64,000 nt of DNA from Niallia alba (GTDB lineage: Bacteria; Bacillota; Bacilli; Bacillales; Cytobacillaceae). Shown in pieces: positions 1-64,000 of the stretch. The stretch's first letter is position 1. Each line of letters starts with the position of its first letter. The stretch spans positions 3,574,001 through 3,638,000 of the forward strand of contig NZ_JABBPK010000001.1 in the NCBI RefSeq assembly GCF_012933555.1, written 5' to 3'. The notes beneath the pieces were generated by a model. The model had not been told where the DNA came from. It saw nothing but the letters and a program-made list of their open reading frames with translations, and made no database searches. Made by a program: the position numbers and the translations under genes.

Positions 1-477
1 TCCACATGTCATACATTTAGATAACTCGTATGCCCATTGGCGTTTTTTCTCTGGCATTCTTGGACCAGGCCCTAAATCATACGTTCCATCGATTGGAATC
101 CATGCTTTGACTTTCTTTAAGCTATCAAACATGCGGCTTCGATCTACTTGGAGATCGCGGACAACAGGGAATGTTCTCATTGGTTCCAAACGAATCGGTT
201 GTTCTAATTGATCAATTAGAGCTGTACAGGATTGTCTAGGCTTTCCATTTATGACCATTGAACATGCCCCACATACTTCTTCTAAACAGTTCATATCCCA
301 AGAAACTGGAGATGTTTTTTCTCCCTTGGTTGTTACAGGATTTCTGCGAATTTCCATTAGGGCAGAAATCACATTCATATTAGGTCGATATGGCAAAGTG
401 AATTCTTCTACATAAGATGGTGAATTAGGGTCATCTTGTCTTGCAATTTGAAAAGTAACTGTTTTTTGTTCCCCCAT
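1..477 (-). CDS. sdhB: Succinate dehydrogenase iron-sulfur subunit, 3' part cut by window edge
   Basis: I translated 159 codons from the ATG at 477. They give the N-terminal 2Fe-2S domain of SdhB, with Cys residues in CLEEVCGACSM and a later SC, and run into CMTCG, the first cysteines of the C-terminal cluster domain, where the window ends. SdhB carries electrons from the FAD of SdhA to menaquinone at the cytochrome subunit on the inner face of the membrane. The start codon is one base after the sdhA stop (479-481), so the two are almost certainly translationally coupled in an sdhCAB operon. The remaining part, with the 3Fe-4S and 4Fe-4S ligands, is outside the window. Confidence 0.97.
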   Translation of the reverse strand, partial: MGEQKTVTFQIARQDDPNSPSYVEEFTLPYRPNMNVISALMEIRRNPVTTKGEKTSPVSWDMNCLEEVCGACSMVINGKPRQSCTALIDQLEQPIRLEPMRTFPVVRDLQVDRSRMFDSLKKVKAWIPIDGTYDLGPGPRMPEKKRQWAYELSKCMTCG

Positions 478-478
478 T

Positions 479-2242
479 TTATTTCACTCCCTCTTTTTGC
501 TTTGAATAATCTCTTTTTCTAGGTTTGATTAATGAAGTATCGACTTCTTGATAATGGAGATCAGGAGCCTTATCTTCCCCAACAAATTTAGCCATTGTTG
601 TTTTTAAGAAATCCTCGTCATTTCTTTCTGGGAATTCTGGTTTATAGTGCGCTCCACGGCTTTCGTTTCGATTGTATGCACCGAGTGTGATAACACGTGC
701 AAGATGAAGCATATTCTGTAATTGACGAGTGAATACTGCCCCTTGGTTAGACCATTTTGCTGTATCATTAATATTAATATGTTTATATCGCTCTAACAGC
801 TCTTGAATTTTATCGTCTGTTGCTAATAATTTATCGTTGTAACGAACAACTGTAACATTATCGGTCATCCATTCTCCTAATTCCTTATGTAGAACATAAG
901 CATTTTCTGTTCCATCCATTTTCATAATATCCTGCCATTTAGATTCTTCTTCTTTAATAGCGGAATCATATAAGGAAGTAGATAAATCTTCTGCACTTTT
1001 GCTTAATCCACTTATATATTTAACTGCATTCGGGCCTACAACCATTCCACCATAAATCGCTGAAAGTAAGCTGTTTGCTCCTAAACGGTTTGCTCCATGC
1101 TGAGAGTAATCACATTCTCCTGCTGCAAATAGACCTGGAATATTGGTCATTTGATCATAATCCACCCATAATCCCCCCATTGAGTAATGAACTGCAGGGA
1201 AAATTTTCATCGGAAGTTTACGTGGATCTTCGCCAGTGAATTTTTCGTATATCTCAATAATGCCACCTAATTTAATATCTAATTCTTTAGGATTTTTATG
1301 AGATAAGTCTAGATACACCATATTTTCCCCATTGATGCCGAGCTTTTGGTCAACACAAACATGGAAAATCTCACGTGTCGCAATATCCCTAGGCACAAGG
1401 TTTCCGTAGGCTGGATATTTCTCTTCTAAGAAATACCACGGCTTCCCATCTTTATATGTCCAGATACGTCCGCCTTCCCCACGAGCTGATTCACTCATTA
1501 AACGCAGTTTATCGTCACCAGGAATAGCAGTTGGATGAATTTGGATAAATTCCCCATTAGCATAATAGGCTCCCTGTTGATACACAACAGATGCTGCTGA
1601 ACCAGTGTTTATAATAGAGTTCGTAGATTTTCCGAAGATAATTCCAGGGCCTCCAGTTGCCATGATAACAGCATCTGCAGGGAAGGATTTAATCTCCATT
1701 GTTTTTAAGTCCTGTGCTTTAATCCCTCTACATACACCTTCTTCATCTGTGATAATACCAAGGAATTCCCAGCCTTCATACTTAACTACAAGCCCATCAA
1801 CTTCATATCTTCTAACTTGTTCATCTAAAGCATATAGAAGCTGTTGTCCTGTCGTTGCCCCAGCAAAAGCTGTTCGATGATACTGTGTTCCTCCAAAACG
1901 GCGGAAATCAAGTAACCCTTCTGGTGTACGGTTAAACATTACACCCATTCTATCCATCAAATGAATAATTCCAGGGGCTGCTTCAGCCATCGCCTTGACA
2001 GGTGGCTGGTTTGCTAAGAAATCTCCGCCATACACTGTATCGTCAAAGTGCTCCCACGGAGAATCTCCTTCCCCCTTCGTATTTACCGCTCCATTTATTC
2101 CACCTTGGGCACAAACGGAGTGTGATCTTTTTACAGGTACAAGGGAAAATAATTCTAAAGGAGTCCCTGTCTCTGCTACTTTGATTGCTGCCATTAGTCC
2201 TGCTAAACCACCGCCAACGATGATAACTTTCCCTTTCTTCAT
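479..2242 (-). CDS. sdhA: Succinate dehydrogenase flavoprotein subunit
   Basis: The protein has 587 residues, the usual length for the Bacillus enzyme. It oxidises succinate to fumarate in the TCA cycle and respiratory complex II. The N-terminus has the dinucleotide-binding IIVGGGLAGL motif. The SHSVCAQGGINGA segment contains the His (about residue 41) that carries covalent FAD in this family, and HGANRLGANSLL carries an active-site Arg. The ATG at 2242 is preceded by GGAG at good spacing. It lies 47 bp after sdhC and abuts sdhB, so it belongs to sdhCAB. Expression may be altered by the insertion sequence upstream of sdhC. Confidence 0.98.
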   Translation of the reverse strand: MKKGKVIIVGGGLAGLMAAIKVAETGTPLELFSLVPVKRSHSVCAQGGINGAVNTKGEGDSPWEHFDDTVYGGDFLANQPPVKAMAEAAPGIIHLMDRMGVMFNRTPEGLLDFRRFGGTQYHRTAFAGATTGQQLLYALDEQVRRYEVDGLVVKYEGWEFLGIITDEEGVCRGIKAQDLKTMEIKSFPADAVIMATGGPGIIFGKSTNSIINTGSAASVVYQQGAYYANGEFIQIHPTAIPGDDKLRLMSESARGEGGRIWTYKDGKPWYFLEEKYPAYGNLVPRDIATREIFHVCVDQKLGINGENMVYLDLSHKNPKELDIKLGGIIEIYEKFTGEDPRKLPMKIFPAVHYSMGGLWVDYDQMTNIPGLFAAGECDYSQHGANRLGANSLLSAIYGGMVVGPNAVKYISGLSKSAEDLSTSLYDSAIKEEESKWQDIMKMDGTENAYVLHKELGEWMTDNVTVVRYNDKLLATDDKIQELLERYKHININDTAKWSNQGAVFTRQLQNMLHLARVITLGAYNRNESRGAHYKPEFPERNDEDFLKTTMAKFVGEDKAPDLHYQEVDTSLIKPRKRDYSKQKEGVK

Positions 2243-2289
2243 AACAAACGTTCACTCCTTCATCTATTGCTCTACTAAACTACTATTTA

Positions 2290-2898
2290 TTAAACAAACG
2301 CGAATATTGCTCGTACACCTACTATTGTTAATGCAACAAATATTCCTAGCGTTACATATGTATTAATTCGTTGAGATTTAGGAGAAACAGTGATTCCCCA
2401 GCTTACACAGAATGACCACAATCCATTAGAGAAGTGGAAAATGGTTGAGATAACTCCTACTAAATAAAAAATAAGCATCCAAGGGTTTGCCAAATTTTCG
2501 CTCATCATCTCATAGTTCACTTCTTGCCCTAATTGAGCGGCTACCCTTGTTTCCCATACATGCCAAACAATAAATATTAATGTAATGATCCCTGTCACCC
2601 TTTGAATATAGAACATCCAATTTCGGAAAAATCCGTAGTTTTTAGTATTATTTTTGGCTGTAATCGCAATATAAATTCCATATATTGCATGATACAATAT
2701 CGGTAAAAATATTACAAAAATTTCTAAAAAATACCGAAAAGGTAAATGCTCCATAAAGCCAGCTGCCTTGTTAAAGGCTTCTGCGCCTCTAGTTGCAAAG
2801 TGATTGACAACTAAATGTTGGATCAAAAATACTCCCACTGGAATCACCCCTAATAAAGAGTGAAGCCTTCTGAATAAAAACTCTCGATTTGCTGCCAT
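2290..2898 (-). CDS. sdhC: Succinate dehydrogenase cytochrome b558 membrane subunit
   Basis: This 202-residue protein has five hydrophobic helices and is the diheme membrane anchor of the Gram-positive type. His28, His70, His113 and His155 fall at exactly the positions I remember as heme ligands in B. subtilis SdhC. It passes electrons to menaquinone and holds SdhA and SdhB at the membrane. The ATG is preceded by a GGGGGG ribosome site. Only 15 bases separate the start codon from the 8-bp target duplication of an insertion sequence, so the original 5' leader is interrupted just upstream of the ribosome site. First gene of sdhCAB. Confidence 0.97.
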   Translation of the reverse strand: MAANREFLFRRLHSLLGVIPVGVFLIQHLVVNHFATRGAEAFNKAAGFMEHLPFRYFLEIFVIFLPILYHAIYGIYIAITAKNNTKNYGFFRNWMFYIQRVTGIITLIFIVWHVWETRVAAQLGQEVNYEMMSENLANPWMLIFYLVGVISTIFHFSNGLWSFCVSWGITVSPKSQRINTYVTLGIFVALTIVGVRAIFAFV

Positions 2899-2913
2899 AA
2901 AATTCCCCCCTAA

Positions 2914-2921
2914 TTGATGAC
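2914..2921. repeat. Left 8-bp target-site duplication of the IS
   Basis: TTGATGAC here is repeated exactly at 4760-4767 on the other side of the insertion sequence. It marks a recent insertion into the sdhC leader. Confidence 0.85.
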
Positions 2922-3063
2922 CGTATTGTCAAAACTTTTATAGTAAATAGGTTATTAAATCCTATCTGAGAGGGCTTTATAAGCAAAAAAATTGCCACCC
3001 CCTGAATTCTAAGGATAATTGAGGTTACGACACTCTCAACAACCTAGAAAAGGAAGTGACAAT

Positions 3064-4503
3064 TTGTACCCTCAAATTATAACCTATTTATTAACTTTTA
3101 TAAACTATCAAGAACAACTAATTCGAACATTGCTTACTTTATTGATTGGTAAGAGTATGTTTGATAAGCCTACTGAACAGCCAGTAAATAAACCATATCG
3201 AAAACTTCAAGTGGACGACCTTCCGGTCATTGAAGTTCTGGAACAGCTTGATTATCGAGTTCTTCTTAGTGAATATCTAGAGAAGAACGGGAAACCACTT
3301 AAACCTGTTCAAAGGCGTAAGAATGCAAAAGTTTCCGTACCTAAATCCATGAACTGCCCAAAGTGTGGTGCTCCATCAGATTATCTTTATGCCAACAATG
3401 GAGATAAAGGCCAGTATCAATGCAAGGTGTGTACAGAGCTCTTCAGTGAAAAGAACCGTTATTCTAAGGAAGCCATCCTGAAGTGTCCTCATTGTTCCAA
3501 AACTCTCGAGAAAATAAAAGAAAGAAAAGATTTTCACGTGTTTAAGTGCAAGAACAATGACTGTTCTTATTATCAAAAGAAGCTCAATGGGATGACTTCA
3601 AAAGAAAAGAAAAGGTTCAAAAAGGACCCTCAAGCATTTAAATTAAGATACATTTTCCGTCAGTTTCATATCGATTTCCAGCCGTTATCCAAGGAATCAC
3701 CAGAACTGCCGGCCGTTGACTTATCAAAGATTTATGCATCACCACATACATTAGGATTAATCCTAACCTATCATGTAAACTATGGCCTTTCGGCCCGTAA
3801 AACAGCTGCGATTATGCAGGACGTACACGGAGTGATGATTTCACATCAGACTGTATTGAACTACGAAAATAGCGTAGCTTTATTACTTAAACCTTATGTG
3901 GATCACTATCCCTATGAACTTTCAGACCAATTCTGCGGTGATGAAACGTATATCAGAGTAAACGGTCGATGGCATTATTTATTTTTCTTTTTTGACGCCG
4001 TGAAAAAGATTATTCTTTCGTATCCGGTGTCGCCTAATCGAGACACAGCAACAGCCATTCGAGCAATTGATGAGGTCTTAATCAAGATGAAAGAGATTCC
4101 AGAAAATCTGACCTTTGTGGTAGACGGGAATCCAATCTATCTTTTAGCCCAACATTTCTTCGCTCAACATGGGATTTCATTCGATGTGAAGCAGGTCATT
4201 GGATTAACCAATGAGGACCCTGTTTCGACCGAATATAGACCACTGAAACAAATAATTGAGAGACTTAACCGCACCTTTAAGGGCAATTATCGCTCCACTC
4301 ATGGATTCGGCTCTGAACATGGTTCCATTTCATACGTCACCTTATTTACGGCCTACTTTAACTTTTTGCGTCCGCATGCCGCCTTAGAAGGAAAAGTGCC
4401 CGTAGTGAATCCAGAACTCAAGGGGCTTCCAACAATGCCAGCACGTTGGACAAAGCTCATTGGATTAGCACAACAATGGATAGTAGAACAAAGACAAGCC
4501 TAA
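3064..4503 (+). CDS. DDE-type IS transposase with zinc-ribbon N-terminal region
   Basis: About 479 residues from the TTG at 3064, which has AAAGGAAG at good spacing; an upstream in-frame TTG at 3019 would add 15 residues but has no ribosome site. The N-terminal half has two CxxC pairs (CPKCGAP...CKVCTE) and then CPHCSK with further cysteines, i.e. zinc ribbons that probably bind the IS ends. The catalytic core has CGDETYIRV, FVVDGNPIY and IIERLNRTFK, a plausible D, D, E triad in an RNase H-like fold. The sequence is intact with no frameshift. I recognise the class, not the exact IS name. Confidence 0.9.
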   Translation: MYPQIITYLLTFINYQEQLIRTLLTLLIGKSMFDKPTEQPVNKPYRKLQVDDLPVIEVLEQLDYRVLLSEYLEKNGKPLKPVQRRKNAKVSVPKSMNCPKCGAPSDYLYANNGDKGQYQCKVCTELFSEKNRYSKEAILKCPHCSKTLEKIKERKDFHVFKCKNNDCSYYQKKLNGMTSKEKKRFKKDPQAFKLRYIFRQFHIDFQPLSKESPELPAVDLSKIYASPHTLGLILTYHVNYGLSARKTAAIMQDVHGVMISHQTVLNYENSVALLLKPYVDHYPYELSDQFCGDETYIRVNGRWHYLFFFFDAVKKIILSYPVSPNRDTATAIRAIDEVLIKMKEIPENLTFVVDGNPIYLLAQHFFAQHGISFDVKQVIGLTNEDPVSTEYRPLKQIIERLNRTFKGNYRSTHGFGSEHGSISYVTLFTAYFNFLRPHAALEGKVPVVNPELKGLPTMPARWTKLIGLAQQWIVEQRQA

Positions 4504-4553
4504 CTTTTTGTTTAGCTGAGCCCTTAAGCTAATTCAGCAATCGGCGGAGCGAA

Positions 4554-4679
4554 CTCTTGACAAACCGAACTTGCCAATGGTTTAAAATGGAAACAACCAA
4601 GGGCTTATTTGGTATGCCTTCTTTTGTTCCCTTCGCCCTTGTTAAACAATCCTCAAACCATTGGCGTGTTTGTCAAGAG
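4554..4679. repeat. Long inverted repeat in the IS right end
   Basis: CTCTTGACAAAC (4554-4565) and GCCAATGGTTT (4573-4583) are mirrored by AAACCATTGGC (4655-4665) and GTTTGTCAAGAG (4668-4679), with shorter nested complementary stretches (AAGGGC and GCCCTT) inside. The transcript could fold into one long hairpin. It lies downstream of the transposase and inside the IS, so it is part of the element. No T-run follows, so it is not a simple terminator. Confidence 0.75.
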
Positions 4680-4759
4680 CGATTGCGGCGCATCTCCATC
4701 CAGTAAATAGGAGAGAAACTAACCCTTTAGGTAGTTTTCATAAATCTTTTGACACTACC

Positions 4760-4767
4760 TTGATGAC
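4760..4767. repeat. Right 8-bp target-site duplication of the IS
   Basis: Exact second copy of TTGATGAC, matching 2914-2921. Confidence 0.85.
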
Positions 4768-4830
4768 ATACTCCCTTTGCCTCTAAAGCGATAACAAAAC
4801 CAAAAATTCTTACAATTTAGTGACAATTTA

Positions 4831-4859
4831 ATTGTACTCTTAAAAAAAAATGCGGTCAA
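4831..4859 (-). promoter_or_regulatory. Probable native sdhCAB promoter, now cut off by the IS
   Basis: On the minus strand TTGACC (4859-4854), a 17-base spacer and TACAAT (4836-4831) make a strong sigma-A promoter reading toward sdhC. Start of transcription would be near 4824, about 57 bases before the IS insertion point. Removing the IS and one duplication would restore a leader of roughly 75 bases before the sdhC ATG. The rest of 4860-5310 is AT-rich; I see no further gene in it. Confidence 0.65.
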
Positions 4860-5310
4860 GAAAACGGATACATTAAATAAATTTTCTTTCGCTTTTTTTC
4901 TATTTATATGTGAAAAAAAGTAAAAATTTCCTCCTTTCTATTATTCGCATAAATTTATCACGCAAATCAAATAATAGAATTATCACCAAAAGCTTTTATA
5001 CTTAACGGTAACATTGTAAATCCCTAAAGTTTTAAACAACTTAGAATATTGTGTAATTACAAACTACATTGTCCTTGTAAGTACTTTTTAAACTTTCTAA
5101 TTTAAATATCATTCGTTTTTCTTATGATTTTTTTCCGTTTTTACAGTATACTATTTAGACAATATATTTTATTCTATTTTATTTGGAATCCATTCTTCTT
5201 CCTAAACAATGGTATGGAATTACCGTGAATACTTAAAATGGTTACTTTTTTTAGAAGATAATTCTTGTAATTAAGTGAATATAATAGAATGGTAGAAAGA
5301 GGAGAGCATA

Positions 5311-5772
5311 TTGAGTGATTTAACATCCGTAGAAGAAAAAACACAAGTGGAAACTGACCCACTTACTGTTCCCGCATATGGATACGAATTAATTCGAGAA
5401 ATACTTATCCCAGAATTATTAGGTCGAGATACTCCTGACCTATTGTATTGGGCAGGTAAACGTATTGCTCGATTATTTCCTTTACATGCAATAGAAGAAG
5501 CTTATACCTTTTTTCAAAAAGTCGGATGGGGAAATTTAGAAGTAGTTAAACAAACAAAAAATGAAATTACTTATCAATTATCCAGTGATCTTATCGAAAA
5601 AAGATTAAAAGAAAAAGGGAAATGTACATTTCAACTTGAAGCTGGTTATTTAGCACAGCAATATGAACAAACGAAAAAAGTTATTGCTGAGGCCTTTGAA
5701 GACCCAAAAAGAAAAGATAAAAAAATAACCATTACGGTTCGTTGGGATAGTAAAGATCCAGTAGTAGAATAA
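5311..5772 (+). CDS. yslB: YslB family protein (DUF2507)
   Basis: A 153-residue soluble protein that I recognise as YslB, from its sequence and its place next to sdhC in Bacillus. Family members belong to DUF2507, which I recall as having a V4R-like fold; no biochemical role is established that I know of. The start is a TTG at 5311 with GAGGAGA five bases upstream. It is divergent from sdhCAB and ends in a strong hairpin terminator shared with the converging chemoreceptor gene. Confidence 0.88.
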   Translation: MSDLTSVEEKTQVETDPLTVPAYGYELIREILIPELLGRDTPDLLYWAGKRIARLFPLHAIEEAYTFFQKVGWGNLEVVKQTKNEITYQLSSDLIEKRLKEKGKCTFQLEAGYLAQQYEQTKKVIAEAFEDPKRKDKKITITVRWDSKDPVVE

Positions 5773-5777
5773 AGAGA

Positions 5778-5837
5778 TGACTCCATATGACGAAAGGAAT
5801 TTTTTATTAGTTCCTTGTTGCCATATGGAGTTTTTTT
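5778..5837. terminator. Bidirectional terminator between yslB and the chemoreceptor gene
   Basis: ACTCCATATG (5780-5789) pairs with CATATGGAGT (5822-5831), with an inner AAGGAA/TTCCTT stem, followed by a run of T. The chemoreceptor stop codon overlaps the T-run. Confidence 0.85.
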
Positions 5838-7851
5838 AAATAGTAAATGTATTTATCTTTTCTTGAAGTTCGACAGCTACATCTGATAATGAGCTGGCTG
5901 CTGCTTTTATTTCCTGCATTGCGGCTAATTGTTCTTCTGTTGAACTTGCCATTTCCTCTGAGTAAGCTGCATTCTCGCTTGAAATAGTTAATAATTCATT
6001 GGCTGATACACTTACAGCTTGTACCTGCTCTGCTATTTGATTAGACAGGTTAGCAACTTCCGTCATTTGTGGTGAGATAGTTTTTACGCGCTGAATAATA
6101 CCATTAAAAGCTTCTGTCGTTTGCTTTGATGCCAATATTCCATTTTGAACACTTTTCGTAACTGCCCCCATCCCTTCGACGGTCGTTTTTGTATTCATAA
6201 GAATGTTTGTAATAATATCACCGATTTCTTGCGCAGATTGTTCGGACTGCTTGGCAAGTTTTCCAACTTCCGTCGCAACTACGGCAAATCCTTTTCCATG
6301 CTCTCCTGCTCTTGCTGCTTCTATTGCAGCATTTAAGGCAAGCAAATTAGTTTGGTTAGCTATGCCACTAATAGTCTCTACAATAGATTCTATTTCTTGC
6401 GAGCGTTCTTGTAAGGACAGTATTTGCTGGTTCGATGATTCCACCGAATGATAAATTTCATTCATCTGGCTCAGCGTATTGTTTACTGTATTCTCTCCTT
6501 CTTGCGCCTGTATGACCGTCTCATTTGTCAATGTGGAAACAATTTTTGCACTTTCAGCAACTTTGTTAATATGATTCTCTATGTCCTTTAATGCATTAGT
6601 ATTCTTTGTTAAATTATCTTTTTGCATTTCAGCCTTACTTGCTACTTCTTCCAATGCCCCAGCAACGTATTCAGATGCTGAAGCTGTTTGATCCGAGCTT
6701 GCAAGCAATTGCTCAGAAGAAGCTGCAACATGTTCCGATTTTTCATTTACATCTTTTATAATATTATGTAGATTTTCAGCCATATTCTTTAATGCTAGAG
6801 CTACTTGGCCAATTTCATCTTCTCTAAGAATGTCTACTTTCTCTGTTAAATTTCCTTCACTCATTTTTATTGCTGATTCCTTTAATTTGTTTAATGGTTT
6901 AATAAAAGAATTGATAAGTATGAATATAAAGAAACCGCTCACTAATAGAGAGACCACTATTACTAAAACTGTTTGATATAGTATAGGAAAAGTCATATCA
7001 TTAATTTCTGATTTATCTACAACGCCAGCGAGTTTCCAGCCCACTGTTTCATTGGTTATATATTGCATAATATATTTATTTCCACCGTCAGTTAGATCGA
7101 TACTTCCCTCGTTTTTGTCAAACATTTGATTGAACACAGACTGTTTCGCAGTTGTACCTGCTTCTTCTTTAGGATGAACGATATATTTTTTATCTTGATT
7201 GAAAATAATGATAAAGCCTTTATCTCCTATTTTCACATTTGAAACTAAGCTTTTTATTCGCTCTAAGCTTACTTCCATCCCTACTACACCTTTTTTATCC
7301 TCCGTCTGCTTTGAAACTGCAACAACTAAACTGCCTGTGGCAATTGATGTATAAGGACTAGAAACATAAACAGCCCCTTCTTTTTCCATCCCGTTTGTAT
7401 ACCATGCATCTTTCCTTGGATCATAGCCTTTACCAAGAATGCTATTAGGAGATTGGATGAGTGTTCCTGCTTTCGAACCAAAGAAAACGCTCTCAATTTC
7501 TGGGTTCAATTCCATGTATTTATCAAATTCTGTCCTTACCGTCGTGTTGCTTTCTTCTGATTGTTCATCAAATTTAATTTTCTCCGAATAAATAACCGTT
7601 TGATAAATACTGGTACCTAATGTATTTCTAATGATATTGTCCACAATTTTCACATTTTCATGGGAAGTGTTTAAAAATTGATTTTCCATTTCATTTCTCG
7701 CTTTTATATAAGAAAACGTGCTTATAATTAAACTTGGAATAATTAAAATTAGGGCAAAAGAAATAATCATTTTTGTTTTTAACTTAATCTTAAATCTTTT
7801 TGAACTGTTTTTTGTAGTTCTATTTACTCTATCCCAAATCTTCATCTTCAT
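5836..7851 (-). CDS. Methyl-accepting chemotaxis protein, double-Cache sensor
   Basis: A 671-residue transmembrane chemoreceptor. A first membrane helix is at about 27-47, a long extracellular dCache-type ligand domain at about 50-285, a second helix at about 288-312, a HAMP linker at about 313-365, and then the cytoplasmic coiled-coil signalling domain. The hairpin tip reads [20 protein letters not shown], the CheA/CheW contact site of all such receptors. The sensor has DPRKDAWY, like the amino-acid-binding dCache motif, but the usual later acidic residue seems to be Ser (PYTSIATG), so the ligand is uncertain. AAGGAGG precedes the ATG. It is a stand-alone gene inserted between yslB and lysC, with no other chemotaxis genes nearby. 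Confidence 0.95.
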
Positions 7852-8004
7852 ATCAGGACCTCCTTTATAGTAAAATATTCCTCTTTTCCTATCTTACCAT
7901 ACAAATTAAGCGTTTTCATAAAAATTATTTTGTTTTTAATTTTTGAAAATCCCTTAAATCTCGTCTATCAATATAGAATGGAAATTAAAACGCATTTCTA
8001 AAAG

Positions 8005-8053
8005 AAAAAGCCCCTTCTTCTATGCTTTTACTTTTAGAAGGAAGGGGCTTTTT
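8005..8053. terminator. Terminator downstream of lysC
   Basis: AAGCCCCTTCTTCT (8008-8021) pairs with AGAAGGAAGGGGCTT (8036-8050), with T-runs on both sides depending on strand. It ends lysC. The 7852-8004 stretch should hold the chemoreceptor promoter, but I see no convincing hexamers. Confidence 0.85.
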
Positions 8054-8060
8054 GTCTTAA

Positions 8061-8555
8061 TTATGCATTCACAGGTAGTTTAGCCAATTCAAACGCATCG
8101 TGTAATGTTTCTACTGCTTTCACCATATTCTCTTTTTCAATCACAGTAGATACTTTAATTTCTGATGTGCTTACCATCTTAATAACAATTTCTTCAGTTG
8201 ATAATACTTTAAACATTTCTGCTGCTACGCCAGGATTAGAAATCATTCCAGAACCTACAATCGATACTTTTGCTAATCCTTGTTCTGAAGTGACTTTATC
8301 ATATCCTAATTCGGCTTTATTTTCTTCTAACACTTTCAATGTTTCTTCTAAATCACTATCTTTAATTGAAAAAGATAGGTTAGTCAACTGATCATTTGTT
8401 AAACTTTGAATAATGATATCTACATTTATATGATGGGATGCAAGTGTTGTAAAAATAGTAGAAAGACTTGTTAGCGGATTTCTTAATCCAAATACCGTAA
8501 CACTCGTAATATTATCTTCAAACGCAACTCCACGTACGACTAAATTTTGTTCCAT
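8061..8555 (-). other. lysC: Internal translation start for the aspartokinase beta subunit
   Basis: The in-frame ATG at 8555 (MEQNLVVRG) is preceded by GAGGAGGAAG, a near-perfect ribosome site seven to eight bases upstream, inside lysC codons for IIEEEVS. It would make a 164-residue protein of the two ACT domains. B. subtilis LysC is known to be an alpha2beta2 enzyme with beta made from such an internal start at the same motif. Confidence 0.8.
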
Positions 8556-9296
8556 TGAAACTTCCTCCTCGATGATCGTTCCTTCTTCTTGTTCCATACT
8601 TGAGCGAACCACTAATGGCACTTGGTAGTTTTTTGCATATTCTACTGCTCTTGGATGCAAAACGCCTGCCCCTAAATTAGCTAGTTCCAACATTTCGTCA
8701 TAGGAAATCGCTAATAGTTTTCGCGCATTCTTCACAAAACGAGGATCGGTTGTAAAAACGCCTGTTACATCTGTATAGATATCACATTTTTCCGCTTTTA
8801 ACGCTGCTGCAATAGCAACTGCCGTAGTATCTGAACCACCACGTCCAAGGGTTGTTATATCCCCTGTTTCTGTGACTCCTTGAAACCCAGCAACTACAAC
8901 TACTTTTCCCTGTTGTAATTGTCCTTGCACTTTTTCCGTTTGAATATTTAATATTCGTGCATTGCCATGGACATCCTCTGTTTCTATTCCCGCTTGCCAG
9001 CCGGTATAAGAAATAGCCTCTACTCCTTTTGCCTGTAAAGCCATAGACAGTAGACTTATAGTAATCTGCTCCCCAGTGGAAAGTAATACATCCATTTCTC
9101 GTTTAGATGGCTTTTGATTTATCTCATTCGCTAGTGTTACAAGAGAATCTGTTGTTTTTCCCATAGCAGACACAACCACTACTACATCATTACCACGATT
9201 CTTTTCCTCGATTACTCTTTCTGCTACATGTAGAATTCTTTCTGCGCTGCCTACTGAAGTTCCACCAAACTTTTGTACAACTAATCCCAAAGTCAT
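8061..9296 (-). CDS. lysC: Lysine-sensitive aspartokinase II (alpha and beta from one gene)
   Basis: A 411-residue aspartate kinase, the first step from aspartate to lysine, diaminopimelate, threonine and methionine. The kinase domain (about 1-240) has VQKFGGTSVGSAERI and GRGGSDTTAVAIAAAL. Two ACT domains follow (about 260-405), which bind the feedback amino acid. A lysine riboswitch lies directly upstream. As in B. subtilis, an internal start makes a separate beta subunit of the ACT domains (8061-8555). Diaminopimelate links this gene to cell wall and spore cortex. Monocistronic, between a riboswitch and a strong terminator. Confidence 0.97.
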   Translation of the reverse strand: MTLGLVVQKFGGTSVGSAERILHVAERVIEEKNRGNDVVVVVSAMGKTTDSLVTLANEINQKPSKREMDVLLSTGEQITISLLSMALQAKGVEAISYTGWQAGIETEDVHGNARILNIQTEKVQGQLQQGKVVVVAGFQGVTETGDITTLGRGGSDTTAVAIAAALKAEKCDIYTDVTGVFTTDPRFVKNARKLLAISYDEMLELANLGAGVLHPRAVEYAKNYQVPLVVRSSMEQEEGTIIEEEVSMEQNLVVRGVAFEDNITSVTVFGLRNPLTSLSTIFTTLASHHINVDIIIQSLTNDQLTNLSFSIKDSDLEETLKVLEENKAELGYDKVTSEQGLAKVSIVGSGMISNPGVAAEMFKVLSTEEIVIKMVSTSEIKVSTVIEKENMVKAVETLHDAFELAKLPVNA

Positions 9297-9409
9297 TCCC
9301 TACCTTCTTGTAATCTTAGAGGTTTCTTTTTATTTCCCCTTGCTTTTCTTTTATGTATTACTATTTTCTCTGTGGCAAACTGAAATAACGAAAAAATAGA
9401 TGAAGACAA

Positions 9410-9672
9410 TAAAAAAAGCAATGAGAATATCTCATTGCCGTGCAGTCCAATTAACAGTATTAATATGCACAAACAGTGAGATAGCTCTCCAAAACAGTTC
9501 CTTGTTTTGACAGTCTTACATTTATTCAATGCAAAACCAGTAAAAAAAGCAATGAGAACTTTCCTTACTTCGGCGATCTATCCCTTTCATAATTCTTCTC
9601 TGAAGCTCATTCTTCTCCGAATTATTACTCTTGAAGTTCGCACCTCTACCTTCACTTATTAAGTTATAAGTT
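9410..9672 (-). promoter_or_regulatory. Lysine riboswitch (L box) with terminator, controls lysC
   Basis: On the minus strand the conserved L-box segments appear in order: AAGGTAGAGGTGCGAACTT, AGTAA, GGAGAAGAATGAGCTT, GAAAGGGATAGATCGCCGAAG. A perfect terminator hairpin follows at 9411-9438 (GCAATGAGA / TCTCATTGC with a T-run). The terminator arm is also complementary to a copy at 9549-9557, so an antiterminator can form when lysine is absent. This explains the gene-free stretch 9297-9717. A 78-codon ORF across the leader has no ribosome site and follows the riboswitch sequence, so I do not call it. Confidence 0.93.
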
Positions 9673-9678
9673 GCCATC

Positions 9679-9707
9679 ATTATAGCACAGTGTTTTTATT
9701 ACGACAA
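9679..9707 (-). promoter_or_regulatory. Promoter of the lysC riboswitch transcript
   Basis: TTGTCG, 17 bases, TATAAT with TG one base before the -10 (extended -10). It lies 10 bases downstream of the uvrC stop and feeds straight into the L box. Confidence 0.85.
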
Positions 9708-9717
9708 TTATTATTTT

Positions 9718-11490
9718 TTATTCCTGTAATTTAGCAAGTAATTGTTCTGCCACATTTGCTGGAATTCCTATTTCTAAAAACTCTTCGATTGAAGCTTCCT
9801 TCATTTTCTTTACAGAACCAAACGTTTTTAAAAGAAGCTTTCTACGTTTTTCCCCAATTCCAGGAATTTCATCTAATAAAGATTGAAAAGCATTTTTTCC
9901 TCTTAATTGACGATGGAATGTAATCGCAAAACGGTGAACTTCATCTTGGATTCTTTGTAATAAATAGAACTCCTGACTATTTCGCGCCAGTGGAATAATC
10001 TCTAATGGATTTCCAAATAGAAGCTGAGAGGTGCGGTGCTTATCATCTTTCACTAAACCAGCTACTGGAATATCTAAGCTTAATTCATCAAGCAAAACCT
10101 CTCTTACTGTTTCCAAGTGACCTTTTCCTCCATCAATTAATAATAAATCGGGAAGCGGCAATCCTTCTTTTAGAACACGCTGATACCTTCTACGAATAAC
10201 TTCACGCATTGATTCATAGTCATCTGGGCCTTTAACAGATTTGATTTTATACTTACGATACTCTCGTTTCGCCGGTTTTCCATCAATAAAGACGATCATT
10301 GCTGACACAGGGTTAGTCCCTTGAATATTACTGTTATCAAATGCCTCAATGCGGAGCGGAGTATAGATACCCATTTGTTTCCCTAGATTTTCAACTGCCT
10401 TTATTGTTCGCTCTTCGTCTCTTTCAATTAAGGAAAACTTCTCCTTCAAAGCGTTTTTTGCATTTTTATTAGCCAATAATACAAGTTCCTTTTTTTGCCC
10501 TCTTTGCGGTTTTATCACTTTCACCTTTAATAATTCCTCGACAATATCGCTTTGGATATCGTCTGGAAGATAAATTTCCTTCGGTTTAAAATGATTGGCT
10601 TTCTCATAAAATTGTCCTAGATATGTTAACATTTCCTCCTCTGGCTCTTGATAAATAGGAAACGTGCTAACATCTCGTTCAATTAGCTTTCCTTGGCGGA
10701 CAAAAAACACTTGAACACACATCCAACCTTTATCATAGGAATAACCAAAAATATCTCTATCTACTAAATCGGTCATCATCATCTTTTGCTTTTCCATCGT
10801 TGCTTCAATATGAGCAATTTGGTCGCGATATTCTTTCGCACGTTCAAAATCTAATTCTTCCGATGCTGCCATCATCTTTTCAGACAGCTCTTTTTTTATC
10901 TCTTTATATCCACCATTTAGAAATTTCGTAATATCATCTGTCATCATCTTGTATTCTTGCTCTGGAACCTCGTTTACACAAGGTGCAAGACATTGTCCTA
11001 AATGATAATATAAGCATACTCTATCTGGTAATACATTACATTTGCGCAAAGGATAGATTCGGTCAAGAAGCTTTTTGGTTTCGTTTGCTGCTTGGACATT
11101 AGGATAGGGACCAAAGTATTTCCCTTTATCTTTCTTTACATTTCGAGTGGTTATAAGCCGTGGATGTCTTTCAGCCGTCAATTTTATAAACGGATAGCTT
11201 TTATCATCCTTCAGCATAATATTATATTTTGGATCATGCTTTTTTATCAGATTTATTTCTAAAATAAGCGCTTCGATATTGGAAGAGGTTATGATATATT
11301 CAAAATCTTCTATTTCATTGACAAGTCTTAATGTCTTTCCATCATGAGAGCCTGTAAAATAGGAACGGACTCGGTTTTTTAACACCTTTGCTTTTCCTAC
11401 ATAAATAATAGTGCCTTGGCGATCCTTCATTAAATAACAACCAGGCTGATCAGGTAAGATCATTAATTTATTTTTAATGATGTCGTTCAA
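9718..11490 (-). CDS. uvrC: Excinuclease ABC subunit C
   Basis: A 590-residue UvrC, the nuclease that cuts both sides of a DNA lesion loaded by UvrA and UvrB. An N-terminal GIY-YIG nuclease domain (about 14-95, with GCYLMKD and [14 protein letters not shown]), a UVR motif that binds UvrB (about 200-235), the RNase H-like second nuclease domain, and C-terminal helix-hairpin-helix motifs ([18 protein letters not shown]) are all visible. The start is a TTG with GGAGGG upstream; the first ATG is nine codons later and has no ribosome site. It sits between trxA and lysC as in B. subtilis. Confidence 0.97.
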
Positions 11491-11547
11491 GTTTTTCCCT
11501 CCCAGCTAAAAACAATAAACAAACGAACATATATACTATCTTCTCTA

Positions 11548-11575
11548 ATTATAGAGAATTTCGTCGATTCATCAA
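11548..11575 (-). promoter_or_regulatory. uvrC promoter
   Basis: TTGATG, 16 bases, TATAAT on the minus strand, about 50 bases upstream of the uvrC TTG. In 11580-11780 I see nothing else of note. Confidence 0.7.
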
Positions 11576-11782
11576 GAAAAAAGTCTAGAATGGAAATAAT
11601 TTGATGAGAACGGTTTATTTTTGAATGGGGAGATGAGGAGGATGAAAGTATTTTCGCGCTATCCATTGTTTTGAAGAACGCCTTTTTTCTCTTGTACTCT
11701 TTCCTTTTTATACTTTCCTTCCCTTGATATACAATCTTTTCGGTCGGTCCAGTCTACACACAACGCTGGTCACCACCTTTAA

Positions 11783-11830
11783 TAAAAAAACTGCAAACAC
11801 TATCTCATATTTTGAGTGTGTTTACAGTTT
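11783..11830 (-). terminator. trxA terminator
   Basis: AACTGTAAACAC pairs with GTGTTTGCAGTT on the minus strand, followed by a run of T, about 30 bases after the trxA stop. Confidence 0.85.
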
Positions 11831-11858
11831 CTTTCTCTTCAACGAAGAAAGTTATTAA

Positions 11859-12173
11859 TTAAACATGTTTTGCTAATAATTCAGAAAGAGCTTCTTTTGG
11901 TTGGAATCCAACTACTTTATCTACTACTTCACCGTCTTTAAGAACTAGTAAAGTTGGGATACTCATTACGCCAAATTTAGATGCTGATCCTTGGTTTTCA
12001 TCTACATCGACTTTAACGATTTTTACGCTATCTCCAATTTCTCCATCAAGCTCTTCAAGAACTGGAGCGATCATTTTACAAGGTCCACACCATGGTGCCC
12101 AGAAGTCTACTAGTACTACACCTGAACCTGTTTCTTCTTGGAATGTTTGATCTGTTGCATGTGTAATGGCCAT
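11859..12173 (-). CDS. trxA: Thioredoxin
   Basis: A 104-residue thioredoxin with the redox site WCGPC at residues 28-32 and the cis-Pro loop MSIPTLLV. It reduces protein disulfides using TrxB and NADPH and serves ribonucleotide reductase, methionine sulfoxide reductases and others. AAGGAGG precedes the ATG. It has its own promoter and terminator, between etfA and uvrC, as in B. subtilis, where trxA is essential and stress-induced. Confidence 0.98.
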
Positions 12174-12214
12174 TTATTATTTGCCTCCTTATTTGATAAA
12201 CTAACAATATCGAA

Positions 12215-12223
12215 AGTATACCA
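12215..12223 (-). promoter_or_regulatory. trxA extended -10 promoter element
   Basis: TGGTATACT on the minus strand is a good extended -10; no clear -35 is seen at 17 bases. It is about 45 bases upstream of the trxA ATG. Confidence 0.5.
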
Positions 12224-12298
12224 TGCTTTCAGTAATGATACTAATAATATGTTTCAAGTATCATTTTCCCCCACTAGTACTTAATACATTCACCATTA

Positions 12299-13276
12299 TT
12301 AGAACGTTCCGGTTTTGTCCCATTCTTTAATTAAAGCAGGAATTATGTCAAATAAATCCCCTACAATCCCGTAATCAGCTACTTCAAAAATAGGAGCATT
12401 TGGGTCTTTATTGATAGCAATAATTGTTTTAGCGGATGTGACGCCAACAAGGTGCTGAATAGCACCTGAAATACCACAAGCGATATAAACATCTGGAGCG
12501 ACGGTTTTTCCTGTTTGTCCAAGTTGAATAGAAGCATCGCATATTCCTAATTCTACAGCCCCTCTTGATACACCAACCGTTCCGCCAAGTATTTCTGCTA
12601 ATTTATTTATTAAAGCAAATCCTTCTTCATTCTGTATTCCTCTTCCAGCACCAACAATAATTTTCGCATCCACTAGCCCTATTACATCAGCCTTTTTTTG
12701 TTCTAGGCCAATTAAAGCTGTGATTGGCTGATCAATTGTTACTTTCAAATTATAAATGCTTGGGTTTGATTTCTCTTTTCTTTGTGATGCTGACCATTTT
12801 TTTGGCTTAATGGTAACAAGAAAAGCAGAATCATTATTAACTTCTATTTTTTCGATTAATTTGCCAGAATAAACAGGGCGATTAAAGGACAGCTTGCCAT
12901 CATGAAAGTCAAAGCTCTCTATATTCGAATATAACGGTAGGTCCCATTTTTCACTTAGATAGGGAGAGAGGGATCTTCCAATATCTGTGTGTCCACACAG
13001 AAGGATGGTAGGCTTGAGTTGGTCCCAAACAGATAATAGTGCCTTCGCATACGTTTCATTTAAAAATCTAGAAAGCAAAGGATGTTCCACGATCACTATT
13101 TGATCGACATCATATTGGTGCCATTCAGATTCATCCTTTTTTATGTCGTCTCCCATTATTAAAAGGATAATGTCTGCCTCTCTTTGTAATTGCTTTGCTG
13201 CTGAAATACACTCAAGCGTAATGGAGGCAAGCTTATCTTGTTGATATTCTCCTAAAATAACAATTTTATCTTTCAC
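12299..13276 (-). CDS. etfA: Electron transfer flavoprotein alpha subunit
   Basis: About 325 residues from the GTG at 13276, the B. subtilis length; an ATG five codons earlier overlaps the GGAGGGG that must be the ribosome site for the GTG. EtfA binds FAD in its C-terminal domain, where the family signature is seen as ELGICDASIQLGQTGKTVAPDVYIACGISGAIQHLVG. With EtfB it takes electrons from acyl-CoA dehydrogenases to the quinone pool. It is the third gene of lcfA-etfB-etfA, the fatty-acid degradation cluster. Confidence 0.95.
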   Translation of the reverse strand: MKDKIVILGEYQQDKLASITLECISAAKQLQREADIILLIMGDDIKKDESEWHQYDVDQIVIVEHPLLSRFLNETYAKALLSVWDQLKPTILLCGHTDIGRSLSPYLSEKWDLPLYSNIESFDFHDGKLSFNRPVYSGKLIEKIEVNNDSAFLVTIKPKKWSASQRKEKSNPSIYNLKVTIDQPITALIGLEQKKADVIGLVDAKIIVGAGRGIQNEEGFALINKLAEILGGTVGVSRGAVELGICDASIQLGQTGKTVAPDVYIACGISGAIQHLVGVTSAKTIIAINKDPNAPIFEVADYGIVGDLFDIIPALIKEWDKTGTF

Positions 13277-13297
13277 TATGAACCCCTCCATAACTTT

Positions 13298-14050
13298 TCA
13301 TTGCAATGATTTTAATAATTTGTTTAATGTAACTGCCTTATCCCATGTTTCCCCTTGAATCATCGTCTGTTTACGTTTTAACTGTGGATATGAATATTCG
13401 CTTAAAGTATTATGTGATAGACTTTCTTGTGATTGTTTGAATAATAGGGGCTTCTTTTTTGCTTTCATAATTCCGGCAAGGGATGGTAGACGAGGAACAT
13501 GTAAACCTTGTGGGATGGTAATTAAGAAAGGAAAAGGAACACGAAATGACTCTATGTCCCCATCAGTATTTCTTCTAATTAGTGCATTTCCTTCTTCTTC
13601 TTCGATCCGTATTGTTTTGGTAAAGAATGGGATATCTAATGAAGCTGCAAGACGAGGTCCTACTTGACTGGAGGCTCCATCTGTAGAAAAATCTCCTGCA
13701 AGAATTAAATCATAGTCAACATCCTGTATATACTCCTTAATCTTTTTAGCTATATTAGTTGGTGCCTGTTCGTTTGGATTACATTCTATTAAGACCGCTT
13801 CATCCGCTCCCATAGCCAAAGCTACTCTTAATTGCTTTTCGCCTTCTTTTTTGCTTACCATTACCACCGTGATGTGACCACCATATCTCTCCTTTAATTG
13901 TAAAGCCTCTTCTAGACTTATTGCATCTGGGGGATTAATGATGAAATCCTTTTCCTCTGCAAAAACTTGTCCAGATTCAAGTACGAAAGTAGCATCAGGA
14001 GAAATGGTTCTCGATAATAATACAACCATATGCAATCTTTTTTTACTCAT
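13298..14050 (-). CDS. etfB: Electron transfer flavoprotein beta subunit, divergent
   Basis: Roughly 243-254 residues depending on the start. Family landmarks are SLEEALQLKERYGG, LRVALAMGADEAVLIE, SSQVGPRLAASLDIPF and the signature VPRLPSLAGIMKAKKKP. It pairs with EtfA and binds AMP. It is more divergent than usual at the N-terminus, where family proteins begin near MxxVVLL, favouring the ATG at 14029. I list the ATG at 14050, which overlaps the end of lcfA in AATGAGTAA and suggests coupling; a GTG at 14062 is also open. None has an ideal ribosome site. In B. subtilis fadR and fadB lie between lcfA and etfB; here they are absent. Confidence 0.88.
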   Translation of the reverse strand: MSKKRLHMVVLLSRTISPDATFVLESGQVFAEEKDFIINPPDAISLEEALQLKERYGGHITVVMVSKKEGEKQLRVALAMGADEAVLIECNPNEQAPTNIAKKIKEYIQDVDYDLILAGDFSTDGASSQVGPRLAASLDIPFFTKTIRIEEEEGNALIRRNTDGDIESFRVPFPFLITIPQGLHVPRLPSLAGIMKAKKKPLLFKQSQESLSHNTLSEYSYPQLKRKQTMIQGETWDKAVTLNKLLKSLQ

Positions 14051-15728
14051 TTCCTTCTTCACTTTCTTTCTTCAATTGTCTTCGCAATATTTTCCCAACC
14101 GCTGTTTTTGGAAGTTCTTCCCTAAATTCGTAAATACGAGGGACTTTGAAGGAAGCCAATCTTTTTCGCATAAACTGATCCAATTCTTCTTCTGTAACCG
14201 TCATTCCCTTGCGCATTACAATAAATGCCTTGACTGTTTCTCCTCTATAAGAATCTTTTACTCCAACGACGGATGCTTCCATAATAGCAGGATGCTCATA
14301 CAGAACTTCTTCCACTTCACGAGGGTAAATATTAAAGCCACTGGCAATGATAATATCCTTTTTCCGATCAACGATATAAAAATAGCCATTTTCATCCATA
14401 TATGCGATATCGCCTGTTAATAACCATTCATCCATTAAAACTTTGTTTGTTTCTTCTTCGTTATTCCAATACCCTTTCATCACTTGTGGTCCCTTTATTG
14501 CAAGCTCTCCAATTTCACCCACCGGTAATATTTCGCCTGTTTCTAATGAAAAAATAGCTGCATCCGTTCCTGGCCATGGTACACCAATGCTTCCTTTTAC
14601 AATTTCATTGTCCCAAAGAAAATTCACATGGGTAACAGGGGACGTTTCCGTTAATCCATAGCCCTCTACAATTTTCCCGCCTGTCTTTTCCTCAAATTTC
14701 TCAATTACATCTACTGGTAATGGCGCAGAGCCACTAATCGCGCCTTTAATGGAGGAAAGATCATATTTGCTAATATCTGGGTGATTCATTAAGCCAATGT
14801 AAATGGTCGGCGCTCCTGGGAATACGGTCGGTTTTTGTTTATCGATCGTTTTTAATAGACCAGTTACATCAAATTTTGGAACAAGAATCATTTTATACAC
14901 TTCCATTACGGATAAAACAAGGACTGTCATAAGCCCATAAACATGAAATAACGGCATTACTGCAAGCATTTTTTCTTTTCCTTTTTCCATCTTATACAGC
15001 CATTGTCTGCACATGGAGGTATTGGCAACTAAATTTTGATGGGTTAAAATAACACCCTTTGGAAATCCAGTCGTTCCTCCAGTATATTGTAGAATCGCGA
15101 TATCCTCTTCAAAACTAATCGGTACTTCCTGAAGATCTGTTGCTTTTGTTTTTATTGCTTTGGTAAAAAGATGAATGGCTTTCGATGATGGAATAATTAG
15201 GGGTTTTCCTAGCTCTTTTGCTTGGATGAATGGATAGACGATATTTTTAGGAAATGGTAAATATTCTTTAATGGATGTAATGATAATATGCTCGAGATTT
15301 GTTTGTACCTTCACTTTCTCCACTCTGTTATAAAGCATATCTAATGTTATGATTGCTTTTGCGCCTGAATCTTTCATGATAAATTCTATTTCTCGTTCTT
15401 GATACAGAGGATTTACCGGAACAACAATTCCTCCAGCCTGCAAAATTGCATAAAAGCTAATGACAGTTTGAGGAATATTCGGAAGCATCACAGCTACCCT
15501 GTCCCCTTTTTTCACACCTAAGCTTTGTAAAAATACTGCTAATTGCAATATTTGTTTATAAAGGGTTTTAAAAGTAATTTCTTTTCCCATAAAATGAATA
15601 GCTTTATGTTTCGGATACTCACTTGCTGCGTATTTTAATAATTGTGGGAGAGTATCTGCTCGATAGTAGACATTTTTGGCAATTTGGTCAGGATAAAGTT
15701 TTAACCATCTTTTCTCAGTTTCCAACAC
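14043..15728 (-). CDS. lcfA: Long-chain fatty acid-CoA ligase
   Basis: A 561-residue AMP-forming ligase of the ANL family that activates fatty acids to acyl-CoA for beta-oxidation. The P-loop motif is YTGGTTGFPKGV, the A5 motif EGYGLTETSPVTH, the hinge region FYIVDRKKDIIIASGFNIYPREVEE, and the catalytic Lys is near the end in LPKTAVGKILRR. The start is GTG at 15728 or the next codon TTG; both follow GGAGG. First gene of the lcfA-etfB-etfA cluster; it overlaps etfB slightly. The leader has GAATAGATTC near a TATAAT, only a weak hint of a FadR-like site. Confidence 0.96.
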   Translation of the reverse strand: MLETEKRWLKLYPDQIAKNVYYRADTLPQLLKYAASEYPKHKAIHFMGKEITFKTLYKQILQLAVFLQSLGVKKGDRVAVMLPNIPQTVISFYAILQAGGIVVPVNPLYQEREIEFIMKDSGAKAIITLDMLYNRVEKVKVQTNLEHIIITSIKEYLPFPKNIVYPFIQAKELGKPLIIPSSKAIHLFTKAIKTKATDLQEVPISFEEDIAILQYTGGTTGFPKGVILTHQNLVANTSMCRQWLYKMEKGKEKMLAVMPLFHVYGLMTVLVLSVMEVYKMILVPKFDVTGLLKTIDKQKPTVFPGAPTIYIGLMNHPDISKYDLSSIKGAISGSAPLPVDVIEKFEEKTGGKIVEGYGLTETSPVTHVNFLWDNEIVKGSIGVPWPGTDAAIFSLETGEILPVGEIGELAIKGPQVMKGYWNNEEETNKVLMDEWLLTGDIAYMDENGYFYIVDRKKDIIIASGFNIYPREVEEVLYEHPAIMEASVVGVKDSYRGETVKAFIVMRKGMTVTEEELDQFMRKRLASFKVPRIYEFREELPKTAVGKILRRQLKKESEEGNE

Positions 15729-15855
15729 AATTCCTCCATTTAATTCTATTGTTGTACTAGCTTATTATATGGAGGAATCTATTCATTGGATTATGTATAA
15801 GCCTACTTTCAGCATAATTGAAAAAATATGCGTTATGCCAATCTAATGATAAGCC

Positions 15856-15889
15856 AAAAAAGAACCATCACTAAGTGATAGCCCTTTCT
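15856..15889 (-). terminator. yshE terminator
   Basis: On the minus strand CTATCACT and AGTGATGG form a short stem followed by TTCTTTTTT, just after the yshE stop. Confidence 0.65.
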
Positions 15890-15905
15890 AATATACTTAT
15901 TGCTA

Positions 15906-16313
15906 TTAAGAAATACCTGCGCCAACTACAAAAGATAAACCAACAGAAATAATCATCGAGATAAACCCTACAGCGCGATTATCATTTTTAATTTCTTCAT
16001 CAATTTTAAATTTTGGTGTTAAAAATTCAAAGATGAAATAGCCGATTAACAATAATCCAAAACCATATACACCCCAGATAATCATTGTCAATAAAGAATC
16101 ATTATGCATAATTGAATGCCTAAATACATTCATGATTCCAAACATTTTGCCCCCTGTAGCCATCGCAACTGCTAGATTGCCATTTTTTATTTCATCCCAA
16201 TTATTATATTTGGTTACAAGTTCAAAAATAGCCAAAAATACAACAAGACTTAAAATTACGACACTATAATCCCCTGCTGTTTTTACATACTCATTTCCCC
16301 AAAATTGATTCAT
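15906..16313 (-). CDS. yshE: DUF350 family membrane protein YshE
   Basis: A 135-residue protein with four predicted membrane helices (about 16-34, 47-66, 76-98, 113-134). DUF350 proteins are small membrane proteins of unknown function. The position between lcfA and mutS2 is that of yshE in B. subtilis. GGAGAAA precedes the ATG. It has its own terminator and may be read with mutS2, 34 bases upstream. Confidence 0.87.
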   Translation of the reverse strand: MNQFWGNEYVKTAGDYSVVILSLVVFLAIFELVTKYNNWDEIKNGNLAVAMATGGKMFGIMNVFRHSIMHNDSLLTMIIWGVYGFGLLLIGYFIFEFLTPKFKIDEEIKNDNRAVGFISMIISVGLSFVVGAGIS

Positions 16314-16347
16314 ATGGTTTCTCCTCTGCTAGATTTCTTAAAAAACA

Positions 16348-18699
16348 TTATTTAAATTCTACAACTGTTACACCGCTTCCGCCTTCTCCAGCTTCCCCAA
16401 AACGGATATTCTTTACTGCCCTGTGATTTTTCAAATATTCCTGAACTCCTGAACGAAGTGCTCCTGTTCCTTTTCCATGAATAATTGATACACGAGGGTA
16501 GCCAGCAAGCAGGCTGTCATCGATATATTTTTCAACTCTCGAAAGTGCATTTTCAAATCTTTCGCCACGTAAATCTAATTCCAAACTAACATGATAGTCT
16601 TTTCCCTTTATCGTCGTTAAAGGTTTGGTTTCAACTACTTTAGGTGCTTTAATGAACTCAAGATCCTTTTCTTTTACCTTCATTTTCATAATACCAATTT
16701 GTACTTGCCATTCTTTATTGGAAACCTTTTCTAATAATTGTCCCTTTTGATTAAAGGTTAGAACCTTCACTTCATCACCAGGTTGATATACATGGTTCCT
16801 ATTGGATACTACTTGTTGTTTTTTCATTTCTATTTCTGGTGTTGCATCCTCTAATCGTTTTCTTGCATCAATTAGTTCATGCTCTTTTATTTCCACGCGT
16901 TTTTCCAGCTGCATTTTTCGTAAATCGCCAATAACAACTTCTGCTTCTTTTTTAGCATTTTCGATAATTTCTTTTGCTTCCCTTTTGGCTTTCTCTTGTA
17001 GTGTTTCTTTCTTCTCGTAATACTCCATTACTTGCTTCTGTAAATCACGATGAAGCATTTCAGCTTGTTTTAACAGATCTTTCGCATCTTCATGCTCCCG
17101 TTCTGCCTGCTTACGGCTTTCCTCTAGGGAGGCAATCATATTCTCAATCTTATTGCTGTCTTCACTTACATGAGAGCGAGCAGCGTTAATGACGTCTTCT
17201 TTTAAACCTAGTCGTTTACTAATTTCAAAGGCATTACTTCTGCCAGGTACTCCAATAAGTAATCGATAGGTTGGACTTAATGTTTCAATATCAAATTCGA
17301 CACTTGCATTTACTACTCCATGTCGATTGTACCCATATGCTTTTAACTCTGGATAATGAGTAGTTGCGATGACTCTTGCCCCTCTATTATTTACTTCATC
17401 CAGAATGGAGATAGCAAGTGCAGCTCCTTCTTGAGGGTCTGTACCCGCCCCTAATTCATCAAATAAAACAAGACTCTCATGATCCACTTTTTCGAGAATA
17501 CTTACGATATTAACCATGTGAGAGGAAAAAGTACTCAAAGATTGTTCAATCGACTGCTCGTCTCCAATATCTGCATAGACGGATTTAAATACACCCATTT
17601 CCGAACCGTCTAATACTGGAATCTGCAGACCGGCTTGTGCCATTAGCGTACAAAGTCCTACTGTTTTTAGCGTTACTGTTTTACCACCTGTATTTGGTCC
17701 TGTGATAACAATAGATGTATACGTATCCCCTAGAACAATATCATTTGCCACTACTACTTCAGGCGGGATTAATGGATGTTTTGCTTTAAGAAGAACAATC
17801 TTGCCTTCATTATTAATTTTCGGCTTTGACGCTTTTAAACGATGCGCATATTTTGCTTTTGCAAACATAAAATCGATATCTGCTAATACGTTGACAATAT
17901 GCAATAATTCTTCTTCATATTGAGCAACAAGTGCAGTCAACTGTGTTAAAATACGATCAATCTCTTGTTGTTCTTTGACACGAATCGCTTGCAGTTCATT
18001 ATTTAATGTAACAACAGATTGCGGTTCAATAAATAAAGTTTGCCCAGAAGCACTTTGATCATGAACAATCCCACCATAGTTGCCTCGATATTCTTGTTTA
18101 ACAGGGATTACATAGCGATCATTTCTTATCGTAATAATGCTATCAGAAAGCATTTTTTGAGCATTGGAGGAACGAATCATGCTTTCTAATTTCTCTCGCA
18201 CCTTTGCTTCATTTCTGCGCAGCTGATTTCTTAATGTTCTAAGTGCATCACTTGCACTATCCATTACAGCACCTTGTTCATCAATAGCCATCTTTATTTC
18301 TTCTTCTAATTCAGCAAGTACGATGATACTATCTGTTAAAGTGAAAAGAATCGGGACAGCTTCTTCTTCATGAAATTCTTCAGTAAAACGTTTCATTTGT
18401 CTACTTGCATGGACTGTGCTGGAAATTTGCGTTAATTCTGATGGACTAAGCATACCGCCAATAGAGGATCTTTTCACATGGGCACGGATATCATAGATTC
18501 CATCAAGAGGAATCGATCCACGCATACGATACACCTTAGCTGCTTCATCTGTTTCATCTTGCCATCTTACTACTTCGCTATAATCAGTAGATGGGACTAA
18601 CCCCTCAACTTTATCCCTTCCTAATGAAGAGGACACATGCTCAATTAATTGAGCTTTAATTTTATCAAATTCTAATGTTTTTAATACTCTATCCTGCAT
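16348..18699 (-). CDS. mutS2: Endonuclease MutS2 / ribosome rescue factor
   Basis: A 783-residue MutS2 (MutSB). The lever/clamp region covers about 1-290, then the ABC-type ATPase with Walker [11 protein letters not shown] and Walker [16 protein letters not shown], a long charged coiled coil (about 510-640), a KOW-like segment, and a C-terminal Smr domain with [12 protein letters not shown] and [12 protein letters not shown]. The family suppresses recombination between diverged DNA in some bacteria. In Bacillus it was also reported to split collided ribosomes. GGAGATT precedes the ATG. It follows polX with a 61-base gap. Confidence 0.97.
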
Positions 18700-18760
18700 G
18701 GAGTAATCTCCTTTGCTATCCCATTTTACGGATTTAATAATATTTTTGTCGACAAACTGA

Positions 18761-20473
18761 TTAGCCTTTATATAAGAAGGCTAATAATTCTTCTTTTGAC
18801 ATTGCATTTAATACGGTTGATTTTTTTATCCAACCTTTTTTTGCTGTAGATACGCCCATTGCCATATTGTGAAGCTCATGTTTATAATGTGCATCTGTAT
18901 TAATAACAATCTTCACTCCAGCATCTTGTGCCATTTTGACATATGTTGCATTTAAATCTAAGCGGTTAGGATTACTATTCAGTTCTAGAACTGTATTCGT
19001 TTCTTTCGCTAATTGAATGAGCATTTCCATATCGACATCATAACCATCTCTTTTTCCAATTTTTCTTCCCGTTGGATGAGCAATAATATCAACATACTTG
19101 TTTTCCATTGCAGCTTTTAATCGATTCATAATCTTATCTTTGGATTGTGAAAAAGCAGAATGAATAGATGCAATTACGATGTCTAGTTCTTTCAATAAGT
19201 CCTCATCATAATCTAAAGTGCCATCTGGCAAAATATCCATTTCAGCACCAGCTAAAATAGTTATATCCTCATATTTAGCGTTCAACCTTTTAATTTCTTT
19301 TATTTGCTTTCTTACTCTGTCTGGGGTTAATCCGTTTGCAACCTTTAAATATTGAGAATGATCTGTAATGGCCATATATTGATAGCCTAATTTACGATTG
19401 GCTTCTATCATTTCCTCTAATGTATGGGCACCATCACTTGCTGTCGTATGCATATGCAAATCCCCTTTAATATCTTCCAAGGAAATAAGCTTGCTATCTT
19501 CTGAATAGCGTTCTACTTCTTTGCCATCTTCTCTAATCTCAGGGGGAATAAATGGCAGTCCGAAATAATGATAGAACGCTTCCTCTGTCTCAAACGTTTC
19601 TACTTCGCCTGTTTCATTATTCTCGACACCGTACTCACTTATTTTTTCTCCACGTTCCTTTGCTAGTTGTCTCATTCGCACATTATGTTCCTTTGATCCT
19701 GTGAAATGATGCAGTGTTGTTGCAAATTCCTTTGGCTTCACTAATCGAAAGTCAATGGAGACATCATAATCCAATCCTAGAATGACACTTACTTTTGTTG
19801 AGCCTGCCCCAATAACTTCTTTAATGGACGGAAGCTGAAGCAACTGCTCTTTCACCCGATTAGGCTTGTCTGTTGCTATAATAAAATCTAAATCTTTAAT
19901 AGTTTCCCGCACTCTTCTTAAGCTTCCAGCTCTAGAATATTGGACAACGCCTTCCATTTTTGCGAGATGTTCCTCAATCGAGACTGCTATCGGAATCATA
20001 AATGCAATTGGTAATCGCTCTGGTCTCGTTCCAACATTTTGGAGTGCCTCCATAATTTTTTCTTCTGTCTTTTTTCCAAATCCTTTTAATGCTTGTACTT
20101 CCCCTTTTAAACATGCATTTTTTAAATCATCGGCATTTTCAACAGATAACTCTTTATATAATCTTGCTATCTTTTTCCCACCGAGACCTGGCAGCTGCAG
20201 CAAAGGTATTAACCCTTTTGGAACATCGTCTTTTAACTCTTGTAAAACCGTGGATTTTCCTTCTTTTATGTATTCCTCGATAACTGCCGCTGTCCCTTTA
20301 CCTATTCCAGGCAGCTCCGTTAAATCTTCTAGTTCGGTTAAACTCTCTTCACTTGTTTCAATTGTATTAGCAGCTTTTCGAAAGGCAGAAATTTTAAAAG
20401 GATTTTCTCCCTTAAGCTCCATATATATCGCTATTTGTTCTAATAGTCGAATAATCTCTTTATTTGTAATCAT
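18761..20473 (-). CDS. polX: DNA polymerase X family protein with PHP domain
   Basis: 570 residues from the ATG at 20473, the same length as B. subtilis PolX. A GTG five codons earlier is possible, but GGTGA seven to eight bases upstream fits the ATG. The N-terminus has helix-hairpin-helix motifs ([29 protein letters not shown]). The PolX palm has [19 protein letters not shown] (catalytic Asp) and DVSIDFRLV. The C-terminal PHP domain starts with [11 protein letters not shown] and has [26 protein letters not shown] and NTDAH, metal ligands for 3'-5' exonuclease activity. Its role is gap filling in base-excision repair. A terminator lies between it and cvpA upstream. Confidence 0.96.
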
Positions 20474-20584
20474 CGTTTCATCACCCACATACGTAAAATA
20501 AACATTCCTCTTTTAATCCTACCTACTTATCATACCATGAACTGTAAGAATTCTATAATCAAGTAGTATTGTGAAAAGCATACT

Positions 20585-20622
20585 AAAAAACTCTTCTAGC
20601 TACATATAAAGCTAGAAGAGTT
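20585..20622 (-). terminator. Terminator after the zapA-cvpA pair
   Basis: A 13-bp perfect stem, AACTCTTCTAGCT (20589-20601) and AGCTAGAAGAGTT (20610-20622), followed by T-rich sequence on the minus strand. It implies a separate promoter for polX or partial readthrough. Confidence 0.88.
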
Positions 20623-20631
20623 CCCTCTTTT

Positions 20632-21180
20632 CTATGAAGCCATATAATCAAACCATAAATCTTTTATTTTCTCAGAAAAATATGGAGTATTTTCTATCAT
20701 CCATGCTGCAACAGAGGATTCATTTAATTGAGTTTGCATAAAACCAACCGGGATTAAAATAGAAATATATAATAGAAGGAATAATAGCAAATATGTTTCA
20801 ACAAATCCTAATACAGCACCAGCCCATGTATTTAACTGCTTTAAGATTGGTATACTAGCAACAAAGTCTATCATACTACCAAGAATTTGCCAAATAATTT
20901 TCACAACAAAAAATATCACAATAAAGGAGAAGCCTCTATAAAAAACTTCTTCTATATTTGCTGTTTGAATAAGGGAATGTAGAAAACTACTTTCTCCTGC
21001 ATTTGGATACGGAATCCACAGTGTTAATTTTTGCGATAAGGGAATATAGTATTTATTAGCAACTATAAACGCAACTATAAAACCTGTTAAGTGTATGACT
21101 TGCATAATAAATCCTCTTTTCAGTCCTCTAAGAAGACCAAAAAGCAGCAATATAACTAAAATAATGTCTAACATGAACAT
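20632..21180 (-). CDS. yshB: CvpA family membrane protein (YshB)
   Basis: A 182-residue protein with four hydrophobic helices (about 4-24, 29-48, 78-104, 118-142), matching the CvpA/colicin V production family. It starts MFMLDIILVILLLFGLLRGLKRGF; the second Met could be the true start. The physiological role in Bacillus is not known. It lies two bases after the zapA stop, so the two are one operon, as in B. subtilis. Confidence 0.85.
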   Translation of the reverse strand: MFMLDIILVILLLFGLLRGLKRGFIMQVIHLTGFIVAFIVANKYYIPLSQKLTLWIPYPNAGESSFLHSLIQTANIEEVFYRGFSFIVIFFVVKIIWQILGSMIDFVASIPILKQLNTWAGAVLGFVETYLLLFLLLYISILIPVGFMQTQLNESSVAAWMIENTPYFSEKIKDLWFDYMAS

Positions 21181-21182
21181 GG

Positions 21183-21446
21183 TCAGTCCTTTTCTCTTCT
21201 TTTTAATTCTTCTTCCAATTCTTTCACACGATCCTCTAGATTTATATAGTCGTTTACTATATTAACCGCAGTAAGGACGGCAAGTTTATTCAAATCAAGT
21301 GAGGGATTCTTAACATGAATTTCACGCATTTTTTCATCAACTATGGAGGCAACCAATCTAACATGGCTAGAAGGTTCTTTCCCTATTATTGTATATGGTG
21401 TTCCGTATATATCAACATTTGTTCGATTTTTAGGGGTATTTGACAC
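21183..21446 (-). CDS. zapA: Cell division protein ZapA
   Basis: 87 residues from the GTG at 21446, preceded by GGAGG at seven bases; an ATG two codons earlier has the GGAGG only one base away and is unlikely. ZapA binds and bundles FtsZ. The N-terminal TNVDIYGTPYTIIG strand region, a middle LDLNKLAVLTAVNIVNDYI helix and a C-terminal coiled coil are visible. In B. subtilis rnhC lies between pheT and zapA; here that gene is missing and a MITE-like repeat occupies the gap. Confidence 0.93.
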   Translation of the reverse strand: MSNTPKNRTNVDIYGTPYTIIGKEPSSHVRLVASIVDEKMREIHVKNPSLDLNKLAVLTAVNIVNDYINLEDRVKELEEELKRREKD

Positions 21447-21580
21447 GTCCATGCCTCCATTCTAAAGAATCCTAGTTTCTATCATATCATGAACTATTCT
21501 TGCTAGGGAAGTCATTCGAATAGATTCTCTTGTAAGACTTGCGATAACGGGAAATATTTACTGATATCATCAAATAAAAA

Positions 21581-21788
21581 GGCTGTTTTCGTAAAGTTTG
21601 TTGCGATTACCCGCAGCCGGAATACACTTCGCTTTCCGTGGGCTCGCGCTGAGCCTCCTCAGCTTCGCCTCCGGGGTCTCAGACAATCTCGCTAATCCCA
21701 CAGGAGTCTTCGTGTATTCCGGCTGCTCCATTTTTCCAACTAATTCTTTTTTCCCATTGAATAGACAACAATCCTTTAGAAAACAGCC
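21581..21788. repeat. MITE-like palindromic element, family A copy 1 (208 bp)
   Basis: Termini are GGCTGTTTTCGTAAAG and, inverted, GGCTGTTTTCTAAAG. Inside is a GC-rich palindrome bounded by GCAGCCGGAATACAC and GTGTATTCCGGCTGC. It is flanked by the 8-bp direct repeat AATAAAAA (21573-21580 and 21789-21796), the pattern of a transposed non-autonomous element. It carries no credible gene. Copies at 31539 (same ends) and at 33197 and 41490 (related cores). Confidence 0.8.
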
Positions 21789-21791
21789 AAT

Positions 21792-21828
21792 AAAAAAACA
21801 TCTCAGCGTATCACTCCGAGATGTTTTT
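21792..21828 (-). terminator. pheST terminator
   Basis: On the minus strand AAACATCTC pairs with GAGATGTTT followed by a T-run, directly after the pheT stop. Confidence 0.85.
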
Positions 21829-21836
21829 CCTATTCA

Positions 21837-24251
21837 TTAGCCTCTTAACGAAGCACCAGCTTTTTCTTTCACTGCTTCAAGCACTTTTTCATGAGCTTTA
21901 CTGATCATTTCATCAGTTAATGTTTGTTCTGGGTCGAAATACGTTAAAGAGAAAGCAATTGATTTTTTCCCTTCTTCCATTTTTTCTCCCTCATATAAAT
22001 CAAACACTTGCACATCTTTCAACAATTTCCCACCAGCTTCAATAATAATGTCTTGAAGGTTGCCCGCTAAAATTTGTTTATCAACAACGAGTGCGATATC
22101 TCTTGTTACATATGGGAAACGAGGAATAGAAGTATAATGTAATGCTTCTACTTCTACAGCGAATAATTTAATCAAGTCTAGTTCAAAACAATATGTTTCT
22201 TTTAAATCTAAATCCTTTTGCATTTGTGGATGAACTTGACCGACAAACCCAATTGCCTCTCCATTAAGGACTATTTCGGCTGTTCTTCCTGGATGCATAC
22301 CTTCCAATTCCGCTCTAGTGAACGTAATTTGCTCAAGAATGCCTAATTTTTGGAACAAACCTTCCAATACACCTTTTACAACGAAGAAATCAACTGTTTT
22401 CTTTTCTCCTTGCCATTGGTGAGTGCTCCAAATACCTGTAACAGCACCAGCTAAATGTTCTCTTTCCTCTGGAAGCTCTTGTTCTCCATTCGCTAAGAAA
22501 ACAACACCTGTTTCATAAACAGCTATATTTTCATTTTGTCTTGCTGCATTATATTTAAGCACTTCTAATAGCTGTGGTACAATACTTTGACGTAATAACG
22601 CACGTTCTTCACTCATAGGCATCGCAAGTTTAATTGGATTTCTTTTCTCTAAAGCAAAACTATGCACTTTTGCTTCATTTGTTAAAGAATACGTAATTGC
22701 TTGATATAACCCAGCGGATTCTAAATATCTACGTGCCATACGACGCTTTTTCTGATAAGCAGTTAAAGCACCTGGTGTAGCTGCGCCAATTGGCAATGTT
22801 TTCGGTAAGTTATCATAACCAAAAAGACGTGCAACCTCTTCTATTAGATCTGCCTCGATAACAATATCATTTCTTCTTGTCGGAACAGTTATTGTGAATG
22901 TATCGCCTTCCACTTGTGTTGTAAATTGAAGACTATCAAAAATAGCTGTTACTCCATTCGTCTCTAAAGAGGTTCCTAATGTTTGATTAATTTTTTCTAG
23001 CGTAATCGAAACTACTTTTGGTTCAGCAGTTAATGTATCAACTGCTACTTCCCCTTCAAGCACTTCTCCGCCTGCATATAAATGTAATAATTGGCAAGCT
23101 CTATCTGCCGCTTGTCGTACTCGATTTGGATCAATACCTTTTTCATATCTTGCACTTGCTTCACTTCTTAAACCAATTACTTTTGATGATCTGCGAATTA
23201 CTTTACTGTCAAAATAAGCAGATTCTAATAAAACAGTTGTCGTATCAGACTGTACTTCAGAATTTGCGCCACCCATTACTCCCGCAACTGCAATTCCTTC
23301 TTTTCCATTCGTAATAAGTAGATTATCCACTGATAATGTTCTTTCTGTTTCGTCAAGCGTCGTAATCTTTTCTCCACTTTGTGCTCTTCTTACTAGAATT
23401 TCTTTTGAACCAATTTTATCATAATCAAAAGCATGCAACGGTTGACCATATTCTAATAAAATATAGTTCGTAATATCTACCACATTGTTATGTGGACGAA
23501 TTCCTGCTGCCATTAATTTTCCTTGCATCCATAATGGAGATGGAGCGATTTTAACCTTTTTAATTACTCTTGCTGTATATAATGGCGTAGCTGCATTCTC
23601 TTCAACAGAAACTTTAATATAATCAGATGCTTTCTCATTAATAGTTGGATATTTCGTATCAGGTAATTTTACTTCTTTTTCTAAAATTGCCGCTACTTCA
23701 TAAGCTACACCAAGCATGCTTAAGCAATCTGCACGGTTAGGTGTTAGGCCAAGTTCTAAAACTGCATCATTTCGTTGTAAATATTCTAACGCATTCTTTC
23801 CAACTTCAACATCATTAGGGAAGACAAAAATACCTTGTGCATAATCTTTGGCAACCATCTTGCCTTCGATGCCAAGCTCTTGCAAGGAACAAATCATTCC
23901 GTTTGATTCTTCTCCACGAAGCTTTGCTTTTTTTATTTTGAAGTTGCCTGGAAGAACTGCTCCTACTTTTGCAACAGCAACTTTTTGGCCCTTATCTACA
24001 TTGGGAGCACCACAGATAATTTGTATTGGATCGCCCTCTCCAACATCTACTAAACATTTATTCAATTTGTCTGCATTTGGATGTTGCTCACGCTCCACAA
24101 CATAACCAATGACTACATTTTTAATACCTTCATCGAGAATCTCGACACCTTCTACTTCGATACCGCTCTTTGTAATTTTTTCTGCTAATTCATCAGGACT
24201 AATGCCATTTAAATCTACATATTCATTTAACCAATTATAGGATACTAACAT
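21837..24251 (-). CDS. pheT: Phenylalanyl-tRNA synthetase beta subunit
   Basis: An 804-residue PheT, full length. An EMAP/OB tRNA-binding domain (about 40-150, with [13 protein letters not shown]), B3/B4 editing domain, B5 domain and C-terminal anticodon-binding FDX domain ([16 protein letters not shown]) are recognised. With PheS it makes the alpha2beta2 enzyme that charges tRNA-Phe and clears mischarged Tyr. GGAGG precedes the ATG. The gap to pheS is 19 bp and the pair is controlled by the Phe T-box upstream of pheS. Confidence 0.98.
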
Positions 24252-24270
24252 TTTTTCTCCTCCACCCCTA

Positions 24271-25311
24271 TTAATATTCCGGTACTGAAAATTGTTTTAA
24301 GAAACGCACATCATTTGTATAGAAATGACGGATATCATCAATTCCATATTTCAACATAGCAATTCGCTCAGGACCCATTCCAAAAGCAAACCCAGAATAT
24401 TTTTTCGAGTCAAATCCGGACATTTCCAATACATTTGGATGAACCATTCCGGCTCCTAAGATTTCGATCCACCCTGTTTTTTTACACACACTACATCCTG
24501 CACCTTTACAGATGAAACAAGAAATATCTACCTCAACGGAAGGCTCAGTAAATGGGAAAAAGCTTGGACGTAAGCGGATTTCTCTTTCTTCTCCAAACAT
24601 TTTCTTCGCAAAAACTTCAAGTGTCCCAATTAAATCGCTCATACGAATGTTTTCGTCTACTACAAGCCCTTCAATCTGCATAAATTGGTGGGAATGAGTC
24701 GCATCATCATTATCACGACGATATACTTTACCAGGACAAATAATTTTGACTGGACCTTTCCCTTTATGCTTCTCTAACGTTCTTGCTTGCATTGGGGAAG
24801 TTTGTGTTCTAAGCAATGTTTCTTCTGTAATATAAAATGAATCCTGCATATCCCTAGCTGGGTGATCTTTAGGAAGATTCAAGGCTTCAAAATTATAGTA
24901 ATCATTTTCTACCTCTGGTCCTTCTTCAATGGTATAACCCATACCAATAAAGAGATCTTCAATTTCTTCCACTACTCTTGTAAGTGGATGGTGATTCCCC
25001 ACAGCGACTGGACGTCCAGGTAATGTAATATCAATTTTCTCAGAAGCAATTTTTTCATGGACAATTGCTTCTTCTAATGCTTTTTGTTTTGCTTCAATGT
25101 GATGAGTAATTTCATCACGAATTACATTCACTAACGCACCCATTTTTGGTCTTTCTTCTGCAGATAGTTTGCCCATCCCTTTTAACACTTCTGTGATCGG
25201 ACCTTTTTTACCTAAGTATGCAATACGAATTTCATTTAATTCTTTCATATCATTACTGTTTTCAATGCGTGTTAGCGCTTCAGCTTGCAGTTCTTTTAAT
25301 TTATCTTCCAT
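24271..25311 (-). CDS. pheS: Phenylalanyl-tRNA synthetase alpha subunit
   Basis: A 346-residue catalytic subunit with an N-terminal coiled coil (about 1-85) that contacts tRNA and a class II catalytic domain. Motif 2 is [22 protein letters not shown], and motif 3 is [24 protein letters not shown] precedes the ATG. First gene of pheST, behind a T-box leader. Confidence 0.98.
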
Positions 25312-25354
25312 TACATTTCCTCCTTAATATATTGTTTTCGCATGAAAATTGGCA

Positions 25355-25633
25355 TAAAAAAACCCCATCCCCAAAAAAGGGACGAGGTTATTGTCGCGGT
25401 ACCACCCTAATTAACTTGTATGTATATAAAACAAGTTCACTTCATTTGGATAACGGTAGTCTATACCGGTACATCTTTACACCTTTCTAAAAGAAAAATG
25501 GTCCCGATGCCGACTCAGGAGGTGAACTTCATAAATGCTTTTAATAAAAATGCTTTCAGTCTACGGCATTTTCTTCCTACATTAAAAATCATCTATTACT
25601 TTTCTCCATCAATGTCTTTATTCATGTAATTTG
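25355..25633 (-). promoter_or_regulatory. T-box leader for phenylalanine, controls pheST
   Basis: The minus strand has the T-box core AGGGTGGTACCGCG (about 25395-25408), followed by a terminator with CCTCGTCCC and GGGGATGGGG and a T-run at about 25360-25388. Upstream, the stem I region carries GAAGTTCACC, in which TTC (complement of 25524-25526) is the likely Phe specifier codon. Uncharged tRNA-Phe would base-pair here and with the TGG bulge to stop termination. 25669-25800 holds nothing else I recognise. Confidence 0.93.
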
Positions 25634-25639
25634 GTTTTA

Positions 25640-25668
25640 ATTATAATATATATCTATTCAGTTTTCAA
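25640..25668 (-). promoter_or_regulatory. pheST promoter
   Basis: TTGAAA, 17 bases, TATAAT on the minus strand, placing the transcript start at the head of the T-box. Confidence 0.82.
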
Positions 25669-25800
25669 ATGCCTTTTTAGTTTGAACTCAGACTTTCTCG
25701 CATTTCCCATAAGAGTCGAACGAGTGCCTCTTCCGCCCCACATTATTTTATTTTCAAATGCTGCTTCCAACTCAATAAATGCGTACCGTTAGAAATCAGT

Positions 25801-26547
25801 CTATTTAAAATAATACATTAAAATTCCTGCTGCAACAGCGACGTTTAGGGATTCGCTTTTTCCATGGATTGGTATATACAAATTAGTATCTGTCTTGCTT
25901 AATACTTGTTTGCTTACACCACTACCCTCATTGCCCAAGATTAAACAAAAAGTATCTGTCTTTTCTATTTCTCGATAGTTTCTACCATTTTCAAGGGCTG
26001 TTCCATAAACAGGAATATGTCTTTCTTTTAAAGCATCAATAAAGGCAGACAAATTTGTTTTTACAATAGGCAGGTGAAAATGGCTGCCTTGCCCTGATCG
26101 GACTACTTTCGGGTTGTAAATATCTACTGTCCCTTCTCCAATTATAACAGCATCCACCCCTGCTGCATCTGCTGTTCGGATAATGGTTCCCATGTTACCA
26201 GGGTCTTGTACTTGATCAATCGCAATAAAGGTTTGGGCCGTAGACAAGATTTCTGGATAATCAAGTTGTCTGCATAAAGCAAAAATTCCTTGTGGCGTTT
26301 CCGTATCCGATAATTCCTTAATAATTTCTTTCGTTACAATCGTTATTGGTATATCTCCGTAATCCCAAGAAGGTACATCGATTTCTTCTGAAATAATTAA
26401 ATCGATAATAGCCTCTGCTTTAAAAGCCTCTTCCACTAAGTGGAAACCTTCTACCAAGAACGTTCCTGTCTTCTCTCTTTCTTTTTTCGTTAACCTTTTC
26501 TTCCATTCTTTAACTTGTGGATTTTTCACTGAAAGTATGTGCTTCAC
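25801..26547 (-). CDS. ysgA: SpoU/TrmH-family RNA 2'-O-methyltransferase (YsgA)
   Basis: A 248-residue SPOUT methyltransferase. The N-terminal substrate-binding domain (about 1-95) is followed by the knotted SAM domain with QDPGNMGTIIRTADAAGVDAVIIG, LILGNEGSGVS and IPIHGKSESLNVAVAAGI, the three SpoU motifs. The target is probably a ribose in rRNA; the exact site is not shown by sequence. The start is GTG at 26547 with AAGGAG eight bases upstream. The position between sspI and pheS matches ysgA of B. subtilis. Confidence 0.93.
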   Translation of the reverse strand: MKHILSVKNPQVKEWKKRLTKKEREKTGTFLVEGFHLVEEAFKAEAIIDLIISEEIDVPSWDYGDIPITIVTKEIIKELSDTETPQGIFALCRQLDYPEILSTAQTFIAIDQVQDPGNMGTIIRTADAAGVDAVIIGEGTVDIYNPKVVRSGQGSHFHLPIVKTNLSAFIDALKERHIPVYGTALENGRNYREIEKTDTFCLILGNEGSGVSKQVLSKTDTNLYIPIHGKSESLNVAVAAGILMYYFK

Positions 26548-26806
26548 TTACTATTCTCCTTCATAATCACTATCTGTTCTCATATTCTTTCATTTAGGAT
26601 GTTTGTATAGTTTGTTACTAATTTTAGCAGCCTAAGTTTAAATTTTTTTCATATTCCTTTATTATATCGTAAATAAAATACATAATAAACGTCATTGGTG
26701 AAATGATAAAAAATAGATATGTTCTTCAAAAACGTCTATCTATATCATTTACAAATTCTTAGAGCTGACGTTGAGAGATAATAATGGAAAGAAGGGTGCT
26801 TATTTT

Positions 26807-27013
26807 ATGAATTTAAATTTACGAAATGCGATCATCCATAATGTAGCTGGCAATTCTCAGGATGAATTAAAGGATACAATCGTGGATGCTATCCAAAATG
26901 GGGAAGAAAAAATGTTGCCTGGCTTAGGCGTTTTATTTGAAGTAATTTGGAAGAATTCATCGGAAGAGGATAAAACAGAAATGCTGCAAACATTAGAAAA
27001 TGGTTTAAAATGA
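26807..27013 (+). CDS. sspI: Small acid-soluble spore protein SspI
   Basis: 68 residues from the ATG at 26807. It begins [20 protein letters not shown] and contains [16 protein letters not shown], the SspI hallmark. A longer in-frame reading from 26771 adds residues unlike the family. It is a minor spore-core protein made in the forespore under sigma-G. It is not an alpha/beta DNA-binding SASP. I could not find a clear sigma-G promoter upstream. It converges with xylB and shares a terminator with it. Confidence 0.95.
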
Positions 27014-27014
27014 T

Positions 27015-27043
27015 TAAAAAGAAGGAGAGATCTCCTTCTTTTT
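27015..27043. terminator. Bidirectional terminator between sspI and xylB
   Basis: AAAAAGAAGGAGA and TCCTTCTTTTT form a perfect stem with A and T tails on both sides. Confidence 0.88.
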
Positions 27044-27051
27044 AGGTTATA

Positions 27052-28551
27052 TTAGTCATTTAGTGCATGGAGTTTATGGGTAGTTTCTTTTGTTGCAGCA
27101 TATACTCCTTTATAAATCTCATATACCTTTTTATATTTCTTTACATTTTCAGGATTTGGTAAAAACTCTTCTTTATAGTGGACAAATTTATCTACACATT
27201 CATTCATCGTTGGAAACCAGCTTAATCCAACTGCTGCAATCATAGCTGCTCCTAATCCTGGTCCTTGTTCCACTGTCAAATTAACCACTGGTGCATTAAA
27301 AACGTCAGCTTGTATTTGGAGCCAATCACTATTTTTCGCTCCTCCCCCTACAGAGACAATACGAGTAAACTGCTTATTCGCATTTTCCTCCATAAGAATC
27401 TTACTATCATTCAACGAAAAAGTGATTCCTTCTACAACAGCGCGGGCAAAATTATCTAATGTATGTCTTGTATCCATTCCGATAAAGCTTCCTCTAATTT
27501 GGCTATCTGTATATGGTGTTCTTTCTCCCATAATATAAGGAGTAAACAATAAACCATCCGAACCAATTGCTACATTATCCATATTAGAAAGAAGCTGGTC
27601 ATAGCTTTTATCTGCGGCAAATGTATTTTTAAACCAGTTTAAACTATATCCAGCAGATAATGTTACACCCATAGAATAAAAACTGTTCTTTATCGCATGA
27701 TTGAAATAATGAACTTTCCCTTCGTAATCCTGTTGTCCATCTGGTTCATAAGAAAGGAATACACCAGATGTCCCGATACTAGCTAATCCCATCCCTTCTT
27801 CTACGATCCCAGCGCCTACTGCTGCACAAGCGTTATCAGCACCACCTGAAAAAACAGCAATGTCGGTTGTAAACCCAAACTTCTCTGCAAGCTCTTTTTT
27901 GATTATGCCTATCTGCTCAGAGGACTCTACAAGCTTAGGGAAAATGGATAGCGGTAGCTCAAATAATTCAGCAATTGATTCGCTCCAAACCTTTTCTTCT
28001 ACATTTAGTAATAATGTTCCTGCAGCATCTGAATACTCCATTTGCTTATTGCCGGTTAAATAGAAACCTAAATAATCTTTAGGTAATAGGAAGTGCTTAG
28101 CATGTTCCCATATAGTCGGTTCATTTTCTTTTACCCATAGCAGTTTAGGCAAAGTAAAGCCTTCTAACGCTTTATTCTTCGTGATGTGAATAACTTCCTG
28201 TCCTGCTTTATCCATTATATTTTGACATTGCTTACTTGTTCTTACATCATTCCACAAAATGGCGTTTCTTAGCGGTGCTCCATTTTCATCTAATAAAACT
28301 AAGCTATGCATCTGTCCAGAAAAGCTAATCCCTTCCGTCTTGGACGCTGCTTCTGGAAACGCTTCAATAATTTCTTTTAGCACAATATCTAATGCTTCAA
28401 TCCAAACATTAGGATTTTGCTCACTAAACTTTGGCTGTGGAGTTAAAAGCTCGTATTCAGAGCTTTTTGTTATAAGCACATTTCCTTCTTTATCCACTAG
28501 TAAGCCTTTTAATGAACTAGTCCCTAAATCAATTCCAATTACATATGACAT
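27052..28551 (-). CDS. xylB: Xylulokinase
   Basis: 499 residues from the ATG at 28551, with AAGGAG at eight bases; the longer ORF start 14 codons earlier lies in the intercistronic hairpin. FGGY-family kinase that phosphorylates D-xylulose to xylulose 5-phosphate. The N-terminal IGIDLGTSSLKGLL phosphate-loop, SFSGQMHSLVLLD, the sugar site and NACAAVGAGIVEEG segment, and C-terminal VSVGGGAKNSDWLQIQADVF are visible. It follows xylA on the same strand, 220 bases downstream, with a long hairpin between them. Confidence 0.96.
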   Translation of the reverse strand: MSYVIGIDLGTSSLKGLLVDKEGNVLITKSSEYELLTPQPKFSEQNPNVWIEALDIVLKEIIEAFPEAASKTEGISFSGQMHSLVLLDENGAPLRNAILWNDVRTSKQCQNIMDKAGQEVIHITKNKALEGFTLPKLLWVKENEPTIWEHAKHFLLPKDYLGFYLTGNKQMEYSDAAGTLLLNVEEKVWSESIAELFELPLSIFPKLVESSEQIGIIKKELAEKFGFTTDIAVFSGGADNACAAVGAGIVEEGMGLASIGTSGVFLSYEPDGQQDYEGKVHYFNHAIKNSFYSMGVTLSAGYSLNWFKNTFAADKSYDQLLSNMDNVAIGSDGLLFTPYIMGERTPYTDSQIRGSFIGMDTRHTLDNFARAVVEGITFSLNDSKILMEENANKQFTRIVSVGGGAKNSDWLQIQADVFNAPVVNLTVEQGPGLGAAMIAAVGLSWFPTMNECVDKFVHYKEEFLPNPENVKKYKKVYEIYKGVYAATKETTHKLHALND

Positions 28552-28591
28552 GTTAATTGCTCCTTTCATAAGTAGAGTGAAAACAAGGAAC

Positions 28592-28712
28592 AAAGGGATG
28601 TCTCACTTAGAGATTCAGACTTCAACATGTATATCTAGTAGATTTGTCTTAATAAGCTACTACTAATGAATATACTTGTGATGCCAGCTCCTTCTACCTG
28701 AGACACCCCTTT
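28592..28712. repeat. Inverted-repeat element between xylA and xylB
   Basis: AAAGGGATGTCTCACTTAGA (28592-28611) is the imperfect inverse of TCTACCTGAGACACCCCTTT (28693-28712), with about 80 bases between that can also pair in part (AGTAG / CTACT, GTATAT / ATATAC). It could be a MITE-like insertion or an mRNA processing/stability hairpin. No T-run follows on the xylB side. Confidence 0.65.
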
Positions 28713-28771
28713 ATTGGTGTTACCTTTTTATTTTTTTATTGTTTTAGAAAACTGCCATTTTTTATATTCTA

Positions 28772-30079
28772 TTAAACTAAATAATCGTTTAAACGAGATT
28801 TTAAGAATTCTAGATGATTTGGTTCGTTTTCAATTTGATCATGCTGTAATGCATACTCTGCTAATGTTTTTAAGTTTTCTTTTCCTTCTACAATTGATTT
28901 ACCGATACCAGTTGTATAGCTTTTATATCTGCGTTCAATCTCTTTATCGAAGAATCCATCTTCTTTTAATTTTGCCGCTGATTTTAAACCGCGTGCAAAA
29001 GTATCCATACCAGCGATATGTGCAAGAATTAAATCTTCCATTGAGAATGAAGAACGGCGTACTTTTGCATCAAAGTTGATACCACCAGGAGCAATTCCAT
29101 CATTTTCTAGCACTTGATACATTGCTAGAGTTGTATCATAGATGTTAGTTGGGAACTCATCTGTATCCCATCCAAGCATTATATCCCCCTGGTTTGCATC
29201 TAGAGATCCAAGTGCATTATAGCTTCTTGCTACTGCCATTTCATGTTCAAAAGTATGTCCTGCCAATGTAGCGTGGTTTGCTTCTAAGTTTAACTTAAAG
29301 TATTTATCAAGATCGTATTTTTGTAAGAATGCCATTGTAGTAGCTGCATCAAAATCATATTGGTGTTTTGATGGTTCCATTGGTTTTGGCTCAATTAAGA
29401 ATTGAACTTCATGATTTAATTCTTTTGCATATTCAACAGCCATATGGAAAAGACGAGCCATATTATCTTGTTCTAATTGTAAGTCCGTATTTAGTAGAGA
29501 CTCATATCCTTCACGGCCACCCCAGAATACATAATTTTTACCGCCAAGCTTTTTGCTAATTTCCAATCCTTTTTTCACTTGTGCTGCAGCATATGCGAAC
29601 ACTTCTGCATTAGATGAAGAAGCTGCACCATGTACAAAACGAGGGTTTGTAAACATATTTGCTGTATTCCATAGTAATTTAATGCCTGTTTGATCCATTT
29701 TTTCTTTAATTAAATCTGTAATTACATCTAAGTTGTTTAAGAACTCTTGAAGAGTTTCACCTTCTGGAGCAATATCTACATCATGGAAGCAAAAGAATTC
29801 AAAGCCCATTTTTTCCATTAATTCAAAGCCAGCTTCTACTCGATTTTTTGCTGTTTCCATTGGCGTTTCGCCAAACCAGTTACGAACATTTGTAGCTGCC
29901 CCGAATGGATCGGATCCATCTTGTGTTAATGTATGCCACCATGCCATGCTGAATCGTAAATGTTCTTTCATTGTTTTTCCTAATACTACTTCCTCTGGAT
30001 TGTAGTGACGATACGCAAAAATATTTTCTGTTTTTGTTCCTTCATATTTTACTTTTTTAATCATTGGAAAAAATTCCAT
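28772..30079 (-). CDS. xylA: Xylose isomerase
   Basis: A 435-residue class II xylose isomerase that turns D-xylose into D-xylulose using two divalent metals. The active-site His is in [11 protein letters not shown], and metal ligands are in [31 protein letters not shown] and [17 protein letters not shown] precedes the ATG. The promoter has a XylR operator and a cre site, so it is induced by xylose and repressed by glucose. It is divergent from xylR. Confidence 0.98.
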
Positions 30080-30185
30080 TCTAATTCCCTCCTAATTGTT
30101 ATAAAAGATATTTTTCATTTTTAACTTACTTTTTTCTAAGTAGCAATTCCATTTCTCTACTAATCTATTAAACCACATTTAATTT

Positions 30186-30204
30186 GTTAGTTCAACATAC
30201 TAAC
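30186..30204. promoter_or_regulatory. XylR operator
   Basis: GTTAGTtcaacatACTAAC is a 6-6 palindrome with a 7-base centre, close to Bacillus xyl operators. It sits just downstream of the xylA -10, at about the transcription start, where bound XylR would block xylAB. Confidence 0.85.
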
Positions 30205-30211
30205 TGAATTA

Positions 30212-30240
30212 ATCATAAATCCAACAGAGTTTTTTGTCAA
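30212..30240 (-). promoter_or_regulatory. xylAB promoter
   Basis: TTGACA, 17 bases, TATGAT on the minus strand. The -35 overlaps the cre site and the start overlaps the XylR operator. Confidence 0.9.
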
Positions 30241-30249
30241 GCGCTTACA
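30235..30249. promoter_or_regulatory. cre (CcpA) site over the xylA -35
   Basis: TGTCAAGCGCTTACA has the palindromic AAGCGCTT core of CcpA sites and overlaps the -35 hexamer, so catabolite repression is expected. The 5' half deviates slightly from the consensus. Confidence 0.75.
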
Positions 30250-30360
30250 ATAGCTTTTTTACAATTTTATTTGGAAATTAGATAGAAGTATTTTAATTAG
30301 TATGGTAACCTAACAATATGAACATCGTTAAAAGGTGATTAATCAGTTTGGAGGAAAATA

Positions 30361-31521
30361 ATGGTCACAGATAAATATGTAATTAGAGAACAAAATGCTT
30401 CTCTTGTAATGGAGCAAATTGTTCAACATGCCCCGATTTCTCGAGCGAGCCTCTCATCCAATATTGGTTTAAATAAAGCAACCGTTTCTGATATAACAAA
30501 GAAGTTACTCGAGGATAAACTTATTGAAGAAATCGGAATCGGAGCAAGTAGCCATTCTGGTGGAAGAAAACCTATTCTTCTACAATTAAATAATAAAGCA
30601 GGTCTGTCGATTGCCATCGAGCTTGGCTATGACTTCATTTCAACAATGGTTACTTATTTAGACGGAGAAGTGGTTTTCTATAATAAAGAAAGAGGTACAT
30701 TTATCACAAAAGAGAATGTCCTTTCCCATATTGCTAGTATTATTGATAAATATGAGAAAATAAGCAATCTGACAACGTATGGTATTATCGGAATTGGCAT
30801 TGCCATTCATGGTATTGTCAACGACAACAATATCTTATTTACACCCTATTATGATTTAGACAAAATAGAACTTTATGAAGAATTGACGAAACTGTATCCT
30901 TATCCTATTCATATTGAAAACGAAGCAAATTTAACAGCAATAGGAGAGTCTACTTTTTCAACGGAATTTAATAACCTAATTAGTTTAAGTATTCACAGCG
31001 GGATTGGCGCAGGAATTATTATTGATGGTCAATTGTTCACAGGTTTAGACGGTAGAGCTGGTGAAGTTGGACATTCCATTCTGTATCCAAACGGCAAAAG
31101 TTGTCCCTGTGGAAATAAAGGCTGTCTAGAACAATATTGTTCCGATAAAGTACTCCTTGAACAACTTAAAGACAGAAAACAGTTATCCGATGTTACTCCA
31201 GATTTATTGGCTGAACTCTATTACGCTCATGATTCGATCGTACTAGAGATTGTTCAACAACATTGCTACAACCTCTCAAAGGGAATAAACAATATTATGA
31301 CCTTTTTTGCACCCAAGGTTATATTTATGAATAGTTCTGTCATTCGGAGAATTCCTGAAATACTTTCATTAATTAGTGATAACTTGGAAAGTTCCTTTAA
31401 TAAAGATATTATCATTGAAAATTCAAGTCTTGGTTCTAAAGCATCTTTATTCGGTGCTACCGCGCTAAACATTCGTAATTTCTTAAATATTTCCCATTTA
31501 AAAATTATGAATGCGGAATAA
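30361..31521 (+). CDS. xylR: Xylose repressor XylR (ROK family)
   Basis: A 386-residue ROK repressor. The N-terminal winged helix (about 12-70, ISRASLSSNIGLNKATVSDITKKLLE) is followed by a sugar-kinase-like domain with GHSILYPNGKSCPCGNKGCLEQ, the ROK zinc motif. Xylose binding would release it from the operator at 30186-30204. GGAGG precedes the ATG. It is divergent from xylA. Confidence 0.95.
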   Translation: MVTDKYVIREQNASLVMEQIVQHAPISRASLSSNIGLNKATVSDITKKLLEDKLIEEIGIGASSHSGGRKPILLQLNNKAGLSIAIELGYDFISTMVTYLDGEVVFYNKERGTFITKENVLSHIASIIDKYEKISNLTTYGIIGIGIAIHGIVNDNNILFTPYYDLDKIELYEELTKLYPYPIHIENEANLTAIGESTFSTEFNNLISLSIHSGIGAGIIIDGQLFTGLDGRAGEVGHSILYPNGKSCPCGNKGCLEQYCSDKVLLEQLKDRKQLSDVTPDLLAELYYAHDSIVLEIVQQHCYNLSKGINNIMTFFAPKVIFMNSSVIRRIPEILSLISDNLESSFNKDIIIENSSLGSKASLFGATALNIRNFLNISHLKIMNAE

Positions 31522-31538
31522 CTTTTGTTTAAATAAAA

Positions 31539-31701
31539 GGTTGTTTTCTAAAGGATTGTTGTTTTTTAAATAGGAAAAAAATTAGTTGGAAAAATGGAGC
31601 AGCCGGAATACACGAAGACGCGACGAGATTAGCGTGGGCCCCACGGAAAGCGAAGTGTATTCCTGCTGCGGGTAATCGCAACAAACTTTACGAAAATAGC
31701 C
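31539..31701. repeat. MITE-like palindromic element, family A copy 2 (163 bp)
   Basis: Same terminal sequence as copy 1 (GGTTGTTTTCTAAAG and, inverted, GGCTATTTTCGTAAAG), in the opposite orientation, with a shorter palindromic core. It is flanked by the 8-bp direct repeat AAATAAAA (31531-31538 and 31702-31709). Inserted just after the xylR stop. Confidence 0.8.
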
Positions 31702-31824
31702 AAATAAAAAGAATGGCACAGTCCTTATAAAAAAGATGGGGATTGCATCATTCTTTTTTCTCTTCGCTATTTTTAAATTTAATGAAACTTTTCTCTCTCT
31801 CATCTCGTTAATAGGAGTATTAAG

Positions 31825-31871
31825 TGAAACTTCCATCAGTGGGGGGAGTCTTACTGTCCGTTAAGAGTGGG
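31825..31871 (-). repeat. IS200/IS605-like end remnant, family B copy 1 (47 bp)
   Basis: Read on the minus strand: TTTAT, then CCCACTCTTAACGGACAGTA, then directly CCCCCCACTGATGGAAGTTTCA. The first block is shared with copies at 45115 and 59948, the last with 45115. It looks like left and right element ends joined with everything between deleted. The rest of 31710-31980 holds only the leader of the next gene. Confidence 0.55.
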
Positions 31872-31980
31872 ATAAATTTAAAGAATGGTATAATGTTTAT
31901 GAATAATGATCACAATCTTTACAGGAAATAGAATGAGTATGCTATACTTGCTATACAAAATATGAAAAAGGTGAAAAATT

Positions 31981-33105
31981 TTGACAAAGAAGAAATTTCA
32001 TTATTGGTTACTGCAGATTCTCATCATTGCTGCGATTATTTATCTATGCACCAAAATTTCATTCTTATTTAAGCCAGTTGCCGTATTGTTCTCCACCCTT
32101 TTTGTGCCAATTATCATTACTGGTTTCTTATACTTTTTGCTTAATCCAATCGTTAAATTTTTGCAAAAAAATAAAATTCCTAAAACACTCGCCATTATTA
32201 TTCTTTATGTTGGCGTGATCGGAATTATTATTTTAGCTATTGGTAGTATTGTGCCGATGATTAGTAAGCAGGTCAGTGAATTGTTCAGCAATATTCCCAA
32301 ATATGCAGATGATGCAGTTAAATATTTCCAATACTTAAATGATACAAAACAGTACAAATGGATTATGAACCAAGAATATGTAAAAATAGAGGATATTACG
32401 GAAAACTTAAAAGCATATGCTCAAACGATTCCAAGCAATATAACAAATGGAATTGGCTCAATCATTAGTACCATGACAAATATCACGATAACGATTGTGA
32501 CAGTACCATTTTTGCTTTTCTATTGCTTTAAAGATGGTAGTAAATTTCCAGAGGCCTTATCGAAATTCTTTCCATCTTCTTATCGAAAAGAAGGCTTAAA
32601 AATCATTAAAGATACAAGCGAAACAATCGCTGCCTATATTCAAGGACAAGTTATTGTGGCACTGTTTGTGGGAACCTTATCTTTAATTGGTTATTGGATT
32701 ATCGGCCTTGATTATGCACTTGTAATGGCTTTAGTTGTTGCTGTTACAAATATCATTCCATATGTTGGGCCATTAATTGGTGGAGCGCCGGCTGTTATCA
32801 TTGCCCTTTTCACCTCACCAACACAAGCGTTGCTTGTTATTATCGTTATTACCATCGCTCAACAAATTGAAGGGAATATTTTATCACCATTAATTCTTGG
32901 AAAAAGATTGGATACTCATCCAGCAACAATCATTATCCTTTTATTAGTGGCAGGAAATTTAGCAGGCATTTTAGGAATGATTCTTGCTGTACCAACATAC
33001 GCTGCTATCAAAACGATTGTCATTAATATAAATCGCTTACTTAAAGCACGGAAAGCGGCCATTTTAAATACACAAATTCCTCCTATAAATGATTCTAAAA
33101 TTTAA
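31981..33105 (+). CDS. AI-2E family transporter-like membrane protein
   Basis: A 374-residue PF01594 protein with about eight membrane helices, including two near the N-terminus (about 10-50), one at about 62-85, and several after a cytoplasmic/extracellular loop (about 85-150). The conserved NIIPYVGPLIGGAPAVIIAL and GKRLDTHPATIIILLL segments define the family. Members are named for TqsA but include Na+/H+ antiporters and proteins of unknown substrate, so I give no substrate. TTG start with AGGTG upstream. It is not ytvI, which lies at 58821. Terminated by a duplicated hairpin. Confidence 0.85.
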   Translation: MTKKKFHYWLLQILIIAAIIYLCTKISFLFKPVAVLFSTLFVPIIITGFLYFLLNPIVKFLQKNKIPKTLAIIILYVGVIGIIILAIGSIVPMISKQVSELFSNIPKYADDAVKYFQYLNDTKQYKWIMNQEYVKIEDITENLKAYAQTIPSNITNGIGSIISTMTNITITIVTVPFLLFYCFKDGSKFPEALSKFFPSSYRKEGLKIIKDTSETIAAYIQGQVIVALFVGTLSLIGYWIIGLDYALVMALVVAVTNIIPYVGPLIGGAPAVIIALFTSPTQALLVIIVITIAQQIEGNILSPLILGKRLDTHPATIIILLLVAGNLAGILGMILAVPTYAAIKTIVININRLLKARKAAILNTQIPPINDSKI

Positions 33106-33120
33106 TATAGCAATATTACA

Positions 33121-33150
33121 GAAGCCCAAATCAGTGTATTTGGGTTTTCA
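33121..33150 (+). terminator. Terminator, first copy of a duplicated hairpin
   Basis: GAAGCCCAAATCAGTGTATTTGGG, then TTTTC. The same 24 bases recur exactly at 33401-33424. It is 15 bases after the upstream stop codon. Confidence 0.75.
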
Positions 33151-33196
33151 GTTTGTCGACAAAAAGATTTTTAGAAACTTAAATGGAATTTTCATG

Positions 33197-33323
33197 CGTT
33201 GCTTGGAGTGGAAGGGGGGAGACTCCTGTGGGATTAGCGAGGAAGCTGAGACCCTGCAGGCCAAAGGCCGAAGCGGCTCAGCGCGAGCCCCACGGAAAGC
33301 GAACCCCTGAAGCGGAAAGCAAC
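33197..33323. repeat. Palindromic element, family A-related copy 3
   Basis: Its core (GCTCAGCGCGAGCCCCACGG, and ACTCCTGTGGGATTAGCGAG) matches the cores at 21581 and 41490, but its ends are GTTGCTT on both sides instead. It lies between the two terminator copies at 33121 and 33401. Confidence 0.7.
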
Positions 33324-33400
33324 ATCCTATTCAAAGAGACTAATAAATATACTATATACACACCTCTATTTCTAAAATTTAGGGATTTGTCTACAGTCTG

Positions 33401-33431
33401 GAAGCCCAAATCAGTGTATTTGGGCTTTTTC
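33401..33431 (+). terminator. Terminator, second copy of the duplicated hairpin
   Basis: Exact 24-base repeat of 33121-33144 followed by GGGCTTTTT, a better T-run than the first copy. It is 280 bp from the first copy, with a palindromic repeat between them. Confidence 0.75.
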
Positions 33432-33462
33432 TTGTGTCCTATTAATGCCAATTAAGAGTAAA

Positions 33463-33499
33463 AAGGGAGTTCGATTAAAAAATCAAACTCCCCTTAAAA
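33463..33499 (-). terminator. ysdC terminator
   Basis: On the minus strand AAGGGGAGTTTGATT pairs with AATCGAACTCCCTT and a T-run follows, just after the ysdC stop. Confidence 0.85.
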
Positions 33500-33504
33500 T
33501 AATC

Positions 33505-34590
33505 CTATGAAAATGTTAATCCATCTACTGTTTCACGATCTAATTTCTTAATAACTTCTACAATTAATTTTACCGCATTTTCATAGTCGTCACGATGAAG
33601 CATTGCAGCGTGTGAGTGAATATAACGTGTTGCAATGGTAATTGATAACGATGGAACACCTTTATGTGTTAAATGAATCGAACCGGAGTCTGTTCCCCCT
33701 CCTGGCACGCTATCAAATTGATAAGGAATGTTTAACTCGTCCGCAGTATCTGTAACAAGATCACGCAATCCTTTATGAGCAACCATAGAAGCATCATATA
33801 AGATAATTTGTGGACCTTTGCCCATCTTACTTAGCGCTTCTTTTTCTGTCACTCCTGGTGTATCTCCTGCAATACCAACGTCTACTCCGAAACCAATATC
33901 CGGCTCAATGTAGTTCGCCGCTGTTTTTGCGCCGCGAAGACCAACCTCTTCTTGAACAGTTCCAACACCATAAACAATATTAGGATGATTGCTGCCTTGT
34001 AAATTCTTTAATATATCAATTGCGATGGCACAGCCAATACGGTTATCCCAAGCCTTCGCAAGAAGCATTTTCTCATTATTCATCACTGTGAATTCGAAGT
34101 ATGGAACAACCATATCGCCTGGTTTTACACCCCATTCCATTGCTTCTTCTTTAGAAGATGCACCGATATCAATAAAAATATCTTTAATGTCTATTGGTTT
34201 CTTTCTTGCTTCAGGACTTAATACATGTGGCGGTTTTGAACCTGTAATCCCAGTAATTTCGCCTTTACTTGTAACAATCGTTACTCGTTGAGCAAGCATC
34301 ACTTGAGACCACCAGCCACCAACTGTTTGAAAATATAAAAAGCCTTTATCATCAATACGAGTTATCATAAATCCAACTTCATCAAGATGACCTGCAACCA
34401 TTATTTTCGGCCCATTTTCTTGCCCAACTTTCTTGGCAATTAAACTTCCTAAATTATCTGTAGTTACTTCATCTGCATATTCTGCTATGTACTTTTTCAT
34501 TACTTCTCTTGGTTCTTTTTCATTTCCTGGTATGCCTTTTGCATCAGTAAGATCTTTCAGCATCGTTAATGTTTCATCTAATTTTACCAT
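33505..34590 (-). CDS. ysdC: M42 family aminopeptidase (YsdC)
   Basis: A 361-residue M42 dinuclear-metal aminopeptidase, soluble and usually a dodecameric tetrahedral shell. Metal and catalytic residues are in [53 protein letters not shown] and [12 protein letters not shown]. It trims peptides to amino acids; in the wider family glucanase activity has also been proposed. The ATG has GGGAG upstream. It has its own terminator and lies next to ysdB as in B. subtilis. Confidence 0.93.
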
Positions 34591-34791
34591 TACTTCGACT
34601 CCCTTAATAAAATAACTTCTTCATTATTATACTAGAAAATAATTATAGTACAAAGTATTAGATACTACCAAAGTGTATCTTTCACCAAAGTAGGCTAACT
34701 TCCTATGCATACGGGTATAGTAAAGAATCCCTTACTTATATTATGTATCAATTCTTTGTTTCTATTTATTTAAATATTTTTTCTCAAAAAG

Positions 34792-34817
34792 TGAAACCTT
34801 TTTTCAACTCCATCGTA
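34792..34817 (+). promoter_or_regulatory. Sigma-W promoter of ysdB
   Basis: TGAAAC, exactly 16 bases, CGTA, matching the sigma-W consensus, about 45 bases upstream of the ysdB ATG. B. subtilis ysdB is a known sigma-W regulon member, which supports the reading. Confidence 0.85.
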
Positions 34818-34862
34818 TTCTATTAGTTAATCCTGAAAAATTAAGTTACTGGAGGCTCTTTT

Positions 34863-35216
34863 ATGAAATGGCTTTTGTTATTTGTTCTACTCGCTTTTCT
34901 TTTTTACGGGTTGTTTCGATTCGCTTCATTCCTAACAAATCCACAGCGAAGACTAGCATTCGCGCAAAAGCGTGGAACATTTTATTTGTTTGATAATAAG
35001 GATAATATTAGAATGAACCTCTTACTAACCTATAAAGGACATTTGCTGGAAGGGGAAAAATACGCTACAGCAAAAGAGGTTGATCACATCTTACTATTCC
35101 CCGCTAATCCATATAATACAAAGTTGTCAAAACAAGACAAAACCTATATAGAACAGTCACTATTGTCTATATATCCAAAGGCTAGAATTGAATGGACACG
35201 ATTTAAAGAGGTATAA
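34863..35216 (+). CDS. ysdB: YsdB, sigma-W-controlled membrane-anchored protein
   Basis: A 117-residue protein with one N-terminal membrane helix (about 3-24) and a cytoplasmic or surface-facing basic domain. I identify it by position between ysdC and ysdA and by the sigma-W promoter. The function is not known beyond membership of the cell-envelope stress regulon. GGAGG precedes the ATG. A strong hairpin ends it. Confidence 0.83.
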   Translation: MKWLLLFVLLAFLFYGLFRFASFLTNPQRRLAFAQKRGTFYLFDNKDNIRMNLLLTYKGHLLEGEKYATAKEVDHILLFPANPYNTKLSKQDKTYIEQSLLSIYPKARIEWTRFKEV

Positions 35217-35224
35217 AAACACGT

Positions 35225-35253
35225 AGAGTCTTGCTTTTGAGCAAGACTCTATG
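35225..35253. terminator. Bidirectional terminator after ysdB
   Basis: TAGAGTCTTGCT and AGCAAGACTCTA form a perfect stem. It separates ysdB from the converging membrane protein gene. Confidence 0.82.
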
Positions 35254-35280
35254 TTTATTTTCTACCACTATTCCATTATT

Positions 35281-35856
35281 TTACTCCGGGGCTTCTTTAA
35301 AAAATTCTCTCCATTTTATTACTGTTATTTTTTCCCGTAAAATATAAACGAGTACGGCCAAAGCAAACATAATTATAACTACCATCGTCATCGAAAACTG
35401 GCTAATGAACTGACCAAAAATAGTATAAAAAAACGCTAATGGGATATTGCTTATAAACGAACTTTTTCCAAATTCTCTTAAACTTTTCCTTTTTTCCAAC
35501 AAGCAAAAATTTAATAAATGATAATGAAATACTGGAATTAACCGTAATACAGTAATTTGCCCCAGAGTCAAATTACGATATTCCCCAAACCATCTTTTTT
35601 TTAGAGTAGATAGTTTCCGATGTGTTTTTGGCAAACGGTGAATAACTGCATAGAATAAGAGACAATTGATTGTTAAGCCAATAACAGAATAGATGGTACC
35701 TAGCGTCACTCCAAATAGAACCCCTCCCGCAATACAGACTAGTATGGGAGGAATAAATAAAAATTGCCGTAGTGTATGGAATAGAATAAATATAATCGGT
35801 GCTAAAATACCACCAACTTCTACCATAACAAACAGGACTGATAACTGCTCTTCCAT
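35281..35856 (-). CDS. TVP38/TMEM64 (VTT domain) membrane protein
   Basis: A 191-residue protein with about five hydrophobic segments and the family pattern FIPPILVCIAGGVLFGVTLGTIYSVIG, then VLRLIPVFHYHLLNFCLL, typical of the VTT/SNARE-associated family (DedA superfamily relatives). Such proteins are linked to lipid scrambling or envelope stress, but no substrate can be given. AGAAGGTG precedes the ATG. B. subtilis has a family member, ytxB, near dnaI; here the family member is beside ysdA instead. Confidence 0.82.
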   Translation of the reverse strand: MEEQLSVLFVMVEVGGILAPIIFILFHTLRQFLFIPPILVCIAGGVLFGVTLGTIYSVIGLTINCLLFYAVIHRLPKTHRKLSTLKKRWFGEYRNLTLGQITVLRLIPVFHYHLLNFCLLEKRKSLREFGKSSFISNIPLAFFYTIFGQFISQFSMTMVVIIMFALAVLVYILREKITVIKWREFFKEAPE

Positions 35857-35924
35857 CTTATCACCTTCTGCCCTAAAGAATCATGCTGTTATTAAAGTGT
35901 ATAAGAAAAGACAAGAGAATATGC

Positions 35925-36191
35925 CTAAACATTTAGTACATAAAGTACAATCCCTAATTCTAGTACTGATAAGATAGGTAAACCATACTTAAATAAAGCA
36001 TGCTTAGTTTTATGACGGAAGTTTTTCATGCCAATGAATAAACCAAGGGCACCAAAAAGAATCGCTGTAATCCACAGTGTACGTTCGCTTATCCGATACT
36101 GATGTTTTATCGCCCTTTTTTTATCGATCATCATTAATGAATAGCCGAGTATATTAATTACTACTAAATAGATTAATAGGTATGTAATCAC
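35925..36191 (-). CDS. ysdA: DUF1294 family membrane protein YsdA
   Basis: An 88-residue protein with three hydrophobic helices (about 3-21, 40-58, 68-87) and the DUF1294 pattern MMIDKKRAIKHQYRISERTL...GLFIGMKNFRHKTKH. Function unknown. GTG start with AGGGGAG upstream. Directly downstream of rplT on the same strand, as in B. subtilis, but a terminator lies between them. Confidence 0.88.
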   Translation of the reverse strand: MITYLLIYLVVINILGYSLMMIDKKRAIKHQYRISERTLWITAILFGALGLFIGMKNFRHKTKHALFKYGLPILSVLELGIVLYVLNV

Positions 36192-36221
36192 ACTTTCTCC
36201 CCTTTTCGCAAAAATATAGAA

Positions 36222-36252
36222 AAAAAGAAGGTATCGGCTACCTTCTTTTTTA
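36222..36252 (-). terminator. infC-rpmI-rplT terminator
   Basis: AAAAGAAGGTA and TACCTTCTTTT form a perfect stem with a T-run, seven bases after the rplT stop. Confidence 0.88.
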
Positions 36253-36258
36253 AAATAA

Positions 36259-36615
36259 TTATTTTAAGTTTTGTTTTGCAACTGTTGCTAATTCAGCAAA
36301 TGCTTTTTCATCACTTACAGCAAGTTCAGCAAGCATTTTGCGGTTTACTTCGATACCAGCAACTTTTAATCCGTGCATTAAACGGCTATAAGAAAGACCG
36401 TTGATACGAGCAGCTGCGTTGATACGAGTAATCCATAATTTACGGAAATCACGTTTCTTTTGACGACGATCTCTGTAAGCATACATTAATGATTTCATTA
36501 CTTGTTGGTTTGCAACTTTGTATAATGTATGTTTTGAACCATAATAACCTTTAGCTAATTTAAGAACTTTTTTACGACGTTTGCGTGTAACTGTACCGCC
36601 TTTAACACGTGGCAT
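36259..36615 (-). CDS. rplT: 50S ribosomal protein L20
   Basis: A 118-residue basic protein, full length. It starts [20 protein letters not shown] and contains the L20 signature [18 protein letters not shown]. It is an early 50S assembly protein and, in Bacillus, the repressor that binds the leader of its own operon. Third gene of infC-rpmI-rplT; ribosome site GGAGG. Confidence 0.99.
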
Positions 36616-36641
36616 ATTATTTCCCTCCTATATTGAAAAAA

Positions 36642-36842
36642 TTACTTAATGTTGTCTAATAAATGACGAATGCGTTTGAAATCGCCTTTAGATACTAATC
36701 CAGCTTTGCGAAGTTTACGTTTTTGTTTAGTAGATTTGTTAGCAAATAAGTGACTAGTATAAGCTTTTGAGCGTTTTAATTTACCAGAGCCTGTCTTTTT
36801 GAAACGTTTAGCAGCTCCGCGGTGAGTTTTCATTTTTGGCAT
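36642..36842 (-). CDS. rpmI: 50S ribosomal protein L35
   Basis: 66 residues, starting [20 protein letters not shown] and ending in [10 protein letters not shown], the whole L35 protein. AGGAGGAATACC precedes the ATG. It lies between infC (15-bp gap) and rplT (26-bp gap). Confidence 0.99.
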
Positions 36843-36857
36843 TTGGTATTCCTCCTC

Positions 36858-37373
36858 TTACTTGTCGTTTTTAGGCGCTAAGGTCATGAACATGCTTCGA
36901 CCGTCCATTTTTGGATGTGATTCCACAGTGGCAACTTCGGCACAAGCTTCTGCAAAACGAACAAGTACGCGTTGACCGATTTCCTTATGTGTAATAGCAC
37001 GTCCTTTAAAACGAATGGATGCTTTTACTTTATCGCCTTTTTCTAGGAACTTAATAGCATTACGAAGCTTTGTATTAAAGTCATGCTCATCTATAGTTGG
37101 ACTAAGGCGAACCTCTTTAATATTAATGATTTTTTGATTTTTACGTGCTTCTTTTTCTTTCTTTTGTTGTTCAAACTTGTATTTACCGTAGTCCATAATA
37201 CGAGCTACTGGTGGTTTTGCGTTTGGAGCAACAAGAACGACATCAAGATTTACACGTGTTGCAATTTCAAGAGCTTCAAATTTCGTTTTAATCCCAAGCT
37301 GTTCTCCATTTTGGTCAATAAGACGAACTTCTCTAGCACGAATGCCTTCATTTAAAATCATATCTTTGCTAAT
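36858..37373 (-). CDS. infC: Translation initiation factor IF-3, ATT start
   Basis: About 171 residues beginning at ATT (37373), giving [20 protein letters not shown], which aligns with the B. subtilis N-terminus. GGAGGTG lies at proper distance from the ATT (nine bases after GGAGG). The first ATG, at 37361, is 21 bases from it and cannot be the main start. Rare AUU starts are a known conserved trait of infC and allow IF-3 to limit its own synthesis. The N-domain, linker ([21 protein letters not shown]) and C-domain are complete. It keeps 30S subunits free and checks the start codon. Confidence 0.95.
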
Positions 37374-37384
37374 AGTTAAACACC

Positions 37385-37670
37385 TCCAAGGTTAATGACG
37401 AATACAACGTTCGGGTCAAGAATAATCTAACCTAGGTCACCTTATCTAGTTTAGATACTAATTGACACTTGACTCCCAAGTTGACATCGTAGGCTTTGTA
37501 ATCTTTATCATCCAAATAAAAAAGTGTGGATGAACAATTCACCCACACTTACGATAACATAGTAAGACCTAAAATGTTTTACGTAATACCTGTTAACTAC
37601 TTGGAATCTGTGTCAATCAGGTGAGAAGCGGGTGCTTCTTCTTTTCCTCAAACTCGTATTCAATTTACCT
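37385..37670 (-). promoter_or_regulatory. L20-type leader with terminator, controls infC-rpmI-rplT
   Basis: A roughly 290-base untranslated leader. It has GAAGAAGCACCCGCTTCTCACCTGATTGACAC near the 5' end and a terminator hairpin (AAGTGTGGGTGA / TCATCCACACTT with T-run) at about 37515-37551. This fits the L20-binding attenuator upstream of infC in Firmicutes. 37706-38038 is downstream of thrS; I find no clear terminator there, only a weak GGAAG/CTTCC stem. Confidence 0.85.
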
Positions 37671-37675
37671 TAGTA

Positions 37676-37705
37676 ACTATATCACAAATGATATCTGTAA
37701 GTCAA
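37676..37705 (-). promoter_or_regulatory. infC operon promoter
   Basis: TTGACT, 18 bases, TATAGT on the minus strand, just ahead of the L20-type leader. Confidence 0.75.
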
Positions 37706-38038
37706 CGAAAGAAATATCACAACGAGAAAAATTTTATCAAAATAATTGATTCAATGCAATACCTTTTGTGCATAATTTCTGAAAAGCTAGGAATATAGAA
37801 CGAAAAGTAGGCTTCCAATCCTTAAAAACGACAGTACTTTGATCATTTTTCTTTTAATACATTGTGTTCTAAAAAATGGTTCGCCTATTTATGAAACTCG
37901 TTAATTCCCACTTCAGACACTTGCTTTACGCGGGAAGGAAGCCTGTTCTCCTCTACTTCCCACAAAAGTACAGAATATCCGCTCCAATCAACTCAAAATC
38001 CTTAATTTCAATTTATGTCATAAAAATTAATTTCTAAC

Positions 38039-39976
38039 TTAGTTCGTTTTTTTTACTTCTTGTGTTAGTTTCTCTAAGAAGTCGACATAAGAGACTGTTT
38101 CTGATTTTTGTTCTCCGTATTTGCGGACGTTTACGGCTTTATCTTCTACTTCTTTGTCTCCCACTACTAACATGTAAGGGATTTTTTTCATTAGTGCCTC
38201 ACGGATTTTGTAGCCTATTTTTTCGTCACGTTCATCAAGTTCTACGCGGAAACCGTGTCTTTGTAAGTTTTCTTGCACTTCTTTGGCATAGTCAAAGTGA
38301 ACGGAAGGTGATACCGGGATCACTTGTACTTGAACTGGTGATAACCAAGTTGGAAATGCGCCTTTGTATTCTTCAATCAGGAATGCAATGAAGCGTTCCA
38401 TTGTTGAAACCACACCTCTATGAATAACTACTGGACGATGTTGTTTCCCATCTTCTCCTACATATGTTAAGTCAAAGCGTTCAGGAAGAAGGAAGTCTAA
38501 TTGAACTGTAGACAGTGTTTCATCTTTGCCTAAAGCTGTTTTTACTTGTACATCCAATTTCGGACCGTAGAATGCCGCTTCTCCTTCTGCTTCAAAGTAA
38601 TCTAGTCCTAGATCATCCATTGCCTCTTTCAGCATGCTTTGTGCTTTATTCCACATTTCATCATCATCAAAATATTTCTCTGTATCCGCTGGATCACGAT
38701 AAGATAAACGGAACGAGTAATCTGTAATGTTAAAATCTTTATATACTTCTAATACTAAGTTTACAACACGCTTGAATTCATCTTTGATTTGATCAGGTCT
38801 TACAAAGATATGCGCGTCATTTAGAGTCATTCCACGCACACGCTGTAATCCTGATAATGCACCAGACATTTCATAACGATGCATTGTGCCTAGCTCAGCG
38901 ATACGAATTGGCAGTTCACGATAGCTATGAATGTCGTTTTTATAAACAACCATATGGTGTGGACAGTTCATCGGACGAAGAACTAATTGTTCATTATCCA
39001 TTTCCATAACAGGAAACATATCCTCTTGATAGTGATCCCAGTGACCAGATGTTTTGTATAAATCCACGCTTCCCATGATTGGTGTATAAACATGGTTATA
39101 GCCTAATCTTTCTTCTTTATCTACAATATACCGTTCCACGATACGTCTAATTGTTGCACCTTTTGGAAGCCATAGAGGCAAACCTTGTCCCACTTTTTGA
39201 GAAGTCATAAATAAATCTAATTCTTTACCAATCTTACGATGATCTCTTTCTTTCGCCTCTTCTAAAAAGCGTAAATGCTCTTCTAGCTCATTTTTCTTAA
39301 AGAATGCTGTTCCGTATATACGCTGAAGCATTTTATTATCGCTATTCCCTCTCCAGTATGCACCAGCAATGTTTAACAATTTAAACTCTTTTAGTTTTCC
39401 AGTAGATGGTACGTGAACTCCACGGCAAAGATCAATGAATTCCCCTTGTTGATATAATGTTACTGTTTCCTCTTCAGGGATTGCATCAATTAACTCCAGT
39501 TTGTATTCATCATCCATTTCTTTAAAGAGCTCAATCGCTTCCGCGCGGCTTACTTCTTTACGGACAATCTCAAGATTTTCATTGATGATTTTTTTCATTT
39601 CTTTTTCAATAGCTGGTAAATCTTCTGGTGTTAATGATTGCTCTAAGTCAATATCATAGTAAAACCCATTTTCAATAACTGGACCTACACCTAGCTTTAC
39701 GTTTCCATAAATTCTTTTAATTGCTTGTGCCATTAAGTGAGCAGAGCTATGACGCAAAATTTCTAATGCCTCTGGACTATCTGGTGTAATGATTTCAAAA
39801 GATGCATCTTCTAAAATAGGTCTTTTCAAATCATATAAAGAACCATTAATTTTCCCTGCTAGTGCTTTTTTTCTTAGACCTGGGCTAATAGAACCTGCAA
39901 TATCTTCTGTTGTAGTTCCTCCCGGAAACTCCTTTACCGCTCCGTCTGGAAATGTAATGTTAATTAATTCTGACAT
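38039..39976 (-). CDS. thrS: Threonyl-tRNA synthetase
   Basis: 645 residues from the ATG at 39976, which has AAAGGAGGAAG upstream; the longer ORF start adds ten residues from the leader. Domains in order: TGS (about 1-62), the editing N2 domain with [13 protein letters not shown] and the later HxxxC ([10 protein letters not shown]), the class II catalytic core ([22 protein letters not shown], motif 2 [20 protein letters not shown], motif 3 [15 protein letters not shown]), and an anticodon-binding domain (about 545-640). Regulated by a Thr T-box. Confidence 0.98.
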
Positions 39977-40029
39977 GAAACTTCCTCCTTTATTTTTGCC
40001 ATGCATGTAAGATAAGAACCGATTAAAAA

Positions 40030-40311
40030 ACGCAAAAAAACCCGTCCCTATACGAAGGGACGAGTTTTAAATTAAAAACACGTGGTTCCACCCTAATTCC
40101 CAAACAATTCATTTGTCTAGCTTTAGTTTAAACAGATAACGGCTGCTGATACCGCCAGTCATTACTTAGTATTTCCTGTTCCTGACTGAAGTTTAAAGGT
40201 GGTAAGTAATCTTATCGTGTTAGGAAGTTCCCAGCATCCTTCCCTCTCTTTGAACCGTACAAGAAAACCATTGTCCTTATCATTACATGTATAAGTTATA
40301 GTTAATTTATG
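40030..40311 (-). promoter_or_regulatory. T-box leader for threonine, controls thrS
   Basis: The minus strand has the T-box core AGGGTGGAACCACG (about 40080-40093). The terminator CTCGTCCCTTCGTATAGGGACGGG with a T-run follows at about 40033-40067. Upstream, TTACCACCTTTAAA contains ACC, the probable Thr specifier. Confidence 0.93.
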
Positions 40312-40317
40312 TACGTT

Positions 40318-40346
40318 ATTATATGCTTTTCTCCGCATAAAATCAA
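40318..40346 (-). promoter_or_regulatory. thrS promoter
   Basis: TTGATT, 17 bases, TATAAT on the minus strand. It lies 17 bases past the ytxC stop and starts the T-box transcript. Confidence 0.85.
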
Positions 40347-40363
40347 GGGGATTAATGGGAATC

Positions 40364-41206
40364 TTATTTCATTTCTGTCTGTTTATTTATCCTTAGAAAA
40401 AAGTGTTCCTTATCAAGAAGTTGTACTCGCTCTTCAAATATATTTAAAATCGTTCGTACAATCGGCAATTCTCTATCCTCTGTATATAGAAAAATTGTTT
40501 TCGGAGCAAGCGCAAGCAATGGGCCAAGGGAATATGGGTCGATATAATGGGAAGAAGCTAAATTTCTTTGGTCATACAACATCATAAGCTCTTGCTGAGG
40601 TATTTCTCGATATTCTGTATCAAAAAATTGTATTTCTAAGTCGATTACTACATGGATATGATTCACTTTTGCAGCCTTTTTGGAAAGGGAATTTCGCAAT
40701 GTATGAATAAAAACCTGATATTCTTGTTCCATTTTGTACTCATCAATCGATAATTCTATGTATTTTATTAGCTTTTCAAAAAAAGCCTTTAATCGAAAGG
40801 TTACAAAGGAATCAAACGAAAATTCTTTATGCATTTCCACCATAAAGTTATCCAAACTCTCTAGAAGACATGTTTTTATATTGATATCTTTTGTTAAGCT
40901 TGTAAGTCCTTCCCGTTCTTCTTCTATTAAACTGTGAAGTATTTCTAATATGCTCCGCTGTTCTAGTTCATCCAAATAGAAATAACGATTTTGTAGTATT
41001 TCTCTTGCCCAATCATCTGTTTTTATATGCAAGATAAAAGCGGTTAAGCATTTCTTTACTGCTGTACTGCTTCCATCGGTTTTAACAACTATCCAATTAT
41101 TGACGTCGTCCATTTTCTCAACCGACTCAACAAATTTCACCTGTTTATTTAAAATGCGCAAAAATCTCATAGCATCTTTTTGATCGTGAAATTGAATTTC
41201 AATCAA
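40364..41206 (-). CDS. ytxC: YtxC-like sporulation protein
   Basis: A 280-residue soluble protein, identified by its place between thrS and dnaI and by the family pattern (a C-terminal segment ALAPKTIFLYT). YtxC proteins occur in spore formers; the mechanism is unknown. TTG start at 41206 with GGGGGG six bases upstream. Its end almost touches the thrS promoter. Confidence 0.82.
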   Translation of the reverse strand: MIEIQFHDQKDAMRFLRILNKQVKFVESVEKMDDVNNWIVVKTDGSSTAVKKCLTAFILHIKTDDWAREILQNRYFYLDELEQRSILEILHSLIEEEREGLTSLTKDINIKTCLLESLDNFMVEMHKEFSFDSFVTFRLKAFFEKLIKYIELSIDEYKMEQEYQVFIHTLRNSLSKKAAKVNHIHVVIDLEIQFFDTEYREIPQQELMMLYDQRNLASSHYIDPYSLGPLLALAPKTIFLYTEDRELPIVRTILNIFEERVQLLDKEHFFLRINKQTEMK

Positions 41207-41357
41207 CCGTATCCCCCCTTTATAAAGAAGTCCTCGATTTCATATATATGGGGGATAGGTAGAAAATAGACTATGAAAAATGTAAAGTGCTTTGGATTAT
41301 GTTTATTAAAAAATACAGTAGAAAAGAATTAGGTCAAATTTTGAGAATTACAAATAA

Positions 41358-41728
41358 GGCTGGGACAAAAGTATTCCAGCCAACATAATCTGAACAATTA
41401 TACGAAGATGCTAATGAAAGTTCGTATAATTGTTCGGTTTTTTATTTGTTTTTTAAAGGAAGTCTCCATGAAGGTTAGTGCGTTTCCCCGCAGCCGGAAT
41501 ACACTTCGCTTTCCGTGGGGCTCGCGCTGAGCCGCGGTCTGCTTACAGCCTGCAGGGTCTCAGACTGTCTCGCTAATCCCCGTGGCGTCTTCGTATATTC
41601 CGGCTGCTCTGTTTTCCCAACTAATTATATTTCCTCTTGTAAAAAGTGTGTGAAAGCAGCCGCTATCTACTAGCTAAATGAGAAATTGTTCGTCTTTACA
41701 GAATATCAATTTAGTTATGTCCCAACCT
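41358..41728. repeat. Composite repeat: GGCTGGGACA ends around a family A palindrome (copy 4)
   Basis: The outer ends GGCTGGGACAaaA and, inverted, AGGTTGGGACATAA are imperfect inverted repeats. Inside are a 15-bp perfect hairpin (41392-41435) and a family A core bounded by GCAGCCGGAATACAC (41490) and GTATATTCCGGCTGC (ends 41606). No gene is present in 41207-41751. Confidence 0.7.
41392..41443 (+). terminator. Strong hairpin with T-run inside the composite repeat
   Basis: GAACAATTATACGAA (41392-41406) and TTCGTATAATTGTTC (41421-41435) are perfectly complementary, followed by GGTTTTTT. It looks like a plus-strand terminator, but no plus-strand gene leads into it. Confidence 0.6.
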
Positions 41729-41751
41729 CAAATCACTATATCAAATTTAAA

Positions 41752-42060
41752 TTATAGAAAGAATAAGAGGACACCTAATACAAAGGCATACAAAATAATG
41801 TACCAGGTATACAATGTCTGAAACGAGATAGATCGTTTTTCACATCGGCTTCTTACATATGCAAGTAATCTTCTATTTTTTGTAATATAGGTATAAGTCA
41901 GTCCAAATACCAATAATGCCAGGATTATTTTATAAATCCCTGGGCTATAAAAGGATAGAAAAAAGGGGATTAACAACAATAATATGGTTATAGATACAAA
42001 CAAAAGAAATTGATTATATCGTTTTACTAATAATTTTTCAGCATTCGAAATTTCCGTCAA
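41752..42060 (-). CDS. Small membrane protein of unknown function
   Basis: A 102-residue protein with three hydrophobic helices (about 18-36, 41-59, 82-102) and a short basic loop (RSRCEKRS). TTG start at 42060 with AAGGAGAAGGG upstream. It begins 31 bases after dnaI on the same strand and probably ends the nrdR-dnaB-dnaI operon. It occupies the place of B. subtilis ytxB but does not look like that protein. I do not recognise a family. Confidence 0.65.
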   Translation of the reverse strand: MTEISNAEKLLVKRYNQFLLFVSITILLLLIPFFLSFYSPGIYKIILALLVFGLTYTYITKNRRLLAYVRSRCEKRSISFQTLYTWYIILYAFVLGVLLFFL

Positions 42061-42091
42061 CTTGCCCTTCTCCTTACTAAAAATGAAATCG

Positions 42092-43021
42092 TCATAGTCG
42101 TTTATTTTTTCCTTTTACACGAATTGGTGTAGATAAATAGCGAATTCTTTCCATCACTCTCATCGCCTTCATCTTTTCCTCTTCTCCTCTTTGAGAATAG
42201 GTGAGATGATGCTCTAAGCCGCTAAAATCAAAATTGGATGTAAATAAAGTAGGTAAATTCTCTAGCATTCTAAACTGCAATATTGGTCCAAGGACCTCAT
42301 CACGAATCCAGCTAGACATTGTTTCTGCACCAATATCATCTAACATTAAAATAGGTTCTCTTTTTATGCTTTCAATTTTATCATTTAACGTACTATCAGC
42401 AATCGAACTCTTCATTTCTCTAAATAATTCAGGAACATATACAATCATGGAAGAAATTTGCTTTTGAGAAAGTTTATTAGCAATTGCTCCTAAAATATAC
42501 GATTTTCCTACACCAAATTCCCCATAAAAATATATCCCTTTATGCCTTTGGCCTGGTTTATATTCCTCTACAAATCGAATAGCCGCTTCTACCGCTTCCA
42601 TTCTCTCTCCATCAAGATCAATTGTATTGAAGGAAGCTTCAAGAATATCCTTCGGTACATATAAGCTTTTAATTAGCTTTTCTTTTTTCTTCTGATTGTC
42701 CTCCGAAACCTTGCGCGGGCATCGTTCATATTGAATCTCAATATTCCCTCTTATTATAACAAGGTTAGGATGGTATCCTTGCATCATATTCACACAGCCC
42801 TGAAGACTGGAGCACTTATCACAACCCTTGCTTTGATTGGCATATTCATACAGCTTCATCATTCCCACATCAACAGCATTAGAAGTAAGCTCATCCTCAT
42901 GCTCTCTTAAAAAAGCTCTTACATCAGGATGGGCAAGTACTTCTTGTTTCATAGCACGGTACCTTTCCTGAAAATTATTACCTGCACCAAATTTCTTTAA
43001 TGTATCATTAATTCTTTCCAC
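42092..43021 (-). CDS. dnaI: Primosomal protein DnaI, helicase loader
   Basis: 309 residues from the GTG at 43021, matching the B. subtilis start (MERIND...). AGGTGG lies ten bases upstream; a GTG five codons earlier falls on the ribosome site itself. The N-terminal domain has the zinc-binding Cys set CDKCSSLQGC...C and the AAA+ domain has Walker A YGEFGVGKSYI and Walker B LMLDDIGAE. It loads the replicative helicase DnaC with DnaB and DnaD. The upstream dnaB stop is 21 bases away. Confidence 0.95.
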   Translation of the reverse strand: MERINDTLKKFGAGNNFQERYRAMKQEVLAHPDVRAFLREHEDELTSNAVDVGMMKLYEYANQSKGCDKCSSLQGCVNMMQGYHPNLVIIRGNIEIQYERCPRKVSEDNQKKKEKLIKSLYVPKDILEASFNTIDLDGERMEAVEAAIRFVEEYKPGQRHKGIYFYGEFGVGKSYILGAIANKLSQKQISSMIVYVPELFREMKSSIADSTLNDKIESIKREPILMLDDIGAETMSSWIRDEVLGPILQFRMLENLPTLFTSNFDFSGLEHHLTYSQRGEEEKMKAMRVMERIRYLSTPIRVKGKNKRL

Positions 43022-43042
43022 CGTTTCATTCACCACCTGATT

Positions 43043-44449
43043 TTATAATTTTTTTATACGCTCTTCCAGCTCTTTCTTTTTTTGCTCCAACTCTTTATCG
43101 CTCGTATTCTTTGCAGAAGTCTTATCAGTTGTTTTTATCTTTTCTTCGTTATCCTGATCTTGTCCAAACCATTCTGGAATCTTTTCCGTCCGAATTGCTT
43201 TGCGGTTTGCCTTTGGCTGTGGATTTTTTTTACCTTGAGCCCATTCCATATATTGCTTATGCTCTTTTTTCGCAAGGTCCATTGCATCTTTAACGGTACG
43301 GATATTTTTTCTAACCCATTGACCAGCGATTTTTTCGATATAGCCTTTTGTCAATTTCATATCTGTTTTCAGCATAACATATTGAATCAGAACATTAATG
43401 ACGCCAGGCAACAGTTTTTGCGAAAACATAATTTCCTCTATAATTTGCAAGTCTGTCTTAGAAGGTTCCGCTCCCCCAGATATATCTTTCAATACTTCGC
43501 GGGGAGAAGTGTGATCCAAATAATATATCAATTCTTCTTCTTTCGATTTTGGAGCATCTGTTGATGAATGATCCTTTTGCGGTTGTTTTCGATCAACTAA
43601 CATTGGCAGCAAGTCATTATGTTGAAATTGATACCAATCGCGTGCAGCTATTCTCAATTCTTCCACATCAATTTCGTCCTGATGATTAATCGCACTAATT
43701 ACGATATTCTTCATTTGAATTGGATCAATTCCATAGATAAAAGAGAGATTTAGTATCGCTTCCTTTACTTTTTTCGTAAAAGCCTTTTTCGATAATAAGG
43801 AATCATGAATCCCTGCATATAGCAGCTCAAAGTCAAAATCATCTTTAGTAATTTGAATACCAGTTTGCTCTTCTTTTCCAATATAAGTTTGATCAATAGT
43901 ATCTTCTTCATCTAATTCATGCATCGCCCGAACTGCACTTCCATGATCAGACATAAAAACATCTTGAAAAGCTTTTGTTATTGGTTGATAACTAGAATCA
44001 GAAATTTTTTCATCGGAAAAGAATCTTTTCAATCTGCTATACTGAGCTTTTCCAACTTTTCTATATAAATAAACATTTAACATCCCATCTAGAAAATACT
44101 GTGCTGGTGATAAAGGAGGCTGCAATTCATAGATAAAAGCTCTATTTCCATCCTCTTTCTTTAAATAAGTTTTTAATAGACCAATTCCTTCAAGCTTTAG
44201 TCTTGCTTCATATATATCATTTAAACCGCAACTCATGAAATTCATTAAACTATGATGTGTATTTGTCATGGACCATAAACGATTTTCTTCGACTTCAGCC
44301 CATAAGGTCATATATAAAGCTAAACATTTTGTCCCAATTAAAGGTTGATATAAGAAGGTGATTGTCTTTCGATCATAATCGCTTAACAGCCCATTCACCG
44401 TTACTCGATATCTGTCGACCGGAAGTAGGTCTTGCCAATGCTGAGACAT
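43043..44449 (-). CDS. dnaB: Replication initiation and membrane attachment protein DnaB
   Basis: 468 residues from the ATG at 44449 (MSQHWQDLLPVDRYRV), with AAGGAAG upstream; an earlier in-frame start adds 12 unlikely residues. Two DnaD/DnaB-type domains are present: the winged-helix N-terminal domain (about 1-130) and C-terminal DDBH2 domains with VLIQYVMLKTDMKLTKGYIEKIAGQW. A charged Lys/Glu tail follows. It helps DnaI load helicase at oriC and stalled forks and ties the origin to the membrane. Follows nrdR. Confidence 0.95.
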   Translation of the reverse strand: MSQHWQDLLPVDRYRVTVNGLLSDYDRKTITFLYQPLIGTKCLALYMTLWAEVEENRLWSMTNTHHSLMNFMSCGLNDIYEARLKLEGIGLLKTYLKKEDGNRAFIYELQPPLSPAQYFLDGMLNVYLYRKVGKAQYSRLKRFFSDEKISDSSYQPITKAFQDVFMSDHGSAVRAMHELDEEDTIDQTYIGKEEQTGIQITKDDFDFELLYAGIHDSLLSKKAFTKKVKEAILNLSFIYGIDPIQMKNIVISAINHQDEIDVEELRIAARDWYQFQHNDLLPMLVDRKQPQKDHSSTDAPKSKEEELIYYLDHTSPREVLKDISGGAEPSKTDLQIIEEIMFSQKLLPGVINVLIQYVMLKTDMKLTKGYIEKIAGQWVRKNIRTVKDAMDLAKKEHKQYMEWAQGKKNPQPKANRKAIRTEKIPEWFGQDQDNEEKIKTTDKTSAKNTSDKELEQKKKELEERIKKL

Positions 44450-44498
44450 ATTAATTCTTCCTTTCATACATTCTATTTCCATCAAAAGGAGATAAAAG

Positions 44499-44528
44499 GC
44501 AAAAAAGAGCCAAAGAAATCTTTAGCTC
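44499..44528 (-). terminator. Terminator-like hairpin between nrdR and dnaB
   Basis: GAGCTAAAG and CTTTGGCTC pair (one G-U), followed by TTTTTT, in the gap between nrdR and dnaB. It could attenuate dnaB-dnaI relative to nrdR. Confidence 0.7.
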
Positions 44529-44554
44529 CCTTAGTTATCATTTCCATGTGTCTT

Positions 44555-45010
44555 TTAGTCTTTTTTTATTAATTCCTTTAATTCGTCAATAAATACATTT
44601 ATATCTTTAAACTGACGATAAACGGATGCAAAACGCACATATGCTACTTCATCAATTTTCGCCAAGCGATCCATTACCATTTCTCCAATAATTTCACTCT
44701 TTATTTCTGAAGCAACGTTACTTCGAAGTTCTTTTTCTACTTCAGCGGTTATTTCTTCCAATTGTTTCAAAGCAACTGGTCTCTTCTCACACGCTCTTAT
44801 TAAACCACGCAATATTTTATCCCTGCTAAATTCTTCACGCGTCCCTTCTTTCTTCACTACAATTAAAGGAATCTCTTCTACTTTTTCAAAAGTGGTAAAT
44901 CGATTACCGCAAGCTTCACATTCTCTTCTTCTGCGAATCGATTTATACTCATCAACTGGTCGTGAATCAAGAACGCGGGTGTTATTATGTTGACAGGTAG
45001 GACATCTCAT
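44555..45010 (-). CDS. nrdR: Transcriptional repressor NrdR
   Basis: A 151-residue regulator. The N-terminal zinc ribbon [18 protein letters not shown]...CEACGNRF is followed by an ATP-cone domain (about 49-139) with [20 protein letters not shown]. It senses dATP/ATP and represses ribonucleotide reductase genes at NrdR boxes. GGAG precedes the ATG. First gene of nrdR-dnaB-dnaI. Confidence 0.97.
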
Positions 45011-45114
45011 TTCATATCAGCTCCGAATTCATTGTTCCATGTATATACTTATCTTCATATTATATAAAAATAAAGGCTTGTACAAGTAATTATATCAAAT
45101 TCTCTTCTATAAAG

Positions 45115-45259
45115 TGAAACTTCCATCAGTGGGAGCTACCTTCATCCCCCTGATGGTTAGTTGAACCATTCGGATCTTTACGAACAGTTGATCTCCCACC
45201 TTTCTTCCTCGAATTCTCATATGCTTGAGACCCAAGCCATACTGTCCGTTAAGTGTGGG
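45115..45259 (-). repeat. IS200/IS605-like element remnant, family B copy 2 (145 bp)
   Basis: Minus strand: TTTGT, then CCCACACTTAACGGACAGTA (left-end block), a middle ending GGTGGGAGATCAAC, then TCGTAAAGATCCGAATGGTT and AACTAACCATCAGG, and a terminal hairpin ending CTCCCACTGATGGAAGTTTCA. The last section pairs CCATCAG with CTGATGG. It is the longest copy and has both ends but no tnpA or tnpB. It sits where B. subtilis has gapB and speD. A 78-codon ORF across it is not a gene. Confidence 0.55.
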
Positions 45260-45272
45260 ACAAACCTTATTT

Positions 45273-45878
45273 TCAGGTAGGGAAAACCTGCCATTTTTCC
45301 AAAATCCTCTTCGCTTGGTTGATAGAATCTTCCATAGATCCATTATTATTAATTACTTCATCAGCAAGAAGAAGTTTCTCTCGTAATGGCATTTGCGCGT
45401 TTATTCGTTTAACAGCCTGCTCATAGCTTAAATCATTTCTTTTCATTAATCGATTAATTTGAACATTTTGATCTACATATACTAAAATCGTTCGATCCAC
45501 CGTTTGATTTAATTTATTTTCAAAAAGCAACGGAATATCTAAAATCGCTATTTTCTCTCCTGATTCAACTGCTTGTCTCTGCTTAACATCCATTCTTCTT
45601 CTTACATCAGGATGTACAATGCCATTAAGTACATTCCGTTCTTCTTCATTTGAAAAGATAATTTCCCCAAGCTTTTGTCTATTTAAGGTACCATCTTGAT
45701 GTAAAATCTCCTTACCAAAATGGGACACTATTTCTACATATGCTGGTTCTCCTTTTTCTACAGCAAGTCTCGATTCGATGTCTGCGTCAATAATCGGGAT
45801 GTTTAGTGATTGAAAATAGGAAGATATCGTCGATTTTCCACTCGCAATCCCTCCAGTTAATCCTACTATTATCGTCAT
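45273..45878 (-). CDS. coaE: Dephospho-CoA kinase
   Basis: A 201-residue P-loop kinase with IVGLTGGIASGKSTISSYF at the N-terminus, the CoaE pattern DADIESRLAVEKG and LDIPLLFEN. It does the last step of coenzyme A synthesis. A weak GGTAGG precedes the ATG. It lies between ytaF and a family B remnant. Confidence 0.97.
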   Translation of the reverse strand: MTIIVGLTGGIASGKSTISSYFQSLNIPIIDADIESRLAVEKGEPAYVEIVSHFGKEILHQDGTLNRQKLGEIIFSNEEERNVLNGIVHPDVRRRMDVKQRQAVESGEKIAILDIPLLFENKLNQTVDRTILVYVDQNVQINRLMKRNDLSYEQAVKRINAQMPLREKLLLADEVINNNGSMEDSINQAKRILEKWQVFPT

Positions 45879-45939
45879 AACAATACCTACCTTATTGAAT
45901 TTAGTATTTAGTATGTAACAAATTTATATAAAGGAGAGA

Positions 45940-46005
45940 GATAGGTGAAATTCCAAAGGCGATTCGCCAAGGAGGGGCACCGCCTTAGAAGGAACCAACC
46001 TATTT
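45940..46005. repeat. Nested inverted repeat between ytaF and coaE
   Basis: GATAGGTGaAATTCC (45940-45954) and GGAACCAACCTATTTC (45990-46005) are imperfectly inverted, and inside them AAGGCG (45956-45961) and CGCCTT (45981-45986) pair. No T-run; could be an RNA structure in the coaE leader or a small repeat. Confidence 0.5.
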
Positions 46006-46023
46006 CGCAAATTTGGTAAAGAA

Positions 46024-46659
46024 TTAAAGTTTTAAAATCCCAATAATGATTAAGATAATCCCGGGAATAAAAGAGAATTTATCCATATAACTTTTCTCTG
46101 ACAAAAACTTACCTAGATAAATGCCTAAAGACACAAAGGATGTACTCATAAAAATAACAGCAAGAGTTAAAAATAGTGGCGAAAACCCGAGCATAGAAGC
46201 ACCAATTCCTGCTCCAAAGGCATCTAAAGACAGAGCAAAACCTAACACAACCGCTTCTAGCCCTGTAATCGTTCCTGATTTATCAAAATCCGCTGATAAA
46301 GGTTTCTTTAAAATATTGATGACAATTCCTAAAGATTTTATTTCAAAATTTATAATATTCTTCTCTTCTGTTAGAACTTCCTTTTCTTTACTCGGCTTAA
46401 AATATTGGTAAAGAATCCATCCACCTAATATGATTAATATAATACCACCTATACTTTCTGCAAACGATGGGGAGAATATCCTTGAAATAACATGACCTAC
46501 CAACATTGCTGTTAGAAGTGTCAGACCAGAACAACAGGCGATAATCAGGATAGAATTTAAGGGCATTTTCATTTTTCGCAGTCCATAAGTAAAACCAACA
46601 CTAAAGCTATCGATGCTGACAGCGATTGCTAATAATAAAAGAGAAAACACCTGGGCCAT
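46024..46659 (-). CDS. ytaF: Sporulation membrane protein YtaF (MntP-like)
   Basis: 211 residues from the ATG at 46659, with GGAG upstream; the longer ORF start adds 19 unrelated residues. Six hydrophobic helices and two LAIAVSIDSFSVGFTYG / FALSLDAFGAGIGASMLG repeats place it in the manganese-exporter MntP superfamily. In B. subtilis it is a sporulation membrane protein; transport activity is inferred only. Between mutM and coaE as in B. subtilis. Confidence 0.92.
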   Translation of the reverse strand: MAQVFSLLLLAIAVSIDSFSVGFTYGLRKMKMPLNSILIIACCSGLTLLTAMLVGHVISRIFSPSFAESIGGIILIILGGWILYQYFKPSKEKEVLTEEKNIINFEIKSLGIVINILKKPLSADFDKSGTITGLEAVVLGFALSLDAFGAGIGASMLGFSPLFLTLAVIFMSTSFVSLGIYLGKFLSEKSYMDKFSFIPGIILIIIGILKL

Positions 46660-46749
46660 AAAGATAAGCTCCTTCCAAATCAATAGTAATATACTATATG
46701 GAAAGAGCCCATCCAATGTTAATTTAGGTTTATTGATTTTATCTTTTTC

Positions 46750-47577
46750 TTATTTCTTTTGGCAATTAGGACAAAAAACAGTTCCTCTTCCGCCGACTAT
46801 AATTCTTTCTAATGTATGTCCACATACTTTGCATTCCTGCCCTTTTCGACCATAAACATATAGTTCAAGCTGGAACATTCCAATTTGCCCTTGGGTGTTT
46901 ACATAGGATCGGATTGTGCTTCCACCTTTTTCAACCGCTTCGGATAGCGTAGCAATGATTTCTTTATATAATTTCTCTATTTCCTTTGACTTAAGAGAAC
47001 TTGCCATTCTCTCCGGATGAATACTACTTCGGAATAATGCTTCATCTACATAAATATTACCTAATCCAACCACAATCTTTTGATCTAATAGTGCTGTTTT
47101 GATACTACGATTCGTTTTTGATAACCGCTCGGTAAAATTAGCAATCGTAAAATCTTCAGCAAACGGTTCAGGTCCTAATTGAGAAAGAGGCAGGGCGTCT
47201 AGTTCTTCCCCTTTTTTAAATAAATGCATCGTACCGAATTTCCGGACATCTTTATATCTTAGCTGAGAGCCATCTTCAAAAAAGAAAATAACATGTGTAT
47301 GCTTATCAACCGGATCATTAACTTGAAACACACCATATTTCCCTTCCATTCGCAAATGAGAGACGATTGTAAAATCATTTGTTTCGATTAAAATGAATTT
47401 CCCCCGTCTTTTAACGTCAAGTATGCTTTGACCAATTAATGCATCAGAAAATTCCTCTGCATTCTCTGGTTTTTTTATCATTTTTGCCCATGAAACCACA
47501 ACTTCTTTTATGACTTTATTTTGCGTCAACTGTTTCAACGTTTTTCGAACCGTTTCAACTTCTGGTAATTCTGGCAT
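46750..47577 (-). CDS. mutM: Formamidopyrimidine-DNA glycosylase
   Basis: 275 residues from the ATG at 47577 (MPELPEVETVRKTL), preceded by GGAGGAG. The catalytic Pro follows the initiator Met. Lys in KRRGKFI, a helix-two-turn-helix (QKIVVGLGNIYVDEALF) and a C-terminal zinc finger CKVCGHTL...CPNC are all present. It removes 8-oxoguanine and other oxidised bases. An apparent 57-residue N-terminal extension is just a read-through of the family B remnant upstream. Confidence 0.96.
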   Translation of the reverse strand: MPELPEVETVRKTLKQLTQNKVIKEVVVSWAKMIKKPENAEEFSDALIGQSILDVKRRGKFILIETNDFTIVSHLRMEGKYGVFQVNDPVDKHTHVIFFFEDGSQLRYKDVRKFGTMHLFKKGEELDALPLSQLGPEPFAEDFTIANFTERLSKTNRSIKTALLDQKIVVGLGNIYVDEALFRSSIHPERMASSLKSKEIEKLYKEIIATLSEAVEKGGSTIRSYVNTQGQIGMFQLELYVYGRKGQECKVCGHTLERIIVGGRGTVFCPNCQKK

Positions 47578-47640
47578 CTTCATCTCCTCCTTTCCTGAAT
47601 AATTGCTCATATGTTTAGAATAACTACCATTATCATTTAA

Positions 47641-47758
47641 CTCACGCATAACGAGCAGTAAGCCCCCAGTTAAGGGAGCTATCTCTCGTAAAGGTCCGAT
47701 AAGTGCAACTAACCATGAAGTGGAGGAGGAGTAAAAACCCCCACTCACAGAAGTTTTC
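47641..47758 (+). repeat. IS200/IS605-like element remnant, family B copy 4 (about 118 bp)
   Basis: On the plus strand it follows TTTAA and reads CTCACGCATAACGAGCAGTAAG, then TCTCGTAAAGGTCCGATAAG and AACTAACCATGAAGTGG, ending CCCCCACTCACAGAAGTTTTC. These are diverged versions of the blocks in copy 2, with compensating changes in the last hairpin (GUGAGUGG with CCACUUCA). It lies in the 185 bases between mutM and polA. Confidence 0.5.
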
Positions 47759-47762
47759 CTTA

Positions 47763-50387
47763 TTATTTTGCATCATACCAAGTTGGTCCATAAGAATAAT
47801 CCACTTTTAATGGCACGCTTAATTCAACTGCATGCTCCATTACATCTGGTACAATTTCCTTTAACTTTTCAATTTCTTCTTTGGGAGCCTCGAAAATCAA
47901 TTCATCGTGAACCTGTAATAATAATTTAGCTTTTAAGCCTTCTTCTTCCAAACGTTTAGCCATATCAATCATCGCTTTTTTAATGATATCTGCTGCACTT
48001 CCTTGGATTGGTGTATTCATCGCTGTTCTCTCAGCGAAGCTACGAAGATTAAAGTTTCTGCTAGTAATATCAGCTAAATATCTTCTTCTATGAAGCAAAG
48101 TCGAGACATAGCCTTTTTGCTTTGCGTCTGCCACAATTTCTTCCATATAATTTTTTACTCCAGGATAACTTTCTAAATAGCGTTCAATAAATTTAGCTGC
48201 TTCTTTTCTCGTAATATGGAGACTCTGTGATAGTCCGTAGTCACTAATTCCATATACAATTCCAAAGTTAACTGCTTTCGCATGTCTGCGCATATTAGAG
48301 GTCACTTCATCAGCTTCTACGTGGAAAACAGACATTGCTGTTTCTGTATGAATATCATGATCTTCTCTAAATGCTTCGATTAATTTCTCATCATTAGCAA
48401 TATGTGCAAGGACACGCAGCTCAATTTGGCTATAGTCAGCAGCAAATATAACCCAATTCTCTTCTGTCGGTACAAACGCTTGTCTTATTTTTCTTCCTTC
48501 TTCTAAACGAATCGGGATATTTTGGAGGTTAGGATCAATCGAGCTTAATCGGCCCGTTTGTGTTAGTACTTGGTTAAATCTTGTATGAATTCTTCCGTTA
48601 TGGACTACTTTTTGCAATCCTTCTATATAGGTTGACTGTAATTTGCCTAGCTGTCTATATTCTAAAATTTCTCTGATTACTTCGTGTGAACTAGCAAGTT
48701 GCTCCAATACATCGGCTGAAGTAGAATAGCCTGTCTTTGTTTTCTTCACAACTGGCAATCCAAGTTTTTCAAATAAAATCACGCCAAGCTGTTTGGGAGA
48801 ATTAATATTAAAGGTTTCGCCAGCTAACTCATAAATTCGCACTTCGATTTCTTTCAATCTTTCGGAAAGCTCTTCTCCCATTGCTTTCAAGCGAGCAACA
48901 TCAACTTTTACACCTGTTGACTCCATATCAGCAAGTACCAAGCTTAATGGCATTTCCAAATCATAAAATAACGCTTCTTGATCATTCTTTCTTAATTCAT
49001 CTTCCATTTCCTCCAGTACTGCCTGAAGAGCGAACGCTTTTCTCACGAGATGATCAGCTAATAAATCTTGTTCTGGAACCTTTCTCTTTGCCCCTTTTCC
49101 ATAGAATGCTTCATCTGATTGTAAATTAGTGTATCCATACTTTTTAGCAACAGAGGCAACATCTTCAATAGTTGCCGAAGGATCTGCTAAATATGCTGCA
49201 ATAAGGATATCAAACGTAATCCCTTTTAAATGAATATCTTGATGACGTAATGACACTTCTGATCTTTTAGCATCATAAACAATTTTTTCTTTCTTTTCAT
49301 CTTCTGCCCAAACTTTAAAAGCAGGTGATTTCAAAGCTTGTTCAATCGGAAGATAATATGCTCCTTTTTCATTTAAAAGAGAAATTCCTAAGATTGGTGC
49401 ATAATGATAATTATCTTCTAATACTTCGACATACATTATATTTCTATCTGAAAAAATTGTATCTGTAATATTTTCAACTGTTTTAAATTCGATGGCTTCT
49501 AATACTAGTTCTTCTTTTTCCGGTGCTTCTCCTAATTTTTCAAGTAAAGAATTAAAGCCAAGCTCCTTGAAGATTTCTTTTAACTTCTCTATTTGCATCC
49601 CAGGAAATTCAGTATCATCTAATGTTATCGTTAAAGGGGCTTCCCTGAAAATAGTAGCTAGCTCTTTACTCATCAAAGCCTGATCCTTAAACTCTTCTAA
49701 CTTTTCTTTCAGCTTCTTACCGCTTACTTTGTCGATAGATTGTACTAAATTTTCTAAGGAATCAAATTCCTTTAGCAATTTAATTGCTGTTTTTTCTCCC
49801 ACACCTGGAACACCTGGAATATTATCTGAACTATCGCCCATTAGACCTTTCATATCAATAATTCGTTCAGGAGTCAGTCCATATTTCTCTTGAATATGGC
49901 TCGGGGTATAGGACTCCATATCTGTTATTCCTTTTCTAGTAATATAGACCGTTGTATTATCCGAACTTAATTGGGTTAAATCTTTATCTCCCGAGATAAC
50001 AACTACTTCAAATCCATCTTTTTCCCCTTGAAGAGAAAGTGTTCCGATAATATCATCTGCTTCATAGTTCTCAAGCTCGTAATGATGGATACCATAAGAT
50101 TTTAATAACTCTCTTATATAAGGAAATTGCTCAGACAATTCTGGTGGTGTTTTTTGACGTCCTCCCTTATATTCACTGAAGGTTTTATGACGGAAAGTGG
50201 TTTTTCCCGCATCAAATGCAACTAATGCATGTGTCGGCTTTTCCTCTTCTAAAATTTTCATTAGCATCATAGTAAAACCGTAAACCGCATTTGTATGTAC
50301 ACCTTTATCATTGTTTAATAGAGGTAAAGCAAAAAACGCTCGATACGCAATACTATTACCGTCAATTAAGATTAATTTCTTTTTCAA
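47763..50387 (-). CDS. polA: DNA polymerase I
   Basis: About 874 residues from a TTG at 50387, which has GGAGGAGG five bases upstream; an ATG five codons earlier sits on that ribosome site. The 5'-3' exonuclease domain (about 1-290; NSIAYRAFFALPLL, YEADDIIGTL, GVGEKTAIKLL) and the polymerase domain (RLSSIDPNLQNIPIRLEEGR, FAADYSQIELRVLAHI, LLLQVHDELIFEAP) are complete. The middle 3'-5' exonuclease-like region lacks the DxE motif, as in other Bacillus PolA, so proofreading is probably absent. It fills gaps in repair and removes primers. Confidence 0.97.
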   Translation of the reverse strand: MKKKLILIDGNSIAYRAFFALPLLNNDKGVHTNAVYGFTMMLMKILEEEKPTHALVAFDAGKTTFRHKTFSEYKGGRQKTPPELSEQFPYIRELLKSYGIHHYELENYEADDIIGTLSLQGEKDGFEVVVISGDKDLTQLSSDNTTVYITRKGITDMESYTPSHIQEKYGLTPERIIDMKGLMGDSSDNIPGVPGVGEKTAIKLLKEFDSLENLVQSIDKVSGKKLKEKLEEFKDQALMSKELATIFREAPLTITLDDTEFPGMQIEKLKEIFKELGFNSLLEKLGEAPEKEELVLEAIEFKTVENITDTIFSDRNIMYVEVLEDNYHYAPILGISLLNEKGAYYLPIEQALKSPAFKVWAEDEKKEKIVYDAKRSEVSLRHQDIHLKGITFDILIAAYLADPSATIEDVASVAKKYGYTNLQSDEAFYGKGAKRKVPEQDLLADHLVRKAFALQAVLEEMEDELRKNDQEALFYDLEMPLSLVLADMESTGVKVDVARLKAMGEELSERLKEIEVRIYELAGETFNINSPKQLGVILFEKLGLPVVKKTKTGYSTSADVLEQLASSHEVIREILEYRQLGKLQSTYIEGLQKVVHNGRIHTRFNQVLTQTGRLSSIDPNLQNIPIRLEEGRKIRQAFVPTEENWVIFAADYSQIELRVLAHIANDEKLIEAFREDHDIHTETAMSVFHVEADEVTSNMRRHAKAVNFGIVYGISDYGLSQSLHITRKEAAKFIERYLESYPGVKNYMEEIVADAKQKGYVSTLLHRRRYLADITSRNFNLRSFAERTAMNTPIQGSAADIIKKAMIDMAKRLEEEGLKAKLLLQVHDELIFEAPKEEIEKLKEIVPDVMEHAVELSVPLKVDYSYGPTWYDAK

Positions 50388-50491
50388 GAAATCCTCCTCC
50401 ATCCTTTTTATAATGTATATTTTCTCGTAAATAAACGATGATTACTACACAACTCAATACTACCTATTTTACATGACATATTCATAAATGT

Positions 50492-50600
50492 AAAAAAGCA
50501 GAGATGGTTGAAAAAGAGGCCCAGTATACACATTCTTATTTCAACCTACAACGAAATAAGCGTGTAACACACACCTTTTTGCAACAATCTCTGCTTTTTT
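50492..50600. repeat. Long inverted repeat between polA and phoR
   Basis: AAAAAGCAGAGATGGTTG and its inverse CAACAATCTCTGCTTTTT flank about 75 bases that can fold further (TATTTCAACC with GGTTGAAAAA). T-tails lie at both sides. It could be a terminator or an element end. 50601-50836 contains another imperfect hairpin (AAGTCC / GGGGACTT) and no gene. Confidence 0.6.
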
Positions 50601-50836
50601 CATAACTTTAACAGCATCAATTCAGGTATATCGACACAGGCAAAGGTTGGAAATTAGATAATCCTACCAATAATTTCAAACGAACTATTTCCTACCAAGC
50701 CCACTATTATACAGGGGAAGCTAAAAGCGGGGTAGCTTTCAGCTTAAGTCCTTAACCAAATGGATAAGGGGGACTTCATAAGTAATTGTACCAACAAAGT
50801 GTAAACCCACCATAAACCAAATGTAAAAACAATGTA

Positions 50837-50987
50837 AATAGAAAAGCGGAAGGGCCTGTTTATCGGTGTACAAACTGGAAACTATCGACTGAGATAAAGG
50901 AAACACGATGAACGTTAGTGAATCGATGTTGACTTATCGTAGGGAGATTGTTGGAAGTTTGCTAACCGATAGGCACCGGAGCTAGAC
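50837..50987 (+). repeat. Family C repeat, first copy
   Basis: Starts AATAGAAAAGCGGAAGG and contains GAGATAAAGGAAACACGATG and GTTGACTTATCGTAG, ending GGAGCTAGAC. Its ends can pair (CCTGTTTATCGG with CCGATAGGC). A second copy follows at once. Confidence 0.75.
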
Positions 50988-51128
50988 AATAGAAAAGCGG
51001 AAGGTACCGTTTAGCGCCTTGTGAACTGGAGCGATTTTCTTGAGATAAAGGAAACACAATGAACGTTAGTGAATTGATGTTGACTTATCGTAGAGACAAT
51101 CGGGAAGTTCATCTTGGCTAGCATTGGA
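50988..51128 (+). repeat. Family C repeat, second tandem copy
   Basis: Repeats the first copy's order: AATAGAAAAGCGGAAGG, GAGATAAAGGAAACACAATG, GTTGACTTATCGTAG, then a diverged end (GGCTAGCATTGGAC). No coding potential. Confidence 0.75.
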
Positions 51129-51166
51129 CAAAAAAAGAGGGCAACAAATTTTAATGTGCCCTCTTG
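51128..51166 (-). terminator. phoPR terminator
   Basis: AGAGGGCA and TGCCCTCT pair on the minus strand and a T-run follows, right after the phoR stop. Confidence 0.85.
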
Positions 51167-51169
51167 CCC

Positions 51170-52924
51170 TTAAAAAGGAAATTCCTTATGCAAAATCACG
51201 GTGAAAGTTGTTCCTACTCCCATTTCACTTTCCACCTGAATTGTTCCTCTATGTAATTCCACTAAATGCTTTACAATTGCTAGACCTAAACCTGTACCCC
51301 CAGAATTTCTACTTCTCGCTTTATCAACACGATAAAAACGCTCGAAAATTCTTGGAATTTCATCCTGTTCTATGCCTATGCCGGTATCTTGAATTTTCAC
51401 TTCAATTTTCTTTTTCTTTTCCACCACATAAACATTGATTTCCCCATCGTTTGGGGTATAGATCACAGCATTTGTTATTAAATTTAGAAAAACCTGGGTT
51501 AATCTACTTCTATCTCCTTCCATTTGAATCACTTCATTTGATTGAGGAAATTTTAATTTAATATTTTTCGCTTCTGCTCGACCTTCCAGCATTTTAGTCG
51601 CTTTATTTAAAATTTCCACCAGATTAAACTCCTCTTTATTTAGAGCAAAATGGTGTTGTTCTAATTTAGATAGGTCAAGAAGATCTTGAATTAATGTTTG
51701 TAGTCGATGGCTCTCTTTTAAAATAATTCGTAAAAATTCTTCTAGCGTCTCTCTGTCTTCCATCGCCCCATCGAGAAGTGTTTCAGAAAAGCCCTTAATA
51801 GATGTAATAGGCGTTTTTAATTCATGGGATACATTGGCAACAAAATCTTTACGAATTTGTTCAAGCTTCTTCAACTCCGTTATATCATTAAAAACAAGCA
51901 AAATCCCCATCCATCTATCGTTTGTCCCAATAATGGGAACTCCATATACTTGAAAACTTTTCTTTTCATTTTGGATTTCCAGCGCCATTTCGCGAATTAC
52001 CTTATGCTCTGTCATAAAAATTTCTTCTGCAAGATCGGTAACTTGTCTATATGGAATAACTTTATAATATTGTTTATAGAGATAGTCAGCAGACCGGACA
52101 AAGAAAATGTCCTTATAGGATTTATTAATTAAATTTATATAACCTCTGCTATCTATTAAAAGTAATCCACTGCTAATACTCTCTATCAAGGTTCCTAAAC
52201 GATCTTCTTGTATTTCTTGCGCTTTTACCATTTCTTGCATATCTTTAGCTACTTTATTAAGAGAAGAACTTAGAACTCCAGTTTCATCTACTCGATCTTC
52301 ATACGTTCTAGCATGATAATTACCATTTGCTAAATCGATAGCTACTTTGGTAGCCGATTCTATCGGTCTTGTATAACGATAGATTAATTTATAACCGATT
52401 AGATAAATCACTAAAAATGAGAATAGAAACGAAGAAAAAATAATCCAATTAATATGTTGATACGCATTCTCTATTTCTTCCACTTTAGCCCCTATTAGTA
52501 AATATCCTTGTCTTCCTTCTTCATCCGTAAGCTCCTGTTGATAAAAATGGAAGTTAGGATTCCCGTTAATAGATACAGCATTCACCTTTTCATTTGAAAG
52601 TAAGGTTTGCACTTGATTTTCATATTCTGTTTCTGTCTGCAGTTCTCCCTCATTGAACAACATTTCTCCAGAATCATCAATAATAGTAATCTGTACATCT
52701 AACGCTTCACTATATTCTTTCACTAAGCGATTATTAATTTCTAAAATCCCACCATTATTCATGATTTGATTTGCAATTAATGTACTTTCGCGTTTCAATC
52801 GATTATCAAAAGAATCCATAAAAGTCTTCTTATTGTATGATTCAATGAAAATAGCGACAAATACAAACACGATAAATATAGTAAATAAAACGCTCGCCAT
52901 TAATCGAGATTTAAAGCTCTTCAT
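51170..52924 (-). CDS. phoR: Phosphate-starvation sensor histidine kinase PhoR
   Basis: A 584-residue membrane kinase. Helix one (about 8-28), an extracytoplasmic sensor domain (about 30-155), helix two (about 158-180), HAMP (about 183-235), PAS (about 240-345), HisKA with the phosphorylated His in FVANVSHELKTPITSIKG, and an ATPase domain (DTGIGIEQDEIPRIFERFYR, GGTGLGLAIVKHLVEL). It starts directly after the phoP stop with no gap, so translation is coupled. In B. subtilis PhoR senses wall teichoic acid intermediates. Confidence 0.95.
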   Translation of the reverse strand: MKSFKSRLMASVLFTIFIVFVFVAIFIESYNKKTFMDSFDNRLKRESTLIANQIMNNGGILEINNRLVKEYSEALDVQITIIDDSGEMLFNEGELQTETEYENQVQTLLSNEKVNAVSINGNPNFHFYQQELTDEEGRQGYLLIGAKVEEIENAYQHINWIIFSSFLFSFLVIYLIGYKLIYRYTRPIESATKVAIDLANGNYHARTYEDRVDETGVLSSSLNKVAKDMQEMVKAQEIQEDRLGTLIESISSGLLLIDSRGYINLINKSYKDIFFVRSADYLYKQYYKVIPYRQVTDLAEEIFMTEHKVIREMALEIQNEKKSFQVYGVPIIGTNDRWMGILLVFNDITELKKLEQIRKDFVANVSHELKTPITSIKGFSETLLDGAMEDRETLEEFLRIILKESHRLQTLIQDLLDLSKLEQHHFALNKEEFNLVEILNKATKMLEGRAEAKNIKLKFPQSNEVIQMEGDRSRLTQVFLNLITNAVIYTPNDGEINVYVVEKKKKIEVKIQDTGIGIEQDEIPRIFERFYRVDKARSRNSGGTGLGLAIVKHLVELHRGTIQVESEMGVGTTFTVILHKEFPF

Positions 52925-53641
52925 TTATTTTGGTTCCTCTAATTTATATCCTAAACCACGTATTGTTTTAATATATATAGGTTTTTTTGTATTTTCTTCA
53001 ATTTTTTCACGCAAATGACTAATATGGACATCTACAATTCTTGTATCGCCTACAAAATCATAGTTCCATACTGCACTTAATAACTGATCTCTTGTTAGAA
53101 CTCTCCCCTTATTTTTAACAAGATATAATAATAACTCAAACTCTTTCGGAGTTAATTCTAATAATTCTTCTTTGAAGTACGCTTCATAATAATTAGGAAG
53201 TACTCTTAACTCAGCGATTTTAATACCGTCATCCTCATCTTCATCTATTTCATCAGAAGCTGCAGGTACTTGCATTTGTATTCGTCTCAAAACGGCTTTA
53301 ATTCGAGCGATGACTTCCCTTGGACTAAATGGTTTCGTCATATAATCATCTGCTCCAAGCTCTAGTCCTAAAACTTTATCAAACTCATCATCTTTTGCCG
53401 TTAACATTAATATAGGAGTTAACACTTTCTGTTGGCGTAATTCTTTACAAACATCCATCCCATCTTTTTTTGGCAACATTAAATCAAGTAAGATGACATC
53501 CGGATTAGCAGTTAATGCTAGATTCAATCCTTCTTCTCCATCCATGGCAGTTAATACATCATAGCCTGCCTGTTGCAAATTATACTTCAGTAAAGTTACG
53601 ATAGATTGTTCATCATCTACAACCAAAACCTTTTTCTTCAT
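52925..53641 (-). CDS. phoP: Phosphate response regulator PhoP
   Basis: A 238-residue OmpR-family regulator. Receiver domain (1-120) with the phosphorylated Asp53 in VILLDLMLPKKDG and Lys in YMTKPFSPRE; winged-helix DNA-binding domain (about 140-235) with ELTPKEFELLLYLVKNKGRVLTRDQLL. GGAGG precedes the ATG. It controls phosphate uptake and wall teichoic acid genes. The upstream gap 53642-53904 is AT-rich with TTTACA-like hexamers and a TATAAT but no clear -35. Confidence 0.96.
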   Translation of the reverse strand: MKKKVLVVDDEQSIVTLLKYNLQQAGYDVLTAMDGEEGLNLALTANPDVILLDLMLPKKDGMDVCKELRQQKVLTPILMLTAKDDEFDKVLGLELGADDYMTKPFSPREVIARIKAVLRRIQMQVPAASDEIDEDEDDGIKIAELRVLPNYYEAYFKEELLELTPKEFELLLYLVKNKGRVLTRDQLLSAVWNYDFVGDTRIVDVHISHLREKIEENTKKPIYIKTIRGLGYKLEEPK

Positions 53642-53904
53642 ATACAGCCTCCAAATATGTTAATTCCCCTAAAGTCCCCTTATACCTATTTACATTATAA
53701 TATATTGTTCGATAAAAATGGAAAAAACATTTATTTGCTGTTTACAAATGCGAAATAATTTTTTAAATTTCTTCGTATTTGTAAATAAGATGGCCGCTTT
53801 ATTCCACTCTAAACAGACAGTTAGACGCAACTGCAAGCTGCAGAAATTAAGGAAGCTAAATGTTGAAACTCTCCCGTAAAGAACAGATTAACAAAATTAA
53901 TTCC

Positions 53905-53947
53905 TAAAAAAAATCGGCTAACTCTTTTTATAGAGCAACCGATTTTT
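53905..53947 (-). terminator. mdh terminator
   Basis: AAAATCGG and CCGATTTTTT with inner GCTCT/AGAGT pairing, followed by a T-run on the minus strand, ending mdh. Confidence 0.83.
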
Positions 53948-53954
53948 CATGTAT

Positions 53955-54890
53955 TTAATTTAATACTGTCAAGACGTTACGAACCGAATGGACGGATTTG
54001 TCTAGTGCCGCTTTTTCTTCCTCTGTTAAATCAAGTTCAATAATTTGTTCGATTCCGTTACCACCTAGAATAGTAGGTACGCCTAGATAAAGATCGTTAT
54101 AGCCATACTCGCCTTCCAAATAAGCGATAGTTGGAAGGACTCGTCTTTGATTTTTAATAATTGCCTCACACATATCAACTAATGAAGCTGCTGGAGCATA
54201 ATAGGCGCTTCCATTGCCAAGCAGATTTACAATTTCCGCTCCGCCATTTCTCGTTCTCTCGATAATTTCTTCTAATCTATGTTTTGGAATGAGCGATTCT
54301 AATGGAATTCCTCCTGCATAAGAATAACGAATAAGCGGTACCATATCATCACCATGGCCACCTAATACAAATCCTGTGATATCTTTAACAGAAAGGTTTA
54401 ACTCCATTGCAACAAAGCTGCGAAAGCGCGCTGTATCTAGAATACCAGACTGGCCGATTACTCTATTTTTTGGGAAACCAGATTCTTTATAAACAGTATA
54501 AGTCATAGCATCCACAGGATTAGTAAGCACGATAATTACACAATTAGGTGAATACTGAACAATTTCCTTCGTTACCGATTTCATAATAGACTGATTTGTC
54601 TGTACGAGATCATCTCTACTCATGCCTGGCTTTCTTGCCATACCAGCAGTTATCACGACAATATCAGAATCAGCAGTATCTTTATAATTAGAAGTTCCAA
54701 TTATATTTGCATCGAATCCCTGTACAGGACTAGCTTCAAACATATCCAAAGCTTTTCCTTTAGTTGAATTTTCATTTCGTGGAACATCTAATAATACGAT
54801 ATCCCCTAGTTCTTTTTGAGCAAGTAAAAAAGCCGTTGTTGCTCCAGTAAATCCCCCACCAATGATGGAAATTTTCTTGCGCTTAACCAT
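53955..54890 (-). CDS. mdh: Malate dehydrogenase
   Basis: A 311-residue LDH-type malate dehydrogenase, NAD-dependent. The Rossmann motif is [17 protein letters not shown]; the substrate loop Arg is in [13 protein letters not shown]; the catalytic His is in [16 protein letters not shown] precedes the ATG. It closes the TCA cycle by making oxaloacetate. It lies 187 bases after icd, with a terminator in between, so it may have its own promoter. Confidence 0.97.
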
Positions 54891-55032
54891 ATAATTTCCC
54901 CCTTATTAGACCGAGAATGCATAGCCCACCAATAAGCACTTTACTAGTTAGAGTCCCCTTTTACTCCATCTAGAAATACTTTTTTTAGCTTATCCCATTC
55001 TAATCCAATACCGCAAAACTTCTGTTTTAGGC

Positions 55033-55067
55033 AAAAAGGAAGAAGAGATGAGACCAATCTCTTCTTC
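55033..55067 (-). terminator. Terminator-like hairpin between icd and mdh
   Basis: GAAGAAGAGAT and ATCTCTTCTTC form an 11-bp perfect stem followed by CTTTTT on the minus strand. Confidence 0.72.
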
Positions 55068-55077
55068 ATATTGTTTC

Positions 55078-56346
55078 TTAACCCATGTTCTTAATTAATT
55101 CATCACCGAACTCTGAGCATTTCACTTCTGTTGCACCTTCCATTAGACGAGCGAAGTCATAAGTCACAACTTTAGAAGCAATCGTGTTTTCTACGGATTG
55201 AATCACTAATTGTGCTGCTTCTGTCCAGCCTAAATGTTCAAGCAATAGAACACCTGAAAGAATAACAGAAGATGGATTTACTTTATCTAAGCCAGCATAT
55301 TTCGGAGCAGTTCCATGTGTTGCTTCAAAAATAGCATGGCCAGTTTCATAATTTATATTTGCTCCTGGTGCGATACCGATCCCACCAACCTGTGCTGCTA
55401 ATGCATCAGAAATATAATCTCCATTTAGATTCATTGTTGCAACTACATCAAACTCTTTCGGACGAGTAAGAATTTGTTGAAGGAAAATATCTGCAATAGA
55501 ATCTTTAATGATAATCTTCCCTTCTGCTTCTGCCTGAGCTTGTGCTTTATTTGCTGCATCAGAACCTTGTTCCTCTTTAATGCGATCATACTGAGCCCAT
55601 GTAAATACTTTATCTCCAAATTCTTTTTCAGCTAATTCATAACCCCAATTTTTAAATGCACCTTCTGTATATTTCATAATGTTACCTTTATGTACTAGAG
55701 TTACCGATTTACGACCTTCTTTAATCGCATAATTAATCGCAGCTCTTACTAAACGACTTGTTCCTTCTTCTGATACTGGTTTAATTCCAATTCCAGATGT
55801 TTCAGGAAATCTAATTTTATTAACTCCCATCTCTTCTTGTAAAAAGTTAATCAATTTAGAAACAGCCTCTGAGCCTTTTTCATACTCAATTCCGGCATAG
55901 ATATCTTCTGTATTTTCACGGAAGATAACCATATCTGTATCTTGTGGTCTTTTTACAGGAGATGGTACTCCTTCAAACCATCTTACTGGACGTAAACAAA
56001 CAAAAAGATCTAATTCTTGGCGTAGGGCAACGTTTAAAGAACGAATACCGCCACCAACTGGTGTAGTTAATGGTCCTTTTATAGCAATTAAATATTCTTT
56101 AATAACATCTAATGTTTCAGTAGGTAACCATTCTCCCGTTTCATTAAATGCCTTTTCCCCAGCCAATACTTCTTTCCAAACAATTTTCTTTTCCCCATTG
56201 TATGCTTTTTCAACAGCGGCATCTAATACTCTTGATGATGCTGCCCAAATATCTGGTCCAATTCCATCTCCCTCAATATAAGGAACAATTGGATTCGCTG
56301 GTACATTTAATACTCCATCTACTACTGTAATTTTTTCTCCTTGCAT
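55078..56346 (-). CDS. icd: Isocitrate dehydrogenase (NADP+)
   Basis: 422 residues from the ATG at 56346, with GGAGGGA upstream; the longer reading adds 18 unlike residues. [17 protein letters not shown], the phosphorylatable loop [29 protein letters not shown] and the metal-binding [26 protein letters not shown] are present. It oxidises isocitrate to 2-oxoglutarate with NADP. It is in citZ-icd-mdh. Confidence 0.97.
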
Positions 56347-56558
56347 GTTTCTATCCCTCCGTAAAAAAATAGTTTCTTTTTCCAATGCTACAAACTCCAT
56401 TGGAAATAGAATGAAATAAATTTATTATAACAAGCTTTGAGAAGCTAATTATATTTACTATTTTGACGAATAAAAAAAGGAAAATGCCAATATACAAACT
56501 AAATTCTCCCACATTAAGTATATATCATTCTTTAACTCTATGGGAAATCATATCCTTT

Positions 56559-57674
56559 TTAGCGTTTGTTAACTGGTACATATTCCAAACGTTCAGGACC
56601 AACATAATCTGCTCTAGGGCGAATAAGACGATTATTCTCGTACTGCTCGAGAATATGAGCCAGCCAGCCAGAAACCCTGCTTACCGCAAAAATCGGGGTA
56701 AATAAATCATGGTCAATACCTAGACTATGATAAACAGAGGCAGAGAAAAAGTCTACGTTTGGTACTAAATTTTTCTCTTCCTTTAACATTGTCTCAATCT
56801 TAATACTCATCTCATACAACTGAGGTTCACCAGTTAATTGTGTTAATTTTCTTGCCATTTCCTTTAGATGTTTGGCACGAGGATCGCCCTTTCGATAAAC
56901 GCGATGACCAAATCCCATTATTTTTTCTTTGTTCGCTATCTTTTCTCTAATATATGGTTCCACATTGTCAATGCTTCCAATTTCCGTCAGCATTTTCATA
57001 ACTGCTTCGTTTGCTCCACCATGTAATGGCCCTTTTAATGCTCCTATAGCTGATGTAATCCCTGAATATACATCAGACAATGTTGCAACACAAACTCTAG
57101 CAGTAAAGGTAGATGCATTTAGCTCATGATCTGCATGAAGAACGAGCGCTTTATTAAAAGCCTCAATCGCAATGTCTTCTGGTTCTTGCCCATTCAGCAT
57201 ATATAAGAAGTTAGCAGCAAATCCTAAATCTTTTCTTGGAGAAATTGGATCGAGACCTTTTCTTAATCTAGAAAAAGCTGTTACGATAGTTGGCATTTTT
57301 GCTTGAAGCCTTACAGCTTTTAAATAATTGGTTTCCGAATCCATTACATCTGCGCTTTCATCATATGCTCCTAATAAAGAGACAGTTGAACGAAGTACAG
57401 CCATAGGATGTACTTTATTTAATGGCATTAGCTTCATTTGCTCAATCAAAGAGACTGGTAATTCAGCATTATCTGCCAATTCTTGTTTTAGTTTTGCCAG
57501 CTCCGTATCATTTGGCAGTTTTTGATGCCATAATAAATAGATTACTTCTTCAAAACTAGATTGCTCTGCTAACACATCAATATCATAACCCACATAAGCA
57601 AGTGAATCATCTATAATGGAACTGATAGAAGATGTTGTTGCAATAACCCCCTCAAGCCCTTTTGTAACAGCCAT
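56559..57674 (-). CDS. citZ: Citrate synthase
   Basis: 371 residues from the ATG at 57674 (MAVTKGLEGVIATTSSISS), with GGAGAGA upstream; the ORF extends 38 codons further but that part is unlike the family. Catalytic residues are in VLHADHELNAST, GFGHRVYRKGDPRA and VDFFSASVYHSLGI. It condenses acetyl-CoA and oxaloacetate. First gene of citZ-icd-mdh; a long leader upstream carries a cre-like site. Confidence 0.96.
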   Translation of the reverse strand: MAVTKGLEGVIATTSSISSIIDDSLAYVGYDIDVLAEQSSFEEVIYLLWHQKLPNDTELAKLKQELADNAELPVSLIEQMKLMPLNKVHPMAVLRSTVSLLGAYDESADVMDSETNYLKAVRLQAKMPTIVTAFSRLRKGLDPISPRKDLGFAANFLYMLNGQEPEDIAIEAFNKALVLHADHELNASTFTARVCVATLSDVYSGITSAIGALKGPLHGGANEAVMKMLTEIGSIDNVEPYIREKIANKEKIMGFGHRVYRKGDPRAKHLKEMARKLTQLTGEPQLYEMSIKIETMLKEEKNLVPNVDFFSASVYHSLGIDHDLFTPIFAVSRVSGWLAHILEQYENNRLIRPRADYVGPERLEYVPVNKR

Positions 57675-57921
57675 ACATATCTCTCCTTTACACCTTTTCT
57701 TTAGTACAAATCTTTCGAACTCCCATATTGTCCCTGCTGTAGTTACCAATATTGTGAAAATCTGTAAAAACAAAGCGATGGAATACACCTTAAATAAATG
57801 TTTACTATTTTGTTAGATTAACTGAATATGTACCAAAAAATCAATTAATAATGTAATCCGGATTTATTTATAAAAAAGATGGGGGAGTTTTTCATAAAAA
57901 ATAAAGTGAGCATCAATCATT

Positions 57922-57935
57922 TGTAAATGCTTACA
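57922..57935. promoter_or_regulatory. cre-like site upstream of citZ
   Basis: TGTAAATGCTTACA is one mismatch from the CcpA consensus and almost palindromic. It lies about 250 bases upstream of the citZ ATG and downstream of a possible promoter, so CcpA could act as a roadblock. citZ is a CcpA/CcpC target in B. subtilis. The rest of 57675-58161 has no gene. Confidence 0.55.
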
Positions 57936-58108
57936 TTTTCAAATAAAAAAATAAACCATTTGGTACTTATAGATGAGATAAAATGTAACTACCCTTTCAT
58001 TATAAACAAAAATCTTCAAAATGTCTCATATTTTATACTTAAAAACTGTAGATATAGTAAAAAAAATTTTTTCTGATTCTCCTTTACACTATATTCTTTC
58101 TTTTTTTA

Positions 58109-58138
58109 ATTATACCATAAATTCACAGCTCCTGTCTT
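58109..58138 (-). promoter_or_regulatory. Possible citZ promoter
   Basis: AAGACA, 18 bases, TATAAT with TGG before it (extended -10), on the minus strand. It would give a long leader of about 430 bases. A closer promoter cannot be excluded. Confidence 0.4.
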
Positions 58139-58161
58139 CCTTATGCATAACAGAGAGTGGA

Positions 58162-58629
58162 TCAGGTTATCCACTCTACTACTTTTATTGCAGCATAAGC
58201 AATTCCAGCTCCAATTAACGGACCTACAGCTACCCCGTTAAAGACAGATACTGACAAAATGGTTCCCAAAACAAGAGCAGTTGTAATTTCAGGGGAATCA
58301 GCCAATAAACTAACCCCACCCTTTGCGAGCAACGCAACCATAATTCCAGAAATTAAAGCAATCCACGCATACGGTGATTTAAAGGTAGCGGACAAATCTT
58401 TAAATCCAATATCGCCTGTTGCAATAGGTACAAGCACAGCAATTGTAATAATTGTTACCCCCCAATTAATTCCTTTTGATTGAATCAAGGCAAATAATTT
58501 ACTATCTATCCCAATCAGTTTCATTATTAATAAGAAAATAACCGCAATTATTAAAGAATTGTTTTTAGCTACAAGAGCAATTGCCAAAAGCAAATATAAA
58601 AATAAATAAGATTGACTAAATAAAAACAT
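58162..58629 (-). CDS. ytwI: DUF441 family membrane protein YtwI
   Basis: 155 residues from the ATG at 58629, which has AAAGGAGAG upstream; the ORF start eight codons earlier has none. Four or five hydrophobic helices. The DUF441 family is an integral membrane family of unknown function. The position between citZ and ytvI is that of ytwI. A 9-bp perfect hairpin (58152-58175) overlaps the stop codon but has no T-run. Confidence 0.87.
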   Translation of the reverse strand: MFLFSQSYLFLYLLLAIALVAKNNSLIIAVIFLLIMKLIGIDSKLFALIQSKGINWGVTIITIAVLVPIATGDIGFKDLSATFKSPYAWIALISGIMVALLAKGGVSLLADSPEITTALVLGTILSVSVFNGVAVGPLIGAGIAYAAIKVVEWIT

Positions 58630-58820
58630 AAATGACTCTCCTTTAAAAAACATTAACCAAAAAATCTCTTCCTACTTATTAAATTATTTATAAAAAGCAG
58701 GAATTCCGATTAAAAATGCATAAGTATAGAAAATATAGATGAAAAAGGAATTTACTTCTATTCTATTTTGCAATTGATAATGGTCTATTATTTATTATAC
58801 TAAAAATGGGAGGATTAACA

Positions 58821-59945
58821 TTGAATTATACATATCTTAACCGTACGATTCGGTTTATTGTAGTTATTGTAGCTACCATCCTATTATTTGTTAGCTTCTT
58901 TTATTTATCCAAAGTAACCTATCCCTTTATTATAGGATTTCTAATTGCTTTTTTAATGAATCCACTTGTTAATTTTTTGCAATTTAAATGTAAACTGCCT
59001 AGAGCCTTTGCTGTAATTTTAAGTATTTTGCTCATATTATCTGTATTTGCTGGGTTAGTTTCTTTACTAATTGCCGAGATTGTAGCAGGGGCGGCTTATC
59101 TGGGTGAGGTAGTACCGAAACATATTGATATCATTATTCGATATATTGAGGATTTGTTCGCAGCGCAAATTATCCCATTATATAATAAAATATCACAAAC
59201 CTTCAATAATCTTGGAACAGGTCAACAAGATACGATTATGACAAATATAAATAAAGTTGGCGAACAGGTTGGAAATGTTATGGGAGATTTTTTGCAATCC
59301 TTTTTCCTTAACATTCCCATCATACTATCCTGGTTTCCTAATGCAGCGAGTGTTCTAATATTCTCTTTATTAGCCACGTTTTTTATTAGTAAAGACTGGG
59401 TTCGGTTATCATTGAAGTTCGGAAAATTTTTTCCTTCTAAATGGTTAAATAGTGGAAAAACAGTTTTCTTTGAATTAAAGAAAGCTTTACTTGGATTTAT
59501 TAAAGCACAGTTAACGCTTGTTTCGATTACAACAGTCATTATTTTAATTGGCCTTTTAATACTTCGAGTTGATTATGCGATTACGATTGCACTCTTAACT
59601 GGAATAGTTGATATTATTCCGTATTTGGGTACAGGTCTAATATTCGTTCCTTGGATAATTTATGAGATTATTACTGGACAAATCGTGCTGGCAATAGGGT
59701 TATCGGTGCTCTATATCGTCGTTTTAGTTCAACGGCAAATAATGGAACCAAAAATTCTCTCTTCTAATATTGGGCTAGATCCCTTAGCAACCTTAATTGC
59801 TCTATTTGTTGGATTTAAGCTTTTTGGATTTATCGGGCTAATTATTGGTCCTGTTTCCCTAGTCATTGTCACTACCTTACATAGAGCAAATGTTTTTCAG
59901 GACATTTGGAAATTTATTAAAGGAGAAAGTGAGATACCGAAATAA
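58821..59945 (+). CDS. ytvI: Sporulation membrane protein YtvI (AI-2E family)
   Basis: 374 residues from a TTG at 58821 with GGGAGG seven bases upstream. About eight membrane helices and the PF01594 segments LLTGIVDIIPYLGTGLIFVPW and GLDPLATLIALFVGFKLFGFIGLIIGP. The spore-former subfamily YtvI is identified by neighbours ytwI and citZ. Role unknown. It is divergent from ytwI. A family B remnant follows its stop. Confidence 0.9.
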   Translation: MNYTYLNRTIRFIVVIVATILLFVSFFYLSKVTYPFIIGFLIAFLMNPLVNFLQFKCKLPRAFAVILSILLILSVFAGLVSLLIAEIVAGAAYLGEVVPKHIDIIIRYIEDLFAAQIIPLYNKISQTFNNLGTGQQDTIMTNINKVGEQVGNVMGDFLQSFFLNIPIILSWFPNAASVLIFSLLATFFISKDWVRLSLKFGKFFPSKWLNSGKTVFFELKKALLGFIKAQLTLVSITTVIILIGLLILRVDYAITIALLTGIVDIIPYLGTGLIFVPWIIYEIITGQIVLAIGLSVLYIVVLVQRQIMEPKILSSNIGLDPLATLIALFVGFKLFGFIGLIIGPVSLVIVTTLHRANVFQDIWKFIKGESEIPK

Positions 59946-59947
59946 AG

Positions 59948-60030
59948 TGAGGGTTTCCCTTCATCTCCCACCTATCTTCCTTGAATTCTCCTAAACTTAC
60001 GGTTGGGTCTTACTGTCCGTTAAATGTGGG
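59948..60030 (-). repeat. IS200/IS605-like end remnant, family B copy 3 (83 bp)
   Basis: On the minus strand: TTTAT, then CCCACATTTAACGGACAGTA, CCCAACCGTAAG, GAGAATTCAAGGAAGATAGG and TGGGAG, then TGAAGGGAAACCCTCA. It matches the left half of copy 2 (45115) but has a short right end. Confidence 0.52.
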
Positions 60031-60070
60031 ATAAAGATGTATTTATTAATCTCTTTGAGAGCAAAGTTTG

Positions 60071-60117
60071 AAAAAAGGAGCGGTGAATTTCCAATTGGAA
60101 ATTCACCGCTCTTTTTC
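60071..60117. terminator. Strong bidirectional terminator between ytvI and the aldo/keto reductase gene
   Basis: GAGCGGTGAATTTCC (60078-60092) and GGAAATTCACCGCTC (60097-60111) are perfectly complementary with a 4-base loop, A-run before and T-run after. Confidence 0.92.
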
Positions 60118-60131
60118 ATCTATATCTAATG

Positions 60132-61115
60132 TTAGTATGGACCTCTAATAGAATTTTTCACTTTATCTTCATAAAATGTTCTTAGTGTTTGTAATTCATC
60201 CATATTAAATGTTTTTTCCTCTAATGCTTTTAAGTTTTCAACAATTTGCTTTCGATTTTTGAATCCTGGAATTACACAAGAAATACCTTGCTGATCCAAT
60301 ATCCATCGTAATGCTGCAGTAGCCATTGACTTTCGACCATTCGCAATCCAAGTAAGCTCATCTGCTAATTCTACACCCTTTTTAAAACCAAGCCCTGCAA
60401 ATGTTTCTCCTACATTAAAGGCTTTCCCATTTTCATTAAATTTGCGATGATCATCTTCATCAAAAGTATGATTTTTCGTAAATTTCCCAGTAAGTAAACC
60501 ACTAGCCAACGGAAGACGCACAAGAATCCCGACCCCTTGCTTCTCCGCTACAGGAATTAATTTCTCAAGTGGTTTTTGGCGAAAAATATTAAAAATAACT
60601 TGCAACGCCTTTACGTTTGGATTTTGCAAGCATATAAGCCCCTGCTCCACTGTTTCAACACTTACTCCATAATTCCGAATTTTTCCTTTTTGCTGTAATT
60701 TATCAAGTACCTCAAATACTTGACCATCTTTTAATATTTCTGTTGGCGGACAATGAATTTGGTATAAATCGATTGCTTCTCTATTTAATCGCTTTAAACT
60801 ATTTTCACAATACTGACGAACACTTTCGTCTGAGTATGTTTGCTGTGCAAAAATATCTCCTCCACGACAAAACTTAGTTGCAATATGGATTTGATCCTCT
60901 TTCCCTTTCGTGGCCTTAGCAAGCAGCTCCTCACTATGTCCATCTCCATATACATCTGCTGTATCAAAAAAATTCACGCCTTTTTCGATTGCCAGTTCTA
61001 AGGATTTTAATGCTTCAGTGTCATCAACCTTTCCCCATGAACCACCAATTGCCCACGTACCGAAACTTACTTCACTGATTTTTAGGCCTGTATTTCCTAA
61101 ATTTCTGTAATTCAC
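60132..61115 (-). CDS. Aldo/keto reductase
   Basis: A 327-residue (beta/alpha)8 NADPH-dependent reductase. Catalytic Asp51 and Tyr56 are in FFDTADVYG, Lys81 in IATKFCR, and His in LYQIHCPP; C-terminal nucleotide-binding GFKNRKQIVENLKAL. It resembles the YccK/IolS general stress-type group; substrate unknown. Near the xylo-oligosaccharide genes, a sugar or aldehyde substrate is possible but not shown. AGGTGC upstream of the ATG. Confidence 0.9.
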   Translation of the reverse strand: MNYRNLGNTGLKISEVSFGTWAIGGSWGKVDDTEALKSLELAIEKGVNFFDTADVYGDGHSEELLAKATKGKEDQIHIATKFCRGGDIFAQQTYSDESVRQYCENSLKRLNREAIDLYQIHCPPTEILKDGQVFEVLDKLQQKGKIRNYGVSVETVEQGLICLQNPNVKALQVIFNIFRQKPLEKLIPVAEKQGVGILVRLPLASGLLTGKFTKNHTFDEDDHRKFNENGKAFNVGETFAGLGFKKGVELADELTWIANGRKSMATAALRWILDQQGISCVIPGFKNRKQIVENLKALEEKTFNMDELQTLRTFYEDKVKNSIRGPY

Positions 61116-61270
61116 TCTTTAAGCACCTCCACTAGCTAAGACTACTTACACGATTTTATTGAAATTAATGCTAATTTGAACGGTATCTGTAAAAAGAAAA
61201 AATCTAAAGGAGTCTCTACTCTGTGCGTATACAGATAAGTTGTTCTATCAAAATTATAACAAGGATTAAT

Positions 61271-61294
61271 AAGTTTGTATATTAAATAAACCAA
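61271..61294. promoter_or_regulatory. Possible xyl-type operator
   Basis: AAGTTTGTATATTAAATAAACCAA has the GTTTGT ... ATAAAC arrangement of Bacillus XylR operators. It lies in the gap between the reductase (minus) and the ROK repressor (plus). Confidence 0.45.
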
Positions 61295-61327
61295 CGTATA
61301 AAAAACGATTCCCTTTGTTTATCTTTT

Positions 61328-61357
61328 GGATAAATAGTTTTTCAACAATATTTATCC
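61328..61357. promoter_or_regulatory. Palindrome upstream of the ROK repressor
   Basis: GGATAAATA (61328-61336) and TATTTATCC (61349-61357) are perfect inverse arms 12 bases apart, a possible second operator. Confidence 0.45.
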
Positions 61358-61369
61358 CTTTTGTTTAGG

Positions 61370-61398
61370 TTTGGTTAATAGACAAACTGTAGTATAAT
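61370..61398 (+). promoter_or_regulatory. Probable promoter of the ROK repressor
   Basis: TTTGGT, 17 bases, TATAAT on the plus strand, with an operator-like TTTG...CAAAC inside the spacer, suggesting autoregulation. Confidence 0.5.
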
Positions 61399-61505
61399 TA
61401 ATCAATTAAGAATGATGCTTTAAGAGATAATTCAACTTCTGATAATAAATAAATTTTTCCAGTTCAAAAGGCAAGATACGGGATAAAAGGAGACTAAGAA
61501 AAAAC

Positions 61506-62681
61506 ATGCATATTACTTGGAATCAGCAATTGGTAAAAAAAGAAAATAAGTCACTATGTTTATATTTAATTAAAAACAATGCTCCAATCTCTCGGGCAGA
61601 TATTGCGCAACAAACAGGATTAACAAAGGGCACTGTCTCCTCCTTAGTATCAGAGCTTATTGACGAACAGTTAATCTATAAATCTGGTCATGGCGAGTCG
61701 AGTGGAGGCAGACGACCTGTCATGCTGCTATTTAATGAACAAGCAGGCTATTCAATCGGTATTGACCTAGGTGTCAATTACATATTAGGAATTTTAACCG
61801 ATTTACGTGGAAATATTATTTATCGGATAAATGAAAAGTATGTAAATTTAACGTATGAAGATACACTAGAAATGATAAAAAAAATTATTACTACTTTAAT
61901 AGAGAATGCTCCTAAATCTCCTTATGGTGTAATTGGGATTGGAATTGGCGCACCAGGGATTATAAACATGGAAGGAGAGATTCTACTAGCACCAAACCTT
62001 GGCTGGAAAAACATATCGCTTAAGAAACAATTAGAGGCACAATTTCATCTTCCTGTTTTAGTCGAAAATGAAGCAAACGCAGGAGCCTATGGAGAAAAGG
62101 AATTCGGCCTAGGGCAACCTTTTCAAAATCTTATTTATGTAAGTGCAGGCATTGGAATTGGTGCTGGCATTATTATTAACGGAGAATTATATAAAGGAAC
62201 GCTAGGTTATTCAGGTGAAATCGGTCATATGACCATACAAAAGGATGGACTAGAATGCCGCTGTGGCAATAAAGGCTGCTGGGAACTATATGCTTCTGAA
62301 CAATACTTATTAACTAGAGCTACACAATTAAAGCTAGGAGATAAAAAACAAATTCATTTAAATGACTTAATTGAGCTTGCTAACCAAGGAAATAACCAAG
62401 CAATCCATTTATTCCATGAGGTGGGGGATCATTTAGGATCTGGAATTATAAATATCATTCATACATTTAATCCAGAACAAATCATCATTGGAAATCGCCT
62501 CTCCTTAGCAAAAAGATGGATAGAGCCACGTGTGAAAAAAATGATAAGTAATTATACTTTACCCTTTCATCAATCGAAGCTGACTATCCATTTCTCTGAT
62601 ATTGATTTTGCGTCCTCTGCCTTAGGGGCTGCAGCTTTTTCTACAGAGAATTTTTTAAGATGTATGTTGCAGCCGGATTAA
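61506..62681 (+). CDS. ROK-family transcriptional repressor, second XylR-like protein
   Basis: 391 residues. N-terminal winged helix (about 15-75, ISRADIAQQTGLTKGTVSSLVSELI) then a ROK domain with SGGRRPVMLLF, GIGIGAPGI and GHMTIQKDGLECRCGNKGCWELYAS (zinc motif). It is clearly homologous to the XylR at 30361 but not a close duplicate. It converges with the GH8 gene, so it probably controls the xylo-oligosaccharide operon or xyl genes. GGAGA lies about 12 bases before the ATG, a little far. Confidence 0.9.
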   Translation: MHITWNQQLVKKENKSLCLYLIKNNAPISRADIAQQTGLTKGTVSSLVSELIDEQLIYKSGHGESSGGRRPVMLLFNEQAGYSIGIDLGVNYILGILTDLRGNIIYRINEKYVNLTYEDTLEMIKKIITTLIENAPKSPYGVIGIGIGAPGIINMEGEILLAPNLGWKNISLKKQLEAQFHLPVLVENEANAGAYGEKEFGLGQPFQNLIYVSAGIGIGAGIIINGELYKGTLGYSGEIGHMTIQKDGLECRCGNKGCWELYASEQYLLTRATQLKLGDKKQIHLNDLIELANQGNNQAIHLFHEVGDHLGSGIINIIHTFNPEQIIIGNRLSLAKRWIEPRVKKMISNYTLPFHQSKLTIHFSDIDFASSALGAAAFSTENFLRCMLQPD

Positions 62682-62738
62682 TTGCTGTTTAGACTATATT
62701 AATTATTAAGTCGTTTAAAACATACGTTCAACATACAT

Positions 62739-63866
62739 TTATTTTGGCATCCAAATTCGATAATTACCGCTTAAAGCAAGTAAACTAAAAAAGTATAAGC
62801 AATTATCATAATACCGCCTTTCGCCTTTTCTAATTGGCGTATTCCAAAATAATTCAACCATTCTTTTAGCATTCGGTCCGTCGGCCGCTAAAGAAGCCAT
62901 TGCATTCGTTGCAATTAATCCAATTGGATGAAGTGATTTTTCCGTAAAAGGAACTCCTTCAATCGTGTATCTCCGATAATCTTCAGGATCTTTTTCAGCA
63001 AAAAAATTCTGGATTTTATTAGCCGTTTCTCTTTCTGATTCACTTCCTCCAAACCATTCATAATCAAGACCTATATTTGCAGCAACTCGATAAGAGTCGC
63101 TATAAAAATGACCATAGCCCTTATCATTATTTGGAGTACCATCATAATAAGCATATTCGGGAGCAAGTCCTGTTTCTGAGTGACATGCTGTTTTCAAATA
63201 TTCTCGGCTTGCCTCTGCTGCTTCTTTCCAAAACGCTTGGTCTTCTGGATTTGCCCAGCAAGCAAATAACTCGTAAAAATGTGGCAAATGATAAGAGGGA
63301 TCTGTAAATTCACAGTTTGGAACAAATTTTATTAACTTGTTGTCCAGATTCCACATGGAGTGTCCTTTTCCCTCTTCCTCCTTATGCAAACAGGTTTGCA
63401 ATAAATCTCTTGCTTGTTGACTATAGTTGAAAGGTTGTTCTCCATCTCCCCATCGATGGGCTGCAAAAAATAAGGCTAGTGCAAAAAATTCTTCACCATC
63501 TGGTGCAGGTCCATCTGACTGCTTTGAGCCATCTGGATTACAAGACCAGGCAAAGTAACCAGCATTTTCTCCAGTATTCATATACATATGTTTCTTTGTC
63601 CAATTCCATATGCGATCAAATTCCTCTTTCTTATCTAATTGGACAGCAATCATCATTCCATAGGACATACCTTCTGTTCTAACATCAAGATTCCCTGTAT
63701 CTAATAAATATCCTCCATCCATAGAAGGAAAATAAATTCTCGTATCATCATCGCCATAAAAAATTTGTGCCCATGCATCCTCTATTTTTGATTGAATAGC
63801 TGTATCCGAGTATCCCATCTCTTTAAAAATATTTCGATAATTACCTGTATAAAATGCACCTTTCAC
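62739..63866 (-). CDS. Reducing-end xylose-releasing exo-oligoxylanase, GH8
   Basis: A 375-residue cytosolic (no signal peptide) GH8 enzyme. Its general acid Glu65 is in DVRTEGMSYGMM, the base Asp257 in FYSDSYRVAAN, and His313 in SLHPIGLIA, the residues I recall as key in the Bacillus halodurans Rex enzyme. It removes xylose from the reducing end of xylo-oligosaccharides of three or more units. GTG start with GGAGGAG upstream. It follows the xynB stop by 20 bases in one operon. Confidence 0.92.
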   Translation of the reverse strand: MKGAFYTGNYRNIFKEMGYSDTAIQSKIEDAWAQIFYGDDDTRIYFPSMDGGYLLDTGNLDVRTEGMSYGMMIAVQLDKKEEFDRIWNWTKKHMYMNTGENAGYFAWSCNPDGSKQSDGPAPDGEEFFALALFFAAHRWGDGEQPFNYSQQARDLLQTCLHKEEEGKGHSMWNLDNKLIKFVPNCEFTDPSYHLPHFYELFACWANPEDQAFWKEAAEASREYLKTACHSETGLAPEYAYYDGTPNNDKGYGHFYSDSYRVAANIGLDYEWFGGSESERETANKIQNFFAEKDPEDYRRYTIEGVPFTEKSLHPIGLIATNAMASLAADGPNAKRMVELFWNTPIRKGERRYYDNCLYFFSLLALSGNYRIWMPK

Positions 63867-63886
63867 CTAAACACTCCTCCTTTCTA

Positions 63887-64000
63887 TTAAGAAGAATAAG
63901 AAGTTATAAGACTATCATCTAATCCTTCATAAGTTTGGGTTTCATATACTATTGCCCTTAATTCTATAAGTGTCACTTCATTTTTTGTTAGGGTAATAGA
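63887..64000 (-). CDS. xynB: Beta-xylosidase GH39, C-terminal end only
   Basis: Translating the minus strand from 64000 gives 37 codons then TAA: SITLTKNEVTLIEL...YEGLDDSLITSYSS. This matches the tail of Geobacillus GH39 beta-xylosidase XynB1 as I remember it (KNEVTLIEIEQ...YVGLDDGEITSYSS). It would cleave xylobiose and short xylo-oligosaccharides in the cytosol. The body of the gene lies beyond the window. It is directly upstream of the GH8 gene in the same operon. Confidence 0.75.
   Translation of the reverse strand, partial: SITLTKNEVTLIELRAIVYETQTYEGLDDSLITSYSS

Follow-up and report, generated by a model that had tools for sequence, protein, structure and literature searches.

A family of DDE insertion sequences that sit 23 or 24 bp ahead of the ATG in Shine-Dalgarno-ATG motifs and share one orientation, with a copy in front of sdhC in Niallia alba

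The insertion sequence (IS) that separates sdhC from its promoter in Niallia alba belongs to a family with a strict address. Its members lie in a single orientation, left end towards the gene, 23 or 24 bp before the ATG of a Shine-Dalgarno (SD)-ATG motif; the spacing is precise to one base, and the rule persists in distant members. An earlier, sequence-only reading of the locus had treated the insertion as a one-off event, but it follows this family rule. Judging from the comparison of targets and element ends, we consider it probable that these DDE elements insert in this way because the transposase complex itself reads the SD-ATG motif on DNA, measuring its distance from the ATG. The window analysed is a stretch of 64,000 nucleotides of the N. 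alba genome, in which the following features were located (TSD, target-site duplication).

2922-4759, plus strand: the IS, 1838 bp, with ends shared by ten copies (nine at 100%, one at 99%) and perfect TSDs
2914-2921: left copy of the 8-bp target duplication TTGATGAC, exact
4760-4767: right copy of TTGATGAC, exact
2905-2910, minus strand: SD of sdhC, GGGGGG, which is the G-run of the target motif
2896-2898, minus strand: ATG of sdhC, 23 bp from the IS end
2290-2898, minus strand: sdhC, cytochrome b558 subunit (TIGR02046, 186.9 bits against a cut-off of 96)
479-2242, minus strand: the next gene of the operon, which from its sequence we take to be sdhA
4831-4859, minus strand: native sdh promoter TTGACC-17-TACAAT (10/12), now 1.84 kb further off
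3064-4503, plus strand: transposase ORF with a DDE domain, 479 aa if the start is TTG 3064; the frame is open from 3019
2992-3019, plus strand: likely transposase promoter TTGCCA-16-GATAAT
3019-3028, plus strand: left arm of a leader inverted repeat read from the sequence, overlapping the -10
3066-3075: partner arm of that repeat, also read from the sequence, on the transposase start
3076-3104, minus strand: candidate outward promoter TTTATA-17-TATAAT directed towards sdhC, a 10/12 site
4535-4689, plus strand: structured RNA element 3' of the transposase, on the sense strand, from conservation and covariation
4735-4742, minus strand: TATGAAAA in the right end, with the ATG at 18 bp from the tip; almost all family members have it

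The description of an intact 1.84-kb IS with inverted ends and an exact 8-bp duplication therefore holds, the terminal repeats being imperfect (CGTATTGTCAAAAC / GGTAGTGTCAAAAG). The distance of 16 bases to the sdhC ATG given in the earlier reading is that of the duplication; the IS itself starts 24 bases before the ATG, with 23 bp between the two, and lies just beyond the sdhC SD. The sigma-A promoter said to be stranded beyond the IS is indeed present at 4859-4831 (minus strand), and it is kept in the four sibling genomes that were aligned.

The source genome (G000, 5.24 Mb, 2 contigs) contains this IS ten times, with nine copies at 100% and one at 99%, and a second IS, 79% related, five times; perfect 8-bp TSDs flank all 15. 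An assembly collapse at the sdhC site, named in the earlier reading as a possible objection, is very unlikely because nine more copies of full length, eight of them at 100% and one at 99%, and the five relatives are flanked in this way. In each of the 15 copies the strand that reads outward from the left end has an ATG, at 23 bp in 13 and at 24 bp in two (L005 and L010), and a G-rich SD, weak in L011, lies in between. Ten of these target ATGs open ORFs of 94-409 aa, the remaining five (L005, L008, L010, L011 and L012) ORFs of only 3-32 aa. Among the targets are sdhC, flaG, whiA and the gene of an IS110 transposase; in this last case (L002, 23 bp before the ATG) one IS is nested on another.

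The IS before sdhC was absent from all 12 same-genus genomes compared, so the insertion is private to the source genome and the earlier proviso that it might be fixed in all relatives does not apply. In four siblings (L192-L195) the site is uninterrupted and about 30 bp around it are identical to the joined flanks; in the eight others the roughly 45 bases before the sdhC ATG are uninterrupted and G-rich. No IS tip was found in the 3.6 kb covered in each of the 12; five siblings gave one tip match each with 2 mismatches, at one common place about 1.24 kb from one end of the locus and in a context unlike that of an IS end. Within the genus, close relatives of the transposase were detected in just two of 13 genomes, G000 and G004; all remaining matches are weak and partial (25-33% identity).

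Relatives were searched in genomes of the order (matches in 30 of 397) and of the phylum (14 of 398), both samples including G000; further members came from 78 loci on genome contigs (from the best 80 of 139), three viral contigs and 7 of the 15 plasmid records matched. Element ends were called from IS-end motifs and their spacing alone, independently of the target. The 125 oriented calls correspond to 90 distinct left flanks, of which 83 were kept. The seven removed are L075, L080 and L117 (tandem copies in which the left flank is another IS end, with an ATG at 26), one site of L100 with an N in its flank (another L100 site was kept), and chance ends whose TSDs were poor, two in L006 and one in L046; otherwise a mismatched TSD was no ground for removal. 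An ATG was present at 22-24 bp in 79 of the 83 left flanks (at 22 in one, 23 in 67 and 24 in 11), compared with 4 of the 83 right flanks of the same sites and 5.6% of 22,500 random draws. The binomial probability of this count is 1.9e-93 under an independence of sites that is only roughly true within one genome. Among those of the 90 left flanks that have perfect TSDs the ATG is at 22-24 in 63 of 67. A scorable SD lies between IS and ATG in 73 of the 79 ATG sites, the window copy having 23 bp and GGGGGG. The four exceptions are L048, L092, L096 and L127; by eye, a TTG is found near the expected position in L048 and L096 and an ATT in L127.

The rule is also obeyed by Lactobacillaceae members that are about 50% identical. 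Beyond the 83 sites, distant elements with perfect TSDs have the ATG at 23 (L182, L183, L184, L185) or 24 (L181, L189); L157, L168 and L180, likewise with perfect TSDs, have it at 24, and L158 has it at 23, the distance growing by one in L180 and L158 if the TSD is read shifted. L169 is ambiguous (22 or 24) and L175 has an ATT at 24 in place of an ATG. The genomes of L157-L180, except G000 and G059, belong to the same phylum and are not marked as of the same class. By eye, an ATG was also seen at 23 in L154 (7 of 8 TSD letters), L155 and L149 (no TSD) and at 24 in L138 and L134 (no TSD found). L155 comes from elsewhere in the phylum and has an ATG at 23, but a recognisable TSD is absent, as is the hairpin described below. 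Ends could not be called for L186-L188, L190, L152 and the more distant G766 and G489 loci, and no target rule was visible in L145; all these loci speak neither for the rule nor clearly against it. Next to the IS target of L168 there are direct repeats (999-1264) that recur about every 42 bp. Among the matches listed in open PMC literature, whose titles and abstract beginnings were covered, none describes IS insertion at an SD-ATG, and an IS with so precise a target class was not found described there.

The ruler ends at the ATG: over the 73 sites where an SD could be scored, the distance from IS to ATG has a variance of 0.125 vs 1.94 for IS-SD, and 2.19 for SD-ATG. The offset itself seems to belong to the element, since all 5 sites of a Geobacillus clade, in which full-length members are 89-91% identical to L059, have an offset of 24, as against 8 of 76 elsewhere, where 23 is usual (p 5e-5); one of the five, L070, lacks both a matching TSD and a clear SD. 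The target motif can be written as AGGGGG, about 7 nt, ATGAA. For comparison of its frequencies a crude ORF/SD picker supplied 38 background starts from the window and 201 from other loci; it takes only starts with an SD-like match and may include some target genes. GGGGG occurs in 41 of 79 targets vs 3 of 38 and 35 of 201 background starts, and ATG in 79 of 83 vs 24 of 38 and 137 of 201. The bases that follow are also biased, with A at +4 in 59 of 79 targets vs 77 of 137 background starts and A at +5 in 57 of 79 vs 60 of 137. The preference for GGGGG over GGAGG, and for ATG over GTG or TTG, suggests that a DNA motif is read; that 19 of the 79 target ATGs open only ORFs of less than 60 aa suggests that it is read as a motif rather than as a gene.

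These data bear on two accounts in which the transposase does not read DNA. If it found 30S initiation complexes on nascent mRNA and cut the adjacent DNA, an SD-ATG site would be expected, and the insertion point does lie near the upstream edge of the ribosome footprint. A ribosome-based choice, however, fits poorly with the near absence from targets of GTG and TTG (64 of the 201 background starts at other loci), with the base preference in the G-run and with targets that open only very short ORFs, and we give this account hardly any weight. Random insertion followed by selection, in which only copies in 5' leaders with an intact ribosome-binding site (RBS) survive, deserves next to none: landing upstream of an RBS is mild, and a fixed orientation is partly selectable if one end alone has a promoter, but neither the one-base ruler nor the GGGGG and ATG preferences would be expected. 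Taken together, the target evidence supports the reading of a DNA motif and weighs against a choice made by ribosomes or by selection alone.

A third account gives the reading to RNA. Between the two ISs of G000 the hairpin region 3' of the transposase is 91% identical (141/155) vs 76% for the coding region (1096/1437), and just beyond it identity falls to 15/45. Fitted to 22 members (L001, which has the sequence of the window copy, and 21 others), the structure pairs in 92.0% of 810 cells, as against 36-47% for slid structures; it was hand-written from one of these sequences, which are related. Two-sided changes were found in 17 of 37 pairs (72 cells vs 23.5 in shuffles), and G-U cells (31) outnumber A-C cells (13), which suggests an RNA on the transposase-sense strand. 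Rfam gave no match at E up to 1 in 2800-5000 of the window. The apical loop has the form GGG-N9/10-NTG, often with UCCCCUU, and resembles the SD-ATG target; by eye its triplet is ATG in 25 of 29 members and NTG in 29 of 29. Pairing of this RNA with the target was nevertheless rated low, as improbable, because L184 (Pediococcus) and L185 (L. brevis) obey the rule with exact TSDs and such a hairpin was not seen in them, nor in L155, so it is not universal (fold z -3.7 for the window copy, -1.85 for L185, +1.78 or, in another stretch, -0.21 for L184). Moreover, the loop of L135 and L136 is without UCCCC, L157 and L158 carry a different hairpin, and that of L183 is across the ORF. The broader proposal that the family's own structured RNA reads SD-ATG on DNA, under which the DDE transposase would be RNA-guided and its address universal among bacteria, appears very doubtful. 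It would need another RNA segment in the two rule-obeying members; a weaker or different RNA is possible there. A role of the hairpin in control of transposase expression or in complex assembly is as likely as one as a guide. Its arms might also be mere copies of the terminal repeats, which is disfavoured by the Heyndrickxia-type L046, in which the tips are altered (TTGTAAAA) and TTGACAAAC is kept in the arms. In L183 (3001-4434 and upstream) the tips are changed (AGTAATTCAAAA) and a TGTCAAGAG hairpin is on the opposite side of the ORF.

The transposase is the likeliest reader of the target, because the right ends of the elements carry a TATGAAAA similar to it. An ATG lies 17-18 bp inside the tip in 42 of 45 distinct right ends called, within TATGAAAA in 39; the three without it (L006, L025, L085) look mis-called. 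No ATG was found at the corresponding place in 44 of 45 left ends. In distant members, the tips of which have otherwise changed, ATGAAA or a close form is retained in the right end. The ATGAA of the target resembles this right-end motif and the left-end C-run resembles the complement of the SD; the resemblance is imperfect, since the ATG is 18 bp in from the right tip, whereas in the target its distance to the cuts is 15 or 23 bp. The modules that read the target would thus probably also bind the element's own ends, TATGAAAA at the right and the C-run near the left. An internal GGGGGTGGCAA that might have been a further copy of the target is more likely part of the transposase promoter, since its C-run is found at the same position ahead of the -10 even in distant members; CCCCC at 2998-3002 is conserved in most members.

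The protein matches Pfam DDE_Tnp_IS240 (PF13610; 36.8 bits, cut-off 27) and scores 76.5 bits with the NCBIfam IS6 model NF033587, below the cut-off of 125. It contains two zinc-ribbon-like pairs of cysteine motifs, the eight cysteines of which are invariant across 25 members, the Pfam zinc-ribbon matches being below cut-off. A structure model of modest confidence (pLDDT 66.9) shows an integrase-like core, for which the fold search gave only the generic DDE/integrase fold (best 6xgx, ISCth4, E 1.5e-5) and the PDB sequence search a best E of 0.008.

The family shares with IS6/IS26/IS240 the PF13610 domain above cut-off and an 8-bp TSD (15 of 15 G000 copies). IS6-family elements are about 0.8 kb long with a transposase of about 230 aa; unlike them, the present element has 1838 bp and 479 aa, zinc-ribbon-like motifs, a strict target and a hairpin RNA, and stays below the IS6 equivalog cut-off. 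The IS6 family is further marked by cointegrates formed by replication, on which the observation made here is that of tandem IS-8bp-IS arrays. The IS110 family also consists of small elements with a structured noncoding end; these are RNA-guided, whereas the transposase here has no IS110 match in the Pfam and NCBIfam profile searches and a guide role is disfavoured. Other selective ISs are known. According to published reports, some are highly selective for the repeated extragenic motif REP (PMC1525189), and IS30 of E. coli makes 2-bp duplications and chooses its targets in two ways, at hot spots and at its own ends, with junctions exclusively of the IRL-IRR kind and with tandem dimers (PMC9333248). 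REP-targeting ISs differ in that they recognise palindromes and not gene starts. IS30 resembles this family in its fixed target motif and tandems, here of the form IS-8bp-IS, and differs in having neither its 8-bp TSD nor its SD-ATG target; no IS30 match was obtained in Pfam or NCBIfam profile searches. A transposase addressing its targets with own-end modules would be comparable to IS30, which targets its own repeats (PMC9333248). For IS10 an inward transposase promoter is reported together with an outward transcript that is antisense to the start of the transposase gene (PMC5006887), as are copies lying between promoter and ORF, with outward promoters (PMC4574204). The inward and candidate outward promoters of the present IS resemble pIN/pOUT of IS10 in arrangement, with no claim of homology. 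IS10 makes a 9-bp TSD and is not known to follow an SD-ATG rule.

The preferred reading, a transposase complex that reads SD-ATG on DNA, would have several consequences if true. The yeast elements Ty1 and Ty3 choose harmless addresses next to genes, and a one-way reader of translation-start DNA with one-base precision would be their bacterial counterpart. It would explain how such ISs multiply in gene-dense genomes and rewire promoters across the genome, here that of complex II, while coding sequence stays unbroken, and how they can lie before infB. Since the motif is present at many genes, the system is a possible tool to insert regulatory DNA at gene starts of laboratory strains, and the target reader would be a tractable structural question.

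The native sdh promoter being cut off, transcription of sdhCAB must come through or from the IS, as was first proposed. The terminal TTGACA noted then is present without a -10, and it cannot serve as an outward -35 because the target rule places the SD there: the -10 of such a hybrid promoter would fall on target positions 12-17, the G-run. The companion idea of an outward promoter deeper in the IS received some support from the 10/12 site at 3104-3076. A promoter-like site 146-170 bp inside the left tip (about 155 bp) is the best outward hit in 32 of 40 members, the best being elsewhere in the other 8; a best score of 10/12 was reached in 25 of 40, always at this site, and at least 10/12 in 36 of 400 mononucleotide shuffles. 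It persists in varied letters (TTTATA-17-TATAAT, TTGATA-18-AATAAT, TTGATT-18-TATAAT), which coding constraint could explain in part as the site overlaps the first transposase codons and the members are related. Scanning 2300-5300 gave 16 promoter-like sites vs 9.6 (sd 3.0) in shuffles; the outward site of the window alone is weak evidence.

Expression of sdhCAB is expected from 3104-3076 and/or by read-through from 4859-4831, with altered regulation; it would start in the IS or pass through it, the native leader being lost or displaced. Loss of complex II expression through the insertion, in a strain able to live without the enzyme, would fit a promoter moved 1.84 kb away, but is unlikely, as sdhC, sdhA and the RBS are intact, a pattern scan of the minus strand in 2300-5300 found no intrinsic terminator, and in the nusA operon a Heyndrickxia member (L086) separates ylxQ from infB, the ATG of which follows after 23 bp. 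IF-2, the product of infB, is essential, and such insertions therefore allow enough downstream expression. More generally, even essential genes would tolerate an insertion ahead of them, because their RBS and start are left in place and the IS drives transcription outward, from the site about 155 bp inside its left end, and/or passes host transcription on to the target gene. In L086 the gene that we presume to be nusA (5305-6515) is spread over two overlapping frames, through a frameshift or an error in sequencing. The arms of the leader repeat cover the -10 and the transposase start, so that this start could be hidden in transcripts that come in from outside. An inverted repeat in the left ends of L157 and L158 likewise links the -10 to the start of the transposase (GGTATAATTGAGT / ACTCAATTATACC in L157) and could apparently mask that start in read-through transcripts.

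Tandem IS-8bp-IS arrays were found in L075-L078, L080, L110, L117 and L050. In Bacillus dakarensis, L077 has TTCCCATT both outside and inside the array, while L076 and L078 have TTCCCATT inside and other TSDs outside. The dimers thus seem to move as units in which the inner 8 bp record an earlier home, because the inner TTCCCATT matches the TSD of L077.
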